Assembly: GCF_037975215.1 (NCBI RefSeq)
Contig: NZ_CP150239.1
Location: 2,828,001-2,892,000, forward strand
DNA from: Solibacillus sp. FSL R5-0449
GTDB lineage: Bacteria > Bacillota > Bacilli > Bacillales_A > Planococcaceae
Length of the DNA stretch: 64,000 nucleotides
Direction of reading: 5' to 3'
In this document: piece after piece, positions 1-64,000 of the stretch
How positions within the stretch are numbered: position 1 is the stretch's first letter
Layout: every line of letters begins with the position of its first letter
Translations under genes and position numbers: made by a program
The notes under the pieces: model-generated
The model's input: only the letters and a program-made list of their open reading frames with translations
The model's database searches: none
Told to the model about the DNA's origin: nothing

Positions 1-1233
1 TTTACGCTCTATATCTTTTTCACGTATTTTACGGAGTAACTTAACCATCTCTTGCTCGGAAGTGTCATAAGTATTCTGCTTTTCCGTAATTAAGTTTTTA
101 ATAGAACTTGAAATTGTGACAAGCTCGGAACGACGATAGTTTTCACGTAGTGATTGTACATATAACATATTTTCCTTATGTACGCTTAGATCATTATCAC
201 AGCAAGCACAACGACTTTGTTTTAATGAAAGATCTAATACATCTGATGGAACTATACTACCTTGATCAATTGTCAACTGCTCTAAGTAATTTGTGACATT
301 TGGGAATGTAGCGTTAAGTAATAGAAACGATGCTTCATTACGAAGCTTGCCAACTACTTGTCCTTTTAAGTCATCTAAATATTCTACTTTAGAAGCCAGA
401 TTTTCACGTAATCCTTTTAACTGATCTTGTATACGGCGGATATCTTCATTTTGTGATAACTGAAGCTCATAATGGGTAATTAATTTCTTACATTCATTTT
501 GTTCAATTAATAACTGTTGTTGAATCACTTTTTGTTGATCGATTTCAGACTTTTTCACTTCAATTTCTTTTTCTTTACTTTCGATATCTGTGTTTCCAGC
601 GTTATCTATAATTTGCTTTTTTTCAGAGCGGTGTAAAGTTTCAATTATATTATGAGCTTCTTCTAAGTTGTTAATTTGTAAGAGCTTCGAAATAGCTGTC
701 CGTACCTCTTTTTTTACTTCATCAGTCGTTTTCGCCAACGTGTCAATTTTTTCAGCGTCAAATAAGAAGAAGTCTTTAATTTCTTCATCTAAAATTTCAT
801 TCATTTTTGCACGAACTGTAACTTCATTATCAAAAGTTTGGGCACCGTAATTTCCATTTTCATCAAACATAACTAACTTTACGTAATCAAAACGTTCTTC
901 GATACGGTCACCACGTTTAATTCCTTTTAAAGCTCGCGTAATTTCGAATTTACGTCCTAAATGTTCAAACGTAACTGTTACAGAGGTTTCAACTGGTCGC
1001 TTTGAATCCTCTAATAAGCGGAAACTAGCTAAGTGTACAGGCTCTTTCGGGTTATCTTGCTGAATATGTGTACTTCCATATAATGCATACATTAACGCTC
1101 TAAAAAGACCGGTCTTCCCTTTACCATTCTCTCCGAAAACAATCGTAATATTTTTTTCACCTAATGCAAATTCAATTGTTTGCTTGCCCATGTATTGACG
1201 AAAGTTTTGGAGTTCCATTTTTAAAAGTATCAT
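1..1233 (-). CDS. Rad50/SbcC/DndD-like AAA ATPase (partial, C-terminus outside window)
   Basis: About 411 N-terminal codons are visible and the frame is open to base 1. The start reads MILLKMELQNFRQYMGK, typical of SMC-like repair and defence ATPases (RecF, SbcC, DndD). A Walker A motif GENGKGKTGLF lies near residue 35, followed by long charged coiled-coil helices. A cysteine cluster RCACCDND near residue 341 resembles a Rad50 zinc hook. The ORF lies 4 bp after a 54-residue gene and ends the operon that also contains a helicase-PLD protein. In the families known, such ATPases handle DNA ends or sense foreign DNA; the defence role here is inferred from context. The exact family (DndD or another SbcC-like group) cannot be settled without the C-terminus. 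Confidence 0.85.
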   Translation of the reverse strand, partial: MILLKMELQNFRQYMGKQTIEFALGEKNITIVFGENGKGKTGLFRALMYALYGSTHIQQDNPKEPVHLASFRLLEDSKRPVETSVTVTFEHLGRKFEITRALKGIKRGDRIEERFDYVKLVMFDENGNYGAQTFDNEVTVRAKMNEILDEEIKDFFLFDAEKIDTLAKTTDEVKKEVRTAISKLLQINNLEEAHNIIETLHRSEKKQIIDNAGNTDIESKEKEIEVKKSEIDQQKVIQQQLLIEQNECKKLITHYELQLSQNEDIRRIQDQLKGLRENLASKVEYLDDLKGQVVGKLRNEASFLLLNATFPNVTNYLEQLTIDQGSIVPSDVLDLSLKQSRCACCDNDLSVHKENMLYVQSLRENYRRSELVTISSSIKNLITEKQNTYDTSEQEMVKLLRKIREKDIERK

Positions 1234-1237
1234 CGTT

Positions 1238-1402
1238 TCATTTCATCTCCTTTGCTACATGCTCTCGTATGTTAGTACGCAGCGCATTACGAACCTCATC
1301 CTTTTGTGTCACTTGCTCCACATCTTGTAATAATTTCATAAGAAATGAACGATTCGGTTCCTCTAAATCATTAATACGTTTCAATAACTCCGAATTAATC
1401 AT
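1238..1402 (-). CDS. 54-residue hypothetical protein between helicase and Rad50-like gene
   Basis: A short open frame beginning MINSELLKRINDLEEPN and ending HVAKEMK. It overlaps the end of the upstream helicase gene by 8 bp and stops 4 bp before the next start, the packing expected of a real operon member. The protein is charged and predicted helical (LLKRINDLEEPNRSFLMKLL), with no signal peptide and no cysteine. I do not recognise the family. It could be a small partner of the neighbouring ATPase or helicase. Its 3' end also supplies the AAGGAG that may serve as ribosome-binding site for the following gene. Confidence 0.6.
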   Translation of the reverse strand: MINSELLKRINDLEEPNRSFLMKLLQDVEQVTQKDEVRNALRTNIREHVAKEMK

Positions 1403-3434
1403 AATTTTCGTATTCCTCCTTCATTGCGTAATACACATCCCACGGTTTCATATCCATCAAATGGTTTAGGTTATATGGTGAAATGTACGGTAATATCGTA
1501 TTTTTTGCATGTGATGGCGTGATGGAGCTATTCGCAAATTCCGCAAAGCGAGGTAACTCTTTACGTGCCACAGATGTGAATGATGAATCATCAGTATCTT
1601 TTGGCAATACAATAAAATCGTAAATTTCTGCAAGCACTTTACCATCGTATGTTCGTAAAATTCTTCCTCGACGTTGAACGAATTCTCGAGGATTTGAGGT
1701 GCTAGATAAAAAATAAGCTGTCTTCGTACTCGGTACATCTACACCTTCATCTAAACATTTGATTGCTACTAAAATTTGAATATCACCTGCAGCAAAACAA
1801 TTTAAAATTTCTTTACGTTGCTTATTTGGTACTGTTGAATCAAACTTGTGAACCTTTAACCCAAGACTAGCTAACATACGTGTTATTTCATTTACTTGTC
1901 CATCTGCACAATATACAATCGAATGTGAGATGGTTTCAATACCCTTTTTTTCTAACAATTCTATTAAACGTGGAATTTTTTGTTCTGCTTTACTTAAAAT
2001 TTTGGCACGGCGTCGATTCAATACGCTTAAATGCTCCTCGTCCTTATTCTTACTATTAAAATATTGAATAATTTGGCGAGTAAGTTTCATGTACTTTTGC
2101 ATTTCTGTATCAGTCAAATCAATCACTTGAGGATGATATTTATAAGGCGTTAACTTATTTGCCAAAATTGCTTGGTCTAACGTGTATTCATAAACGACAC
2201 CATTGAAATAATCTTTCAAAAAGTGAGTACCTGTTTCATCCCACCAGCGATCTGGGGTTGCAGAAAGGCCTAATCTCGCTTCAATGCTAGTATATGGTAA
2301 GTTTCTAAATCCAGAAGCCCCCATGTAGTGGCACTCATCCGCAATTAAAAAGCTATTTGATTGAAGCTTAGCTACTTGTTCATAAAACAACGGATTCATC
2401 GCTGTATCATACGTCGTAATTACAACCTCAAAATCACTTATTCCAATATTAAAATTGCGTACAACATACGCTAGTTCATCTTTCCATTTAGCTGTGGATT
2501 CATAACATAACAATGGAAACTCAATATTAAATTTCGAACTTTCTTCCTTCCATTGATCTACCAAATGCTTAAATGGTGCAAATATAACACAAAAGACTCG
2601 TCCATTTTTTTCACGATAAGATTGCATCGCTAGCAAGCTTGTAATCGTTTTGCCAGTACCAGTAGCCATTTCTAAAATGCCATTCCAGTTGTTTTCGGTA
2701 AATTTTTTGATAGCTTTTTTTTGATAATCGTGTGGTTGTGGTCCTTTTAGCTTTACATCACGAATGGGTGGTAGCGTTGACTTGCGATAAGTTAAAATAT
2801 AATCTTTTAACCTTTCGTTCATTTCTTTTATGATAAGTCCGTTAGTTTGATCATTCCATAATTTTTCAAAATCCTCAACAGCTGCATCTATACGATGTGT
2901 ATCATGCGGTGGTAGAAAAACATCTATTTTTTCAAAGTTTTCTGAAATACCACCAACTGTTTCGTTAGCAGAGCCGGAAAATAAAACCACGTTATCTTCT
3001 ATGTCTTTAAAAAGTCCAAATTTTTCGTGATACAATGCATTATTTTCAGTAAATGCTATTTTAATTTCCAGCTTCTCCTCGTAAATAAGCCAAGCTAAAA
3101 TATTAAGCGTATCGTCTTCAATATTTTTAGCTGTTATTTCTAACTCCTTTAAAAGCTTTCTTTCAATAATATCTTTCTTCGCTTGATAACCGTTTGCAAT
3201 CGCATCTATATCTTGCTTTGTTAAATGAGGGTTAGCAATAATACGCACCCTACCTCCGTTATACAAGAAAAACTCGAGACCTTGAGCAATGAGCTTTAAG
3301 CTTTCGCTCGTAAAATAACCCGCTGCACGATCGTATTTTACACTTTCCCTTAAGCATTTTTCATAAAAATCTTTATATAGCTTTTCATTATCTGAACGGT
3401 ATTTATATTTCAATGATAGATCCAACAAGCTCAA
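1395..3434 (-). CDS. PLD-nuclease / DEAD-box helicase fusion protein
   Basis: A 679-residue protein. The N-terminal third carries a phospholipase D-type nuclease motif (HEKFGLFKD followed by GSANET, about residues 135-160). A superfamily 2 helicase follows: Walker A MATGTGKT near residue 255, DECH box (IADECHYMG) near 365, motif III LGLSATP near 390 and motif VI QRRGRILR near 595. The start is a TTG directly after GGAGGTGTAGCTT. It follows the sigma-like gene by 3 bp and overlaps the next small gene, so it is translated as part of one operon. PLD-helicase fusions of this kind are common in anti-phage loci, where the helicase translocates on DNA and the PLD domain is the likely nuclease; that role is inferred here. 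Confidence 0.88.
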   Translation of the reverse strand: MSLLDLSLKYKYRSDNEKLYKDFYEKCLRESVKYDRAAGYFTSESLKLIAQGLEFFLYNGGRVRIIANPHLTKQDIDAIANGYQAKKDIIERKLLKELEITAKNIEDDTLNILAWLIYEEKLEIKIAFTENNALYHEKFGLFKDIEDNVVLFSGSANETVGGISENFEKIDVFLPPHDTHRIDAAVEDFEKLWNDQTNGLIIKEMNERLKDYILTYRKSTLPPIRDVKLKGPQPHDYQKKAIKKFTENNWNGILEMATGTGKTITSLLAMQSYREKNGRVFCVIFAPFKHLVDQWKEESSKFNIEFPLLCYESTAKWKDELAYVVRNFNIGISDFEVVITTYDTAMNPLFYEQVAKLQSNSFLIADECHYMGASGFRNLPYTSIEARLGLSATPDRWWDETGTHFLKDYFNGVVYEYTLDQAILANKLTPYKYHPQVIDLTDTEMQKYMKLTRQIIQYFNSKNKDEEHLSVLNRRRAKILSKAEQKIPRLIELLEKKGIETISHSIVYCADGQVNEITRMLASLGLKVHKFDSTVPNKQRKEILNCFAAGDIQILVAIKCLDEGVDVPSTKTAYFLSSTSNPREFVQRRGRILRTYDGKVLAEIYDFIVLPKDTDDSSFTSVARKELPRFAEFANSSITPSHAKNTILPYISPYNLNHLMDMKPWDVYYAMKEEYENYD

Positions 3435-3437
3435 AAG

Positions 3438-6400
3438 CTACACCTCCAGTAGTTTTATAAAGCCATATTCATTAAATTCAAACAGTGGACTCGTTTTAAT
3501 CGCATACGGCATACTTGGAGCATGCGTAAGCTTTTTTAACTTTAAAAACCTTGAAACATCTGCTTCATGATAATTCCCATCATATTCTTCTCGGATTAGT
3601 TTATAAGCTAATTCATCAATTGACGTAATTGATAAGTTTGGATTGATAATTAAAAGCTTGTTATAGCGATAATCCCTTGTAGTATCAATAACTATATAAC
3701 CAATTTTTTTCGCTAAAGCTGCTAATAAATTCGGTTGCCACTGATATTCTGAGATTTCCGTTAAGCTACTAAAACCGATTAGATCGTAAACTGAAATATA
3801 ATCCTGTTCAGTTAACACCTTTTTAAAATACTCTTTTACTTCCTGTAAAATATCTTCAGTAATATTTAACATATTACTATTAATGTATTTCACCGAAGTA
3901 TATGGGTAAAAATATTTTTTTTCCTGTAAATCACTAATTACGGATGTATAACTACTTTCTGAATAACCTTTTTCTTTTAAAAAGCTCACTAAGTCACGAC
4001 GTGTTAGTATCTCAGGAAACTCTTTGAAAATCGCTTCCTCAATTACAGTAATTTCAGATTCTAATGTATATATAAATTGATGGAATCCGCGGAATTCTGG
4101 CATTAAGACCTTTAAAATTGAAGCAAAATCATACAGTTTAATAATATTTTTTTCCGCTAATATCGCACTCATATCACTATCAAATTCCATTTCATACATT
4201 AAATCTTGTGTATATATATATTCCTCAGTGATAAAGTTTCGAGTAAATGTACGCATTTGATCAAGCTCTGTATGAGTAAAGTTGTATGAACTAAATAACC
4301 TTACACCATAATTATTATTTTCTAATTCAACTAATATAAATTCTGGGTCACGGCCAACTAACTGTTCAAGCTTATATGAAGGCCAATGTAATAGTTTTAA
4401 AATATCACTTTTAAGCAACACATTATTATTTTTCCTTAAAAGATTGGTTAACACTTCAGATGCATTTTCCACCTTTACATCTAACTTTGTAATACTTAGC
4501 GTGTTCCCTCGTCCTATCTGATATTGACCACTAAAATGATGTTGAATGATACTATACAAAAATAACGGTGAAGTGATAGCATAACTATTCCATGTTTCAC
4601 AGTGCTTTTTATATAGTGTACTTGCTGTCGTAGTATTCATTGTACTTAATAAATCATTTAATTTTGATTCTATGTCTACAATAATATGTTGTTGTAATAA
4701 GTCTAAATCTTTATAGACAAAAGTATTCGGATCAACTAATACAATATTTTCTGTATCTCTTATACGTGCAATCGCTGCACGTTTACCATTTTCAAAAATA
4801 ATGCCGAACGTTTTTTCCATCAAAATATTTAGCCTTGTAAAATTTTCATCTGTCAGCTCATATGGTTGCTCGTTTAATTTGTATTTAAAAAGATATTTAA
4901 TAAGATGAGGCAGTTTTACATTTTTATAAATATAAATATCATTTTGTCGTCTATATGAGATATTTTTTAGAGTAAAGTCTAGTTTTCCTAACGTTACTTC
5001 AAATAGCTTATTTTCATTTATTTTTTTTAAAAGTTTATCAGCAAAAACAATTACTTTATCGTCACCTTCATACGTATTTACTATTTGTATAATGTAATTA
5101 TTTAACTCAACATCAACCATAATATTGTTGCGAACTTCAAACGATTTAGAATTATTAATATAATAACGAATGATTATTTCAGAATTTTCATTCTCAGTTA
5201 AATTAGAAATAATTCTATCAAGCAATACTAATTCCTCTTGAAGTAAATATACTCGTATATATTCGTCAATCTTTAAAAGTTGTAATCGATTAAAAATTTT
5301 GTTTACTGCTCTTTTCTCAATTTGACGCACTCGTTCTCGTGTTACATTAAATTCTGTACCAACTTGCTCTAATGTATTGTTTAGACTACGTAATTTTAGT
5401 ATTGAAATTTCTCTATCTATTAAACTTTCTGCAATCGCTGCAATAGCTTGCTTAACGGGTTTATGTACTTCCATTCGAGCAAATAATTCACTCAATAAAA
5501 AATCCCATTCTTCATCTTGGACTATTTCATATAAATGACTTTCTCCATCCATTTCTTCCTGATGATTTAATTTAATTCCTAAAATTTCAACTAATACATT
5601 CCATTTAAAATACATTAGTTCTTCGTAAACAGGGAGTGCCAAAATTTGCTCACGTAATTTCGCAGCTTTTATTTTAGCAATCTTATATTGCGCATTTTCT
5701 TTAAGCTCAGGTAGCTTTAAATGAAAATCTTCTATTTTTTCATTAATGTAATAATAGTTTTGTTTAGCATAAATATCATTTATAAATGATAAATAAGAAA
5801 TATTATTTGCTTCTAAAATCATCTTTAAATCATTTTCACAGAAATATTCAATTCTACTTTCAAGTGTATTTAAATGAACTGTATTATTTAAAGTTTTCGT
5901 AATTCCTACTTTTACTGCACGTTGTTGAAGATCGTAATAGCGTGAAGTTACATATGAAGCTTTCATTCTCCCTACACCTAATTGCATACTATACGTTTGA
6001 ATAATGTCAAGATTTATATCAGAAATTTTTGTAATATTATTTTGTGCACAATACTTAACAAACAACTTAAATTTACCACCGAAAAATAGTTCCTGAATCG
6101 GAACATCATTTAAAGATCCATAATCATATTGTTCTTCAGGTATTTGTTTTTCAACAATATTAAATTGATCAATAGGTTTTTGATCTTCTACACTTTTTTG
6201 AGCCAATGCATCTGTTACTCCACTTGTTATTTTATTCAACTTCCCTTGCATATGAACAATTTCGAATTGAGAATCCTTTAAATATTGTGTAATTAACTCT
6301 GAATTTTTCTTTACTAAATGTGCAATACCTTCAATTGTTATATAATTAAAAAACAAATCTGATTGAACATTATAGCGCCGTATTAGATGGTTGATGCCAA

Positions 6401-6689
6401 TCACATCAGTATTTAGTTGAATAAAATTTTGATTGTCATTATATACTCTTACATAATGCATAGGCTCAAATACTTTTGCTGGAAAAAAGTTGTTCTGAAT
6501 CGACTTTTCAAATGAAAATCCTCGTAGAATTAGTTCATCACGAATATCAAAAAAAAGATTTAGATCTTCCTTATATACTTTACGTAATTCATTTAACCAA
6601 TCTTCTGTATGTAAAACTTTAGTCAATGTGCTCCCTTTAATATCTTCTAATTTAAAATATTCTGGCACGATTAAATGTTCATAATTCAT
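3438..6689 (-). CDS. Large protein with sigma-70 region-4 type HTH, defence-operon member
   Basis: About 1,083 residues. I chose the ATG at 6689 because GGGAG stands 8 bases upstream; a GTG six codons earlier lacks one. Around residues 430-470 it contains a sigma-70 region-4 HTH (LEQVGTEFNVTRERVRQIEK), the helix pair that binds a -35 element in sigma factors. Region 2 is not seen, so it is unlikely to be a true sigma factor. A segment near residue 245 (GVGRMKASYV) resembles a helix-hairpin element. The rest is AT-rich, charged and unfamiliar. It is the first gene of the operon with the PLD-helicase and the Rad50-like ATPase. A DNA-recognition or scaffold role is inferred from the HTH. Confidence 0.75.
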   Translation of the reverse strand: MNYEHLIVPEYFKLEDIKGSTLTKVLHTEDWLNELRKVYKEDLNLFFDIRDELILRGFSFEKSIQNNFFPAKVFEPMHYVRVYNDNQNFIQLNTDVIGINHLIRRYNVQSDLFFNYITIEGIAHLVKKNSELITQYLKDSQFEIVHMQGKLNKITSGVTDALAQKSVEDQKPIDQFNIVEKQIPEEQYDYGSLNDVPIQELFFGGKFKLFVKYCAQNNITKISDINLDIIQTYSMQLGVGRMKASYVTSRYYDLQQRAVKVGITKTLNNTVHLNTLESRIEYFCENDLKMILEANNISYLSFINDIYAKQNYYYINEKIEDFHLKLPELKENAQYKIAKIKAAKLREQILALPVYEELMYFKWNVLVEILGIKLNHQEEMDGESHLYEIVQDEEWDFLLSELFARMEVHKPVKQAIAAIAESLIDREISILKLRSLNNTLEQVGTEFNVTRERVRQIEKRAVNKIFNRLQLLKIDEYIRVYLLQEELVLLDRIISNLTENENSEIIIRYYINNSKSFEVRNNIMVDVELNNYIIQIVNTYEGDDKVIVFADKLLKKINENKLFEVTLGKLDFTLKNISYRRQNDIYIYKNVKLPHLIKYLFKYKLNEQPYELTDENFTRLNILMEKTFGIIFENGKRAAIARIRDTENIVLVDPNTFVYKDLDLLQQHIIVDIESKLNDLLSTMNTTTASTLYKKHCETWNSYAITSPLFLYSIIQHHFSGQYQIGRGNTLSITKLDVKVENASEVLTNLLRKNNNVLLKSDILKLLHWPSYKLEQLVGRDPEFILVELENNNYGVRLFSSYNFTHTELDQMRTFTRNFITEEYIYTQDLMYEMEFDSDMSAILAEKNIIKLYDFASILKVLMPEFRGFHQFIYTLESEITVIEEAIFKEFPEILTRRDLVSFLKEKGYSESSYTSVISDLQEKKYFYPYTSVKYINSNMLNITEDILQEVKEYFKKVLTEQDYISVYDLIGFSSLTEISEYQWQPNLLAALAKKIGYIVIDTTRDYRYNKLLIINPNLSITSIDELAYKLIREEYDGNYHEADVSRFLKLKKLTHAPSMPYAIKTSPLFEFNEYGFIKLLEV

Positions 6690-6714
6690 TTCTTTACTCC
6701 CATCCACTCATTAT

Positions 6715-7152
6715 AGGGAAATATGCCCCTCCCAGTAAAAATAAAGTTTTTAGAATGTCCTTTAAAATTTAATCTCATACATCTTTGTAATAACCGATGG
6801 AAGAAGACAGATACTAATTTATAATATCATATTTATTTTTACACTAGTCTTTATTTATCAATAAAAAGTTAAATAACATATAATTTTACACAAATAATCA
6901 TTTAGAATAACACTACTTTTGAAGCATTTCTTATTAAATTATTATAGTAATTAGATTTCCACTATAGGAGGATATCTTTCCATAAAAATCTTTCTCAAAA
7001 TATCGAGAAAGCCCTAATTTATACTAGGGAATGGACTAAAAAAAGGAAGCGATCCTGCTCTTGCAGTTATTTCAGCTGCTGCATTTATAATTAAAAATGG
7101 ACGGAAATAAAGTTGAAGTGCATGACGTAGCATGCACCTCTTTAGTTCAATA
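6715..7152. other. AT-rich gap without a convincing gene
   Basis: About 440 bases between two minus-strand genes. It must contain the promoter of the sigma-like/helicase operon, but no confident -35/-10 pair was found. A 62-codon minus-strand frame (7014-7202) overlaps the end of the PLD-ATPase gene by 50 bases; it has no clear ribosome-binding site and I do not call it. Confidence 0.5.
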
Positions 7153-9201
7153 TTAGGAATAACTAAACCACTTCCGCCAAAACGAATTATTACTACTTTC
7201 ATTAATAAACGCCATAAAAATTTCCTTATTTAAGATTAATACAGTGTTATCCTCCAATATACTCTCTGGCGGCAAGTAGTTGATAATTTCCTCACGCTCT
7301 CGCTTCGTACGTTTTCCCAGCACTTCGCTACGGACATACACTGTATTATCATTTCGGACATCAAAAGCCTCTTTGTTGCTTATAAATAGTTCACGCCAAA
7401 TCTTCTTTCCACGTTCATTATAATCATCAAACTTTTGAGTAGAGAACCATTTCGGTAATTCCAACTCGCATTCTTCATGATATTCCTTAAATATTTCACG
7501 TGCGATAAATAAGTAGTCTTCAGACGTATAAAACACGTCATGATGCTTAATCCGGTCCGCTAATCGGTCTGTAAAATCCTGATATAGCGTAGAATTTACT
7601 TCACTCATAATATCACCTAAAAACTTGCTTGATTCGGCTTGTTTCTGTTTATCAAATGTATTATCAATTTGAAGATAGTATATACGCGAAATTACTTGGG
7701 CAGTCGCATCAAAGTTTGTCGTATTCGTCGTACAAATGAATACAGGATGTTTGCTGTCTAAGTTGTTCGTCATATCTTTAATTAAACGTTCGCCTTTATC
7801 CGCTGCTGTACTTGTAAAAAATTTTGAATCTACTTCGTCTACAAGAATCGGATTTACGTTGGAAGTATAAAACAAATCAACAATCATATTTTTCTTATTA
7901 ATTTGTTCATAGGATAAATAGGATTGGGTGTTCCCAAGTAATAAATTAATAAACTCTAATGCAGAAGTTTTTCCTGAGCTTGTTCTACCCGCTAATACTA
8001 AAAATAATGGGATATTGCGACGTACACTTTCTCTCCCTTCTTCTAATACATAATGATCGCGTATTTTCCAAATGTGTGCGGACATAAAAGCATACAAAAT
8101 CGCCTCAAAAATACGGGTTTGCGTATCAGTCGAACTTTGCACCGTGTAAGTTTTATAAGCCTCTATAAACGCATGAATGAGTTTTAACTGTTCACTTAGT
8201 GCCTCTTTAGTCGTACGCTTTGAAAATAAAAACATATTTTCCCCTTCAGCCTTTTTGTATAGAAGGTGATTGCTGTCTTTATATTCAATAAAACCGCGTG
8301 TATCCACTTCTTCCGTACGTTTATTTAATCTAGAAAGTTTGCTTTTAATTGTTATACTTTTCTTATCTAATTGAGCTGGCGGTAAAATAATATGATTCCC
8401 TGTTTTGCGGTCTTTTTTCGTAATAACCTCAATGAGTTGCTTTACACTTTCTATTTGTTCTGTATTTAAATTGGCATGCAGTGATGCTTCCGCCAATTCT
8501 TCAATTTGTACTTCTGTAAATTCCGTATATACTTTGCCGCTCGTTACCTCTTCTAATAGCGCTTCAAACAATTGATCTGAATCTGCTACATTTATCGGCT
8601 CACCAATAAAGTTATGCTTGTATTTCTCAGGTACAAAGTCAACCGTTTCCTCATAAATTTCATTGAAACGTCGATCATATAGCTCAAACAGTGGCGAGTT
8701 ATCGAATACTAATAACTCTTCATATTGCTTTCGTTGGCTAAATGCTTGTTCTGTAAAATTCGCTGAACCTAGCATGACACGTTTATCTTCCTTGCCATCT
8801 AACAAATAAATTTTGGAGTGAATCGGATCATTTTTCTTTGAATAGCGCACTTGATATCGTTCAGCCCGGATACGCTCCTGCACTTCTTCCGGTAAGCTTT
8901 GAAACAAATTAATCCGTTCATCAATCGCGAGTAAAGCTTGAAGCCCTGTAATGAATGACCCAGCTACATGACCATCCTCAATCCCAAGTATTAGTTGAAT
9001 TTCTTCAAAATCCTTCGTCATCTTAAAGAAAAATTTTGGAGATGCCACAAATGAAACAGCACGAATTCTCGTAAATTTTGATACATCAAATAATTCATCT
9101 AACGCCATGTCTTTCGCTTCATTATCCTTTACAACATACAAGAAACGATTCGTTTTTACTTCTTCTATTGCAAATAAACTAAACTGTTCATTTGATTTCA
9201 T
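7153..9201 (-). CDS. PLD-like nuclease fused to P-loop ATPase
   Basis: A 682-residue protein started at an ATG behind AGAGGTG. The N-terminal half has one phospholipase D-type motif HSKIYLLD followed by GSANFTEQ (about residues 127-147), matching HxK(x)4D plus GSxN. The C-terminal half carries a P-loop GRTSSGKTS (near residue 403), a Walker B-like NPILVDEVD (near 447) and a sensor-like segment CTTNTTN (near 495), so it is an AAA or phage-helicase-like NTPase. A single HKD motif implies that it works as a dimer. It lies 13 bp behind an XRE regulator and is probably regulated by it. A defence role is inferred from domains and neighbourhood. Confidence 0.82.
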   Translation of the reverse strand: MKSNEQFSLFAIEEVKTNRFLYVVKDNEAKDMALDELFDVSKFTRIRAVSFVASPKFFFKMTKDFEEIQLILGIEDGHVAGSFITGLQALLAIDERINLFQSLPEEVQERIRAERYQVRYSKKNDPIHSKIYLLDGKEDKRVMLGSANFTEQAFSQRKQYEELLVFDNSPLFELYDRRFNEIYEETVDFVPEKYKHNFIGEPINVADSDQLFEALLEEVTSGKVYTEFTEVQIEELAEASLHANLNTEQIESVKQLIEVITKKDRKTGNHIILPPAQLDKKSITIKSKLSRLNKRTEEVDTRGFIEYKDSNHLLYKKAEGENMFLFSKRTTKEALSEQLKLIHAFIEAYKTYTVQSSTDTQTRIFEAILYAFMSAHIWKIRDHYVLEEGRESVRRNIPLFLVLAGRTSSGKTSALEFINLLLGNTQSYLSYEQINKKNMIVDLFYTSNVNPILVDEVDSKFFTSTAADKGERLIKDMTNNLDSKHPVFICTTNTTNFDATAQVISRIYYLQIDNTFDKQKQAESSKFLGDIMSEVNSTLYQDFTDRLADRIKHHDVFYTSEDYLFIAREIFKEYHEECELELPKWFSTQKFDDYNERGKKIWRELFISNKEAFDVRNDNTVYVRSEVLGKRTKREREEIINYLPPESILEDNTVLILNKEIFMAFINESSNNSFWRKWFSYS

Positions 9202-9214
9202 TTAAGCACCTCTT

Positions 9215-9751
9215 CTAAATTTTCGCGAATACTAACTCTGTATATTTAAATGGGTTAACTAATGTATCATTACAGCTCCCGTAAATATAAAAACCTACTT
9301 TATTCAAGGATTTAATTTCCTCATCAAACTTATCGATTAAAAACTGACGATCATCTTGTTCTACAAAATCGAATACTTCCATCATTTCCATAATCGTTTG
9401 CATAAACTCTTCAATTATCCAGACTTCACGTTCAGACAATTGACCAGCTGGGTCAGGATTATACTCGAGATGATTACAATGAATTAAAAGATGAGCCAAG
9501 TCTCTCCCTGTATTCACATTAGGTTTATTAATACTACGATGCTCACTTAAAATTTCATCTGGATTGGCTTCCGTGAAACTTATATTAAGTACTTGGCATA
9601 TGTGTTTTAAGTACGGGCTATGTCTCACCTCGTTGTTTTCAATTCTCCTAACTGTTCGTACATCAACATGTGCTCGCTCGGCTAATTGTTCTTGGGATAA
9701 ATTTGCTTCAAGTCTTCTTTGTTTTAACATATCACTTATGAATTTCTCCAT
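9215..9751 (-). CDS. XRE-family HTH transcriptional regulator
   Basis: 178 residues. The N-terminus is a Cro/CI-type HTH (residues about 8-60: LKQRRLEANLSQEQLAERA, then VDVRTVRRIENNEVRHSP). The acidic C-terminal region of about 110 residues has no recognised domain and is rich in Asp, Glu and Phe. It stands directly upstream of the PLD-ATPase gene (13-bp gap) in the same orientation, so it probably controls that gene and itself. Phage-type regulators guarding toxic defence genes are common; the specific operator was not identified. Confidence 0.88.
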   Translation of the reverse strand: MEKFISDMLKQRRLEANLSQEQLAERAHVDVRTVRRIENNEVRHSPYLKHICQVLNISFTEANPDEILSEHRSINKPNVNTGRDLAHLLIHCNHLEYNPDPAGQLSEREVWIIEEFMQTIMEMMEVFDFVEQDDRQFLIDKFDEEIKSLNKVGFYIYGSCNDTLVNPFKYTELVFAKI

Positions 9752-9925
9752 ATCGGAACACCCCCTACTTCAACTATATTTATTTCATTATTTCTTGAAC
9801 AGGACACATGGCGGACAAGTTGATATTTTATTATCAAGTCAATTATTAAAATTTTAGGATATAAAGTTAAAGAAGGTAAAGAAACCCTTATGGCTTCACT
9901 ACCTTCTAAAGATGCTTGATAAATA

Positions 9926-10906
9926 TTATTCTGGCATATACATCTTCTGTAATGGTAACAATGCTCTAGTATCATTTGGCATCAATTCATACCACTCAAT
10001 GATTAACTGTACTAATTCCTCTAAATCGATTAGCTTAACAGAATTTTGCCTTGCTACAATCATGGCTTGTGAAGTAAATCCACCGGTAGAGACAAATAGA
10101 CAATTTGCTTTTAATGGATTTGCACCTAATAATTGTTGAATTTCAGGTGACCCAGCTGTGGATTTACGAAGCTTTACTTGTACTTTAATAATAGGTTGCT
10201 CAAAACCAAAAGCATCTTTATACGCTAGAATGTCCACGCCTCCATCTGGACCTTTAGGACTTATCCTGACATTATATTTCAACGCTTGTAGTAATCCACC
10301 GATCTAATCTTGCATTTGCCATGGGTCAAGTTTATCTACTTTATCTTCAATCATAAGTCGAGCTTTACTCTTTAAATCTTCAATGACTACAGCTTCATCA
10401 TCTGGAATCTCATCAGGTACATCATTCGATGACGGGTTATGTAACAATCCTTCAATTTCAGCCCCCCATTGGTCTACTCTAAAAACAGTCAATACAGATC
10501 CTAAACTATTCTTAGCAGCTTGTGACAATTTATCTCGATCAATCGCATTACTTTCCCAATTAACATTCAATGTATTCGGGTATGGATTGTCATTAGCCCC
10601 ATCATAATAATGTGCTTCAATAACACTTCCGATAATATATTCACGTTTTTCCTTCGAATAGGATATAATTCTATCACCTCTTTTAATTTCACTACTAAAT
10701 CGCCAAACTTGGCTCACCCAACTTTATCTCGTTTGAGGCTTTTCTTCTGAATAAACTAAATCTGCATTAGACAGAAGTTGTTCTTTAGTTGAATAAATTT
10801 TTGGATTACCTAAATCGGGCCACCCGATTGATACAATCTGTTGCCGTAACCAAAGAGGGATTAATTCATTGTTGTCCCCTGCTCTTACCATCCACCACTT
10901 AGTCAA
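9926..10906 (-). pseudogene. mrr: Mrr-type (type IV) restriction endonuclease interrupted by two in-frame stops
   Basis: The frame from 10906 to 9926 encodes one 326-codon protein broken twice without a change of frame: TAA at 10724-10726 after KPQTR and TAG at 10301-10306 after DPWQMQD. The N-terminal part (MTKWWMVRAGDNNELIPLW...IGWPDLG) is a domain seen in modified-DNA restriction proteins. The C-terminal part is the Mrr catalytic fold: GPDGGVDILAY supplies the metal-binding Asp, and KVQVK supplies the QxK element. The expected residue at the second stop is Leu (MQDLVxGLL in relatives), consistent with TTG changed to TAG. Two point nonsense changes suggest recent inactivation. Sequencing error or read-through is less likely. 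Confidence 0.8.
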
Positions 10907-10909
10907 AAT

Positions 10910-11461
10910 ACATCTCCCTTTCTAATTTGAAAAGTCTTTAATAGGTAAATATTTACAATTAAATATTACCATTTTAACAAGCTTTATTACAGTACTAGTG
11001 ATTCCAACATACTTATCCATTTATTTGAGTTAAGAAATCGCCCCAGGTTTCTTTGGTTAAAATGAAGCACATACTTCCTAGTTTTCTTTTACAACTTATT
11101 ATTTCAAAATAGAATTATTGTCATCTCCCATCAATAAAATCCAGTGCTATTTCTTGTGTATTTCTCTGCCACATAATTCTTCTCTCATCTGCTGCTCATA
11201 TCTCTTCTCGTAAGTCACTTCCATCTCATCCCCCTGTCCAAAAAAATATCCTCAATAAAAGATCTTTAAGATCTTAAAATCTTTTAAAAGAATTTAAAAA
11301 GATATATATTGTTGCGTTAAAACGCAACCGTATGATTTTTTTCTTTATGTTCCTTAGCATTATTCCAACCAAAAATATTATTTTACATAACTAGTCCCCT
11401 TTTTTGATTTCGAAGGACATATATAGGGCAAGACAGTAAAACAAAAATTGGAGGTTAGAAC
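10910..11461. other. Non-coding region upstream of phage-type replication genes
   Basis: About 550 bases with no supported ORF. It contains AT-rich repeated blocks around AAGATCTT (11258-11290) and a strong palindrome GTTGCGTTAAAACGCAAC at 11311-11328 (8-bp stem, 2-base loop), ahead of a GGAGG-preceded gene. It could hold an operator or a replication origin for the adjacent replisome genes. Neither function is shown by the sequence. Confidence 0.45.
11311..11328. repeat. 18-bp palindrome upstream of replication genes
   Basis: The sequence GTTGCGTTAAAACGCAAC is a perfect inverted repeat with arms of 8 bases. No T-run follows on either strand, so it is a poor terminator. Its place about 130 bp before a phage-type replication gene makes an operator or origin element plausible. 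Confidence 0.5.
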
Positions 11462-12193
11462 ATGAAATTATTAGTGAACGAACAGCACTTACTTGTATCA
11501 CCGAGCTTGTCAGCTCGAATCGGTATTCAGGAAGCGTTATTGCTTCAGCACCTTAGTTATCGATTAGAAACCGAAGGGGTTAGTAAAGAGGGATACATTT
11601 GGTATTGCCAAACTTACGAGGATTGGTCGAAGCAATGCTTCTTTTGGAACGTTCCGAAAGTCAGAAGACTGTTAAGAAAGTTGGAAAACTATCATATTAT
11701 TGTTTCATCCAACAGATTTAATCGTTTCTATACAGACCGCACGAAATGGTACCGGATTAATTACGAAAAACTCAACGAACTGCTTCAAACAGAAATTTAT
11801 AACCAAGGTGAGCTGTTTCCTGAAGAGCCAAAATTACCCGGGAAGAAAATAAAGAAACCAAATAACGAACACAACATGGAGATTGCAAACATCATTTACT
11901 ACTTAAATGAAAAGGCCAAAAAGAATTTTAATGGTAGTTCTAAAACAAATATCCGACTTATCCAGGCTATTTTAAAAGAAGGCTACACAGTAGAAGATTG
12001 CTACTTAGTCATTGATGAACAAGTGAGAAACTGGAAAAATGATCCGCAGATGAATAAATATTTAAGACCGATCACGTTATTCAGACCAGGGAATTTTGAA
12101 AGCTATTTAAACGATGCCCTAACAAGACAGCAGGAAAATAATCTTGATTTTGAACCTGTCATACTCGATTTTGATGAAGGTGAATGCTATTGA
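11462..12193 (+). CDS. Phage-type replisome organizer protein (conserved phage C-terminal domain)
   Basis: 243 residues, preceded by GGAGG. The N-terminal half reads as a winged-helix DNA-binding domain (LSARIGIQEALLLQHLSYRL; FWNVPKVRRLLRKLENYHII). The C-terminal part (residues about 140-225) has the phage-conserved pattern IANIIYYLNEKAKKNF, then TRKYLRP-like NKYLRPITLFRPGNFESYLN, known from phage replication proteins related to DnaD. Such proteins bind the origin and recruit the helicase. The next gene is a DnaB-type helicase with overlapping start, which fits that role. No structural phage genes are nearby, so this is probably a remnant of a prophage or plasmid replication module. Confidence 0.82.
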   Translation: MKLLVNEQHLLVSPSLSARIGIQEALLLQHLSYRLETEGVSKEGYIWYCQTYEDWSKQCFFWNVPKVRRLLRKLENYHIIVSSNRFNRFYTDRTKWYRINYEKLNELLQTEIYNQGELFPEEPKLPGKKIKKPNNEHNMEIANIIYYLNEKAKKNFNGSSKTNIRLIQAILKEGYTVEDCYLVIDEQVRNWKNDPQMNKYLRPITLFRPGNFESYLNDALTRQQENNLDFEPVILDFDEGECY

Positions 12194-13455
12194 TTAAAAA
12201 GGAATTTTTGGAGCAGAGCATTTTAGCTACAATGCTTGAGGAAAACTACTTAATTATGGATAGCCAGTTGAAGCCGGAAATGTTCTACGGACAACACCAC
12301 CGACAGCTTTTTATGCTGATGCAGCAGCTCGTAGTAGAAGGACACCCGGTCGATTACCTGACACTGAGCGCACGATTTGAACAGATGGAAACAATCGGCC
12401 TGTCCTATGTCACGGAGCTCATGATGTTTGCTGATGCGGAAAAATTTGATGATTATGCCCGACTATTACGAGAAATCTGGCGTGAACGACAAAAAGCCCA
12501 AATATTATTTCAGGCTGCTGAAGGAGATTGGGCGATTCCTCAAATTATCGAGCGGCTTGATCACACACAACTAGAAGGCAATCAAGTTGATACATCCATC
12601 ACACAAGATTTGGTCGCGCTGCATAATCGCCCTTGGGAAGATGTCGAGACTCCCGGACTCATCGTCCCCCACATTCAGAGTCTTGCTTCCATAATCGATG
12701 GATTTCGACCAGGCGAATTGACGATTATAGCAGCGAGACCTTCAATGGGGAAAACCGATGTCATGAACAATATCGCCCTACAAGCTGGCTGGCAAGGACA
12801 TTTACCGATTATCTTTTCGTTGGAGATGAGTAAAACCATTTTACTGAATCGACTTATTGCAACGACAGGTTACTATTCCAGACTTAAGATGCGCAACCCG
12901 AAACAGTATTTTTCAGAAGACCAGAAAAATAATTGGTTACATGTACTTGATAAGGTCAATAAGTCTTATATCCATTTAGATGACCGCAGTAGTTTAACAA
13001 TGCCACAAATCAGAAGCCAGGCTCGTCGCATCATCCGCCAAAACCCAAACAAGACACCTGTAATATTAATCGATTACTTACAAATTATTCAGACGGATGG
13101 CGACCATGATTATCCGGCGATGGCAATGAGTAAAATCAGCCGTGCCCTAAAGCAAATGGCTAAAGAGTTCAACTGTCCGGTCATCTGCCTTTCACAGCTC
13201 AACCGCAATGTTGAAACGCGGAGTAATAAGCGACCTGTAATGAGTGACTTACGTGATTCCGGTTCTATTGAACAAGATGCAGACGTCATTATTTTACTGT
13301 ATCGCAACTCGTATTACGAAACAGAAAAGACCGATTCCCCTGATTTACTGGAATTCATCGTTGCGAAAAACCGTAATGGTCCAACTGATACAGCAAAAGC
13401 AATCTATAACAAAAAAACAGGACATATTTGGACAAGGAGCGAAGTGAATGCCTAA
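12184..13455 (+). CDS. DnaB-type replicative DNA helicase (phage/element version)
   Basis: 423 residues. It has the short N-terminal DnaB domain (residues about 5-100) and a RecA-fold helicase domain starting with FRPGELTIIAARPSMGKT (Walker A near residue 185), Walker B VILIDYLQII near 295 and the DnaB signature LSQLNRNVETR...MSDLRDSGSIEQDAD near 335-360. It is slightly shorter than chromosomal DnaC of Bacillus (about 450 residues). The start overlaps the preceding gene by 10 bp; TTG at 12190 is an alternative. With the upstream organizer it forms a helicase-loading module of a mobile element. The chromosomal dnaC should lie elsewhere. Confidence 0.88.
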   Translation: MLLIKKEFLEQSILATMLEENYLIMDSQLKPEMFYGQHHRQLFMLMQQLVVEGHPVDYLTLSARFEQMETIGLSYVTELMMFADAEKFDDYARLLREIWRERQKAQILFQAAEGDWAIPQIIERLDHTQLEGNQVDTSITQDLVALHNRPWEDVETPGLIVPHIQSLASIIDGFRPGELTIIAARPSMGKTDVMNNIALQAGWQGHLPIIFSLEMSKTILLNRLIATTGYYSRLKMRNPKQYFSEDQKNNWLHVLDKVNKSYIHLDDRSSLTMPQIRSQARRIIRQNPNKTPVILIDYLQIIQTDGDHDYPAMAMSKISRALKQMAKEFNCPVICLSQLNRNVETRSNKRPVMSDLRDSGSIEQDADVIILLYRNSYYETEKTDSPDLLEFIVAKNRNGPTDTAKAIYNKKTGHIWTRSEVNA

Positions 13456-13927
13456 AGTAAGCGTCTATAATCTATTATTAGAGATGATAAAACACGAAGA
13501 AAACTTCGGTGCCTACTGGATTTACCTTGCTTTAATGAAAGGCTATTTGCAAAAGGAAGATGACCCAAAGCGTATTTACGATGTACCTTTTACTGATGAA
13601 GAAATTGCTGAAATTAACGCAATGAATGAGCGAGATGTGCTCGGCATCAATCGGATTAAACTCTATGCAACAAATATTTCAGATAGTAAGTACGCCCTAT
13701 ATTTTGCAAGAACACCCTACGATGCTCAAATGCTGCATTCTAATATTTATGGCACCAAACCGACAAAATGGCACAGCATTTATAATCAGCATAAATACAC
13801 GAGTATCCTCCATAACGAAACAAATGAGGAAATCTATCTGTTTATGTTGAAGGAGCGGGTAAAAAAATTCCCTTATTATATTGGGGAGGTTGTAGTAGAA
13901 AACAGTGCGAGCAGCGTTACAGTATGA
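13448..13927 (+). CDS. Hypothetical protein, third gene of replication block
   Basis: 159 residues, overlapping the helicase gene by 8 bp with AAGGAG upstream, so it is co-translated. It begins MPKVSVYNLLLEMIKHEENFG and is mixed alpha/beta by appearance, without signal peptide, cysteines or a motif I recognise. A middle segment (NISDSKYALYFARTPYDAQML) looks globular. A role with the replication pair is possible only by position. Confidence 0.7.
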   Translation: MPKVSVYNLLLEMIKHEENFGAYWIYLALMKGYLQKEDDPKRIYDVPFTDEEIAEINAMNERDVLGINRIKLYATNISDSKYALYFARTPYDAQMLHSNIYGTKPTKWHSIYNQHKYTSILHNETNEEIYLFMLKERVKKFPYYIGEVVVENSASSVTV

Positions 13928-14067
13928 ATTAGAAAAATATAATAAGATTCCTCTGCAAATAGCCTGAAAATGTATTTTTGACGCATAAATTATCAAAATC
14001 GGATGATAGGATTGCTTAAAGTTTCTTCGTATAATTAAATATAATACAAATGAATGGAGGCATTAAC

Positions 14068-14322
14068 TTGATTGGGTTAGAAAAATCAATTATTTATGAA
14101 TTAGGTACATTTGAAGCCGAAGTCTATAGTGTTGAAGTTTTTAATTATGAGGAATTAATGATTTCCATTACTCTAAAAAAATTTATGGATCAGCAATATT
14201 CTGCAGAATATACTATTGAGATTGAAGATCGAATAATTAATGGAGCAACCGGAATCTTCTCTACTAAAGAACAAGCTTTATTTACTGCAGAGAAATTTAT
14301 ATTGGAGACTTTGCATAAATAA
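14068..14322 (+). CDS. Small hypothetical acidic protein (84 residues)
   Basis: I chose the TTG at 14068 because ATGGAGG (14054-14060) sits 7 bases upstream; the longer ATG start at 14050 would place the ribosome-binding site inside the gene. The product is acidic and beta-rich in appearance (SVEVFNYEELMISITLKKF), with an ending IFSTKEQALFTAEKFILETL. No known family was recognised. It stands alone and is followed by a good terminator. Confidence 0.6.
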   Translation: MIGLEKSIIYELGTFEAEVYSVEVFNYEELMISITLKKFMDQQYSAEYTIEIEDRIINGATGIFSTKEQALFTAEKFILETLHK

Positions 14323-14329
14323 AAAATTA

Positions 14330-14373
14330 AAAATACTCTCACCAATTTCTTAATAATAGTGAGAGTATTTTTT
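14330..14373 (+). terminator. Rho-independent terminator after small hypothetical gene
   Basis: A stem AAATACTCTCAC / GTGAGAGTATTT with a 16-base loop and a following T-run, directly downstream of the TAA at 14322. Confidence 0.85.
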
Positions 14374-14851
14374 AAAGTAGGAATTTACTATGAGTAATAA
14401 GATACTTAATATTCTTCTTATCGATTAAAGTTAACAGTTTATAATTTTCTATCTGTTGTATGCGATTTACCTGAACTAATAAAGTTTTTTACAGGAATTG
14501 ATCTATCTTAAAACGTTGATTAAAAATCAATATGATCTAAGGCAAGTTGTGTTGCAATTAAATAGTCTAATAATTTAATGTCTTTTGCTTTTAGGTTTGT
14601 CACTACGTCTTTCACAGAAGTAATTTGGCAACGTCTATTAACATCAATTTGCCACCTGGTGCCATAACTGCCTTAACTTTGGTAGCATCTCCTTATCCTA
14701 CCTCATTAAGATACATTCTTACTGCTTGTTATTAGCACTTACTGTTATAAGGGAAACCCAAAACGTGTGGAGTAATTTCACTCTGCCAGATCCCAAACGG
14801 AAAATTTATACTTCATTTCACCACATTCATTGAGTCTCAATAAAATCTTAT
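14374..14851 (-). pseudogene. Gap with probable decayed coding fragment on minus strand
   Basis: No intact gene. On the minus strand, about 14520-14720, two frames join to give a protein-like C-terminus: one frame reads DATKVKAVMAPGGKLMLID before a stop, and another continues VKDVVTNLKAKDIKLLDYLI and ends with TAA at 14520. This looks like a frameshifted gene remnant, of a family I do not recognise. It lies just outside the left ssrA-derived repeat. Confidence 0.35.
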
Positions 14852-14878
14852 TATGGAGACGGTGGGAGTCGAACCCAC
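14852..14878 (-). repeat. Left attachment site: 27-bp copy of ssrA 3' end
   Basis: The 27 bases beginning TATGGAGACGGTGGG are identical to 33603-33629, the terminal stem and CCA end of tmRNA. No tmRNA body follows here, so this is a duplicated att core of an element integrated at ssrA. The 18.75 kb between the copies is the island. Confidence 0.88.
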
Positions 14879-14922
14879 CATCTCGGAATGTTGTAAAATC
14901 AATACTTGCGGGGGCAATTGAT

Positions 14923-14946
14923 TTTTTTGACTACGTTTTTGACTAT
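14923..14946 (+). repeat. Candidate integrase arm-type direct repeats
   Basis: Two closely spaced copies of TTTTTGACTA, 13 bases apart, lie 45 bp inside the left att core. A related pair, CCTACGTCT and ACTACGTCT, occurs near the right end (33485-33504). Tyrosine integrases bind such arm sites; the assignment is inferred. Confidence 0.35.
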
Positions 14947-15056
14947 TTTTAATTTATTCCTTCATCAAAAATTCACTTAAAAGCAGAAAAACCTTTTTAA
15001 AATTAGAACTCCTTCAATAAATATTTAGTTGATGAATAATAAATTTCATCGTTTGT

Positions 15057-16196
15057 TTAATCTTGGACTATTTGTCCATTTATAATCATAGGAAGTAACC
15101 AATCTCTTAATTGAACAAGCATTTGATTTTGCTGAACATTTTTTACTATAGTATCTTTTAGTGGTATTACACTGAATTTTTTTACGAGTTCACTAGAATA
15201 AGCAACTTTATATGAAAGTAATACATCATTGCTTACAACAGGCATTTTACTACCCGTTGAAACATTTAATGCAAAATCAAAAAACATTTTCCGTGTAATA
15301 GTAGCTAAAATAAAATTATAAAATTTCTCATCTTTTACTTTATAAGAATGTATCGTGCCAGCAACTACACCATCACAAGGAGCAATACCAGCCTTATGAA
15401 GATACGGTCGAATACTACCAAATAAAATGTCCCCACAGTTCATTTTATATAGATTTGTAGTAAAATTTGAACTTTTATTTAATTGATTAAGCGAAATTGA
15501 ATCCGAAGGCATAACACTCAAATCAACAGCTGGTAACTCTTTTAAATAGTCAAAAGCTATTGTATTTTTGATTAACAAATCTTTTAAAGGGGCAACTTGC
15601 CAACCTTCAGGGATTTCACGTTTTAGTTCATTATTCCAAATCATTTTCCCACCTGATGAACGATACGGTTTCCCAGTTTCATTTGGAAAATCAAATTGTG
15701 TAAACCAATAATCATATATCATCTTTATTTGTTTCTCTAGATTATCATTTATTTTATTATTAATGGTAATTTTGTTATCTATTTTCTCTAAAATATTAAC
15801 AACCTTTTTCTGTTCCTCCACTTCTTTTATAAATGGAACCTTCATAGAGTGAAGTACATTTCTATCAACACCTGGAACAGTACTTTTATCTTTACCATCA
15901 ATTTTTAGTACATGTTTTAATAAGTAGTATATATATCGTACATAATTCCCTTTAAAATCCTTAACAAATAAAGCTGTATTCAAAGGCCAACACTTACCAT
16001 TATAATAATATATTTCTCCTATAGTACCATAACGACCTGTAATGATATTCTCCCCATCACATTTATATTCATTATGATTTCCCGTAAAACCAGAAGAACT
16101 AATAATAGGATATTCTCCATCTACTCTTTTAGAAGAGGGCAAATCAAAACCCCTTTGAAAGGTTAATATTTTACCTAAATCTGTTATATAAATCAT
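15057..16196 (-). CDS. hsdS: Type I restriction-modification specificity subunit HsdS
   Basis: 379 residues with two target-recognition half-domains separated by a conserved helix. The first half contains FQRGFDLPSSKR and GRYGTIGEIYYYNGKCWPLNTA; the central spacer is EEQKKVVNILEKIDNKITINNKI; the second half starts after REIPEGWQVAPLKDLL. HsdS decides the DNA sequence recognised by the methylase and nuclease complex. It is the last gene of hsdR-hsdM-hsdS, 50 bp after hsdM. It shows no truncation, so the system looks complete. The target sequence cannot be read from the protein. Confidence 0.93.
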   Translation of the reverse strand: MIYITDLGKILTFQRGFDLPSSKRVDGEYPIISSSGFTGNHNEYKCDGENIITGRYGTIGEIYYYNGKCWPLNTALFVKDFKGNYVRYIYYLLKHVLKIDGKDKSTVPGVDRNVLHSMKVPFIKEVEEQKKVVNILEKIDNKITINNKINDNLEKQIKMIYDYWFTQFDFPNETGKPYRSSGGKMIWNNELKREIPEGWQVAPLKDLLIKNTIAFDYLKELPAVDLSVMPSDSISLNQLNKSSNFTTNLYKMNCGDILFGSIRPYLHKAGIAPCDGVVAGTIHSYKVKDEKFYNFILATITRKMFFDFALNVSTGSKMPVVSNDVLLSYKVAYSSELVKKFSVIPLKDTIVKNVQQNQMLVQLRDWLLPMIINGQIVQD

Positions 16197-16246
16197 AATT
16201 ATTTCCTTTCATCGGATATATTTCTTTAAAGATCCCACCATACAAA

Positions 16247-17872
16247 TTAATTATATTTCAACAGTTTGAGCTGCTCAATTATTTCATTCTGTAGTTCATT
16301 TCCTTCACTAAATAAAGATTGTATATTATTCGAGTAATTTTCCATTTGAGTATTAAATTCTTCTTGATTTAATTCGGTGTACTCTATTTTTACATTAAAA
16401 TACTGACCGGCTGATAAAGAATAATTTTTTTCTTTGATTTCATCATAAGAAACTTGGACTGAAAAATTATCGATTACTTCTGTATTTCTAAAACTTGATA
16501 CAATTTGTTCAATTTCAGTGGTACGTAAGCGACGTTTTTTATTATTACCATCTTGATATTCTTCCCCCATTTTAGAAGCATCTATTAAGGTAACCTTTTC
16601 AGTTTGATTTGATTTGTCAAAGAAAAGTACAGAAACATTTGTTCCAGTCGTTGCAAAAACATTTGCAGGCATATTAATACATCCATAAACTATTTTTTCA
16701 TCAACTATATATTTTAGAATTTTTCTTTCAACACCACTTTTCGAAGTTACAAATCCAGTAGGAACAACTATTGCACCACGTCCAGTACCTTCTTTCAAAG
16801 AATTTATAACATGCTGTATGAAAGAAGTGTAAATAGCCATACTTTCTTTCTTTTTAGTTGGTATATTAGGAATACCAGCCCAGAAGCGTGCTGGCATTGC
16901 AGTCAATTTCTCGTGAATGTCAGAAAAATCCATTTTAAATGGAGGATTTGATACTACAAAATCAAATTGACGCAGTGATTTTCCATCATCTGATTTGTGA
17001 TAAGGCGAAACTAACGTATCTCCTTGAATTGCATGATCTAGAGAAGAAACAAGACCATTTAAAATTAAATTCAGTTTCAACATTTTGTTGCTTCGTTGAG
17101 AAATATCTTGTGCAAAAATAGTACAACGATCTTCTTTGACTTGGTGAGCAAGAGCCATTAATAACGTCCCAGTTCCAGCTGATGGATCGTAACACTCAAT
17201 ATTGTGTAAATCAGCATTGTCTCCAACAAGTAATCTTGCCATAATTGTGGCAATAGCGTGTGGAGTATAGTATTCTGCATACTTTCCACCACCTGCAGTA
17301 TTGTAATCTTTAATTAGATATTCAAAAATAGCTGCAAAGAAATCGTAATTTTGTGCAAATGCATCTTCAAATGAGAAATTAACCAATTTATCAACTAAAG
17401 CACGAGCGAAAGATGCTCGTTCTGCTGTATCAGTAACAAAAGTAGTAATTGACTCAAATAAAGGAATCTTAGTCTTTTGTGCTGTTTGTGTAGCAAAAAT
17501 AGCAATATTTTTATCTGCAATATCAATCATCGTACTATCAAAAATCAAGTCAAAATCGCCTTTTTGCTGTTGATTCCACAAAAAGGAGATCAAGTGTTCA
17601 GGATTAAGACGAGGAACATCTGGAGAAAGTGCATCCAAAATATCCAGACGATTATCCTCGGGCATATTTGCATATTCTATTTCCCATTTCTCAGCTTTAG
17701 CAAGAATAGGACTAATTTTTTTCACTTCATAGCCAAACTTGTCATTGATGTATTTATATAAGAAAACTTGCGTAATGATTTTATATTCATTACCATCGTT
17801 CCCCATCCCATAAGTTTGGCAAGTAGATTTTAGTTCATCAATAAGTGATATTGTGTGGTCTTTAATATTCAT
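16247..17872 (-). CDS. hsdM: Type I restriction-modification DNA methyltransferase HsdM
   Basis: 541 residues, with start ATG behind TAGGAG. An N-terminal helical HsdM domain is followed by an N6-adenine methyltransferase domain: SAM-binding DPSAGTGTLLMA near residue 230 and catalytic NPPF (VVSNPPFKMDF) near residue 310. The length is usual for HsdM. It methylates adenine in the target set by HsdS and protects host DNA from the adjacent HsdR. It is translated 19 bp after hsdR in the same operon. Confidence 0.95.
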   Translation of the reverse strand: MNIKDHTISLIDELKSTCQTYGMGNDGNEYKIITQVFLYKYINDKFGYEVKKISPILAKAEKWEIEYANMPEDNRLDILDALSPDVPRLNPEHLISFLWNQQQKGDFDLIFDSTMIDIADKNIAIFATQTAQKTKIPLFESITTFVTDTAERASFARALVDKLVNFSFEDAFAQNYDFFAAIFEYLIKDYNTAGGGKYAEYYTPHAIATIMARLLVGDNADLHNIECYDPSAGTGTLLMALAHQVKEDRCTIFAQDISQRSNKMLKLNLILNGLVSSLDHAIQGDTLVSPYHKSDDGKSLRQFDFVVSNPPFKMDFSDIHEKLTAMPARFWAGIPNIPTKKKESMAIYTSFIQHVINSLKEGTGRGAIVVPTGFVTSKSGVERKILKYIVDEKIVYGCINMPANVFATTGTNVSVLFFDKSNQTEKVTLIDASKMGEEYQDGNNKKRRLRTTEIEQIVSSFRNTEVIDNFSVQVSYDEIKEKNYSLSAGQYFNVKIEYTELNQEEFNTQMENYSNNIQSLFSEGNELQNEIIEQLKLLKYN

Positions 17873-17891
17873 ATGACTCTCCTAAGTTAAT

Positions 17892-20800
17892 CTATGCAGT
17901 CGGATAAATTCCACTGTATTGATCTAAATATTGTTTTGTGACGCGAACTTGGATGAATAAGCGGTCTTCTCTTGAATTATCAAAGTTGAGCTTATTCATA
18001 CCTTTTATAATTTCCTTCATAACTGTTTGTTCAAAATATGCGTCTTTTTTCAGAATATCATTTCTGTCATAAACTTGCTGGTCAATATCACTTTTAATAT
18101 AAAGTAATGCATTCATGACTGATTCATCATACTCTGAAACAATTGGCTTTTTATGTTCAATATTACGTTTTGCGTTTTCTTCACGAATTCTTTTATGAAC
18201 ACGAACAAATTTTACATCACCTTTGTATTTCTTTAAAAGTACATTGTTTCGTTTTTTCAAGTCTTCCATTTTTTTTAGAATTTCATCTATTGCTTTTGAG
18301 TGTTCTTTGAATTCACTAATACTATCTATCACAAAACCATATTCTTTAAATCTTAAAATAAAGGCTTCACGTAACGTAATAAATTCTGGGTCGTCAGGAT
18401 CTATATTTTCTGTAAATTCATGAATGGCGCGGTTCCATTTTTCTTGTAACTCCATGCCACCTGAAATAATTTGCATTTCTTCTTCATCAATTTTACTGAA
18501 ATTAAATGTAATATCTTTCATAGTTTCGTTAATAAGCATCTTTGTTGAATCATCTTGATTAAATGCTTCTTTTTGATTGATATTGTTAATATGATTTTGA
18601 ACTTCAGAAATCATTGTTGGTAGCTTAAATATTTCAAGATGAGAAAATGCTTTTTTTAAATCATCATCTCCAAAAGTACGGACAATATTACAACAATCAC
18701 GGGCAGAAACTAATACCTTCTTCAATTGCAGGAGTTCTTTTTTATCCTCAATGGTTGATATCTCAGAGCTGAATTCTTCAAGATTATCTGTCGTGTAATT
18801 AAACAATGTTTGACGTGCCTCTTGCATCTGAGCGATTAATGCTGCTTTATCTTCGATGACTTGCTGGAAGGTATCTGTAGCATTTCCTTCGCCTGTTTCG
18901 TCAATATCATTAAAGCGATTCAGTTCTTTAAAATATGCTTCATTCGTTTCCTCGAAATTTTTTTTTATATCTGCAAAGTCAATAACGTATCCATAGCGAT
19001 TGTCTTTATAAGGACGATTAATACGTGTTAGAGCTTGAAGTAAATTATGATCTTTTAGTTTTCTACCAAAGTAAAGACGTTTTAAACGAGGTGCATCAAA
19101 TCCAGTTAATAGCATATTAAAAACTATCAAAATATCAACTGTCATATTCTTTTTGAAGTCCTTAACAATTTGTTTTCGCGTTTCTTTATCTTCGCTATCG
19201 TGAAGAATTAACCCAACTTTTAAATTAATCTTTTCTGATGACTGGGAATTAATTTCATATTGAACATCGTTAAAAAAGGCATAAAGATTTCGGGCTTGTT
19301 CACTCGATTCACATATTACCATACCTCCAAGAGTTTCATCTCCATGTATTAATCTAAATCTCTTTAGGTCTTTAATTATAAAGCGAAGCAGCTCTTTAAC
19401 ATAACTCTCATGTTCGATAATCTGGTTTTTCGTGATACTTTTCTTCTCAACAAGCTTTTCTAATTTTTCATGAATTGCTGAAAGATTTTCGCGGTAGGAC
19501 GTTTCAATATCTTCGCGAATGATTTTAAGTGTATAGCCATCCTGAATAGACTTGTCATAGTAATACGTATGAATGTAATCCCCAAATACTTTCCAAGAAG
19601 CGCGTTCTTGTTTAAGAAGAGGAGTACCAGTTAAAGCGATTTTAATGGAGTATTTATCTGATTCAAATAGATTAGCTAAAAAACTGCCTGTTGGATTATA
19701 TCCACGATGAGCTTCATCAATAATAAATATTCGTTGAAGGTTAGTAGCATAAGGTGGAATGTCAATTTTTTCCTTATCCTCTGCAAAGCGTTGGATATTT
19801 ACAACTGTAATTTCACTTTTACCACTATTGCCCTCAAGTGCCTGATGGGTTTTAAATTGATTCATTAATTCAGCACGAGAATTAGCAGTTTTTACTTCTA
19901 GACCACGAGCTTCAAATTCTTGAGATGCTTGTTCTAGTAAATCTAACCTATCAACGATGAAATAGAATTTCGCAACTTTATTTTGTGCAGCAAAATAATT
20001 TGCCAATACTTTATTTAAATAATAAGAAAGTGCTGTTTTACCACTCCCTTGAGTATGCCAAATGACACCAGACTTAATGCCTTCATCCAATTTATTACAT
20101 ATTGCCATTGATGCGAACATTTGTTGATAACGCATAATATGCTTCTGATCTATACTCTCAATTACACCATCGACTTCACGTTCCATCTTCACATATACAA
20201 TTCCGTATTTAAGGATATATAGTAAGCGTTCAGGACTACACATCGAAGTAATGATACGATTTGTGGGCGTATTGAAATTTAAATTAGTTTGATATTCTGG
20301 TGAAGTACGAATGACCTGACAATTATAATCAAATAATATCCTTTTCTCCATATCAGAATTGAAAGCATTATAACCATAATTTTGTATAAAAGGTGCTATC
20401 TCTTGATTTGCCGGATTTTCTTCTCTAAAACAATTGAAAGGAGCAAAATCACGAGCTGCTGTGCAATAAAAAGCGCCTTGAATAGGCACAATACCTCCAA
20501 CAGAGTCATACTCCATATTATTGGAAAATATCATTAACTGTGTAATATTGATGAATCTACGAAATTTTTTATTTGGGAAACGCCGAAGATTCATACGATT
20601 ACTTTCAGCTACCATTCCACCTTGATTATTTGGTTTTTTCACTTCAATTAACACAAGTGGAAGCCCATTTACAAAAAGTGTGATATCAGGACGAAACTCA
20701 TCTTGATCACGTTTACATGTGAATTCTGCTGTAAAATGAAAAACATTATTTTTTGGATTATCAAAATCGATTAACCTTATAGGCGAAATAGTAGTTAGAC

Positions 20801-21068
20801 GATTATAAAAGCTGCGTCCTAAATCATCATTATCCAATTCTTGCCGGATTTCACGTAAGGCTTGTTCTACATCTCCGCTACTTTCTGGGTTTAATTTTTC
20901 AAATTGTCTTTTAAATACTTCCAAGAGGATATTAGTATCCGGATCATAGATTTGGCCAGCGGTTTCTTCTGATATTTTACCAAAGTATTCATAACCTAAT
21001 CTTGTGAGATGTACCATGGCTGGAATTTGTACACGAGTTGCTTCGTTAAATAAATTTCGCTGAATCAT
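17892..21068 (-). CDS. hsdR: Type I restriction enzyme HsdR (endonuclease/translocase)
   Basis: About 1,058 residues from the ATG at 21068, which has GGAGG 5 bases upstream. The N-terminal PD-(D/E)xK nuclease has RPDITLFVNGLPLVLIEVKK (about residues 125-150). The motor has Walker A HTQGSGKT near 340, DEAH (IIDEAHRGY) near 450 and SF2 motif VI ALTRINRPY near 690. The C-terminal helical region mediates assembly with HsdM. It is the first gene of the hsd operon. The whole enzyme translocates DNA and cuts unmodified invaders far from the site. Confidence 0.95.
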   Translation of the reverse strand: MIQRNLFNEATRVQIPAMVHLTRLGYEYFGKISEETAGQIYDPDTNILLEVFKRQFEKLNPESSGDVEQALREIRQELDNDDLGRSFYNRLTTISPIRLIDFDNPKNNVFHFTAEFTCKRDQDEFRPDITLFVNGLPLVLIEVKKPNNQGGMVAESNRMNLRRFPNKKFRRFINITQLMIFSNNMEYDSVGGIVPIQGAFYCTAARDFAPFNCFREENPANQEIAPFIQNYGYNAFNSDMEKRILFDYNCQVIRTSPEYQTNLNFNTPTNRIITSMCSPERLLYILKYGIVYVKMEREVDGVIESIDQKHIMRYQQMFASMAICNKLDEGIKSGVIWHTQGSGKTALSYYLNKVLANYFAAQNKVAKFYFIVDRLDLLEQASQEFEARGLEVKTANSRAELMNQFKTHQALEGNSGKSEITVVNIQRFAEDKEKIDIPPYATNLQRIFIIDEAHRGYNPTGSFLANLFESDKYSIKIALTGTPLLKQERASWKVFGDYIHTYYYDKSIQDGYTLKIIREDIETSYRENLSAIHEKLEKLVEKKSITKNQIIEHESYVKELLRFIIKDLKRFRLIHGDETLGGMVICESSEQARNLYAFFNDVQYEINSQSSEKINLKVGLILHDSEDKETRKQIVKDFKKNMTVDILIVFNMLLTGFDAPRLKRLYFGRKLKDHNLLQALTRINRPYKDNRYGYVIDFADIKKNFEETNEAYFKELNRFNDIDETGEGNATDTFQQVIEDKAALIAQMQEARQTLFNYTTDNLEEFSSEISTIEDKKELLQLKKVLVSARDCCNIVRTFGDDDLKKAFSHLEIFKLPTMISEVQNHINNINQKEAFNQDDSTKMLINETMKDITFNFSKIDEEEMQIISGGMELQEKWNRAIHEFTENIDPDDPEFITLREAFILRFKEYGFVIDSISEFKEHSKAIDEILKKMEDLKKRNNVLLKKYKGDVKFVRVHKRIREENAKRNIEHKKPIVSEYDESVMNALLYIKSDIDQQVYDRNDILKKDAYFEQTVMKEIIKGMNKLNFDNSREDRLFIQVRVTKQYLDQYSGIYPTA

Positions 21069-21211
21069 TGTATCCTCCAATATTATTATTTACTCTTTTA
21101 ATAGGTGTGCCTACTCGTTTTTCTGATATATTCTATTTATACCATTGTAGGTCTATTATAACTTTGAATTTACATATAATACCATTCATTGAAAATGACA
21201 ACTTAAGTAAG

Positions 21212-21243
21212 TAAAAAGGTAGTGGAATCAATCAGCCACTACC
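21212..21243 (-). terminator. Terminator of the ATPase/DUF262 transcription unit
   Basis: On the minus strand the stem GGTAGTGG / CCACTACC with a 10-base loop is followed by TTTTTACTT. It lies between the end of the ATPase gene and hsdR. Confidence 0.8.
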
Positions 21244-21301
21244 TCTAAATTTCTCTATATCAAAGGATATCATAATATCGAATTTAACCTATCAAATTTG
21301 T

Positions 21302-22723
21302 TCAAGAATTTATTTTTCTCTCAAGCACTTCTAAAAAAGCATTTAATTTATCCATATTTTGTGTCTCCCATAAAATTGTTAAAACATCTACAATAATAGT
21401 AAAACTATTATGCGTTTCTTTACTAAGTTCTATCAACCAATCATGAGATTCTTTCCCCTGGATTCTGCCTAGAATAATTCTTAATTCACTTTCTTCAATA
21501 CCTATCGCATTTGATAGATAATTTAAATTGGATCTAGTTAGTGCTTGAAACTCTTCCTCTAGACTTTTTTCACCAGGTAGAAATTCATAATTCCAATTTA
21601 ATGATTCTATTGGAATTTTATCGCTACCTCTCATATCACCGTCATAAATTCCTAGAATCATATAATTCATTCTCTGTAATTTCGGTATACTCAAAATTTT
21701 TGTTATATCCGAAAACCCATTTACTAATTCTAACTCAAATTCTATTAGAATTTTTTTCGCATATCGTCTACAAAAACTCACAAAAAATTCCTTTGCAAGT
21801 ATATCTTCGAATACAATTATACCTTTCTTCCCTAGAATCAACCCTAACTTAGATAAAGTATCTTCTTTTGTTTGTGGTTTATACACATCAAAAGAATTTA
21901 AATAATTATTCATAATTAACATATTTTCTGTACTTATATTTTGAAGTATAAATGGCGAATGTGTTACCAACATAACAGAGAATTTATGTTCATTCATCTT
22001 CTCAACTATAAAGTTCATTAAGTTCACTTGAGAGGTTACACTAATAAACACTTCTGGTTCTTCAATCAAAAGTATTCCATATGTATTTATTCTTTTAAAA
22101 GTCCAATATACATAAAATAAAAAATGTTCCCCCATCCCCATTGCTAAACTATCATAATTCAATCCATTACATTCAACCTGAAAATACGGGATTACATAAT
22201 CATCTTCTATTTCAATTTCCCTTAGAACTACTGAATCATAAGTTTTTCCAATTAAATAATTTAAAGCAGTAATATCATTATCATCAAATACATTGTCATC
22301 AGACTGATCTATAAAATCATTAAAATTAGGTTGATTTATTAAATCATTAATTTTTACTAACTTATGAAAATCAATGTATTCTAATAGAATATCCCCTTGA
22401 ACGACGTTAACTAATCTTTGTCCATCAGAATTTTTGATTTCGATTAGTTTATTTCCATCTTTTAAAGTTCCTTTAATTTCAATATCATGGAGTTTATTTT
22501 TTTCACTGCTACTAACCTCAATACCTAAAACGTCTTTTATAGCGGTAAATACAGTTGATTTACCTACGCCGTTTAAACCACAAATTGCAAAAATTCCTTT
22601 TTGAAATCTTAAGGGGTCTTGTATACCTAAAACACCATTTAATTCAATACTATCTAAATGATACCTATAACTATTTTTTTCAACTTTACGCCAAATATCA
22701 GGGACTCTAGCTAATCTAAACAT
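21302..22723 (-). CDS. OLD-like ATPase with TOPRIM-type nuclease motifs
   Basis: 473 residues. The N-terminal ABC-type ATPase has Walker A FAICGLNGVGKST near residue 48 and Walker B GILLIEEPEVF near 220, with THSPFIL (H-loop) near 258. The C-terminal part carries likely TOPRIM elements: an acidic residue in GIIVFEDILAKEFF near 305 and GIYDGDMRG near 360. This matches the layout of OLD-family nucleases, although the first motif is divergent (FED in place of VEG). It follows a DUF262 gene with a 1-bp gap, so the two are co-expressed. A two-gene defence unit is inferred. Confidence 0.8.
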   Translation of the reverse strand: MFRLARVPDIWRKVEKNSYRYHLDSIELNGVLGIQDPLRFQKGIFAICGLNGVGKSTVFTAIKDVLGIEVSSSEKNKLHDIEIKGTLKDGNKLIEIKNSDGQRLVNVVQGDILLEYIDFHKLVKINDLINQPNFNDFIDQSDDNVFDDNDITALNYLIGKTYDSVVLREIEIEDDYVIPYFQVECNGLNYDSLAMGMGEHFLFYVYWTFKRINTYGILLIEEPEVFISVTSQVNLMNFIVEKMNEHKFSVMLVTHSPFILQNISTENMLIMNNYLNSFDVYKPQTKEDTLSKLGLILGKKGIIVFEDILAKEFFVSFCRRYAKKILIEFELELVNGFSDITKILSIPKLQRMNYMILGIYDGDMRGSDKIPIESLNWNYEFLPGEKSLEEEFQALTRSNLNYLSNAIGIEESELRIILGRIQGKESHDWLIELSKETHNSFTIIVDVLTILWETQNMDKLNAFLEVLERKINS

Positions 22724-22724
22724 T

Positions 22725-23909
22725 TTATAGTTCCCCCCAATTTAGTTCATACGTAATTGATTCTAAAAATTGTCCAACATTATATTTATCTAGGTCATTT
22801 ATATATTCTTTTAATGGGGTTCTCATACTCGACTCTTCAAAATATTTGCATAAATATATTTCTAAAATTAAATCCCTGTATATTATTGATGTTGCATCTG
22901 TACTTCCCATACTAGCCCTTTGATTAAAAATTAAAAGTAACTGATTTAAATAATTATTTTCATTTAATAACCCTGCTACTTTCTCATATCCAAAAGGAAT
23001 ATCTTTTATTTTTCCTTTTATCACTTCTCTTGCATACTCAAATGAATATATCAATTCTGCCATTTGATATTTATTTAAATGATCTTTATTTTTATAAGAA
23101 AAAATCAGCCAACTAAAGAGAGTAGCTTTATTAATATTTAATTTCGTAATAATAAATTTTTGATGCCCCATTTGAGAACTTTTTATAAAGAAATCTAAAG
23201 TTTCCTTAGCAGAAATGATTATTTCTTCACTAAAAGGTTCATTATTTCTATATTTTTCTGAGATATTATTAGAAGTAATTTTCTTTTTAATACTCCCTTT
23301 TTCTAACATGTAGCAAAATTTAGATATTATATCATCGTATGCCATTCTAGAGTTTGAAAAACCAATAGTACTTTTATCAGCGCCAATACTTTCAAAGTAT
23401 TCAACTAAATTTTTTATTTGATTTCTTGTATCTCCTATATATGAATTTCTTTGTTCTGCAGAAGTTAGCGTAGCCGGCTGATTTAACCTAAAAAACAATT
23501 CTGCCGGTTCTTCAGGAGAAAAATCAGTTAGTCTAATTACAGTTAAACTATATTTCATAAATTTTCTTTGCATTTGTGGTTCTAAATCACTAAATTTCAA
23601 TCCATCTAAGTTAACAATCTTTTCATCTTCCGGTTTAATAGTTCCATCAATTGTAAAATTGTCTGAAACGAAATCTCTAATCGCTGCCAATCTCTGCTGT
23701 CCATCTAATACTTCATCTATGTAATCTTCTGTTTCAATAAGATGAATGGGTGGTATTCTCCATCCTCTTAAAATTGAATCAATTAATTTCTTCTTTTTTG
23801 CTACACTCCATACCTCACCACGTTGAAAATTTGGACTCAAGTTTAAATCTTGTTTACGTATTCTCCCGTGAATTGTTTCTATTTCTAATTCAGTTACGAC
23901 ACATTTCAT
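22725..23909 (-). CDS. DUF262 (ParB/Srx-like, GmrS-type) protein
   Basis: 394 residues with GGAGG before the ATG. The N-terminal DUF262 domain shows NLSPNFQRGEVWSVAKKKKL and the signature DEVLDGQQRLAAIRDF near residue 70. In GmrSD and related type IV systems this fold binds or hydrolyses NTP and drives restriction of modified DNA. No C-terminal DUF1524 HNH domain is seen, so the nuclease would have to come from the partner ATPase/TOPRIM gene 1 bp downstream. The C-terminal half is helical and not assigned. Confidence 0.8.
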   Translation of the reverse strand: MKCVVTELEIETIHGRIRKQDLNLSPNFQRGEVWSVAKKKKLIDSILRGWRIPPIHLIETEDYIDEVLDGQQRLAAIRDFVSDNFTIDGTIKPEDEKIVNLDGLKFSDLEPQMQRKFMKYSLTVIRLTDFSPEEPAELFFRLNQPATLTSAEQRNSYIGDTRNQIKNLVEYFESIGADKSTIGFSNSRMAYDDIISKFCYMLEKGSIKKKITSNNISEKYRNNEPFSEEIIISAKETLDFFIKSSQMGHQKFIITKLNINKATLFSWLIFSYKNKDHLNKYQMAELIYSFEYAREVIKGKIKDIPFGYEKVAGLLNENNYLNQLLLIFNQRASMGSTDATSIIYRDLILEIYLCKYFEESSMRTPLKEYINDLDKYNVGQFLESITYELNWGEL

Positions 23910-24213
23910 AATTATACCTCCAATTATTTGCTAAGCCATTTAACCGCTATTATTTAATAGCAATTTCGAAATATTATCTAACGTACTTTCTAATACACCT
24001 TATTTCATTCAGCCGTTTAATTTAAATATCTACAGCAGTTTTTTGTACATCACGTGGATAACCTTAATTCTTGTTTATATCCTGCATTTTCCTTTAATAA
24101 CATATCACTTACAAAAATCAGATATATTTACACAATATGTATTTATATTATACTTAGTATTATAGATAAAAAGTAGCGTATATCAAATATTATTTGAAAT
24201 GTGAGGGTTAAAT
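23910..24213. other. Divergent promoter region, no gene
   Basis: About 300 bases, very AT-rich, between the divergent DUF262 and AlbA genes. It should hold both promoters. No RNA gene or clear repeat was seen. Confidence 0.5.
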
Positions 24214-25101
24214 ATGAATATTAATCAATTTGAAAGATTATTACTGTTAGATGAAGGAGATACATTAGATTTCAAATCTAATTTTTATCCTTCAAATGAT
24301 TTCAAAAACTTGCTAAAAGATGTTATCTCATTTGCTAATAGTCATTCCAAAGGCTCAAAATATATAATTTGTGGTGTTAAAGAAGAAAATGGTACTAAAA
24401 ACTTAATCGGCCTCGAATCATACGTAGATCAATCCAATATTGAACAATTGGTTTTCGAAAATATTGAACCATTATTAAATATTAAATTGCACTCAGTTTA
24501 CTATCAGGAGAAGAAATTTCATGTACTAGAGATTATCCCAAGCAATAGGCCATATATTTTAAGAAAGAAATATAAAAATGATTTTGAAAAGGGTTTTATG
24601 AAAATTCGTAGAGGCGCTACAAATGATTTTATTACTCGAGCCGATTTAGATAAAATGTATAACGCTGGATTAGTAGAACTAAAAATTTTGGATGGAGAAC
24701 TTTATGCTACTAACCCTTCCACTGGATGTGCTCAAATTAGGTGTAAACTAAGTAATTATTCAAATAAACCACTTACAATTACATGGGGATGTTTAGACAT
24801 TTTTGAAGATGAACAACTACTTACTTCGCATCGTCTATTTGGAACAGAAGGAAATATTGTAGGTGCCGATTATCAATTAAAGATTCCAGCTAATGATGAA
24901 ATAATAACTTACTTCGAATTCGGATTCACATCTTCTCAGTGCTTTCCTTTAGGTGTCGATGAAGATGGTATAACAGAAAAGAAACTTATATATAAACTTA
25001 CCTTTTCCGATGCTAATGATAAAGAATACAACGCATCATATAAAAATGGATTTTTACTTGTACAAGGTGATTATCTTTGGAAGGTAAAGCTTAAAAAGTA
25101 A
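24214..25101 (+). CDS. Schlafen AlbA_2-domain protein
   Basis: 295 residues. The N-terminal 140 residues form an AlbA_2 (Schlafen-type) domain: EGDTLDFKSNFYP, VISFANSHSKGSKYIICGV, and EKGFMKIRRGATNDFITRADLDKMY. Proteins of this class bind nucleic acids and are often transcription regulators or defence effectors. The C-terminal half is beta-rich (TNPSTGCAQIRCKLSNYSNKPL) with no match that I recognise. It is the only plus-strand gene in this part of the island and converges on the GIY-YIG gene through a shared terminator. Confidence 0.78.
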   Translation: MNINQFERLLLLDEGDTLDFKSNFYPSNDFKNLLKDVISFANSHSKGSKYIICGVKEENGTKNLIGLESYVDQSNIEQLVFENIEPLLNIKLHSVYYQEKKFHVLEIIPSNRPYILRKKYKNDFEKGFMKIRRGATNDFITRADLDKMYNAGLVELKILDGELYATNPSTGCAQIRCKLSNYSNKPLTITWGCLDIFEDEQLLTSHRLFGTEGNIVGADYQLKIPANDEIITYFEFGFTSSQCFPLGVDEDGITEKKLIYKLTFSDANDKEYNASYKNGFLLVQGDYLWKVKLKK

Positions 25102-25103
25102 AA

Positions 25104-25127
25104 AACAGCCCTATGAACTGGGCTGTT
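25104..25127. terminator. Shared bidirectional terminator
   Basis: The stem AACAGCCC / GGGCTGTT with an 8-base loop has A-rich and T-rich flanks. It sits between the convergent AlbA and GIY-YIG genes. Confidence 0.8.
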
Positions 25128-25137
25128 AATTTATTTC

Positions 25138-25977
25138 TTATGATAAATCTTTTAGTGTTCTACCTTTTCTATCCTTCCACTCCGTCATCCCATTCGCACT
25201 TCTCCCCATTACAATTGCAGCTGCTAATGATGGACTAGAAAATAACAAATCTGCCATTACCTCATACTCTCCATCTATTACTTGAACTTTCAATGAATTT
25301 ATTAAATCTTCCCGTTTTGCAGTTAATCGATCAGAAAAAGAGTCTACAGTGCTATTGGCAATTTTTGAACCTTTTAGAACTACAAACCCTTCTTGTGTTT
25401 GAATTCCTTTCGCTTTTGCACCCCGAGCTGCATTTATATACCAAACCTCACTATTAATTGAATCCAAGTTATCTTTAATCTCTTCAAATAACTTATGACC
25501 TAAGGTATTTACCATCATTACAAGGTTACTAATAAATTCATCCATTTCTGCACGATCTGCTTCTGATATAGAAGGCATCGGTGGGATGTTGCAGTTCAAT
25601 AGGTCATAACGGTTTGCAGCTTTAGCTTTTTCATATAATTTGTTTTCAATATACTTTATATGAGCTTTATTTAAGTTCTCATCCTTACTAATAAACACAA
25701 TAACTTCATTCCAAAAATCCTTTTCACGCAAATGACTTTGTAACCGAGTATATACTTCCTCTGCTTCCCCAATATATACAGCTTCTTTATCATCTTCATT
25801 TCTGCCGAATAACATATAGACACCCGTAGAATTTAAATTAGGACGATCACCGCATTTTTTCACTTCAGTTCTAGGAATTCTATATGCTAATCCTGTCCAG
25901 TTAGACAATTCACATGTTAGTCTACCGCTTGGATCTCCATCGATTAGAAACATCTTAATTGTTTTTCCGAAAGTCAT
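25138..25977 (-). CDS. GIY-YIG nuclease-domain protein with DUF4357
   Basis: 279 residues. The GIY-YIG fold lies at about residues 48-130: GVYMLFG, then AVYIGEAEEVYTRLQSH and later YIENKLYEKA, supplying the catalytic Tyr, Arg and Glu positions. The C-terminus (FSSPSLAAAIVMGRSANGMTEWK) matches the DUF4357 pattern common at the end of island-borne nucleases. It follows the reverse transcriptase by 18 bp in the same operon. It may process nucleic acid made or bound by the RT, but that link is inferred only from adjacency. Confidence 0.85.
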   Translation of the reverse strand: MTFGKTIKMFLIDGDPSGRLTCELSNWTGLAYRIPRTEVKKCGDRPNLNSTGVYMLFGRNEDDKEAVYIGEAEEVYTRLQSHLREKDFWNEVIVFISKDENLNKAHIKYIENKLYEKAKAANRYDLLNCNIPPMPSISEADRAEMDEFISNLVMMVNTLGHKLFEEIKDNLDSINSEVWYINAARGAKAKGIQTQEGFVVLKGSKIANSTVDSFSDRLTAKREDLINSLKVQVIDGEYEVMADLLFSSPSLAAAIVMGRSANGMTEWKDRKGRTLKDLS

Positions 25978-25995
25978 TTTCTTTCTCCTTTTACA

Positions 25996-27384
25996 TTACT
26001 CATCTAGTCTCTTATGTATCTTCCGCCAATGCCGCTTAGTCTGCTTTTTTATATTAGATTTACAAGGCAACTTACCCATCATGTTATGTGCGTTTTTTGC
26101 ATATGTGTAAAAATTTCCATAGCCCATATATTTATGACCTAAGTGCGTATATAAATCATAAAGTTTTCTTTTAGGTCCAGGACGTTTTGTAGCATAAGCT
26201 ACTCGATTACTTGTCTTCACCTTTTTATATGCACGAGAATAGTATTTAAATAAACTTTTTTCTCGTAATTTAATTACATTTTTATATACAACAAACCCTA
26301 AATAATCTAGTGCGCTAATCTCCATGTTTTCATTAAAAATTATTTGATCTTTATACAAGCGTAATTCCGTCTTCTTATTCTGAATAATTAGGCCATCTGC
26401 TTTATAACGATCAATCCGGTTCATTAATTCATTCTTTAATTCCTCTAATAACTCTACAGTAGCGTTAGCTGTTGGAATGACAATAATAAGATCATCACAA
26501 TATCTTCTATATAAAGCATCTCGATGTTTATTTTTTGTCCATTCTAGTACCTCTTTATCAAAATCAATTAAATGTACATTTGAACAAACTGCACTCATTC
26601 CAGATCCTTGAGGTATACCATACGATTTCTCATTCACTTTAATTTTTCCTTGTTTAAATTGCCTAAATTCAGCCGGTTCCATAATTTGAGGTAATCGAGA
26701 TTGGATTTTTTTCAATTTCTTTTTACCGTACTTATCAAGTAAAAATTCTTCAATATCCTCTTTCTCTACATATGAATAACGAGTGATATTTTTATAAATT
26801 TTGTACCAATCTTTCGGCAATTCTTCTATATTTAATACTCGCTTAATTTTTTGCTTGAGTGATTTATGGTCGATATTATCAAAAAAGCTGGTAAAGTCTA
26901 AAGCTATAACTATTGCTTGTTCTTGCTGCAAAAGAAAATCAAATACCTCATAAGCGAAATCAATATTATTTTTACCATGCTTATTATTTCGATAAGCAAC
27001 GGCTATTTCATCAATGCCATTTTCAGATGCAAAATCGTTATACGCATTGTTCAATAAGTCTCCGTAATATTTGTAAATGTGACTATCTTTGTGAGCAGCA
27101 TAATAAATTTCACGTACTTTATTCGCTTTTTCTTTAACTTTTTTCCCATCTGGTGTTTTAACCGTTACGTATTTTTTAAATTCGATTAGAAAATGAATAG
27201 ACGGCAAAAAAGCATATGAAGCAATCCAAGTCGGATCTTGGATTTTAGCTTGCATATGCTCATTATTTGTAATATCTACACGTTTATCAAAATGTAGGTA
27301 TTTCTTTTTCTTATATTTTGACCAATTAATTTCAGAAGAGCTAGAGAGGTCATGTAATCCTCGTGGTCCATTACTTCCATTCAT
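25996..27384 (-). CDS. Reverse transcriptase (RNA-directed DNA polymerase), defence-associated type
   Basis: 462 residues. RT motifs appear in order: ALDFTSFFDNIDH (motif A with Asp, near residue 155), YGIPQGSGMSAVCSNVHL (near 255) and RRYCDDLIIVIP (the YxDD catalytic box, near 280). LDYLGFVVY follows (near 355). No maturase or endonuclease domain is seen, so it is not a group II intron protein, and the YCDD form differs from the YADD usual in retrons. RTs of this form occur in Abi- and DRT-type anti-phage systems. The gene heads a pair with the GIY-YIG protein. The non-coding leader (27,385-27,757) might contain a template RNA. Confidence 0.88.
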   Translation of the reverse strand: MNGSNGPRGLHDLSSSSEINWSKYKKKKYLHFDKRVDITNNEHMQAKIQDPTWIASYAFLPSIHFLIEFKKYVTVKTPDGKKVKEKANKVREIYYAAHKDSHIYKYYGDLLNNAYNDFASENGIDEIAVAYRNNKHGKNNIDFAYEVFDFLLQQEQAIVIALDFTSFFDNIDHKSLKQKIKRVLNIEELPKDWYKIYKNITRYSYVEKEDIEEFLLDKYGKKKLKKIQSRLPQIMEPAEFRQFKQGKIKVNEKSYGIPQGSGMSAVCSNVHLIDFDKEVLEWTKNKHRDALYRRYCDDLIIVIPTANATVELLEELKNELMNRIDRYKADGLIIQNKKTELRLYKDQIIFNENMEISALDYLGFVVYKNVIKLREKSLFKYYSRAYKKVKTSNRVAYATKRPGPKRKLYDLYTHLGHKYMGYGNFYTYAKNAHNMMGKLPCKSNIKKQTKRHWRKIHKRLDE

Positions 27385-27757
27385 AACAGATCAACCTCCT
27401 AGCATAATTTTTTCGGGGTTCATCCAGATGGATAAAGTGCCCTTTGACCACTAGTCCCTTTATAGGACTTCTTAAACATTTGGTATAATTACCATAAGGA
27501 GGCAATTCTAACCGTGATTAGTTTATTCAATGTGGAAGGTCAAGCATTAGTAGCATTGATCCTCGACATCTGGTGGTTTAGCCAGTTTATGAACGATCAG
27601 AAACTTGCTAAACATCGAAACTAATTGCTCTCACAACCAATTTTGGAGACAAGTTAATTGTAATTAAAACCTCAGGTAAATGCAAATATAAGGAATTTAA
27701 ATGGGTATATTATTACATTCACTTCAGATTAAAGCTATAGCTTAAATGGAAAAACTA
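27385..27757. other. Non-coding stretch upstream of the reverse transcriptase
   Basis: About 370 bases. It contains the RT leader on the minus strand and a short plus-strand ORF (27514-27624). GC content and small inverted segments such as GTGCCCTTTGACCACTAGTC near 27440 give scope for a structured RNA, but no known retron msr/msd was recognised. Confidence 0.45.
27514..27624 (+). CDS. Possible 36-residue hydrophobic peptide
   Basis: A GTG start 11 bases behind a perfect AAGGAGG (27496-27502), with TATAAT at 27484-27489 just upstream. The peptide begins VISLFNVEGQALVALILDIW and ends in basic, polar residues (DQKLAKHRN), the design of small membrane peptides such as type I toxins. It is antisense to the RT leader. 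No matching family was recognised; it may be translated, but evidence is limited to the signals. Confidence 0.4.
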   Translation: MISLFNVEGQALVALILDIWWFSQFMNDQKLAKHRN

Positions 27758-28642
27758 TTATTTTAATTTTTGGTAATGCTCCTTCATATAACCTAATTGA
27801 TTTTCATTTAGCTTTACTCGCAACCCATCATGAATATTCAAAAACATCCGAGCTGTTTCATCTAATGTTTTAGATATCACAATCTTTCCTTGTAAATCAA
27901 ATGAAATTAAATGTTTATCAAACAATGCATCATGGTTTGGACAAAGTAATAATCCATTATTCACATCAAGACGTTCCTCATTTGTAGAAGTGCTCCATGG
28001 TTTAATATGGCTACCTATCAAAACTCGTGGATCGGTTACACCACACAGTGCACATTTACATTCACGATCTATAAGTAATTTTTTAAATTTCCCTTGACCA
28101 ATACGGCCTTTAATTAGGCGTTCTTTTTCAGTTTGCAGGATTGGTAGATTTTCAAATTGCTGAATTTCATTAAATTCTTCTTCTAGTTCTTGCTTATCAT
28201 TCCTTGCAGATGGTAATTTTGTAAACTTTGCTTTACTATCCTTTAAGCGCAGTGGGAAAATCCATACAAGACGCTTCCTTCCATCTTGATCCTTTTGCTG
28301 CCCCTGATAAGGCTCGCCCGCTAGCTCTACCTGTCCTCGATATGTATATTCTCTTGGCTTCATCACCTCAAAAAAATGAACTTCCACCCCATTAATGTCT
28401 GACTCAGCTAATGTTAAATTTTGCCCGCTCATTTTCTGATCACCAGTCTGCCCCATACCCGTGTAGTGATAAATATCCCCCACAACCTTATCATCATAAA
28501 GCTTTGTCTTATCCGAAATAAGCGTTAACGTATTCGTACGATTTGATTTACGCATTCCCCCCTGTGGCGCACATAAAAACACTTCACAAAGTTGCTGATT
28601 ATTTACAACTTCATTGATTACTAACTGACGTGTCATTGTCAT
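27758..28642 (-). CDS. HNH endonuclease with SRA-like modified-base domain (McrA-like)
   Basis: 294 residues. The N-terminal half contains GDIYHYTGMGQTGDQKMSGQ and REYTYRGQVELAGEPY, the look of SRA/YDG-type readers of modified cytosine. The C-terminal HNH domain has CALCGVTDPRVLIGSHIKPW and LLLCPNHDALFDKH, with zinc-binding cysteines and catalytic His. This combination is known from type IV McrA-type restriction enzymes that cut modified phage DNA. It stands alone on the minus strand behind GGGAGG. Assignment as modification-dependent is inferred from the domain pair. Confidence 0.85.
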   Translation of the reverse strand: MTMTRQLVINEVVNNQQLCEVFLCAPQGGMRKSNRTNTLTLISDKTKLYDDKVVGDIYHYTGMGQTGDQKMSGQNLTLAESDINGVEVHFFEVMKPREYTYRGQVELAGEPYQGQQKDQDGRKRLVWIFPLRLKDSKAKFTKLPSARNDKQELEEEFNEIQQFENLPILQTEKERLIKGRIGQGKFKKLLIDRECKCALCGVTDPRVLIGSHIKPWSTSTNEERLDVNNGLLLCPNHDALFDKHLISFDLQGKIVISKTLDETARMFLNIHDGLRVKLNENQLGYMKEHYQKLK

Positions 28643-28942
28643 AGAATTACCTCCCTAAATATTATTCATCCTTATTATTAAATTCATTGTACTATATGAT
28701 GGCAAACATTGACTTTCCATTTTAGATGAAGGGGCTTGCTAATTGTGTAGTTAATAATCTCGCACATGAAACTTTGATTGCACCCTATATTAAAAAACAA
28801 GTCTATTTCAAGTATAATTAGTCAAACAGGAAATTAAATTCCATTAACTTACGTTCATTATGTGTGTAAGTAAATCATTTATTGTTATCAAAATTTCATT
28901 AATTTCTATAATAATTATTCTATTAAAAGGATGGTGATTACA

Positions 28943-30760
28943 TTGAACTATGGCTGGAAAGGATCAATCCGAGATTTTCTACAACTTCCATTGAACGACT
29001 TCATTCAAACATTAACGTCTTATGTATATAGTTCGCTCACTTCACAACAATGGCACGATGAACAAGAAAAAATTCAATCACAGCAAAGAGCATGGAAAGA
29101 CTGCTTCGAAAAGCTGCAAGGAATTTTCAAAAACTACAACGATCTTGATGGCTGGTTTATTTTTGAGTACTCAATATTGCGTGGTAGCGGTCGTCGTCCA
29201 GATGTACTTTTATTACTTCCTGGCCACGTTCTTGTTATTGAGTGTAAAAGCTATAACACAGTTAATGCTGCGGAATTTTTACAAACTTCTCTTTATGTAC
29301 GTGATATCGAGCACTATCATTCAACTGTTTTACAACATGCATTGAAAGTGACCGGCGTTTTATGGCTAACAAATGGAGATAATCCGGCACTTTTCGCCCG
29401 ACAAGAATATCAAATCTATGAAGCTTCCATACATAGCTTCCCGAAACTCATTAATGGACTACTAAAGCACGGCAATGGAAATACCATAACAGCTGAAGAA
29501 TTTTTAGCTGGAACGTACGAACCGTCTCCGTCTATGTTAGAAGCTGCGCGTGCTATTTTAAACAATGAAGATTTGCCGCGCATCAAAGCTGTTGATAGCA
29601 GTAATTTTGATGATGTCTATAACACCATTCAATCTGTTATTGAAGAAGCGCGGCAAACAAATTCACACCATCTCATATTAGTTTCAGGTGAGCCTGGCGC
29701 AGGTAAAACCTTTTTAGGACTAAAAATCGCACACGCTACTCAAAATTCAGTTTATTTATCAGGAAATGGCCCATTAGTCGAGGTCTTACAAGACACCCTC
29801 AACAATAAAACGTTTGTTCAATCGCTATACGGGTATAAGCGTGATTATTTACAGCATGGTAAAACACCTCAAGAACAAATTATTATTTTCGATGAAGCTC
29901 AACGTGCCTGGGATGCACAAAAAATGAATAGCCATTTAAGCGAGCCAGATGTCATTATTCAAATTGCGAAAGCGAACAAACCTTGGAGTGTTGTGATTGG
30001 GTTAATTGGTGATGGTCAAGAAATCCATTTAGGAGAAGAAAGTGGATTAAGTTTGTGGAATACGGCGATTCAAAATCAAGGAATTACCGTTCATGCTAAA
30101 CATGAAAACCGTTTATTCAGTAATGCTGAACGTTATGAACAACATGAACATCTTCATTTAAACTGTTCATTACGTTCACATGCCGCGCTCCAATATTATT
30201 CATTCGTAAACACTATGCTTGATGGCGATATTCAGTCTGCCATTAACTATAAACAACCTTTGGTACAGCAGCGTTATCCTGTTTTAATTACGGATAATTT
30301 AGAAAAAGCGAAAACTAATATACAAGGTCTTTATAATGGTGATCAGAAAACTTTCGGGGTCATTTGTTCATCCGGTGCTGATAAATTGAAAGCTATACCG
30401 GTTGTTCCTTTTGGTGAACGAAATATTTTACCTAAACCAGCAACAGCTTATTTTAACTATTCAACGAGTCCGTACTACTGCAAAAACTTACGTTACGCAG
30501 CTACTGAGTTCCAAACACAGGGGTTAGAGCTAGATTGTGCTATCGTACATTGGGATGAAGACCTTTGCTGGAATGGTTCAAACTGGGATTGCTTCTACAC
30601 AAAAAAAGATGCAAAAAATCCAGAACAAATGAAATTGAATGCATACCGTGTTTTATTAACGCGCGGCCGGGATGCAACGATTATTTATGTCCCTCCAAAG
30701 CAAAAATTAGCTAAAACTTGGACATTGCTAACCGAAACATTACAATTTCCGATTCTATAA
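28943..30760 (+). CDS. NERD-domain / DUF2075 helicase (Schlafen group 3-like)
   Basis: About 605 residues from the TTG at 28943, behind GGATGGTGA; an ATG four codons earlier overlaps this site. The N-terminal part is nuclease-like (GRRPDVLLLLPGHVLVIECKSY near residue 95, giving Asp and ExK). The rest is a P-loop ATPase/helicase of DUF2075: SGEPGAGKTFL near 255, IIFDEAQRAW near 315 and VLLTRGRDATIIYVP near 575. These proteins are frequent in defence islands. The likely role is nucleic-acid cleavage coupled to a helicase; the target is unknown. Confidence 0.85.
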   Translation: MNYGWKGSIRDFLQLPLNDFIQTLTSYVYSSLTSQQWHDEQEKIQSQQRAWKDCFEKLQGIFKNYNDLDGWFIFEYSILRGSGRRPDVLLLLPGHVLVIECKSYNTVNAAEFLQTSLYVRDIEHYHSTVLQHALKVTGVLWLTNGDNPALFARQEYQIYEASIHSFPKLINGLLKHGNGNTITAEEFLAGTYEPSPSMLEAARAILNNEDLPRIKAVDSSNFDDVYNTIQSVIEEARQTNSHHLILVSGEPGAGKTFLGLKIAHATQNSVYLSGNGPLVEVLQDTLNNKTFVQSLYGYKRDYLQHGKTPQEQIIIFDEAQRAWDAQKMNSHLSEPDVIIQIAKANKPWSVVIGLIGDGQEIHLGEESGLSLWNTAIQNQGITVHAKHENRLFSNAERYEQHEHLHLNCSLRSHAALQYYSFVNTMLDGDIQSAINYKQPLVQQRYPVLITDNLEKAKTNIQGLYNGDQKTFGVICSSGADKLKAIPVVPFGERNILPKPATAYFNYSTSPYYCKNLRYAATEFQTQGLELDCAIVHWDEDLCWNGSNWDCFYTKKDAKNPEQMKLNAYRVLLTRGRDATIIYVPPKQKLAKTWTLLTETLQFPIL

Positions 30761-30868
30761 TTGGAGGATCGTGCACGGTTTATTCTCTTGAAACAATTAC
30801 AAAGGGATACTAGCTTCAGTAAGGCTGTGGAATAAAATATGAATTACACCAACAATAGCTAAAACGTA

Positions 30869-30906
30869 AACTGCTTAGCCTTGTTAGAAATAACGACTAA
30901 GCAGTT
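30869..30906. terminator. Bidirectional terminator between convergent genes
   Basis: A perfect 10-bp stem AACTGCTTAG / CTAAGCAGTT with an 18-base loop lies between the DUF2075 gene and the minus-strand membrane protein. Confidence 0.75.
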
Positions 30907-30938
30907 AACTTTAACTTTTTTGAATTAGAATTTTTTAA

Positions 30939-32423
30939 CTAATTTAAGAAAAATGCTTCCAAATCAGATTCATTTTCCAAAATCTTACTTCCATCGACTC
31001 CTACTTCTCTTGCTAATTTTATTGAAGCCGCAGCCAAAGTAGCTTTATTAGCATTTACATCAAAAGCAGCATCTATTAGTGTGTTGAACCCAGCATAAGT
31101 CATATCAATTTTACTAATAATTTCATGATATGCACCTTCAACTTTATCTAATAGTTCTGACATATACTTATCCATATATTTTTTTAATTCTGCTTCTTTT
31201 TGGCCTAATTTTCCTTTTGCAATACCCCACACAAAATTTGTAGTGACTGTACCTATAATTGCACCGAGTACTGGTACAGGGATAAGAGTTTGTCCAATAG
31301 CACCGCCAACAGCAGCTATACCAGCTTCCAAACAAAGTATTTGTCCTTGTGTTACTACTTCATCTAAATCGATTTGTCCTTTTTGGTGATCTACTAAAAG
31401 TGAGGTCACACCCATCGCAGCGCTAGTTACAGCTCCTGCTAATGGTGCTGATAATGACGTTAAATTAGTCAAAGCATAAATAGAGCCTGCTGTAATACCC
31501 GCCTTTGCTCCAGATTTACCTGATTCAAGTCCTATGTCTTTCCAATCACTGGCTGTAAAATCAGCAAGTTTTGTACCTGATTTTATCTTTGAATAAATGG
31601 AAGTACATGCACTAACTGTTGTAGCAATAGCCGCAGCTGTTCCTGCAACTTTAACACCCTCTTTTAATGACGGACCCGCATTCGCTTGGACAGCTTCTTT
31701 TTTTCGATCTGATTCATTATCGATTTCGTCCATTTTCCTCTGGTTTTCATCCACTATCTGTTCTTGATTATTCTGAATTGTTTCATGAGCTTTCCCTATT
31801 TGTACTTCATCATAATTTGAAATAGATTGCTTTACTACGCTATTAAAAGTACGTCCTGTTTGTCGTTCAATTTCATCTACCTTTTCTAAAATTGATCTAA
31901 TCGATTTTTCACTTAAACCTGTTGGATTCTGACCATTACGTAAAGCTTGTATAATATCGAATTGGTCTTTAGGTATTACGTAATCCATTGTGACATCATG
32001 ATACTTATTAAAGTGGTCTAATACACTTGATAATGAGTTGTTAGTTCCATTTATAAATTTCGACTGAGCTTTCATGCCGTTTAATATAAAATCTTCTGGC
32101 GCTGTTCTTCCTACACCATCAAATGTTGCAACATCGACTTGACCACTTAAAGCCGCTTTCGCATTCCGAATATGCACTTCAAAGTTTTCTGCTATCTCAC
32201 CATGCTTTGTTTTTTGAGAACCTAAAATATTTTCTGGTGAATTTAAAAATTCACGCATTTTTGCCATGTGCTGTAATGCCTTTTCGAAATTTTGGTTTTG
32301 GATATTTTTATCGTTTAAAGTGTCACTAACTATCGAATCTAATCGTTTAGCTATCGATTGATGTTTCCATACATTAAATCCGTCAACACCAGCTGCAATG
32401 AATTGATCTTTCCAAACTGTCAT
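30939..32423 (-). CDS. Large protein with Gly/Ala-rich membrane region, unknown family
   Basis: About 494 residues from the ATG at 32423; a TTG four codons earlier is possible but too close to the AAGGA. The N-terminal 250 residues are helical and charged (KHQSIAKRLDSIVSD, NQEQIVDENQRKMDEIDNES). The middle (about residues 260-400) is hydrophobic and small-residue rich: VKVAGTAAAIATTVSA, LSAPLAGAVTSAAMGVTSLL, IAAVGGAIGQTLIPVPVL. The end is helical again. This looks like a soluble sensor linked to membrane hairpins. It follows a gene with similar features by about 1 bp. Pore-forming effector activity is a hypothesis. Confidence 0.65.
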   Translation of the reverse strand: MTVWKDQFIAAGVDGFNVWKHQSIAKRLDSIVSDTLNDKNIQNQNFEKALQHMAKMREFLNSPENILGSQKTKHGEIAENFEVHIRNAKAALSGQVDVATFDGVGRTAPEDFILNGMKAQSKFINGTNNSLSSVLDHFNKYHDVTMDYVIPKDQFDIIQALRNGQNPTGLSEKSIRSILEKVDEIERQTGRTFNSVVKQSISNYDEVQIGKAHETIQNNQEQIVDENQRKMDEIDNESDRKKEAVQANAGPSLKEGVKVAGTAAAIATTVSACTSIYSKIKSGTKLADFTASDWKDIGLESGKSGAKAGITAGSIYALTNLTSLSAPLAGAVTSAAMGVTSLLVDHQKGQIDLDEVVTQGQILCLEAGIAAVGGAIGQTLIPVPVLGAIIGTVTTNFVWGIAKGKLGQKEAELKKYMDKYMSELLDKVEGAYHEIISKIDMTYAGFNTLIDAAFDVNANKATLAAASIKLAREVGVDGSKILENESDLEAFFLN

Positions 32424-32424
32424 A

Positions 32425-33276
32425 TTATTTTCCAATTTCCTTCATAAATAATTGGGATAATGCAGAGGTATTATTAATAATTGCTATTAATTCATGGCGT
32501 TGATCAGGCGTATATTGGCTGAATGTCGTAATACCTCGAGCAGAATAAATAAATTCATTAATCGCAGTAAATAATCCGTTCGTTAATTTTTTTGTTGTAG
32601 AAGTTAATTCAACAATTTCGTATTGAACTGCATCAATTTTTTTACGCTCTTTTAAAATGTCTAGACGCTCTTTATCTGCCTTAATTGCGGCATCTTTATT
32701 TTTTTTACTTGCAAATACGCCACCTGCAACTAAACTAGCTGCACCAATGCCCCATCCTATCGGCCCAGCTAATGCTAAAAGTGCATTACCTGCTGCCATT
32801 CCACCGCCACCTGCTGCTAATGCTCCCCCACCAAGCCAAGCTAATGCTGCGTTTGTTGCTGCTACACCCGATAAGCCTGAAATTGCTGCTCCCGTAGAAG
32901 CTGTTCCAAAAGTTGTTGCAATTGCTATAGCTGCTGTTGGTGCAAATGCAGCTGTAGCCACTCCAGCCGCTACACCTGCCGCTGTTCCTCCACCTGCAAT
33001 TTTAATCATTAATTTCTCATCATAGGTAATTTCACTTAATGCTTTAAAACTGGCTGTGTTATATCGAATCGTTTCAAATTCCTTTGCAAATTCTTTTGGT
33101 GTATTAGCAATTGAATTAATATACTTCTCAACATTATCAACTACGCCTAATGCTGAAGTACGTGAATTGTGTAAATTCAAGGCAGATTGTTGTATGTTTT
33201 TTTGCGCTTTCTCATAATTTGCTACTTCTTTTTTTAATTTTTCAATAGCATCTTTTTTTAATGAACTGTTTAACAT
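32425..33276 (-). CDS. Glycine-zipper membrane protein, partner of downstream gene
   Basis: 283 residues from the ATG with GAGGTGATTGG upstream; the longer upstream frame has no signal. The N-terminal 105 residues form a coiled coil (LKKEVANYEKAQKNIQQSAL). A hydrophobic stretch rich in Gly and Ala (about residues 110-210: AAGVAAGVATAAFAPTAAIA and ALAAGGGGMAAGNALLALAG) suggests multiple close-packed helices inserting in a membrane. A basic-acidic helix follows (KADKERLDILKERKKID). No family is recognised. Together with the next gene it forms a two-gene operon at the right end of the ssrA island. Confidence 0.65.
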   Translation of the reverse strand: MLNSSLKKDAIEKLKKEVANYEKAQKNIQQSALNLHNSRTSALGVVDNVEKYINSIANTPKEFAKEFETIRYNTASFKALSEITYDEKLMIKIAGGGTAAGVAAGVATAAFAPTAAIAIATTFGTASTGAAISGLSGVAATNAALAWLGGGALAAGGGGMAAGNALLALAGPIGWGIGAASLVAGGVFASKKNKDAAIKADKERLDILKERKKIDAVQYEIVELTSTTKKLTNGLFTAINEFIYSARGITTFSQYTPDQRHELIAIINNTSALSQLFMKEIGK

Positions 33277-33540
33277 CCAATCACCTCGATTTATATTTAA
33301 ACTACATTTTACCATCTTTATAGGTAAAATATAATAAAATAAACAAGACAAATGTACCACTTCATTATTTTCGAATTAAATAACTTAAACTATCTTCAAT
33401 CCGGTGATAGTCAACAAAAAATACTTCCACATTCACTCTATCGTCACTGACACATAAATTTTTTTATTATATCGAATAATTTTACCTACGTCTTTAACTA
33501 CGTCTGAATCCTATTAGATGAATTTCAATGACATAATAAA
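33277..33540. other. Island right end, non-coding
   Basis: About 260 bases of AT-rich DNA between the last island gene and the tmRNA terminator, with the promoter of the two-gene membrane operon expected here. Direct repeats CCTACGTCT and ACTACGTCT at 33485-33504 may be integrase arm sites. Confidence 0.4.
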
Positions 33541-33577
33541 AAAGCCAAAACCCTTTTGTATCAAGGATTTTGACTTT
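33541..33577 (-). terminator. tmRNA terminator
   Basis: On the minus strand the arms AAAGTCAAAATCCTT and AAAGGGTTTTGGCTTT pair and are followed by a T-run (TTTTTTATT), 27 bp beyond the tmRNA 3' end. Confidence 0.85.
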
Positions 33578-33602
33578 CATAGATTTCTGTTGAAATCGTA
33601 AG

Positions 33603-33629
33603 TATGGAGACGGTGGGAGTCGAACCCAC
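33603..33629 (-). repeat. Right attachment site within ssrA 3' end
   Basis: The 27-bp core identical to 14852-14878. Here it is part of the complete ssrA gene, so the element left a functional copy on this side. Confidence 0.88.
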
Positions 33630-33958
33630 GTCCAGAAGCTCCAATACGCCGGCTTCTACGCGTGTAGTTTGTCTACTTGCAATTCGCGAGTTCTTATGCC
33701 GACAAACAGGCGTCCGAATCGCTAACCTGGAAATCTCTTACCGTTGACTCAGGTGGTGCCAACGATCGTATCCCACTTAAGTTGAACCCAGCGTAGTCTA
33801 CATGGGCGATAGACAGGCTGAGTGCTACGCGCTATTAAGCTGCGAAAGCGAAGTTTTGTTGTTTGCCAGTTATTATATAACTTCCGTTGTTGACGAAGAC
33901 GAGACCTCCGACGCGCGACCAGAGCTTGAACCACCCCTGTCGAATCCGTAACGTCCCC
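33605..33958 (-). ncRNA. ssrA: Transfer-messenger RNA (tmRNA)
   Basis: About 354 nt. The 5' end GGGGACGTTACGGATTCGAC and the 3' end with the T-arm GTGGGTTCGACTCCCAC and terminal CCA are typical. The tag ORF at 33835-33867 reads GKQQNFAFAA followed by TAA, after the charged Ala; the ending FAFAA is the proteolysis tag recognised by ClpXP-type proteases. tmRNA rescues stalled ribosomes with SmpB, whose gene lies 0.7 kb upstream. It serves as integration site for the neighbouring island. Several pseudoknots follow in the body but were not modelled. Confidence 0.95.
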
Positions 33959-34119
33959 GAGTAGTAGTAAACCCGAGTTAAGTTCGGAAAAGAGCTTTAT
34001 TAACTCTTTAAAACGTGTACCGTATGAGTAGATACACACTGGCTAGTACAGTAAATTATATGACAAAACGGCTAAGCTTGCAAGTAATTCTGCTTCTCTC
34101 GTACACTGCCAATATTTTC

Positions 34120-34497
34120 TTAGCCTTGTTTATATAATTGGTTGCGGTAGTCTACAGGTGTGACACCGTGAAATCGCTTGAACAGCTGCGTAAATTCAAA
34201 GTAACCGTTCAACCCGATCATTTTTGATATTTCCTTGAAGTCCATTTGCGTATCTTCCAGTAATCCTTCTGCTTTGTGTAAGCGAACTTTCGTAATATAT
34301 TCATTGACCGGCATCCCGACTTGTTGCTCGAAAATATTATTATAGTCCGGATACTCATCAGCAATTATATCCTCAACCAATGCCAAACAATCGGCATGTA
34401 CACTATACTTTTCAACTAAAATGACAATCTTATCGACCAATTCTGCGTTGCGTAATCCATTCACCTCTGGAAGTCCCCCTACGTATGCTAATGCCAT
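34120..34497 (-). CDS. Stand-alone AraC-type HTH protein
   Basis: About 125 residues from an ATG with GAGGTG 9 bases before it; the longer frame up to 34725 runs through the smpB terminator and overlaps smpB, so it was rejected. Residues about 25-120 form an AraC-type double HTH: NIFEQQVGMPVNEYITKVRL, KAEGLLEDTQMDFKEISKMI, and FEFTQLFKRFHGVTPVDYRN. There is no sensory domain. It lies between smpB and ssrA, which are adjacent in Bacillus subtilis, so it is a lineage-specific insertion. The target is unknown. Confidence 0.8.
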   Translation of the reverse strand: MALAYVGGLPEVNGLRNAELVDKIVILVEKYSVHADCLALVEDIIADEYPDYNNIFEQQVGMPVNEYITKVRLHKAEGLLEDTQMDFKEISKMIGLNGYFEFTQLFKRFHGVTPVDYRNQLYKQG

Positions 34498-34597
34498 TGA
34501 CCAAAACACCTCAAATTTTATAGTTTCAACCTTACTTTTACGCCACCTTAGATTTGTACCCACATTTTTCAGATTGAAAACCAACTTTTTGGCCGAA

Positions 34598-34647
34598 AAA
34601 AAGAGATGTGTAAAAAATAACTCAATTTGTTTCACACATCTCTTTTT
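34598..34647. terminator. Terminator after smpB
   Basis: A 14-bp inverted repeat (AAAAGAGATGTGT / ACACATCTCTTTT) with A-rich and T-rich sides ends the rnr-smpB unit and precedes the AraC gene. Confidence 0.88.
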
Positions 34648-34687
34648 GGTCAATCTATAAATGCTGTTTAAATACGTGGGTTTCCGC

Positions 34688-35152
34688 TTACTGCTGGCGT
34701 TCCTTGAAAGCACGTTCCATATCACGCTTCGCTTCTTTTTTCTTCATATCATGACGTTTATCGTAATCTTTCTTACCTTTTGCAAGACCGATTAGTAACT
34801 TCGCATAGCCGTCTTTAATATACATTTTCAGCGGAACAATTGTGTAGCCGTCACGCTTCACGGCACCGACTAATTCACTGATTTGTTTTTTATGTAAGAG
34901 CAGCTTGCGTTCGCGTAATGGGTCATGGTTGTAGCGGTTCCCTTGGTCGAATGGCGAAATATGCATATTTTTTACCCATGCTTCCCCACCCGTCACACTA
35001 ATATACGCTTCCTTCAGCTGGACACGGGCACCACGTACGGATTTGATCTCCGTTCCTGTCAGTACCATCCCTGCTTCAATTGTTTCTTCTATGAAGTAAT
35101 CATGGCTCGCTTTTTTGTTTTGAGCTAAAACTTTACCTGCGCCTTTTGCCAT
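34688..35152 (-). CDS. smpB: SsrA-binding protein SmpB
   Basis: 154 residues, the usual length. It begins [20 protein letters not shown] and contains the conserved [44 protein letters not shown] and the basic C-terminal tail [21 protein letters not shown]. SmpB binds the tRNA-like part of tmRNA and brings it to stalled ribosomes. It is downstream of rnr and upstream of ssrA, the common Firmicute order. Confidence 0.97.
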
Positions 35153-35182
35153 TCGTTTTACACCTCTATTTTAAAGGTAGAT

Positions 35183-35211
35183 AGCTATGGTGCCGAAAAT
35201 GCACCATAGCT
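35183..35211. other. Perfect hairpin between rnr and smpB
   Basis: An 11-bp stem AGCTATGGTGC / GCACCATAGCT with a 7-base loop in the 69-bp gap. It has no T-run, so it is more likely a processing or stability element than a terminator. Confidence 0.6.
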
Positions 35212-35221
35212 TCACACCTTA

Positions 35222-37630
35222 CTATTTCTTTTTACTTTTTTTCTTTTTCCCTTTTGCGATGCCTTCGTAAAACTTCGGCTTATCGCCTGATTTACCTTCT
35301 TTACGGCGACCGCGTGGATCACGGTCAGATGAGCCTGAACGTTTTGCTTTTTCAGGACGTGCCTTACTGCCACCGCGCGATTTGCGGTCACGTTTTTCGC
35401 CTGTACGCTCATCACCTTTTTTGCGGCCTTCTCTGCGACCTGCATGGATGACTTTCGATGTTTGGCGACGAGACGGACGTGGGCTGCTCACCATATCGAC
35501 GATTTCAAAGTCGACAGAAGATTCCTCGATTACGACATTCGCCACACGGATCTTCACTTCATCCCCGATACGGAACTGGCGGCCTGTACGCTCACCGATC
35601 ATCATCATATGACGGTCTTCAAAACGGTAGTAATCGTCCGTCATATTCGAAATATGCACAAGACCTTCCACCGTATTTTCAAGCTCTACGAAAATACCGA
35701 AGTTCGTAATCGAAGAAACAATCCCTTCGAACTCTTCCCCAATTTTATCGGACATAAACTGCGCTTTTTTCAGTGCATCCGTATCACGTTCTGCTTCAAC
35801 GGCACGACGCTCACGACCAGATGTATGGTCCGCAATTTCATCCATTACCGCGCTCCATTGCACAACCGTTTCCTTCGATGTATCGCCATTAATCAAATAC
35901 GTACGGATTAAACGATGGACGATTAAATCCGGGTAACGACGAATCGGTGATGTGAAATGCGTATAGAACTCTGTCGATAAACCGAAGTGGCCTAATGACT
36001 CGGCATAATATTTTGCCTGCTGCATCGAACGCAGCAGCATCGTTGAAATTACCGGCTCTTCCGGCAAGCCTTCAATTGAACGAATGACTTCCTGTAATGC
36101 TTTCGGGTGTACCGAGTTCCCCGTACCTTTTATCATAATACCAAAATTTGTCACAAACTCAAAGAAACGTTGCAGTTTTTCCGGCTTCGGATCTTCGTGA
36201 ATACGGTATAAGAACGGAAGCTCCATCCAGTGGAAATGCTCGGCAATCGTTTCGTTCGCTGCAAGCATGAACTCCTCGATCAGACGCTCTGCAACAGTAC
36301 GTTCGCGTAACACGATATCAGTCGGCCAGCCGTCTTCATTCACAAGTACTTTTGATTCTTTGAAATCAAAGTCAATCGCACCGCGCGACATACGTTTATT
36401 GCGCAGAATTTGCGCTAAATCGGCCATGTCTCTGAACATCGGCACTAAACTTTCATAGCGCTCCATTAATTCCGGGTTTTCATCCGGATTTTCTAAAATG
36501 TTATAAACGTCCGAATACGTCATACGCTCCGTCGTTTTAATGACACTTTGGAAAATTTCATGCTTCACCACTTGGCCGGCTTGGTCGATTGTCATTTCGC
36601 ATGACAATGTTAAACGGTCAACTTGTGGGTTCAATGAACAGATACCGTTCGATAAACGGTGCGGAATCATCGGAATTACACGGTCTGTTAAGTAAACAGA
36701 TGTCGCGCGTTCATATGCTTCCTGATCGAGTACAGAGCCTTGTGTCACATAATAACTAACATCGGCAATGTGTACACCAAGCTTGTATGTGCCATTGTCA
36801 TTTTTCACAACCGTTACGGCATCATCCAAGTCTTTCGCGTCCGCACCATCGATTGTGACGATCACTTCATTACGTAGGTCACGGCGTCCGACTAAATCCT
36901 GTTCGTTAATCTCATCCGGTACATCGACTGCTGCTTGCACAACTTCTTGTGGGAACTCTGGCGGAATATCATATTTATAAAGAATCGATAAAATGTCCAC
37001 ACCCGGATCATTTTTATGACCTAAAATTTTTGTGATCATCCCTGTCGCAGATTTCGTCGCATCTGGCCAGTGCGTTACTTCTACAACGACTTTATGTCCG
37101 TCGACCGCACCCATTGCGTCCTCTTTTGCGATAAAGATATCCATATTTAACTTCTTATCATCTGTAACAACAAAACCAAAACCGCGATTTGCCTGGTATG
37201 TACCTACAAATGATGTTTTGCTGCGTTCAACGATTTTGACGATCGTTCCTTCACGGCGGTCACCTGATTGTTCCTTTAATACACGTACGAGCACGGTATC
37301 TTCATTCAGTGCACCATTCACTTCATGTGCGGGGATGAAAATATCGTCCATGCCTTGTTCTTCCGGTGCGACGAAACCGAATCCTTTCGCGTTCCCGATA
37401 AAACGGCCGCGCAGTAAATTCATGCGTTCCGGTAAACCGTAGCGATTTGAACGGGAGCGAACGATTTGTCCTTGCGCTTCCATTTTCACGAGTGTTTTCA
37501 CTAACTCACGGAACTCATCCGCTTCTTCTAATTCAAGTACATCTTCAATTTCCGATACAGTCATCGGTTTATAGCCATCGTCCTTCATCATATCAAGAAC
37601 GCGCTGTTGTAATTCATTTTGTTGTGTCAT
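35222..37630 (-). CDS. rnr: Ribonuclease R
   Basis: 802 residues. N-terminal winged-helix and cold-shock domains ([17 protein letters not shown] near residue 75; [16 protein letters not shown] near 148) precede the RNB domain with catalytic acidic motif [12 protein letters not shown] near 268 and HIADVSYYV near 290. An S1 domain ([20 protein letters not shown]) starts near 640. The tail (from about 715) is Lys/Arg/Gly-rich, ending in KKKKSKKK. RNase R degrades structured RNA and works with SmpB/tmRNA in trans-translation. It is slightly longer than B. subtilis RNase R because of the basic tail. Confidence 0.97.
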
Positions 37631-37854
37631 GTATTATTTCCCTCCTTTGAACAGAAAATAAAGTTTCTTACGATGTTGTGCTTTTGGAATGAACTTTGCG
37701 TTTAGCACCCGTGGATTTCCGTTTCGGCGGCAATTTATTGCGGTCACCGCAGAAGCAGCCTTCCAATCAGTAGAAAGTCGACGCCTACACTCCAATCCAC
37801 TAGAAAAATTCCAAACCACAAACATTCGTAAAAAACAAAAATTTATTCACACCA

Positions 37855-38601
37855 TTAGACTATCCAATCTAACGAATTTAAAAACGTGAGAACTTCTTCA
37901 TGAAGCTGGTCTTTTTCTTTGTCGAGTGTGATGACATGGCCCGAATGCTCATACCAGCTGATTTTTTTGTCGATCGATTCGACGGTGTCATAAATAATGT
38001 TGGCTGAATCGGGGTTGATAACTTTGTCGTTGCGCGACTGGATCACCAAAATCGGCGCATACAATAAGTCGATTGTCTCTCGTACATCGTAAATCAATTG
38101 CTGCAGTTCAGGCAGTGATGCCATTCCTTGCTGCTTAATCGCTTCAATCTCTAATTCAATTTCCTGTTCACTTTTACCTTGTTGTTTTTTATATTGTTTT
38201 GCATATTCAAGTACGCCTTCAAACATAATGTCTGTCGTACGCATCGTCATCGGCGAGCACATCGTCACAACGCCTTTCACCGGATGACTAGTCGCAAGCT
38301 TGAGTGAAAATACGCCACCGAGCGATAACCCCGCAACGGCGATTTCTTCATAGCCTGCCTCTTTTAATTGTGTATACCCGTTTTTAACATCTTGCCACCA
38401 TTCTTCGGGATTTGAGACAATCAGTTCTTCTGGCGGAACACCATGTCCTTTATAATGTGGGGCAAGCGATGTGTAGCCATGCTTTTCCAAAAAGCGTCCA
38501 AGCATCCGCACATCGGCCGAACTACCAGTAAATCCATGTAATAATAAAACCGCTCTCGGTCCTGCCTGAAAGAAGAACGGTGAAGACAAAGCTGATTTCA
38601 T
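37855..38601 (-). CDS. est: Carboxylesterase (YvaK/Est30 family)
   Basis: 248 residues of the alpha/beta hydrolase fold. The nucleophile lies in GLSLGG (Ser93), the acid is likely Asp192 ([11 protein letters not shown]) and the base His222 (HSGHVITLD); the oxyanion loop is [11 protein letters not shown]. It resembles the Geobacillus Est30/B. subtilis YvaK carboxylesterase, which sits between secG and rnr, as here apart from the inserted cluster. It acts on short-chain esters in the cytoplasm. Confidence 0.93.
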
Positions 38602-38718
38602 ACACGTGGCTCCCGTCTTGTTGAATAATATGAAGAATACGATTCGAACACACCTTCGAACCGTGGAAAACTTTCCATTTCTTTCTTCTATTATACTGTG
38701 TTTAAGCCCACACTAAAA

Positions 38719-38817
38719 GAAAAAGCCCAACCTAGCATTAAATGCTTGGTTAGGCGTTTAATTTCAATCGAATGGAATTTCGTTATAGCGAGCGGTACCA
38801 TGCAGAAAACAACAAAA
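38719..38817 (-). pseudogene. Decayed copy of the secG 3' end plus terminator
   Basis: The stretch is similar base by base to 43724-43826, which holds the end of secG and its terminator. Read on the minus strand it gives VVFCMVPLAITKF versus [13 protein letters not shown] in SecG, then the shared TTTAATTTC spacing and the GCCTAACCAAGC stem. The homology stops beyond about 38820. It implies that the TasA cluster was inserted at the end of secG. The hairpin at 38724-38755 still looks able to terminate transcription. Confidence 0.75.
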
Positions 38818-38862
38818 AAGAGCTATTCTTTTCACATTTAAGGTTACCGTCTTTAAAAAGCG

Positions 38863-38906
38863 GAAAAGCCACTAAGGTAAATCATATCACCCCTTAGCAG
38901 CTTTTC
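38863..38906 (-). terminator. Terminator of the tasA-sipW operon
   Basis: On the minus strand GAAAAGCTGCTAAGG and CCTTAGTGGCTTTTC pair around a loop of about 14 bases, 19 bp after the stop of the last gene. Confidence 0.75.
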
Positions 38907-38924
38907 AAAATTTAATTATATAAG

Positions 38925-39587
38925 TTATTGGACAAGTCTCATCTTTCTATAATAAATGATGATGACCGTGAAGATTCCGCCTACTACAAGAGCCCCACAG
39001 AGTAAAATATAATACATTAGGTTTGTCGCACCGTCAGGCAAACCAGGACCTCCCGACATTGGGCTTCCTAAGCTGGATATCTGCCCTATAATTTCTTCCT
39101 GAACCGGCTCACTTTCATCCCCTTCTGCTGTAAAAGTGATGGCAAATGAAGATTGAAGTGCTTGAAATTCATTTCCGAGATGTTCCGGAAAACGAATTGT
39201 CAGATCCAGATTTTCCTCGTTGCCAGTTGACAGTTTTCTTATTGGCAATGATTTAAAGTTAGCTAATTTGTCTTGAAACAGTTCTTCGTCACCAGCTTTG
39301 ATCTCCAACAGCAGCTCGTTAAACAGCTTTTCATCCCCACTATTTTCTAACTGCATTAGATAGTCGAAATCTTTAGTCCCGACATTCTTTACTGTAATGG
39401 TTCTTGGCGCCCAGTCACCCGGCTTCATATTACTAACTTCAAATAATGTATCTGTCGGTGTGAGACTGATGTCTATTTCCTTTTCTTCCGTATCCCCCTC
39501 ACCCTCCGCAGACACAGAAGTTACGGGAGACAACGATACCCAACTAAACAGTAAAAGTAGTGGTAAAATTTGAAACAGTTTTTTCAT
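38925..39587 (-). CDS. Secreted, C-terminally anchored protein of the TasA locus
   Basis: About 220 residues from the ATG at 39587 behind GGAGG; the listed longer start lacks a site and overlaps sipW. A signal peptide (MKKLFQILPLLLLFSWVSLS... ending VSA) is followed by a camelysin-like domain with DISLTPTDTLFEVSNMKPGD, a pattern shared with TasA (NIKPGDT). The C-terminus is a sorting-signal-like LPDGATN, a hydrophobic helix (LCGALVVGGIFTVIII) and basic residues. LPDGA is not a classical LPxTG, so sortase anchoring is uncertain; membrane anchoring is likely. It may tie matrix fibres to the cell surface. Confidence 0.75.
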   Translation of the reverse strand: MKKLFQILPLLLLFSWVSLSPVTSVSAEGEGDTEEKEIDISLTPTDTLFEVSNMKPGDWAPRTITVKNVGTKDFDYLMQLENSGDEKLFNELLLEIKAGDEELFQDKLANFKSLPIRKLSTGNEENLDLTIRFPEHLGNEFQALQSSFAITFTAEGDESEPVQEEIIGQISSLGSPMSGGPGLPDGATNLMYYILLCGALVVGGIFTVIIIYYRKMRLVQ

Positions 39588-39615
39588 ATAATGCCTCCAT
39601 ATCCTTGCAATCGAT

Positions 39616-40230
39616 TCAAGATGTACTTTTTCCAGTATCTTCTGCAATTACTTCAGCTTGTTTTCTTTGAGGGATTTCAATTAAAGAGATAGCTTTCCAA
39701 AGTGTAAATGCTGAGTATAAAAGTAAAAGTAAGCCCGGAATGATCAATAAAAATGCACCGTTTTTCGAAGAAGCAAAGTTATTGAAGTACCCTACGTACG
39801 GCAATGTAAAGCCAGTGTACTGTGCGACCACATTTTCAGCCATAACGGGATTCATATCTTCCGCATTGTTGTTATCACCTTTTGTACGGTAAAGGACAGA
39901 ATCGCCACTTTTAACTACTTCCGTAATACGGTGAGTAATTAACATATCTTCTGCTTCCTGGAAAGTGATGACATCGCCTTCTTTATAGTTCGTTTTATCT
40001 TCCGCAATTTTAACCGCGATAATAGAACCTGTTTGAATTCCTGGTTCCATGGATCCCGAAAGTACTGTTTTTAATTGGTACCCGAAAAATTGAGGTTCTC
40101 CGCCAGATGCTTTTGAAACAACGACGATGAAAGCCAAGCAAACTAGTAACGTCATTAAAATAGCAGTAATAATATTATTTACCCATTTCATGATTTTGCT
40201 ATTTCCTGATTTTTTCTTTTTACTTCTCAC
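39616..40230 (-). CDS. sipW: Signal peptidase I, SipW (ER) type
   Basis: About 204 residues from the GTG behind AGGGTGG; the ATG six codons earlier has no site. An N-terminal membrane helix is followed by the nucleophile in LSGSMEPG (Ser60) and a His in ITHRITEV (His100) in place of the Lys base of normal bacterial signal peptidases, the hallmark of SipW. A second membrane helix is near the C-terminus (AFLLIIPGLLLLLYSAF). SipW cleaves the signal peptides of TasA and TapA in B. subtilis, and both types of substrate lie upstream here. Confidence 0.9.
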   Translation of the reverse strand: MRSKKKKSGNSKIMKWVNNIITAILMTLLVCLAFIVVVSKASGGEPQFFGYQLKTVLSGSMEPGIQTGSIIAVKIAEDKTNYKEGDVITFQEAEDMLITHRITEVVKSGDSVLYRTKGDNNNAEDMNPVMAENVVAQYTGFTLPYVGYFNNFASSKNGAFLLIIPGLLLLLYSAFTLWKAISLIEIPQRKQAEVIAEDTGKSTS

Positions 40231-40288
40231 TTCTACCACCCTTTTCATGATTTTTTTATTTAAGTTTTGCTATCGCTATTTTAAATTT

Positions 40289-41146
40289 CTACAATTTCTG
40301 TATTTGGGAACTCTCCTCGGATTTGCTCTCATCGTTACTTTTCGGTGGAGTTGGACTTTCAGTATTCGATTTCGATACTTCACTCTCTTTGCTCTCATCC
40401 GCACCTGTCTTAACCTCGTCTTCTTTAATCGTTTCTTTTTCTTCAGCGATTGATTCGGTTTGCGGTTTGGCTTCCTTTTCTTTTTCAGTAGCCGGTGTTT
40501 CTGTATTTTCCGGTGTAGTTGCTTTTTCTTCTTTTTCAGCGACCGGTGCTTTTACTTCTTCTGCAGCTTCTTCTTTTTCTGCCTTTTCTTCATCAACAGC
40601 TGGTACTTCCATATCCTCTGCTGCCTTTTCTTCTTCTTTCTCTTTTTCAATTGCTGGTACTTCCGCATCTTCTGTAGCTTCTTCTTGCTCTTCCTCTTTA
40701 CAATCGATTGTCACCTTCTCAGTTGATTCAGTTGCCTCAGGTTTCTTACAATCCACTTCTTTAGATTTACCTGTTTCAACTTCGCCATCAGTTGCATCAC
40801 TTAAATCTCCGCAATCAATCACTACTTCTTCACCGGTTACCGGATCTATCACAGTAACTACTGTAACTTCGGTAGCTTTAACTTCAGGAGTTGGTAATGA
40901 TCCATTGCCCGGTGCTTTATCAGTCGAATCTTCCATACCACATGCAATCGCCGGAACTTCGGGAATTTCCCATATCCCGGCGGTAATGGCTCCTGTAAGT
41001 ACAGACTGGCTACTGAAATTCGCGGAGGTGTCGGACGACATATAAGCGACACCAAAAATAGCTAAATAACAAATGAGTGTAATTTTTAAATAGAGGATAA
41101 GATCACGCTTTTTTCTCTTGTATCTGCCTCTAGGTCTAGGATTCAA
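40289..41146 (-). CDS. TapA-like acidic matrix protein
   Basis: 285 residues from a TTG with AGGCGGT upstream. A basic N-terminus and signal anchor (YLKITLICYLAIFGVAYMSS) lead into TSANFSSQSVLTGAITAGIW, like the SipW-processed region of TasA/camelysin proteins. Residues about 70-150 hold five Cys in paired positions. The long C-terminal half (from about 155) is very acidic and made of degenerate repeats with VPAIEKEKEEE, VPAVDEEKAEK and TPATEKEKEAK. TapA in B. subtilis anchors TasA fibres and has the same position relative to sipW, but sequence similarity is low, so this assignment is inferred. Confidence 0.65.
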   Translation of the reverse strand: MNPRPRGRYKRKKRDLILYLKITLICYLAIFGVAYMSSDTSANFSSQSVLTGAITAGIWEIPEVPAIACGMEDSTDKAPGNGSLPTPEVKATEVTVVTVIDPVTGEEVVIDCGDLSDATDGEVETGKSKEVDCKKPEATESTEKVTIDCKEEEQEEATEDAEVPAIEKEKEEEKAAEDMEVPAVDEEKAEKEEAAEEVKAPVAEKEEKATTPENTETPATEKEKEAKPQTESIAEEKETIKEDEVKTGADESKESEVSKSNTESPTPPKSNDESKSEESSQIQKL

Positions 41147-41271
41147 ACCGATACCGCCTTTCTGATTTCTAAGATTGGAATTTCCTTAAATATATTCCTC
41201 AAAACACAAAAACTTTTTATACGTTGAGAAATATATATAAGGAAAAGCTCCGACGGATGTTACATAAAATA

Positions 41272-41295
41272 AGGGAGGAGAAGGGTCTCCTCCCT
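41272..41295 (-). terminator. Hairpin (attenuator-like) after tasA
   Basis: A perfect 9-bp stem AGGGAGGAG / CTCCTCCCT with a 6-base loop stands 15 bp after the tasA stop, with only an imperfect T-run. It may reduce read-through into the downstream genes, giving excess TasA. Confidence 0.65.
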
Positions 41296-41309
41296 GCATA
41301 CTAATAATA

Positions 41310-41912
41310 TTATTTTGCTGTTCCAGCTGTTTGTTTTGCATCAAATTTCCAGTTAAGCTGTAAAGAATCGCCCTGGAAGACATTTTGATCTGCGCCATTG
41401 TCGACAAATTCAAATTGGACAGTAAGCGTATCACTTGTACGTGCTTTTAGGCCGTCATTTTCTCCACCAAGAACCCAACCTAAAATATCTCTATCAACAA
41501 CGTCTGTTGAAGATAATGCTTTTAAAGTCGTTTCATGAATTACTTCTGTTCTTTTATCATTATTGATTAAGAACTTTACTTTAATAAACTCGCCTAGGTC
41601 TGCTCCTGCATTATTTAGATTTGTATCATTAACCGTATAACTTGATGTTAATAACACTTTCGAAACATCTAAGCTACCAGTGTTATTAAGTTTAAATGTA
41701 CGTAGCATTGTATCACCAGGTTTAATATTAGTTACATCGATGATAGCGTTTGCTGCATCATTACCTGCCACATTAATATCTAACGTACCTGCAGCAAAAT
41801 TACTAACATTTGTTTCTACATCATTGAAATACGCATAAGTTCCTCCACCAATCATGCTTACAGCTAGTGCTCCAGTTGCGATACCCATTGCTAATTTTGC
41901 TTTAATACTCAT
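41310..41912 (-). CDS. tasA: TasA/camelysin-type biofilm fibre protein
   Basis: 200 residues from the ATG behind GGAGG. A signal peptide (MSIKAKLAMGIATGALAVSM) is followed by the family start GGTYAYFNDVETNVSNFAAG, then LDINVAGNDA and IIDVTNIKPGDTMLRTFKLN, typical of the peptidase M73/camelysin family. It is shorter than B. subtilis TasA (261 residues), in the range of CalY. TasA forms extracellular matrix fibres after SipW cleavage. It is the first gene of the operon and lies behind a long intergenic region. Confidence 0.88.
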   Translation of the reverse strand: MSIKAKLAMGIATGALAVSMIGGGTYAYFNDVETNVSNFAAGTLDINVAGNDAANAIIDVTNIKPGDTMLRTFKLNNTGSLDVSKVLLTSSYTVNDTNLNNAGADLGEFIKVKFLINNDKRTEVIHETTLKALSSTDVVDRDILGWVLGGENDGLKARTSDTLTVQFEFVDNGADQNVFQGDSLQLNWKFDAKQTAGTAK

Positions 41913-41927
41913 TTTAAATTCCTCCAA

Positions 41928-42982
41928 TTAGTTTTAGTTTTTTTTTGCTCTTCCCTGTCTCTTTTAAGAAATTATTTTTCTTCCGCGACGCGGGTGTGAG
42001 TTTTCTTACACTTGATACATTTGTGCCAATTTCATAGTGTTGCAGCTTTTTAAGGCTCCCCCATTTTTCAACCTTTGTCTGAAAAAGCATTCATTCCATA
42101 CATAGAAGCTTTGACCCATCGCTCTTAGCAAATTTCCTGTTCAACCTGCTGGTGAGCGATATAAGAAGTAGAATGTAACCATCATTATTAGAGATTTCAC
42201 TTCTCAGATTAAAGTGCATTAAATGCTAATGTTATCCTCCTTTGTATTTCACTTTTTCGACTATGAAAGTGGAACTAAACTCAGTATAGACCGTTCCAAA
42301 AATTTCCTCTCCCCTCCATCGGGTGATTTTTGGCAAATGCAAATTCTACTTTCGAACTTACCCAAAGGTATACTTTGGTGTTAGTCCATCTACTACCAAG
42401 TGGTTATGTATCGCTTACAAACTTTGATATACCAAAGTTTCTTTATGGCCCTATGTAGAAATCATTGCTTTCAACCTCTTCCATCCACTGCTAATTTAAC
42501 GAATTGTTCTTTTATTTTTTTATTGGATTTCCTCATAGTTCATATGACTTGCTCGCCCCTGCAACTTTTGCTGGTCAATTCCTACACGAATAGATAGTAA
42601 ACGACGAAATAAACCGTATGATTCCAAAAAAAGTTGTTTAGCTTTAATATAGAATGACAAAAAATGCCAATATATCTGCGTATAATAAGAAATAGTTTTT
42701 TACATTTTTTATTTTGAATTCAGAGTAACTTTGAACAAATTAATTTCAAATATTTTATATACTGTAAATTCCGCAGCCATAATTCTGAAAATTCCTTCTT
42801 TTTTCCTTCTAATAGATATACTACTTAATTACAGTAAAACCGTTTTACAATGGGAGACTTTGAAGTACATCCTTTAATTGGGCACCTTGGATGTATGGAG
42901 TCAGTGGTGCAACCGGCCTCACAACATTTGAAAACATTTGTTAAGAGCACTCTTTTTATTTGAGTGAGGAGGCAGTTTATTG
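41928..42982. promoter_or_regulatory. 1-kb regulatory region between tasA and the LuxR regulator
   Basis: No gene is supported in this stretch. It contains two related inverted repeats: CCAAAG-GTATA-CTTTGG at 42362-42378 and AAACTTTG-ATATAC-CAAAGTTT at 42419-42440, plausible operators. A stem CCAAAAAT / ATTTTTGG spans about 42295-42333. On the plus strand the leader of the LuxR gene (42855-42900) can form GTACATCC / GGATGTAT nested in GACT / AGTC. The tasA promoter itself was not pinned down. Confidence 0.45.
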
Positions 42983-43639
42983 ATGAAAATTTTATTAGTA
43001 GATGATCAAGCAATCATCCGTAGAGGATTAATTTCCATTTTGTCGTCGGATGATAAATCGGAAATTATCGGAGAAGCCAGCGATACACAAGAAGCTCTTG
43101 AATTGCTTCAAAAAGAAACACCGGATTTGGCTATTATTGATTTTCAAATAGGAGACGAATGTGGATTAACATTGATCAATGAAGCACGGAAATTAGGCTG
43201 CACTTGCAAATTCGCGATTCTAACCTTCTCAAAGGACTATGAATCGTTTCAACGTGCAATGGCAATGGACGTAGTTGGATACATTTCACTTAATTCACAT
43301 CCAGAAGAACTTATTTATGCCATGCAAATTATTAAAAAGGGACGGAAATATTATGATCCCGACTTAATTGATAAGCTTATACAAACACAAAAGGAGTCTT
43401 CAATAGATGATAGCCGTCTTGCGCTCCTCACGACTAAGGAAAAAGAAGTAATGCAAAAACTAGGGATGGGCTATTCCAATAAACAAATAGCCCACAGTCT
43501 TTATATAACGGAAAACACGGTGAAAAAGCATGTAAGCCAAGTATTATCAAAATTGGAGCTTGGTGATCGTACTCAAGTTGCGCTCTTTGCGAACGAAACA
43601 GGATTGGTTCAATTTAAACAGGATGTAGTCGCTTTTTAA
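42983..43639 (+). CDS. Orphan NarL/LuxR-type response regulator
   Basis: 218 residues from the ATG with GAGGAGG 10 bases upstream. The receiver domain has acidic pocket Asp7/Asp8, likely phosphoacceptor Asp53 (AIIDFQIGDE) and Thr81 (ILTFS). The usual Lys of GYLLK is not present; the segment reads VVGYISLNSHPEEL, with Leu at that position. The LuxR HTH is normal (LTTKEKEVMQKLGMGYSNKQ, then IAHSLYITENTVKKHVSQVL). No kinase gene is next to it. It is divergent from tasA and probably controls it. The missing Lys may alter phosphorylation response. Confidence 0.85.
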   Translation: MKILLVDDQAIIRRGLISILSSDDKSEIIGEASDTQEALELLQKETPDLAIIDFQIGDECGLTLINEARKLGCTCKFAILTFSKDYESFQRAMAMDVVGYISLNSHPEELIYAMQIIKKGRKYYDPDLIDKLIQTQKESSIDDSRLALLTTKEKEVMQKLGMGYSNKQIAHSLYITENTVKKHVSQVLSKLELGDRTQVALFANETGLVQFKQDVVAF

Positions 43640-43723
43640 TATGATTAATCAAGTAATTCTTATTTGAAGTGCGTTTGAAAATTCAAACGCTCTGCAATTC
43701 ATTTTTGTAAAAAACTAAACAAA

Positions 43724-43766
43724 AGAAAAAAGCCTAACCGAGCAACTAAGCTTGGTTAGGCATTTA
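43724..43766. terminator. secG terminator
   Basis: GCCTAACC-GAGC and GCTT-GGTTAGGC pair with an A-run on one side; read on the minus strand a T-run follows the stem. It lies just after the secG stop and is shared with the convergent LuxR gene. Confidence 0.8.
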
Positions 43767-43778
43767 ATTTCAATCTGA

Positions 43779-44006
43779 TTAGAATTTCGTAATCGCTAAT
43801 GCTAATACGAAGAAAGCAACAGAAAGAACGATTGTTGTGCGGTGTAGGACTAGATCCATTCCACGAGCTTTCTGTTTACCGAATAGTTGTTCAGCTCCAC
43901 CAGAGATGGCACCTGATAAACCTGCGCTTTTACCTGATTGTAATAATACTACTACGATTAAGGCTATCGCTACGATAATAAGTAATACTGTAAATAACGT
44001 ATGCAT
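43779..44006 (-). CDS. secG: Protein translocase subunit SecG
   Basis: 75 residues from the ATG at 44006, behind GGGAGGTGG. Two membrane helices ([19 protein letters not shown] and [19 protein letters not shown]) flank the conserved loop [20 protein letters not shown]. SecG is a small accessory subunit of the SecYEG channel. In B. subtilis it is next to yvaK-rnr-smpB-ssrA; here the TasA cluster separates it from est. Confidence 0.95.
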
Positions 44007-44120
44007 TTGCTCCACCTCCCAGACATGGACGTCACAATACAAAATAGTATATCAAAAGGAGGCCGCCATTACAATATTTCTTGGAAATGAACATCATATT
44101 TTATCCAACAATATCCATTC

Positions 44121-44966
44121 TTATTCAAAATTGTTGAAACGGCATTCGCTTATATTTCGCTTCGCCGCCAATGCGAGCGGCACCATCGTTTCAAACAGCA
44201 GATCCGCTTCTTCAAAAATCAGTTTGCGCAGTTCAATATTGAAGTACTCCTTCATCCGCGATTCGGTCATCACTTCATGAACAGCACCGATCACCGCCTT
44301 TTTCTCTTTTGCGATCATCAATACTTGGTCTGCCAAGTAAAAAGCGTGGTTCGGATAGTGCGTGTTTATAATGCATGAAATATTATGCTCTTTCGATAAA
44401 CGTTTTAATGTTTCCAAAATGACAACCTGCTTTTGCACATCCAGATGCGATTCCGGTTCATCCAAAATTAAAATTTCCGGATTTGATACGAGTGTCCGTG
44501 CGATTAACGCCAGCTGCAGTTCCCCGCCGCTCACTTCATTGCATGACTTTTTCGCCAAATGCACAATGCCAACTTCATTCAATGCCTCATGTGCTTTTTC
44601 GTAATCTTCCTTGCGTGGCTTAGACAATGAACCGATATATGGAGCACGCCCCATTACTACTAAGTCCTCAATCGTAAAGCCGAACACCATTTTATGTGCC
44701 TGCGGAACGTATCCGATTTTCTTCCATAATTCTTTTTGCGAAACTTTCTGAAGCGGCACATCATCTATAAATGTTTCACCAACCCGCCAGTCGTGCAACC
44801 CGGTAATACATTTTAACAGTGTTGTTTTCCCAGCACCGTTCGGACCGAGTATTGCCATAATCTTGCCCGGCTCCAGCGTAAAGCTAATGTTCGATTCATA
44901 TATGAACGGCTTCACTTCCTTCTTTTTCGCATAGCAGAAGTTGCCTTCACGTACTTCTATTTTCAT
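44121..44966 (-). CDS. Iron-complex ABC transporter, ATP-binding protein
   Basis: 281 residues, FecE/FhuC type. Walker A GPNGAGKTTLL near residue 40, Q-loop GYVPQAH near 92, signature VSGGELQLAL near 145, Walker B ILILDEPESHLD near 165 and H-loop INTHYPNHA near 202. It overlaps the permease gene by 4 bp and is the last gene of the binding-protein/permease/ATPase operon. It powers uptake of a siderophore or related iron complex. Confidence 0.93.
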   Translation of the reverse strand: MKIEVREGNFCYAKKKEVKPFIYESNISFTLEPGKIMAILGPNGAGKTTLLKCITGLHDWRVGETFIDDVPLQKVSQKELWKKIGYVPQAHKMVFGFTIEDLVVMGRAPYIGSLSKPRKEDYEKAHEALNEVGIVHLAKKSCNEVSGGELQLALIARTLVSNPEILILDEPESHLDVQKQVVILETLKRLSKEHNISCIINTHYPNHAFYLADQVLMIAKEKKAVIGAVHEVMTESRMKEYFNIELRKLIFEEADLLFETMVPLALAAKRNISECRFNNFE

Positions 44967-45964
44967 GACCAGCTACCTCCTGTACGACGTAAAAGATAAG
45001 CAAAGAACGGTGCCCCGACAATCGCCGTTAAAATCGACAACGGAATTTCCGCCGCTGTTACCGAGCGGGCCAATGTATCGATAATGAGTAAATACGCCCC
45101 GCCCAGTGCAATCGACATCGGCAGTACGCGTTCATTATTACTACCGACAAACATCCTTGCAATATGCGGGATAATTAAACCGACCCAGCCGACAATCCCT
45201 GCAACAGCAACGGCTGCCGCTGTACAAAGTGTCGCCCCTGCAATAACGAGCCACTTCATGCGTACAACATTGATCCCTAACGACTTCGCCTCATCATCCG
45301 GCAATGTCAGTAAGTTAATGCGCCAGCGCAGTGCAAGTAAAATGAACATCCCGACTAAAATAATCGGTCCTGCTGTCCATAAATCGCGGTACGAAGCTGT
45401 TCCCAAACTTCCCATTAGCCAATACGTAATTGCAGGCAGCTTTTCTTCCGGGTCTGCCACAAATTTCGTTAACGAAATCAATGCATTAAACAACGCACTT
45501 GTCACAACCCCTGCCAGTACGAGCATAAAAATCGGCATATTGCGCCCAGACCCGCCAATCATATACGTAAATACGATAGCTGCTAAACCAAAGACGAGCG
45601 CAAAACCTTGTGTTACATAACCATTGCCAAACAGTAAAATCCCGATAGAAGCACCAAAACCGGCACCCGCGGCGACACCTAAAATATCCGCGCTCACTAA
45701 TGGATTGGCGAACATCCCCTGGAATGCGGCTCCTGAAATGGAAAGCCCCGCACCGATTAATAGTGCGAGGATAATACGCGGGAGCCGAACAGTCATGACT
45801 ACGTTATATTCCATTTGTGTCCAAGTTTCTTCTACCGGAAAAATATGCGAACTAAGGATTTTCACCACCGTTACAAAATCGACTTCAAACCGGCCGATGC
45901 CAAGTGAAACAATCGCAAGAACAAGCGGCAATACCCACAGTAAAATACTTTTCCACTTTTTCAT
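44963..45964 (-). CDS. Iron-complex ABC transporter permease (FecCD family)
   Basis: 333 residues with about ten membrane helices. Family segments include LPRIILALLIGAGLSISGAA, FQGMFANPLVSADILGVAAG and AVAVAGIVGWVGLIIPHIAR, the last being the conserved contact with the ATPase. Only one permease gene is present, so it would work as a homodimer as in BtuC-type importers. It lies 14 bp after the binding-protein gene. Confidence 0.94.
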   Translation of the reverse strand: MKKWKSILLWVLPLVLAIVSLGIGRFEVDFVTVVKILSSHIFPVEETWTQMEYNVVMTVRLPRIILALLIGAGLSISGAAFQGMFANPLVSADILGVAAGAGFGASIGILLFGNGYVTQGFALVFGLAAIVFTYMIGGSGRNMPIFMLVLAGVVTSALFNALISLTKFVADPEEKLPAITYWLMGSLGTASYRDLWTAGPIILVGMFILLALRWRINLLTLPDDEAKSLGINVVRMKWLVIAGATLCTAAAVAVAGIVGWVGLIIPHIARMFVGSNNERVLPMSIALGGAYLLIIDTLARSVTAAEIPLSILTAIVGAPFFAYLLRRTGGSWS

Positions 45965-45978
45965 AACAGTCCCTCGTT

Positions 45979-47109
45979 CTAATACTTCGCAGCGTCAGAA
46001 GATGGGTGCAGAATTTGCTCTACTTCTTCGTCCGTTACGTCATATCCGTAAAAGTCTTTATAGTAACTCTTAATTTCAGCGTTCATATCATAGTCGAATA
46101 GTTCAGGCTGGTTATTGTTTGCCAACCATTTCAGCATTAACGGTGCATCACCACTTGGCGGGAACCAGCGATAAATCCCCAGCGGAATTTTATACACCTG
46201 CTTGTTTTTCACCGCTTCCACTTCACTCCAGTCCTGACCTGGAATTGTGTTGTTATATAAATCTTCCGGCTGGATTTCTGTGAAGTTCGTTATGTAGATG
46301 ATTTCCGGATTCCAGTTGTAGATTTGCTCCATATTCACATCTTTTCGTCCTGTTACATCATTTTCCGCAACGTCATTCGCCCCTGTTGCGTTCAGCCATT
46401 GATTCCCGAAGAAGTTTTTACCGCCAACTGTAATCGCCTGTTCGGATAATTGATACAACATAAGCGCATTCGGTTTCTCTTCTGCTTTTAAGCTATCGAT
46501 CTTTTCATAAATTTCGTTTTGTACATCTGTACCGATTTCGATAAAATTGTCCGCGCGTTCTGTTGTGCTCGCAATTTCACCCGTCAGTTTTAACCAGCTG
46601 TTGAATGTTGCAAGTGGCTCTGCTGCCGCTGCATCAATCGCTTTAATCGCTACCGTGTTGATGCCTGCAGTACGTGCCTGCTCGATTGATTTTTCATCTG
46701 TTGCAATTTCAAAGAACACATCCGGGTTAATTTTCATTAATTCCTCAACGTTCATTTCACCGTTTTGTACGAATGATGTATCCGCATTCAAAATTTCCGG
46801 AGCCATTTTCGATAAGATCGAGTTTTCAGCTGCATTGTATGAATTCGGGTGCATTCCGACGATTTCTTTTGCCGAATTTGTTGCGACATACCATGTATGG
46901 AAGTACGGTAAAATCCCGCCTGATACGATCGAGTTCACTTCAGCAGGAATCGTTACTTCTGTCCCCGCCTGATCAATGACGATTTTCTCTTCTGCCGTCG
47001 TTTCATCCTCTCCACCTGAAGCTGATGATGTTGCCTCATTATCTGAACATGCTGCTAGCGCCATTGAAGCGAGTGCAAGCGTTGTCAAAATTGCTTTACG
47101 TCCTACCAT
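45979..47109 (-). CDS. Iron-complex ABC transporter substrate-binding lipoprotein
   Basis: 376 residues with a lipoprotein signal (lipobox LAAC, Cys20). The mature protein has the FepB/BtuF-type two-lobe fold: DQAGTEVTIPAEVNSIVSGG, LMKINPDVFFEIATDE and WNPEIIYITNFTEIQ. It captures an iron chelate outside the membrane. It is the first gene of the operon, with AAGGAGAGG at the start, and a Fur box lies about 90 bp upstream. The exact ligand is not evident. Confidence 0.9.
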   Translation of the reverse strand: MVGRKAILTTLALASMALAACSDNEATSSASGGEDETTAEEKIVIDQAGTEVTIPAEVNSIVSGGILPYFHTWYVATNSAKEIVGMHPNSYNAAENSILSKMAPEILNADTSFVQNGEMNVEELMKINPDVFFEIATDEKSIEQARTAGINTVAIKAIDAAAAEPLATFNSWLKLTGEIASTTERADNFIEIGTDVQNEIYEKIDSLKAEEKPNALMLYQLSEQAITVGGKNFFGNQWLNATGANDVAENDVTGRKDVNMEQIYNWNPEIIYITNFTEIQPEDLYNNTIPGQDWSEVEAVKNKQVYKIPLGIYRWFPPSGDAPLMLKWLANNNQPELFDYDMNAEIKSYYKDFYGYDVTDEEVEQILHPSSDAAKY

Positions 47110-47196
47110 TGTTTCCTCTCCTTAATCTTTCGTTTTCACGAAATTTATTATTTTAATAAAATATTATTTGATTTCCATTCGAGATTGAGTATAATT

Positions 47197-47215
47197 GATA
47201 ATGATTTTCATTGTC
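47197..47215. promoter_or_regulatory. Fur box in divergent intergenic region
   Basis: GATAATGATTTTCATTGTC matches the 19-bp Fur consensus GATAATGATWATCATTATC closely. It stands between the minus-strand transporter operon and the plus-strand pair, so iron-bound Fur could repress both. Confidence 0.85.
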
Positions 47216-47285
47216 AATGATAATTCAGTTTACAAATGAGAATTTGTATCAATTAATTAAATTTACAGGATTAAAGGAGATTTTT

Positions 47286-47930
47286 ATGTCTGAATATAAA
47301 ATTGTAAAACTGGATGGCGGTCATGCATTCAGCTTAGAGGGACGTGCTATGAACGTTTCTAATGAACCAATGGACCATGTCACATTCATCGACCAGTATG
47401 AAATTTCGACTGCCGACCTTTCCGGGTTCAATGTGATGGTCGTAACGGACTTTATCGATCAGGAACATCTTAATGAGCACAAACAAGTGATTGAAAACTT
47501 CTTAAATGAAGGGAAAATTATTATTGCCAATACACATATTTTCCGTCCTTGGCTGCCAGGTGCCGGGCTGTTCATGCCAAAGGAAATTAAGTCACACGCG
47601 GATTATGTAATGGAGCCTGCAGCTGAAGGTACATTTTATGAAGGTGTTGACATGATGGAACTTACATACCGTAAAGGCGTTTCCGGATTTTATGCGCGCG
47701 GCTCGCATCCGGTAGTCAACAAGGAGTCGGAAATCGTGCTGCAGTTTACGGACGGCACACCGATTGTTTTCATTGATCGCACGGCAACAAAAGGAACGGT
47801 TGTTGCAGCATCATGCCGTGATTTCCTGACTTATGCAACTGGTGAAAACTCGACTCAGCTGATCGCACCACAATTTTTAGCTTGGCTTGATCAAGAATTA
47901 CTACGTTTGAAAGAAGGATCTGAAGCATGA
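47286..47930 (+). CDS. Unknown protein, likely Fur-regulated (first of a pair)
   Basis: 214 residues from the ATG behind AAAGGAG; the longer start is inside the Fur-box region. The text reads as an amidotransferase/ThuA-like alpha-beta fold (GFNVMVVTDFIDQEH, EGKIIIANTHIFRPWLPGAG, GTVVAASCRDFLTY), with no clear catalytic triad. The next gene starts inside its stop codon. A cytoplasmic role linked to iron is inferred only from the Fur box and the divergent transporter. Confidence 0.7.
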   Translation: MSEYKIVKLDGGHAFSLEGRAMNVSNEPMDHVTFIDQYEISTADLSGFNVMVVTDFIDQEHLNEHKQVIENFLNEGKIIIANTHIFRPWLPGAGLFMPKEIKSHADYVMEPAAEGTFYEGVDMMELTYRKGVSGFYARGSHPVVNKESEIVLQFTDGTPIVFIDRTATKGTVVAASCRDFLTYATGENSTQLIAPQFLAWLDQELLRLKEGSEA

Positions 47931-48538
47931 GAAAAATAGCCGTATTATATAGTGGGCACGCGCCTCATTACGTGACATTCAATACACCAAAATTCAAGCA
48001 GTACTTCGAGAAAATCATCTATTTACCGCGCTTTGTCGAAGAAGATTTGGAAGGAATGGATGTACTGATTGTGCCTTCTCAATTGCACAATAAATTATTG
48101 TTGGAAGCAGCACCTGCAATCCGACGCTTTGCGGATAATGGCGGTGTTGTCGTAGCATTTGGACCTCAGCCGTGGCAATGGATTCCTGGCCAAAACTGGG
48201 AAACGCGCCCGACGAACTTCTGGTGGTGGCTTGAAAAAGATGCCGACAGCGGTTTACGTATGGTCGCACCGGGTTACCCATTATTCCGTGACGGTTTCTT
48301 GGATGAAGCTGGCTGCACATGGCATCAGCATGGTGTATTCCACTTACAGGAAGGCATGCAGTCACTGATTGATATGAAGGACGGCGGTTCATTATTGTAT
48401 GTCGATAAAGTAAGTTCAAAAGGCACTTGGATCGTGACAACACTTGATCCGGACTTCCACTTCGGTTCGTATTTCATGCCGGCAACGGAGAAATTCATGG
48501 ACGGATTCTTCCCTTGGTTAGCGTTCGGGGAAATTTAA
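47927..48538 (+). CDS. Unknown protein with amidotransferase-like fold (second of a pair)
   Basis: 203 residues, ATGA overlap with the previous gene. It begins MRKIAVLYSGHAPHY and has MDVLIVPSQLHNKLLLEAAP, RRFADNGGVVVAFGPQPWQW and the ending PWLAFGEI, again like a flavodoxin/GATase-like fold. The usual nucleophilic elbow (GxCxG) is absent. It contains many Trp and His residues (PQPWQWIPGQ, TWHQHGVFHL). The neighbour gene is similar in plan, so the two may be old paralogues forming a heterodimer. A terminator follows. Confidence 0.7.
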   Translation: MRKIAVLYSGHAPHYVTFNTPKFKQYFEKIIYLPRFVEEDLEGMDVLIVPSQLHNKLLLEAAPAIRRFADNGGVVVAFGPQPWQWIPGQNWETRPTNFWWWLEKDADSGLRMVAPGYPLFRDGFLDEAGCTWHQHGVFHLQEGMQSLIDMKDGGSLLYVDKVSSKGTWIVTTLDPDFHFGSYFMPATEKFMDGFFPWLAFGEI

Positions 48539-48541
48539 TTG

Positions 48542-48588
48542 AAAAAAGCATGGTACCCGCAATTTATTACGGGTGCCATGCTTTTTAT
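48542..48588 (+). terminator. Terminator after the Fur-linked pair
   Basis: Strong stem AAAGCATGGTACCCG / CGGGTGCCATGCTTT with T-run. Confidence 0.92.
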
Positions 48589-48597
48589 TCGTTTTAA

Positions 48598-48873
48598 TTA
48601 GTCGTTGCTGTTGTCATCTTTATTGTCATCAACAGCGCCGTCAACTTCTGTATCGTCATCTAAAGTATCTTCTACGTTGTCATCGTTGTTGTCGATGTTG
48701 TCATCAACATCTAATTCAACATTCGTATCATCATTGTTGTCATCTACTAGACCGTCATTAGTACCGTCGTCGACATTGTTGTCGATGTTCGTATCGTCCT
48801 CATCATTACATGCCGCAAGCGATAATGATAGTAACAATGTCATCATCAGAGTAGGTGTCTTTTTTAGTTTCAT
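48598..48873 (-). CDS. Asp/Asn-rich lipoprotein
   Basis: 91 residues from the ATG at 48873, with AAGGAGG upstream. A lipoprotein signal peptide (lipobox LAAC) precedes a mature part made almost only of Asp, Asn, Thr, Val and Gly (DDNNDDTNVELDVDDNIDNN). It is probably anchored to the membrane outer face, disordered and able to bind cations such as calcium. No known family was recognised. The coding sequence is repetitive (GTTGTCATC motifs), so length may vary among strains. Confidence 0.75.
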   Translation of the reverse strand: MKLKKTPTLMMTLLLSLSLAACNDEDDTNIDNNVDDGTNDGLVDDNNDDTNVELDVDDNIDNNDDNVEDTLDDDTEVDGAVDDNKDDNSND

Positions 48874-49025
48874 AATGAAATAGCCTCCTTTGGTGTATGC
48901 TTTATGTTTCCCCGATTTATAAAAGAAAAACATCTTTTGTAATTTTCACCGCAAAAAGTTATTTTCAGGCATTGTATTTTCTTCTCGATTTATATTCGCT
49001 ATAGTGAAAGGAGGAGGTGAAAATC

Positions 49026-49955
49026 TTGCAGCAATCAAGGCATTATTTATTTGTCAAAACATTGTTGAACCGCATGAAAATGGATGATTTGGACGCACCG
49101 GCAATCGAGCAGGAATTTTACCGGTTGGAGGCCGGCTTATCGGGCGAACAGAAGTTGAAAAGGTTACTCTCGGACTATCATTTCAAATCCGCTTCCCATA
49201 TTTTTTATAATTTCGAATGCATCAATTCAAAAGGTTTTACCCATCAAATGGACGCTTTGCTCATTACGTCGCACTTTGTTGTCGTCATGGAAGTGAAACA
49301 AATGTCCGGCACCCTATTTTACAAACCCGCTCTCCATGAATTTTCCCGCGTCCATGAAAATGTCACTGAAAACTTCCCGAACCCGTTTGATCAGGCATAC
49401 CGCCACCAGCTTTTTTTGGAGCATCAATTGAAAGCGTGGCAAATTTCCATCCCCGTTTACCACATCGTCGTGCTTGCCAATCACCGCGCAACACTCGACC
49501 ATTCCCTTTCCAATTTTCCGATTATGCATATAAGCGGCATCCCGAGATTTATCGAAAAACTGTATCGGCAGCATCCGAACCCTCGTGCAAATATTACTTT
49601 TCTGCAAAACCAATTAGAGCAGCTTTACGAACAGCTCCCCCCTCGCCGGACAATTGAAAGGCACCGGCTACGTAATGGTGTTCTTTGTAAGGAGTGCGAT
49701 TATGCGAATGAAATGCATTACAGGCAAGGCTACTTTACTTGTCCTGTTTGCGGAGTGAAAAGTAAAGACGCGTTGTTCGAAACTTTTCTGCAATACCGAA
49801 TTTTAGTCGGCCCTCGTATAACAAATAAAGAGTTCCGTGAGTTTTTTAATATTTCGTGTATCCACACCGCTTCGAAACTGTTGGGGAAAGCCGGTTTGGA
49901 AAAGCATGGGGTAAATAAAGGAACGTATTATATGATTCCGGAGAAGTTTGAGTAA
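49026..49955 (+). CDS. NERD-domain protein
   Basis: About 309 residues from the TTG at 49026, 6-7 bases after GGAGGTG. The NERD nuclease-like domain occupies residues 25-150: GLSGEQKLKRLL, THQMDALLITSHFVVVMEVKQ (Asp and ExK), then FDQAYRHQLFLEHQL. Near residue 220 a four-Cys zinc ribbon appears (CKECDYANEMHYRQGYF, CPVCG). The end resembles an HTH (FREFFNISCIHTASKLLGKA). NERD proteins are thought to be nucleases or nucleic-acid-binding; substrate unknown. Confidence 0.85.
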   Translation: MQQSRHYLFVKTLLNRMKMDDLDAPAIEQEFYRLEAGLSGEQKLKRLLSDYHFKSASHIFYNFECINSKGFTHQMDALLITSHFVVVMEVKQMSGTLFYKPALHEFSRVHENVTENFPNPFDQAYRHQLFLEHQLKAWQISIPVYHIVVLANHRATLDHSLSNFPIMHISGIPRFIEKLYRQHPNPRANITFLQNQLEQLYEQLPPRRTIERHRLRNGVLCKECDYANEMHYRQGYFTCPVCGVKSKDALFETFLQYRILVGPRITNKEFREFFNISCIHTASKLLGKAGLEKHGVNKGTYYMIPEKFE

Positions 49956-49985
49956 ATGTACAATATTGAAAAGGACGTGGAGAAT

Positions 49986-50228
49986 ATGAAGGAAAAACAA
50001 AGCAAGCGCATTATGAAATCCGTTGCAGAAGAAGATACACAGGTTGCAGATATTGCCGGGCGTTATGATGTCGGTCCTTCAACGGTAAATGAACACCGCG
50101 ACTCGCTGGTCCCCGCAAGCGAAGCAGAAAAAATTAAGTCTGCGTACGAAAAGAAAATACGTGCACTGGAAGTAGAAAATGAGATTTTGAGAAAAGCGAT
50201 TCGAGGAATTTCGGACATTGAGCGGTAG
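49986..50228 (+). CDS. Small transposase-like HTH protein (IS3 OrfA-type)
   Basis: About 80 residues from the ATG at 49986 (GTGGAG upstream); 49956 is an alternative start directly after the previous stop. The N-terminal HTH (MKSVAEEDTQVADIAGRYDV) and C-terminal leucine-zipper helix (KKIRALEVENEILRKAIRGI) resemble IS3-family OrfA. No OrfB, inverted repeats or target duplication is visible, so it is a relic or a domesticated regulator. It follows the NERD gene without a gap. Confidence 0.65.
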   Translation: MKEKQSKRIMKSVAEEDTQVADIAGRYDVGPSTVNEHRDSLVPASEAEKIKSAYEKKIRALEVENEILRKAIRGISDIER

Positions 50229-50283
50229 TTTGAGAGGCAAAAGGTGCAGACCCCCTTCATTTAGTAAGCGGGGTCTTTTCATT

Positions 50284-50672
50284 TTCTAATAAATCCTGAA
50301 AAGTTCTAATATAAATTTATTTGTTCTAATAAAATGCCGATCTTCTAATATAATTGCGGTTTATTCTAATAAGTGTTCCAGATGTTCAAATAAAGCATCT
50401 ACTTCTTCTAATATCGTGTCGCCATCTTCTAATAAACCACTCGATTGTTCTAATAAAATCCTAGCACGCCCTCTCCATGCGCTTTTCACCGGGAAAATAA
50501 GCTTTCCCCCACCTCATATTCACGGAACTTCTAATATCTATTCTAGTTCTTCTAATATGTCCTCCATTTCTTCTAATAACTGACTCAATTGTTCTAATAA
50601 AATCCCGTCATCCTACTCGCCCCCAAATTCTCGGACCTTCTAATGACCCCCGCAGTTCTTCTATTCTAATAA
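50284..50672 (-). repeat. Array A of TTCTAATA repeats with ~21-bp period
   Basis: At least fourteen copies of TTCTAATA, mostly 20-21 bases apart, in two blocks (50284-50460 and 50529-50672). Read on the minus strand each copy is TATTAGAA and gives a heptad (I/L)LExxxx, e.g. LLEQLSQLLEEMEDILEELE, but stops break the frame and no start or ribosome-binding site is present. A closely similar copy is at 52597-52915. It lies downstream of the MFS gene terminator. Confidence 0.85.
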
Positions 50673-50685
50673 AACCTCCCCCCCA

Positions 50686-50721
50686 CAAAAAAACAGCACC
50701 GGAATCCCCTCCCGATGCTGT
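50686..50721 (-). terminator. Terminator of the MFS transporter gene
   Basis: On the minus strand ACAGCATCGG and CCGGTGCTGT pair, followed by TTTTTTT. Confidence 0.9.
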
Positions 50722-50738
50722 AATCTAAATCTATTCAT

Positions 50739-52154
50739 TCAATTCCCAACCGGCTTGCTGTTCTTAACGAAGAACGAACCAACCAACCCCAATACCGAAA
50801 CGACTGTCACGACGATGAACGCTAAGTGAACACCGTGCGCTAAAAACTCAGCTGGCAAAGCGTTACTGAATTTATCGATATAGTTTTGCTGACCGATTGT
50901 GTACATTGTAATCGCAATCGCTGTACCTGAAGCACCGGCGATTTGCGTTAACGTGTTTAGTGCGGCTGACCCGTCAGCAAATTTCTGTGGCGCCAGCGAG
51001 TTCATCGCATTTGTCTGTGCCGGCATGATTGTCATCGATACCCCGACGAAGAATACACATAAGTTTACAATGATAATCCACGTTGCAGTAGTTGCTGAAA
51101 TCGTTGTCAGAAATACAATCATTGAAACTAAAATCATTGTAAAGCCGATACGTGTGAAGATTTTCGCTCCGACTTTATCAAAGTTTGTCCCAACGATTGG
51201 TGACATGATGATATTCAGGAGGTTTGCCGGCAACATGCATAAACCGGCAGTTAATGCTGCGAAACCTAAAACTGTTTTCAGGAACATTGGCACAAGAATT
51301 GCCACTGAAAGAATCATAAACATCGTCGCAACCATTAATGCGACCCCTAATGAGAACATCGGTGATTTAAATACCGACAAGTCAATCATCGGCTCATCCA
51401 TTTTTGTTTGACGAACGCCGAATACGACTAATAAAACTAACCCAACGAGAAGGGGTACCCAAACGATTGGTTCAGTAATCGATTGTTCTGCCAGTGTTGC
51501 CAAGGCGAATACAACGCCACCGAACCCGAATGTAGAACAAACTAGTGACAATAAATCAATTTTCGGACGCGTTACATTTGATACGTTGTCCACTTTTGAT
51601 AACGCTAAAATGATGACAAGGATATAAACGACCGCCATAATCCAGAAAATATAGCGCCAGCTTAATGACGTTACGATTAATCCTGCGATTGATGGACCTA
51701 ATGCCGGACCTGCCGTTAAGACGACCCCTACTATCCCCATTACCGCACCGCGCTTTTGTACCGGAAAAATCATCATGATGACACTGAACATTAGCGGTAA
51801 AATAATCCCTGTTGCAAATGCCTGCACGAAACGACCTACCAGTAAAATTGCAAAGTTTGGTGCCAATGCTGCTAATAATGACCCGATTACAGCCAACAAA
51901 ATTGCCGTCACGACTAATTGGCGTGTAGTAAACCAGCGTACTAAATATGATGATAGTGGAACTAATACGGCCAATACTAATAAGTAGCCGGTTGTTAACC
52001 ATGCGGCGGATGGTGCCGTTACATCGAAGTCATCCATAATATTTGTTAAGGCCATGTTTAATGCCGTTTCACCAAATAAACCGACAAATGTGCTGATCAT
52101 CATAACAGCCGCCATACCTTTTGGGCTTTTCACATCGAAAAAAGGTGCTGCCAT
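50739..52154 (-). CDS. MFS multidrug transporter, DHA2 (EmrB/QacA) family
   Basis: 471 residues with about 14 membrane helices, behind AGGAGG. Motif A-like and family segments include LTTGYLLVLAVLVPLSSYLV, LLVGRFVQAFATGIILPLMF and GPALGPSIAGLIV (motif C region, near residue 150), typical of proton-driven drug exporters. It is monocistronic and bracketed by two TTCTAATA arrays. The substrate is not evident, and no regulator gene lies next to it. Confidence 0.92.
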   Translation of the reverse strand: MAAPFFDVKSPKGMAAVMMISTFVGLFGETALNMALTNIMDDFDVTAPSAAWLTTGYLLVLAVLVPLSSYLVRWFTTRQLVVTAILLAVIGSLLAALAPNFAILLVGRFVQAFATGIILPLMFSVIMMIFPVQKRGAVMGIVGVVLTAGPALGPSIAGLIVTSLSWRYIFWIMAVVYILVIILALSKVDNVSNVTRPKIDLLSLVCSTFGFGGVVFALATLAEQSITEPIVWVPLLVGLVLLVVFGVRQTKMDEPMIDLSVFKSPMFSLGVALMVATMFMILSVAILVPMFLKTVLGFAALTAGLCMLPANLLNIIMSPIVGTNFDKVGAKIFTRIGFTMILVSMIVFLTTISATTATWIIIVNLCVFFVGVSMTIMPAQTNAMNSLAPQKFADGSAALNTLTQIAGASGTAIAITMYTIGQQNYIDKFSNALPAEFLAHGVHLAFIVVTVVSVLGLVGSFFVKNSKPVGN

Positions 52155-52596
52155 TTTTTATTTCCTCCTATATTATAAAATCCATTTCGTCTCGGCTAAA
52201 TTACTTCCAAGACCCGTCTCTAATTGCTTCACTTCCAATTTTCCTTAAAGCACGTTTTAAAATATATCAAATTTTTTCCTGGAAATTCAATTGTTTATGT
52301 AATAACTTTTAGACCGACTCTTATAATTGTGAACAATGGAATTCCATTATTACCCTTTTATGGAGCTATGTTTTGTAGACATTATTTTACATATTTTTGT
52401 GAAACCGATTCCATTCTTCTTTAAAAAATATTGACTACGATTAGAGAAACCGCGCCATATCAGTGTTAACTATTCATTTCATTGTCATTGCTAGGAAAAA
52501 GAACTATTTTGCAATAGATTTTCACATATTTAATCACTAAAAAAGGCTAATTGTGAACACTTTTACAGCTTCCACTGTTTGAACCTCTTCTGGATT
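52155..52596. other. Intergenic DNA upstream of the MFS gene
   Basis: About 440 bases without a supported gene. It includes the promoter region of the minus-strand MFS gene. No operator or terminator was confidently found. Confidence 0.5.
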
Positions 52597-52915
52597 TTCT
52601 AATATATCCTGAAAAGTTCTAATATAAATTTATTTGTTCTAATAAAATGCCGATCTTCTAATATAAATGCGGTTTGTTCTAATAAGTGTTTCAGATGTTC
52701 AAATAAAGTGTCTGCTTCTTCTAATATCGTGCCGCCATCTTCTAATAAACCTCTCCAATGTTCTAATAAAACCCCGGCACGCCCTCTCTACACGCTTTTC
52801 ACCAGGAAAATAAGCTTTCTCCCACCTCAAATTCACAGAACTTCTAATATCTCATCCGGTTCTTCTAATATCCCCCACACTTCTTCTAATAAACGCTCCA
52901 TTTCTTCTAATAAAC
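52597..52915 (-). repeat. Array B of TTCTAATA repeats, near-copy of array A
   Basis: About thirteen copies of TTCTAATA or close variants in two blocks, with the same inter-repeat text as array A over most of its length (for example GAAAAGTTCTAATATAAATT and AAAATGCCGATCTTCTAATA occur in both). Minus-strand reading gives GLLEEMERLLEEVWGILEE and a longer open run VLLEHWRGLLEDGGTILEE. It lies between the MFS promoter region and the eno terminator. Confidence 0.85.
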
Positions 52916-52930
52916 CGCCCACCCCACCCC

Positions 52931-52960
52931 AAAAAAAGACACCCGCCAAAAGCGAGTGCC
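52931..52960 (-). terminator. Terminator of eno
   Basis: On the minus strand GGCACTCGC and GCGGGTGTC pair and are followed by TTTTTTT, 17 bp after the eno stop. Confidence 0.9.
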
Positions 52961-52976
52961 CTCCTACCACAAACAA

Positions 52977-54329
<1,353 letters not shown>

Positions 54330-54341
54330 TTAACCGCGCGA

Positions 54342-55886
54342 TCAATTCTGTTCGCTTGGCATAACTAACGATTTTCCTGTCATCTCTGCAGGTTGGGCAA
54401 TATTAAGTAATTCAAGCATTGTCGGTGCCAGATCGGCTAAAATGCCGTCTTCATAAAGCATGACACCAGACTTCGTCACAATCACCGGTACCGGGTTTGT
54501 CGTATGTGCCGTCATCGGCTTGTCATCAAGTGTCACGACTTCATCTGAATTCCCGTGGTCCGCTGTAATGATTGCATAGCCGCCTTTAGCCGTAATCGCA
54601 TCAACGACTTTCCCTAAACATTCGTCCACTGCTTCGATCGCTTTGATCGTCGGTTCAAGCATTCCTGAATGTCCGACCATGTCCGGGTTCGCAAAGTTTA
54701 AAATGATCGCATCGAACTTATCTGCTGCAATAGCTTCCAGTAAAGAATCCGTCACTTCATACGCACTCATCTCCGGCTTCAGGTCGTAAGTTGCCACTTT
54801 TGGCGATGCGATTAAAATACGCTCCTCGCCGGCAAATGTCTCTTCACGGCCACCACTCATAAAGAACGTAACATGCGGATATTTTTCCGTTTCCGCGATA
54901 CGAAGCTGCGTTTTGCCTGCTTTGGAAATAACCTCACCGACTGTATTGACTAAATCGTACTTTTCGTACGCCACATCCGCAATGACATCATCACTGTAAT
55001 GTGTAAACGTTACAAATTTCAGATTTGATGGATGATTTTCAGAGCGTGGCATCGCGTCAAATTTTTCATTCGTCATTAAAGACGATAACTGAATCGCACG
55101 GTCCGGACGGAAATTGAAGAAGATGACCGCATCGTTTGAGCTGATTGTTGCGGCTGGTCGGCCTTCTTCTGTTACGACAAACGGCACGACGAATTCATCA
55201 TGCAGTTCACGTTCATACGAAGACTCGACACCAGCTGTTGCAGTAGATGCCGTTTGACCGATCCCGTCAACTAACGCATTGTACGTTAAGCCGACACGTT
55301 CCCAGCGGCGGTCACGGTCCATTGCATAATAGCGACCGTGAATCGATGCGAACTTCCCGATCCCGATTTCTTTCATTTGTTTTTCAGTTTCACGGATATA
55401 ATCAAGTGCTGTCGTTGGACCGACATCGCGTCCATCAAGGAAACCGTGGACATATACTTTCTCAAGACCATTTGCTTTCGCCAATTTCAACAATGCAAAC
55501 AAATGCTCATAATGGCTATGAACACCGCCATCAGAAAGCAGGCCCATCAAATGAAGCTTTGAACCATGTGCTTTTGCATGTTCAACAGCCGTCAGTAACG
55601 ATTCGTTACGGAAGAAATCGCCGTCACTAATGGATTTATGAATACGTGTCAAAGACTGGTACACAATACGTCCAGCTCCGATATTTAAGTGTCCAACTTC
55701 AGAGTTCCCCATTTGGCCATCTGGTAGACCTACTGCTTCACCACTTGCTGTTAAAGTCGCATGTGGATAGGCATGCCAGTAACGGTCAAAGTTCGGTTTA
55801 TTTGCTTGTGCTACGGCATTACCTTTCACTTCATCGCGAAAGGCAAAGCCATCTAGAATAATTAATGCAACGGGTTGTTTAGGCAT
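54342..55886 (-). CDS. gpmI: 2,3-bisphosphoglycerate-independent phosphoglycerate mutase
   Basis: 514 residues. LILDGFA holds the metal-binding Asp12, and [15 protein letters not shown] holds the phosphoserine Ser62. [10 protein letters not shown] near residue 445 is the second metal site. It is Mn-dependent in Bacilli and interconverts 3- and 2-phosphoglycerate. It overlaps tpiA by 8 bp. Confidence 0.98.
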
Positions 55887-56640
55887 TTGCTGCCGCCTCC
55901 AATAACTTCATGAATGATGCTGGCTGTAGGCTTGCTCCTCCTACCAATGCGCCATCGATATGCTCTTGTGCTAAAAGCTCTTCAATGTTTTCAGGCTTCA
56001 CACTGCCGCCGTATTGAATGCGCACTTTTTCAGCTGTATCTTTTCCGTATAATGTTTCAATCGCCAGACGGATTGCACAGCACACTGTGTTCGCATCTTC
56101 TGCAGTAGCTGTTTTCCCTGTTCCGATTGCCCAGATTGGCTCATAGGCAATGACCATATGCTCTACTTCAATTGGAGCAAAGCCTTCTAATGCTTTTGTA
56201 ATTTGGCGTGCCACTTTTGCTTCAGTTTGCTCCGCTTCACGCTCTTCCAATGTTTCACCACAGCAAATAATCGGTACAATTCCGTAATTAAGTGCAGCAC
56301 GGACTTTTAAGTTGATCGCTTCGTCCGTTTCATTGAATAGCTCACGACGCTCCGAATGACCTAAAATAACATAGTCGACATTGACATTCGAAAGCATTTT
56401 CGGGCTGATCTCCCCTGTGAATGCGCCTTCATCTTCGTAGTGCATGTTTTGTGCACCAATTGCCAGGCTTGAATCTTCTGCCCCTACGACAAGTGATGGT
56501 AAATATAATGCAGGTGCACAGATGACCGCATCGACTTTATCCGGAGAAGGAACCTGTTGTTGGATTTCTTCGATAAAATCAACTGCCTCATCAAATGACT
56601 TATACATTTTCCAGTTTCCTGCTATAATCGGTTTTCTCAT
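55879..56640 (-). CDS. tpiA: Triosephosphate isomerase
   Basis: 253 residues. Catalytic Lys11 (GNWKMYKS), His95 (LGHSERR) and Glu167 ([11 protein letters not shown]) are in place, and the phosphate loop GGSVKPEN and GALVGGASL are seen. It interconverts dihydroxyacetone phosphate and glyceraldehyde 3-phosphate. Translationally coupled to gpmI. Confidence 0.98.
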
Positions 56641-56756
56641 TCAAAACCCTCCGTTTTTAAAAGATTCTGTCCGGTTGATATCCACTAGGCAAAGCTTTTC
56701 GTGCACCCAACCCCGCTTCAACCAACCTTTAACAGATAGTTCAGCCTCGAAACGAT

Positions 56757-57941
56757 TTATTTATCGTTTAACGCTACAATTCCCGGTAATTCTTTACCCT
56801 CCATTAACTCTAATGAAGCACCGCCGCCTGTTGAAATATGGTCCATTTTTGAAGCGACTTCGAATTTTTCTACCGCTGCAGCCGAGTCACCGCCGCCGAT
56901 AATTGTGTAGCCGTCTGTTGTTGCCATTGCATCCGCAACTGTTTTCGTACCGTTTGCGAATTTTTCCATTTCGAATACACCCATTGGTCCGTTCCAAATA
57001 ATCAATTTCGATTGTTTAATAACTTCTGCATAGTTTTCAGCAGTTTTCGGTCCGATATCAAGTCCCATCCAGTCAGATGGAATAGCATCGATTGCCACTA
57101 CTTGCGTTTCAGCATCTTTCGAAAACTCGTTTGCTACGACAGCATCAACCGGCATGTGCAGTTGAACGCCTTTTGCTTTTGCTTGCTCGATAAAGCCTTT
57201 TGCCAGCTCGATCTTATCTTCTTCCAAAAGTGACTTCCCGATATCGTGACCCATCGCTTTGACGAATGTAAATACTAAACCGCCACCGATAATCAGGTGA
57301 TCCACTTTATCTAATAAGTTTTCAATCACACCGATTTTATCTTTAACTTTCGCTCCACCAATAATTGCTGTGAACGGGCGCTCTGGATTTGATAATGCTT
57401 TTCCTAGTACGTCCAGCTCTTTTTCCATTAATAAGCCTGAAACAGCCGGTACATGTTTTGCGATACCTTCTGTTGAAGCATGTGCACGGTGAGCTGCGCC
57501 GAATGCATCATTTACGTAAAGGTCTGCTAATTTTGCAAACTCTTTTGCCAATGCTTCGTCGTTTTTCTCTTCGCCTTTATGGAAACGAACATTTTCAAGC
57601 AGGATAATTTCGCCTTCTTGCATATTGTTAACCGCTGCTTCTACATCTGAACCAATTGATTCATCCAATTTTTTAACCGGCTTGTCCATTAATTCCGCAA
57701 GACGCTCGCCGACTGCTGTTAAGCGCATGTCCTCGTTTACTTCGCCTTTTGGACGGCCAAGATGTGAAGCTAAAATAACTTTTGCTCCAGCGTTTACTAG
57801 TTGTTCAATTGTTGGAATAGCTGCACGAATACGCGTTTCGTCGGTAATGCGGCCCTCATCCATCGGCACATTAAAATCGACACGCACAAATACGCGTTTT
57901 CCTTTTACATCTACATCGTTCATTGATTTCTTTAAAAACAT
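56757..57941 (-). CDS. pgk: Phosphoglycerate kinase
   Basis: 394 residues. [45 protein letters not shown] and the nucleotide loop [12 protein letters not shown] are as in the family. It makes ATP from 1,3-bisphosphoglycerate. First gene of the second glycolytic unit, behind a terminator that follows gap. Confidence 0.98.
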
Positions 57942-58070
57942 ACTGAAAATCCTCCTTCATACTCGTTCGTCAATTATTATGGATCGTATACTCGCTAGTT
58001 AAAATAGTAACAAAATTCGATAAGACTGTCTTGATATCGCCTCTGTTTTGTATATTTATCCTTATATCCG

Positions 58071-58108
58071 AAAAAAGAGCGGTCCGGGTGAGTCCCTGCC
58101 GCTCTTTT
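58071..58108 (-). terminator. Terminator between gap and pgk
   Basis: AAAGAGCGG / CCGCTCTTT stem with T-run on the minus strand. It would reduce read-through from cggR-gap into pgk. Confidence 0.85.
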
Positions 58109-58175
58109 ACCCTTATTTATTATAAGGTTTACATGTATTAAAGGCTATACTTTTTATGCCCGTTTCCTTTTAATA

Positions 58176-58212
58176 TGACACACTTTTCCTTTAATTCCGA
58201 AAAAGTATGTCA
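58176..58212 (-). other. Hairpin directly after gap
   Basis: Arms TGACATACTTTT and AAAAGTGTGTCA pair 16 bp beyond the gap stop. There is no T-run, so an mRNA-stabilising or processing role is more likely than termination. Confidence 0.55.
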
Positions 58213-58227
58213 CATTTAGGTGAATTA

Positions 58228-59238
58228 TTATTCTTTAATACCTTGTTTTGCGATATATAAAGCTAAATCCATTAAACGAGTAGAGTAGCCGATTTCGTTA
58301 TCATACCAAGAAACGACTTTCGCCATACGACCTTCCATTACCATTGTTGATAAACCATCAATAGTAGATGACGCCGGGTTACCATTGTAGTCGATTGATA
58401 CTAATGGTAATTCGTTGTAAGCAAGAATGCCTTTTAAATCGCCTTCAGAAGCTTCTTTTAATGCAGCATTGATTGAATCTGTTGTTACATCTTTATCCAA
58501 TTCAACAACTAAGTCAACACATGATACGTTTGGTGTTGGAACACGCATTGAGAAACCGTCCAATTTACCTTTTAATTGTGGTAATACTTTTGATACGGCG
58601 ATTGCAGCACCAGTAGTTGTCGGAATCATTGATACCGCGCCTGCACGTGCACGACGTGGGTCAGAGTGCGGGAAGTCAAGGATACGTTGGTCATTTGTAT
58701 ACGAGTGAATAGTTGTCATCATACCGCGTTTGATGCCGAATTTTTCATCCAATACTTTTGCAAGTGGTGCTAAACAGTTTGTTGTACAAGAAGCATTTGA
58801 AATAACATCTTGTGATGGGTCGTAATCTTCGTGGTTAACACCCATTACATATGTTGGCATATCGCCTTTTGCTGGTGCAGAAAGGATTGCTTTTTTCGCG
58901 CCGGCTTCGATATGTTTTGATACTTCTTCCATTGAACGCCATCTACCAGTACATTCTAAAACTACGTCTACGCCAAGTTCACCCCATGGTAATTTCGCAG
59001 GATCTTTTTCTGAAAGCACTTGAATGCGTTTGCCGTTTACGATAAATGCATCTTCTTCTGCTTGAACGTCTGCATCATACACTCCATGTACTGAGTCGTA
59101 TTTTAATAAGTGTGCAAGCTGTCCAGCGTCAGTTAAATCATTTACTGCAACTACTTCAAATTCCTCGTGCTTCATTGCTTCACGGAATACTAAACGTCCG
59201 ATTCGTCCAAATCCATTGATTGCTAATTGTAATGCCAT
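58228..59238 (-). CDS. gap: Glyceraldehyde-3-phosphate dehydrogenase, type I
   Basis: 336 residues from the ATG at 59238 (MALQLAINGFGRIGRLVFRE), with GGAGG upstream. The NAD-binding GFGRIGR is at the N-terminus, catalytic Cys151 is in SNASCTTNCLAP, and WYDNEIGYS closes the site. It is the glycolytic enzyme, directly downstream of its repressor gene cggR as in Bacilli. Confidence 0.98.
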   Translation of the reverse strand: MALQLAINGFGRIGRLVFREAMKHEEFEVVAVNDLTDAGQLAHLLKYDSVHGVYDADVQAEEDAFIVNGKRIQVLSEKDPAKLPWGELGVDVVLECTGRWRSMEEVSKHIEAGAKKAILSAPAKGDMPTYVMGVNHEDYDPSQDVISNASCTTNCLAPLAKVLDEKFGIKRGMMTTIHSYTNDQRILDFPHSDPRRARAGAVSMIPTTTGAAIAVSKVLPQLKGKLDGFSMRVPTPNVSCVDLVVELDKDVTTDSINAALKEASEGDLKGILAYNELPLVSIDYNGNPASSTIDGLSTMVMEGRMAKVVSWYDNEIGYSTRLMDLALYIAKQGIKE

Positions 59239-59304
59239 GTGTAATTCCTCCAATAACTTTATTATTAAAATAGTATGTGTAAAAACATACTTTTAAAAAC
59301 ATGT

Positions 59305-60333
59305 TTAATTCTTAAGGATCGTACTTGCGGTTTGTTCATCTGTAATCAAAATCGTTTGCGATGCGGCATTTTTAAAATACGCCTGAATCGCAGCCGCCTT
59401 ATTTCTGCCTGCCGCAATGGCAAGAACATGCTTCGCTTTGTTTACTTGATCACGCTGGATTCCAATTGTCCTCAGATGATGAACCGTGTCACCATTTGCA
59501 TTGAAATAGTAGCCGAACGCTTCGGCAACCGCGCCCTTTTCTTCAAGTAACTGCTGCTCATGCTGTGAACTTTTACGACGAAGCGCCATTTCCTGTGCTG
59601 CCCCGATTCCGTGAATCACGATGTCCACCTGTTCATAAAGTGTGATCATCTCGCGAATAATCGGTTCATCCTTCATCGCTTCATACGCCTGCTCACTTAA
59701 ATGCTCCGGCAAAAACAATGTGCGGTATGTTGCCCCGCATCTTTTTGAAAACTTCGAAACAATGGTATTCGCCTGGAATGTCATCTCATCCCCCATACCA
59801 CCGCGTGCCGCAATAAATTTCGCGTCACTCAGCACCGGGACGTCCGATAAATATTCCTTCATCGATGCAACACTGCTGCCGCCTGTTACCGCAATATTGG
59901 CTTTCGCAGGTGCGATTTGCTGTAATACTTGTGCCGCAACTTTACCGAGCTGCTGCTTTACCGTTTCATCCTGTTCGGCATCACCTGGCACAATGATGAC
60001 TCGTGCGATGCCAAAGATGTTTGTAAGCTGCTGTTCCATCGCCACAATACCGGAAAGCTCACGATACAGTTCGTAAAGCTGCTCTATTACTTCATACCCT
60101 TTTGGCGTGCAAATCATGCCTTTTTTTTGAATCAAGATCAATTGCTGTTCGCTCAGGACCGTTGTTTCGTTCCGGATATCACGCTCTGTCATCTGTAGCT
60201 GTTCACCTAAAGCACGTCTGCCAATCGGGCTAAATGTCGCAATTGCTTGTAAAACTCGAAATCTCTTTTGAAAAAGAGCATCAATTTCAGGTATTAGTTT
60301 ACGCTCAGCTGCAAAAAATGAAATATCCGTCAA
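59305..60333 (-). CDS. cggR: Central glycolytic genes regulator CggR
   Basis: About 342 residues if the TTG at 60333 behind AGGTGG is used; the longer frame to 60378 would run into the operator. An N-terminal HTH (IGRRALGEQLQMTERDIRNE) is followed by a SorC-type sugar-binding domain with NIAVTGGSSVASM, AARGGMGDE and GIGAAQEMALRR. In B. subtilis it represses gapA-pgk-tpi-pgm-eno and is released by fructose-1,6-bisphosphate. It lies immediately upstream of gap. Confidence 0.95.
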   Translation of the reverse strand: MTDISFFAAERKLIPEIDALFQKRFRVLQAIATFSPIGRRALGEQLQMTERDIRNETTVLSEQQLILIQKKGMICTPKGYEVIEQLYELYRELSGIVAMEQQLTNIFGIARVIIVPGDAEQDETVKQQLGKVAAQVLQQIAPAKANIAVTGGSSVASMKEYLSDVPVLSDAKFIAARGGMGDEMTFQANTIVSKFSKRCGATYRTLFLPEHLSEQAYEAMKDEPIIREMITLYEQVDIVIHGIGAAQEMALRRKSSQHEQQLLEEKGAVAEAFGYYFNANGDTVHHLRTIGIQRDQVNKAKHVLAIAAGRNKAAAIQAYFKNAASQTILITDEQTASTILKN

Positions 60334-60360
60334 AAAACCACCTACCTGATTAGTTACTTT

Positions 60361-60400
60361 GGACAATATATGTCCCACATAAATATTTTATGTCCCACAT
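60361..60400 (-). promoter_or_regulatory. CggR operator
   Basis: Two direct copies of TGTGGGACATA, about 19 bp apart on the minus strand. The second is GGGACATATATTGTC, fitting GGGAC-N6-TGTC of the B. subtilis operator; the first half is degenerate (GGGAC then TATT). It sits between the promoter and the cggR start. Confidence 0.85.
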
Positions 60401-60426
60401 AGGGTAAAAAAAGAATTTCTGTCTTT

Positions 60427-60455
60427 ATTATAGATCGGCTCGGAGGGATTTGCAA
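60427..60455 (-). promoter_or_regulatory. Sigma-A promoter of cggR-gap
   Basis: On the minus strand TTGCAA (-35), 17 bases, then TATAAT (-10), 27 bp upstream of the CggR operator. Confidence 0.85.
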
Positions 60456-60503
60456 CTTATCTGACCGAATTTATTACAAAAAATAGCGAACAGGCACCGA
60501 TGA

Positions 60504-60737
60504 CTAGTCCACCAGCGCCTCGTACAACGTCGCATAATCAAGCTGCCCATATTGAATAACGTCCCCGTTATACTCCACAACCGGAATCATCAGCATATAT
60601 TTTTCATGCGCTTCATCGTCTTCTTCTATATTATAGTGCTCAATCGTAAAGTCGATATCTTCCTGTACGATTTTTAATGTATGGAGCCCTTCGATGCAAA
60701 GTCCGCAGTCCGGTTTCGAATAATATTTGATGATCAT
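60504..60737 (-). CDS. Glutaredoxin-family thioredoxin-fold protein
   Basis: 77 residues from the ATG behind AGGGAGG; the longer frame is repeat-derived and lacks a site. The start MIIKYYSKPDCGLCIEGLHT has a CxxC redox motif (Cys-Gly-Leu-Cys, residues 11-14), and the cis-Pro is in MIPVVEYNGD. It is the size of small glutaredoxin-like proteins (DUF836 type). It is a likely cytoplasmic thiol-disulphide protein with an unknown partner. Confidence 0.85.
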   Translation of the reverse strand: MIIKYYSKPDCGLCIEGLHTLKIVQEDIDFTIEHYNIEEDDEAHEKYMLMIPVVEYNGDVIQYGQLDYATLYEALVD

Positions 60738-60805
60738 TGGCAGTTCCTCCCTTTTTTTATTATTATAGCGGAGTTTGGGTGGAGTGGGTGGTGTGCGCCG
60801 GGATT

Positions 60806-60947
60806 TTATTAGAAGATTTTTTGGTTTATTAGAAGGTTCGGTTGCGGTATTAGAAGTTTGCGGTTGTTTATTAGAACAATCCGACAACTTATTAGAAAAT
60901 CGGCACCTCGTTCTCATCTTCAGAACATCTCTCCACCTTATTAGAAA
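60806..60947 (+). repeat. Array C of TATTAGAA repeats, inverted relative to arrays A and B
   Basis: Six copies of TATTAGAA about 20-21 bases apart, then a degenerate pair near the end. The plus-strand reading gives GLLEGSVAVLEVCGCLLEQ, the same heptad (L/V)LExxxx as on the minus strand of the other arrays. The array is between the glutaredoxin-like gene and the TPM protein terminator, not inside a gene. Confidence 0.75.
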
Positions 60948-60963
60948 ATCCCCACAACAAAGA

Positions 60964-60992
60964 AAAGCACCCCACCCAAAGAGTGAGATGCT
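60964..60992 (-). terminator. Terminator of the TPM gene
   Basis: On the minus strand an imperfect stem (AAGCATCTCACTC / GGTGGGGTGCTT) is followed by TTCTTTG. Confidence 0.65.
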
Positions 60993-61012
60993 TCCCTTTC
61001 CCCAACCTCAAT

Positions 61013-61786
61013 CTAAAACTTCCTGCCCGCGCCGCCGCCGAATGAGCCGCCGCCACCGAAGCCGCCAAAGCCGCCCGATGAACCGCCACCTCCGCCGAAG
61101 CCGCCGCCTCCGAATCCACCGAAACCACCGCTGCGGTATACTCGGCGTGCTGTGCGTCGGCGTCCGCCTGGGCCACCGCCACCGCCAAACTTCGTAATGA
61201 TGAAGTAAATAATAATGATGAAAATTATAAAGCCGATTGAAATCCCATCATCTTCATTTGACGCAACAGGCTGTACTAGATCCGCGCCGCCTGCTTCACC
61301 ACCCATTTCTTCATAAAAAACGGAGAAGATGCTAGCGAACGCATTTGTATAATCATCATTCGCTAAATACGGCAACATATACGTATCGATCATGCTGCCA
61401 AGCTTCCCGTCCGGATAATCTCCTTCAAGGCCGCCGCCGACCGTAATCCAGACATCATTTTCACCTTCACCTTGCTCGGTTGTCGCAAAGATCAGCATCC
61501 CGTTATCGAGTGCTTCATCACCGATACCCCAGCTGCGCATTGTCTCCGTACCGAACTCAAACGCGTCCATTCCATCGATCGTATCTATCGTCATCATGAC
61601 AATGACATTTCCCGTTGACCCTTCTAGCGCTTTTGCCGACTGGATCAAATTCTGCTCCACATCATCGGACAGCACATTCGCATAATCGTACACGTAAGAA
61701 TTGTAGGCCGGTTTTTCCGGTATGGCTGCCATCGCTTGGAGCGGTACGAGCATTAACCATATAAGAAGTGATACCACTAATCTCAC
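61013..61786 (-). CDS. TPM-domain (YgcG-type) secreted/membrane protein
   Basis: 257 residues from a GTG behind GGGGGAC. Signal peptide ending MAAIPEK, TPM domain (YVYDYANVLSDDVEQNLIQS, GNVIVMMTIDTIDGMDAFEF, WITVGGGLEGDYPDGKLGSM), a membrane helix (SIGFIIFIIIIYFIITKF) near residue 180 and a tail of Gly, Phe and Ser repeats (GGFGGGGFGGGGGSSGGFGG). The family often accompanies LemA, as here. It may act as an enzyme or stress-linked envelope factor; function is poorly known. Confidence 0.85.
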   Translation of the reverse strand: MRLVVSLLIWLMLVPLQAMAAIPEKPAYNSYVYDYANVLSDDVEQNLIQSAKALEGSTGNVIVMMTIDTIDGMDAFEFGTETMRSWGIGDEALDNGMLIFATTEQGEGENDVWITVGGGLEGDYPDGKLGSMIDTYMLPYLANDDYTNAFASIFSVFYEEMGGEAGGADLVQPVASNEDDGISIGFIIFIIIIYFIITKFGGGGGPGGRRRTARRVYRSGGFGGFGGGGFGGGGGSSGGFGGFGGGGSFGGGAGRKF

Positions 61787-61848
61787 ATACAGTCCCCCTT
61801 TTCAGAAGCTCCGGTCATATTGCCGACAAGCTTCATTATTCCCAATCA

Positions 61849-62439
61849 TTAATCGCCAAAATCAACAGCCGGTGCTTCTTCCACACCTTCTTTAATTTCA
61901 AAGTAGTCTTTTTGTTCAAAGCTGAACATGCCTGCGATTAAGTTTCCTGGGAAGCGGCGAACATCATTATTAAACTGCTGAACCGTGTCATTGTAATCTT
62001 TACGCGCTACCGTTAAACGATTTTCCGTTCCTGCCAGTTCATCCATTAAACGAGTAAATTGTACATCCGCTTTTAAATTCGGATAGTTTTCCACTACAAC
62101 AAGTAAACGGGATAATGCAGAAGACAGCTCATTGTTTGCGTCCGCCGTTTCTTCTACTGTATTGGCATTCCCGTATTGTGTACGGGCTTCTGCAATCTGT
62201 GTGAAAATTTCTTCCTCATGTTCGGCATAGCCTTTCACCGTATTTACCAAGTTCGGCACTAGATCAAATCGGCGCTGCAGCTGGTTTTCGACTTGTGCCC
62301 AAGCTGCGTCCACTGTCTCTTCGCCTGTAACAAGTTTGTTGTATTTTGGCACGACAAGCATCGCCGCAATGACGATTAATGCAACAATTGCAATAAGGGC
62401 GACTAATACAGCACTGCCTCGTTCATTTTTTTTAAACAT
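61849..62439 (-). CDS. LemA family protein
   Basis: 196 residues from the ATG at 62439 (MFKKNERGS), with AGAGAGG 9 bases before it. A single N-terminal membrane helix (VALIAIVALIVIAAMLVVPK) precedes the LemA core: VDAAWAQVENQLQRRFDLVP, NLVNTVKGYAEHEEE, and RFPGNLIAGMFSFEQKDYFE. It is 62 bp upstream of the TPM gene in the same orientation, a conserved pair in many bacteria. Function is unknown in Bacilli. Confidence 0.93.
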   Translation of the reverse strand: MFKKNERGSAVLVALIAIVALIVIAAMLVVPKYNKLVTGEETVDAAWAQVENQLQRRFDLVPNLVNTVKGYAEHEEEIFTQIAEARTQYGNANTVEETADANNELSSALSRLLVVVENYPNLKADVQFTRLMDELAGTENRLTVARKDYNDTVQQFNNDVRRFPGNLIAGMFSFEQKDYFEIKEGVEEAPAVDFGD

Positions 62440-62536
62440 TTGCCCCATCCTCTCTTTTTTAAAAATGCGTATAAAATTACTGTTCGTTTCCACAATAAGA
62501 GTATTCGAAATATCTTACTATGGAGGTTACTAATTC

Positions 62537-63148
62537 ATGTTTACCCAATCATCCCAATCTCAAGACAATCAAATGCCTTTTTCAACAAATCATGGTGCCC
62601 ATGAAATACTGGATGTTCATGAAGTACTAAGCGCGATGATCGGCGGATTAAACCAATTCGTCCTGCTCCGTGATCAAGTTCAAGACAGCGAGCTTTTATC
62701 TATTTTGGATCGTCAGTACGCATTTATGCTTGATGAGTACAACATTACAATGGAAGCCTTTAAAACAGGTCATGATCCAAAACATCCTACACGCAGCTAT
62801 AATATGAACATGGGGAACGATACAATTTACGGCATCAAACCTGGTGAAGCGAAAAAACCGATCACTTCAGCAAACGAAATTAATGATGCGATTATTTCAG
62901 GCTTCTTGCTAAGTGTCCATAAAATGGGTGCTTCAGGGAAAACAGTTGCTGCTTTAGAAAGCACAAACCCTGTTGTTCGTCGTGTACTGCAAGATTCAGT
63001 ACCAAACTGTATCGAAATGGCCTATGAACTTTCACTGTATCAAAACAAAAAAGGCTATTACCAAGTACCACAACTGTCACCACAGGATATGAGCACAATG
63101 CTCAATATGTACGGCCAAGCAGAACAAGCAAAAAATATGCCTAACTAG
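62537..63148 (+). CDS. Spore coat protein, CotF family
   Basis: 203 residues with GGAGG before the ATG. HEILDVHEVLSAMIGGLNQF and ILDRQYAFMLDEYNITMEAF form the CotF helical region, and a second related part (NEINDAIISGFLLSVHKMGA, then RRVLQDSVPNCIEMAYELSL) follows. The tail is rich in Met, Gln and Asn. It is expected on the spore coat, indicating a spore-forming host. Confidence 0.85.
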   Translation: MFTQSSQSQDNQMPFSTNHGAHEILDVHEVLSAMIGGLNQFVLLRDQVQDSELLSILDRQYAFMLDEYNITMEAFKTGHDPKHPTRSYNMNMGNDTIYGIKPGEAKKPITSANEINDAIISGFLLSVHKMGASGKTVAALESTNPVVRRVLQDSVPNCIEMAYELSLYQNKKGYYQVPQLSPQDMSTMLNMYGQAEQAKNMPN

Positions 63149-63296
63149 TATGCCCAATAAACTATACGAACAAATCATTGTATAGTTTCAAAATTGCTAA
63201 ATAATTTATCCAATATTTACAATAAATACTTCACACAGAAGTACAAACAATAGGAACGGTGCTCGTTTCACCTACTACGATGAAGGAGGGGCTTTT

Positions 63297-63473
63297 ATGA
63301 AAAATATTCGTGAAGGTTTAATTCCGACTGTACTTGGATCAGCTGTCACTGCAACGGGGTATGCGATGAAACAAAAAATCGGTACGAACAAAATGATTGC
63401 CAATACCATTTTCGGTTTCGGCCTTGCCCATATTGTATTAGGGGCAATTGACCTTGTAGAACATCGTAAGTAA
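63297..63473 (+). CDS. 58-residue small hydrophobic protein
   Basis: An ATG 7 bases behind AAGGAGGGG. The protein has two hydrophobic stretches (IPTVLGSAVTATGYAMKQKI and MIANTIFGFGLAHIVLGAID) and ends LVEHRK. Size and pattern match small conserved membrane proteins of Bacillaceae, but I do not recognise a named family. A hairpin follows (63481-63506). Confidence 0.7.
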   Translation: MKNIREGLIPTVLGSAVTATGYAMKQKIGTNKMIANTIFGFGLAHIVLGAIDLVEHRK

Positions 63474-63519
63474 TCAGGAAAAAGCGGATGTAAAGAAATC
63501 TGCTTTCTCCACAAAGAAA

Positions 63520-63554
63520 CGCCCAACTTTCTAAAGTGTAAAGAAAGTTGGGCG
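63520..63554. terminator. Bidirectional terminator
   Basis: Perfect 12-bp stem CGCCCAACTTTC / GAAAGTTGGGCG with an 11-base loop, between the small plus-strand gene and the convergent zinc-ribbon gene. Confidence 0.8.
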
Positions 63555-63623
63555 TTCTATATTTTGGTCTTCCTCCTTTTAACTTTGTTTTACTCAGCTT
63601 ATCGCAAATTTCAACGATAAGCG

Positions 63624-64000
63624 CTAATCCATGTTATATCCACACTCCTCGCAAAACTTTTTCGGTTCATCGTACACTTCATTACAGTTGGCGCAATTGT
63701 ATATATAGGACGCCGTAATATCGTCGATCGTTTGCTTTGCTTTCAGGTCGGGTTTGATTTCCTCCTCTTCGACACCCGCTAATTTGCTGAGCTCATTCAA
63801 TTCTTCAATATCTCTTTCCAGCTGCGCAATCGTGTTTTCTTTCGCCTCAATTTGCGCGAGCTGATAATTCACCATGCTGACTGAAAACAGGCTGTTGCGG
63901 TTCAAGTTGACGATTTCCCCGATTTGCTGTTTCAGCACTCTGATCTCTTCTTCGATTCCATTGATTTGTTTTCGCAGTTTGGACCGGTCGACCGCAAAAG
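63624..64000 (-). CDS. Coiled-coil protein with C-terminal zinc ribbon (partial)
   Basis: The frame is open to the right edge, so the N-terminus is outside the window. The visible part is a coiled coil (SKLRKQINGIEEEIRVLKQQ, QIEAKENTIAQLERDIEELN) followed by a zinc ribbon with CANC and CEECG at the end. No family name can be given. Confidence 0.65.
   Translation of the reverse strand, partial: FAVDRSKLRKQINGIEEEIRVLKQQIGEIVNLNRNSLFSVSMVNYQLAQIEAKENTIAQLERDIEELNELSKLAGVEEEEIKPDLKAKQTIDDITASYIYNCANCNEVYDEPKKFCEECGYNMD

Follow-up and report, generated by a model that had tools for sequence, protein, structure and literature searches.

Helically phased arrays of an 8-bp word beside a NERD-domain gene in Solibacillus, a dispersed intergenic repeat family with a predicted binding protein

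The window analysed here is a 64-kb stretch (2,828,001–2,892,000) of the one-contig genome of Solibacillus sp. FSL R5-0449, which has 3,582,823 bases with dnaA at position 331; feature positions below are those of the window. The gene NERD-A (49017..49955, + strand; putative GTG start) codes for a 312-aa protein with a NERD domain, a four-cysteine zinc ribbon, and a C-terminal winged helix. To its right lies array A (50284–50671, + strand), containing 13 exact copies of the core word TTCTAATA at intervals of 20, 20, 19, 21, 21, 21, 21, 21, 81, 21, 21, 21, and 72 bp. These fall into block I (50284..50455, +), with nine cores in steps of 20, 20, 19, 21, 21, 21, 21, and 21 bp, of which the sixth (at 50385) is TTCAAATA; an inter-block gap (50456..50528, +) of 81 bp core to core; block II (50529..50599, +), with four cores in three steps of 21 bp; and a final exact core (50664..50671, +) 72 bp beyond the preceding one. 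Between the NERD gene and array A is a small ORF (49986–50228, +) that by eye has the look of an IS3 OrfA-type helix-turn-helix protein.

Two further arrays are present in the window. Array B (52597..52912, +), separated from the 3′ end of the enolase gene by 64 bp, shares both layout and spacers with array A, its intervals being those of array A through to its own end; it has 12 exact cores and one TTCAAATA. Array C (60807..60946, − strand) has six exact cores and lies 66 bp after a gene for a TPM-domain protein. It overlaps the start of a 137-aa ORF (60504–60946) that has a glutaredoxin-like domain from residue 66, and the true start of this ORF is probably downstream of the array. Rfam identifies a tmRNA gene (33602–33958, −) and a c-di-GMP-II riboswitch (42844–42927, +) elsewhere in the window, and gives no match at the arrays.

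Exact TTCTAATA occurs 40 times in the window (13 in array A, 12 in B, 6 in C, and 9 elsewhere) against 5.3 expected, and the highest count among 100 dinucleotide shuffles of the window is 11. The whole genome contains 203 pairs of the form TTCTAATA-N13-TTCTAATA and none of the same pattern read backwards. The phased array that an earlier note on this DNA had described is thus real; of the two outcomes that the note had named as refuting it, a lack of excess in related genomes and a spacing like that of shuffled sequence, we found neither.

The element of which array A is one copy is dispersed, oriented, and intergenic. A common plan is recognizable in 69 arrays from this and related genomes: block I has nine cores at 20/21, 20, 19, 21, 21, 21, 21, and 20/21 bp, and is followed, often after a gap, by block II with four cores in 21-bp steps. 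A scan for block I finds 61 copies. The sixth core is frequently TTCAAATA, and may also be TTCGAATA, GTCTAATA, or TGCTAATA; otherwise the constant part is the 8-bp core, and the spacers vary between copies. The largest array has 32 cores. With G000 denoting this genome and the other G numbers genomes compared with it, TTCTAATA pairs are present in 11 of 16 Solibacillus genomes and in 0 of 25 genomes of other genera, and a three-core search matches 13 of 261 genomes of the family, these being the 11 Solibacillus and two Ureibacillus (U. acetophenoni and U. manganicus). The TTCTAATA arrays at two U. manganicus loci (L089 and L099) are built of tandem 103-bp higher-order units (21, 21, 21, and 40 bp), with five such units in one array.

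Alignment of orthologous arrays separates the cores clearly from what lies between them. We compared 18 of the 24 G000–G003 pairs with two matching flanks (excluding six with core numbers more than 1.4-fold apart) and all 16 such G000–G007 pairs. Core identity is 98.2% with G003 and 97.9% with G007, spacer identity 80.2% and 79.7%, interior-gap identity 74% and 77%, and identity in the 150-bp flanks 86–90%; within the 21-bp unit identity drops to about 70% in mid-spacer. The words are therefore under constraint, and the spacers much less so. In the G003 set only 11 of the 4,726 bases in cores and spacers fail to align, compared with 9–10% of flank bases; in the G007 set differences in the extent of some arrays bring the unaligned share to 289 of 3,774 (7.7%), as high as in the flanks (6.6 and 9.5%). 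Core number is unequal in 16 of the 24 G000–G003 pairs, and hence arrays gain and lose units.

The gaps between blocks are mostly 81 or 82 bp, and the others cluster near 40, 50, 60, 71, and 101 bp, with a few elsewhere. When the 81/82-bp class is set aside, the best period for the remaining gaps (n=56, Solibacillus loci with orthologs included; 2.5–40 bp scanned) is 10.5 bp (R=0.73); at 3 bp R is 0.14, and at 21 bp it is 0.18. This genome alone (n=19) gives R=0.70 at 10.5 bp, and its best period is near 10.7 bp. This periodicity points to double-stranded DNA with the sites on one face. Phased protein binding, one of the possibilities raised in the earlier note, is thus supported by the conserved cores, the few indels in one species pair, and gaps that follow 10.5 bp.

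The only Pfam domain found in NERD-A is NERD (PF08378; 60.4 bits against a gathering cut-off of 22.1). Among 42 aligned NERD proteins the four cysteines are invariant; D79 is present in 41, E92 in 38 (with D in three others), and K94 in 41, with one gap at each position, and we infer these three to be catalytic residues. The predicted structure (pLDDT 93) has a C-terminal winged helix with a putative recognition helix at residues 282–291. Structure comparison gives weak hits, several of them to PD-(D/E)XK nucleases and none at E≤0.001, and by sequence no PDB entry is closer than E=0.15. Searches of plasmid and phage collections reveal no homolog at E≤1e-5. NERD-A matches no defence model above its cut-off, and a described defence system is therefore rejected: the matches to PADLOC PglW (E=0.00026 over 80 residues) and to NCBIfam MADS6 (25 bits, cut-off 460) are both partial and fall far short of the cut-offs.

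Arrays adjoin NERD genes well beyond this window, a link between array and neighbouring gene that the earlier note had not drawn. In G001 and G015, each with two arrays among the matches listed, one array starts 23–28 bp after the NERD-A homolog. When 400 kb from two genomes lacking TTCTAATA pairs were scanned blind, the G002 stretch having been picked so as to contain its NERD-A homolog, a single 21-bp chain was found; it lies beside that homolog and has the word GGCTAGTT. In a first survey of 50 NERD loci (two genes entering twice), 38 have at least five equal 6-mers in steps of 18–22 bp, single skips being permitted. Control steps of 13–17 and 23–27 bp give 0, and a third control (28–32/58–63 bp) gives 12 but is confounded, as 63 is three times 21. 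Among the best 30 loci of a class-wide survey (four seen before) 27 have chains of at least four and 16 of at least five, with 0/30 for each of the controls at 13–17 and 23–27 bp; a further 20 loci (three seen before) have chains of at least four in 15 cases, again with both controls at 0. Chains were found in none of 138 random 2.5-kb segments of G011 and G002, and in 3 of the 40 outer ends of the last twenty loci. NERD loci in which no array was found number 3/50 (no chain of four), 3/30, and 5/20 in the three sets. Most loci of this gene examined in Bacilli thus adjoin a phased array with its own word, and the NERD-zinc ribbon-winged helix family is widespread in the class. Across the class, 68 of 398 genomes have a homolog at E≤1e-25; any NERD homolog at all is found in 235 of 261 genomes of the family, and mere presence of NERD therefore does not predict arrays.

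Across Solibacillus genomes the dispersed words for the most part match the protein that is present. The word TTCTACTTT, associated with a NERD-A paralog, forms 45 pairs in G000, 48 in G007, 37 in G008, 31 in G012, 23 in G005, and 15 in G004, the six genomes with that paralog; among those without it G003 has 1 and nine others have 0. Each of the nine genomes in which NERD-A has an ortholog (the G008 copy being broken) contains pairs of TTCTAATA, as do two of the seven in which the search finds no ortholog (G012 with 72 and G013 with 13). G002, whose homolog is 58% identical, has no TTCTAATA pairs and 68 GGCTAKTW pairs of the GGCTAGTT and GGCTATTA types. In Ureibacillus no reader of TTCTAATA was found: the NERD genes examined there, three of the eight or more in G260 and two of the seven in G250, have other words or none. 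Two TTCTACTTT arrays of G000 (L373 and L374, near 697 and 756 kb) contain TTCTAATA cores too, as if shared by two readers.

The words also vary with the protein segment that would contact them. For 32 of the 42 aligned proteins (after exclusion of seven near-duplicates and of three lacking a clear word) word distance was compared with the distance of protein segments, with the rest of the protein removed; the words were registered by hand and relatedness is controlled only in part. The partial correlation peaks at residues 286–293 (r=0.69) and 282–289 (r=0.63), reaches up to 0.5 in other C-terminal windows, and is lowest in NERD-domain and N-terminal windows; for four helix residues alone it is modest (partial r=0.24, p=0.0035). 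Word differences thus track the predicted recognition helix. Five proteins have Arg at the second helix position, and the words of all five begin with CG, which none of the words of the other 27 does; outside this set L407 and L426 fit the rule and L404 (GGCTCATAA) does not. Asp at the third helix position, where an array was found, goes with GCG in the word in 6/6 cases (L268, L275, L390, L391, L392, and L416), and GCG is present without Asp at L407. Locus L316, from the family of the window, and L426, from family f59, encode proteins only 30% identical that have the helix motif SRH and the word CGAGCATAA in common; L318, 78% identical to L316, has CGAGCATAA upstream and CGCACGCAA downstream.

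We consider it likely that array A is a multi-site binding array, and that the protein predicted to bind it is most probably the adjacent NERD-zinc ribbon-winged helix protein. The C-terminal recognition helix would read the 8–9 bp core, and cores two turns apart on one helix face could be occupied side by side to form an oriented nucleoprotein array. In Solibacillus such arrays have multiplied to dozens of intergenic places, most often at gene 3′ ends. The PD-(D/E)XK-like NERD domain presumably acts on DNA at or near the arrays, and its activity may both have spread them and drive the gain and loss of units, in a manner reminiscent of REPIN-RAYT systems with an unrelated enzyme. Several results speak against this reading: G012 and G013 have TTCTAATA pairs but no NERD-A ortholog in the search, no TTCTAATA reader turned up among the Ureibacillus genes examined, one of five G003 places keeps its TTCTACTTT cores, L318 has a different word on each side, some NERD loci have no array found, and in the G007 comparison array bases fail to align as often as flank bases.

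In another reading the arrays serve the host chromosome, for example as 3′-end insulators, transcription roadblocks, or nucleoid anchors, the NERD proteins being house-keeping binders in which the nuclease fold is a minor matter; we give this some chance of being correct. With the arrays read in TTCTAATA orientation and genes taken from simple longest-ORF calls, 52 of 69 arrays face the 3′ end of the gene to their right, and only 6 of 69 lie between divergent genes; the cores are conserved at fixed places, and there is a modest excess in the origin half of the chromosome (31 of 45 in a hand tally among the matches listed). All of this would suit a chromosomal role, but the words vary from species to species and from paralog to paralog, TTCTAATA arrays are absent from five genomes of the genus, and the putative catalytic residues are nearly invariant. 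Where both neighbours are co-directional one orientation prevails, by 30 to 11 over all loci including orthologs (p=0.004) and by 18 to 8 when this genome is taken by itself (p=0.08). No strand bias with respect to replication is clear by eye in the position lists, and a dif pattern has no match in five genomes. G003 has 16 DnaA-domain matches, many of them short, repeated, and DnaA-like, which are probably insertion-sequence helper ATPases. At L160 in G001 a TTCTAATA array is followed after about 100 bp by a gene that by eye resembles an ArsR regulator, and a similar array is present at G013:C1:1441498.

Arrays in the family of the window are mostly downstream of the NERD gene, and in other families often upstream, sometimes on both sides. 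The upstream arrays commonly start 180–440 bp before the gene, with a few at 630–830 bp, and since they are so often in this position they may autoregulate it. Four GTTGTC words in array-like steps form a weak chain that begins 341 bp before NERD-A itself (L386), and is perhaps an old array or chance. The many upstream arrays among the class loci would also be expected if all arrays were operators, and remnants of operators, of an ordinary family of autoregulated transcription factors with the dispersed copies as its regulon. This is unlikely, as the dispersed arrays mostly keep away from divergent promoters and lie at 3′ ends, and a single array can have up to 32 cores.

A bolder proposal, and in our estimation a distinctly improbable one, is that paralogous word-reading nucleases are spread throughout the Bacilli, each recognizing a DNA word of its own that is determined by one short helix. 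Phased arrays would then mark self, an out-of-phase or foreign word being cut or processed, or the arrays could be programmed break-and-repair sites.

The earlier note had also suggested a mobile repeat. The dispersal that this implies is evident, but not the signs of insertion: for 24 arrays of this genome the corresponding place in G003 also has an array, no clean empty site is seen in 25 G000–G003 pairings, and no target duplication was found at the arrays compared. One array (L119) has no exact core in G003, and one G002 array sits where G000 has none, with indistinct borders; no in-place switch of word between G000 and G002 is seen in 18 overlapping G002 loci. MITEs and insertion sequences are recognized by terminal inverted repeats, target duplications, and empty sites. 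That the arrays are a selfish non-autonomous element of an unrelated transposase (of MITE or Tn7-end type), only indirectly linked to NERD, seems highly unlikely to us; such an element could account for the dozens of copies, the shared layout and spacers of A and B, and the modular number of units, but not for cores conserved at fixed places, nor for words that track the NERD helix.

There is next to no probability that the arrays are decayed coding repeats for Leu-Leu-Glu heptads, as the earlier note had entertained since 21 bp is seven codons and the minus strand does give heptads over short stretches, or a structured RNA: the recurrent intervals of 20, 20, 19, 40, 71, and 82 bp break the frame, a 3-base rhythm was looked for in the spacer substitutions of the ortholog alignments and is absent, and array A shows no excess folding relative to shuffles (z is −0.19 when the + strand is folded as DNA and +0.24 when the − strand is folded as RNA), with no Rfam match. 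The gap lengths follow the 10.5-bp turn of DNA and not codons, so these are most likely arrays for protein binding rather than decayed heptad genes.

Several known systems have features in common with the proposed binding arrays. Iterons, ParR/parC centromeres, and the TnsB sites at Tn7 ends are rows of direct repeats about two turns apart that are bound by one protein; unlike these, the arrays described here are dispersed over the chromosome with only the core conserved, and no replication, partition, or transposase gene was noticed beside array A. CRISPR arrays have long identical repeats, unique spacers, and cas genes; here only the 8-bp core is constant, and Pfam finds no Cas protein among seven window proteins near the arrays.

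Marine Beggiatoaceae have many sets of intergenic TAACTGA direct repeats, for which a repeat-binding protein has been proposed (PMC4679880). These are likewise short, intergenic, and direct, but have another word in other bacteria, and the passages of that paper on the repeats identify no binding protein and discuss roles in translation (PMC4679880). The closest parallel is with the REP repeats and REP-associated tyrosine transposases of REPIN-RAYT systems (PMC3116915), in which a single-copy chromosomal gene likewise has repeats of its own kind beside it, each paralog with its own, and dispersed extragenic copies (PMC3116915). Both the repeat beside the gene and the dispersed, mainly extragenic copies (by simple ORF calls) are found here. 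However, the enzyme has a PD-(D/E)XK-like NERD domain, zinc ribbon, and winged helix with no tyrosine transposase (Pfam gives NERD only, and the weak structural hits are to other proteins), and the repeat consists not of a palindrome pair but of short non-palindromic cores in helical phase, array A showing no excess folding. The NERD arrays thus resemble REPIN-RAYT in logic, and we do not file them there because enzyme and repeat fail its defining features. The literature within the search, which most subscription journals fall outside, yielded no description of these arrays or of their link to NERD genes, and the arrays with their NERD gene look like an undescribed gene-plus-repeat system of Bacilli. 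A protein architecture that is common in Bacilli but uncharacterised is thereby connected with its probable DNA targets, and with dozens of natural protein–word pairs a recognition code could be derived. It would be a second, unrelated case of a gene with dispersed repeats beside REPIN-RAYT, and host retention of such repeats therefore becomes testable in another lineage.

Natural losses in G003, G008, and G012 serve as experiments. In G012, with no NERD-A found, the TTCTAATA cores at 10 places, chosen for an intact triple, are 95–100% identical to their orthologs; mismatches per array exceed those in four other genomes (p 0.0004–0.017), with 3 of the 10 arrays carrying the difference. These results lean against decay of the arrays, and G012 may reflect a recent loss of NERD-A, an assembly gap, or another keeper of the word. 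G003 lacks the TTCTACTTT gene, and since the arrays lie near the paralog in G007 we infer the difference to be a loss in G003. Seven G000 places were examined there, and at the five aligned on both flanks G003 has 1, 2, 0, 1, and 0 exact TTCTACTTT cores versus 4, 2, 2, 7, and 4 in G000. At four of the five most cores are gone, leaving degenerate remnants, and the fifth keeps both of its two exact cores.
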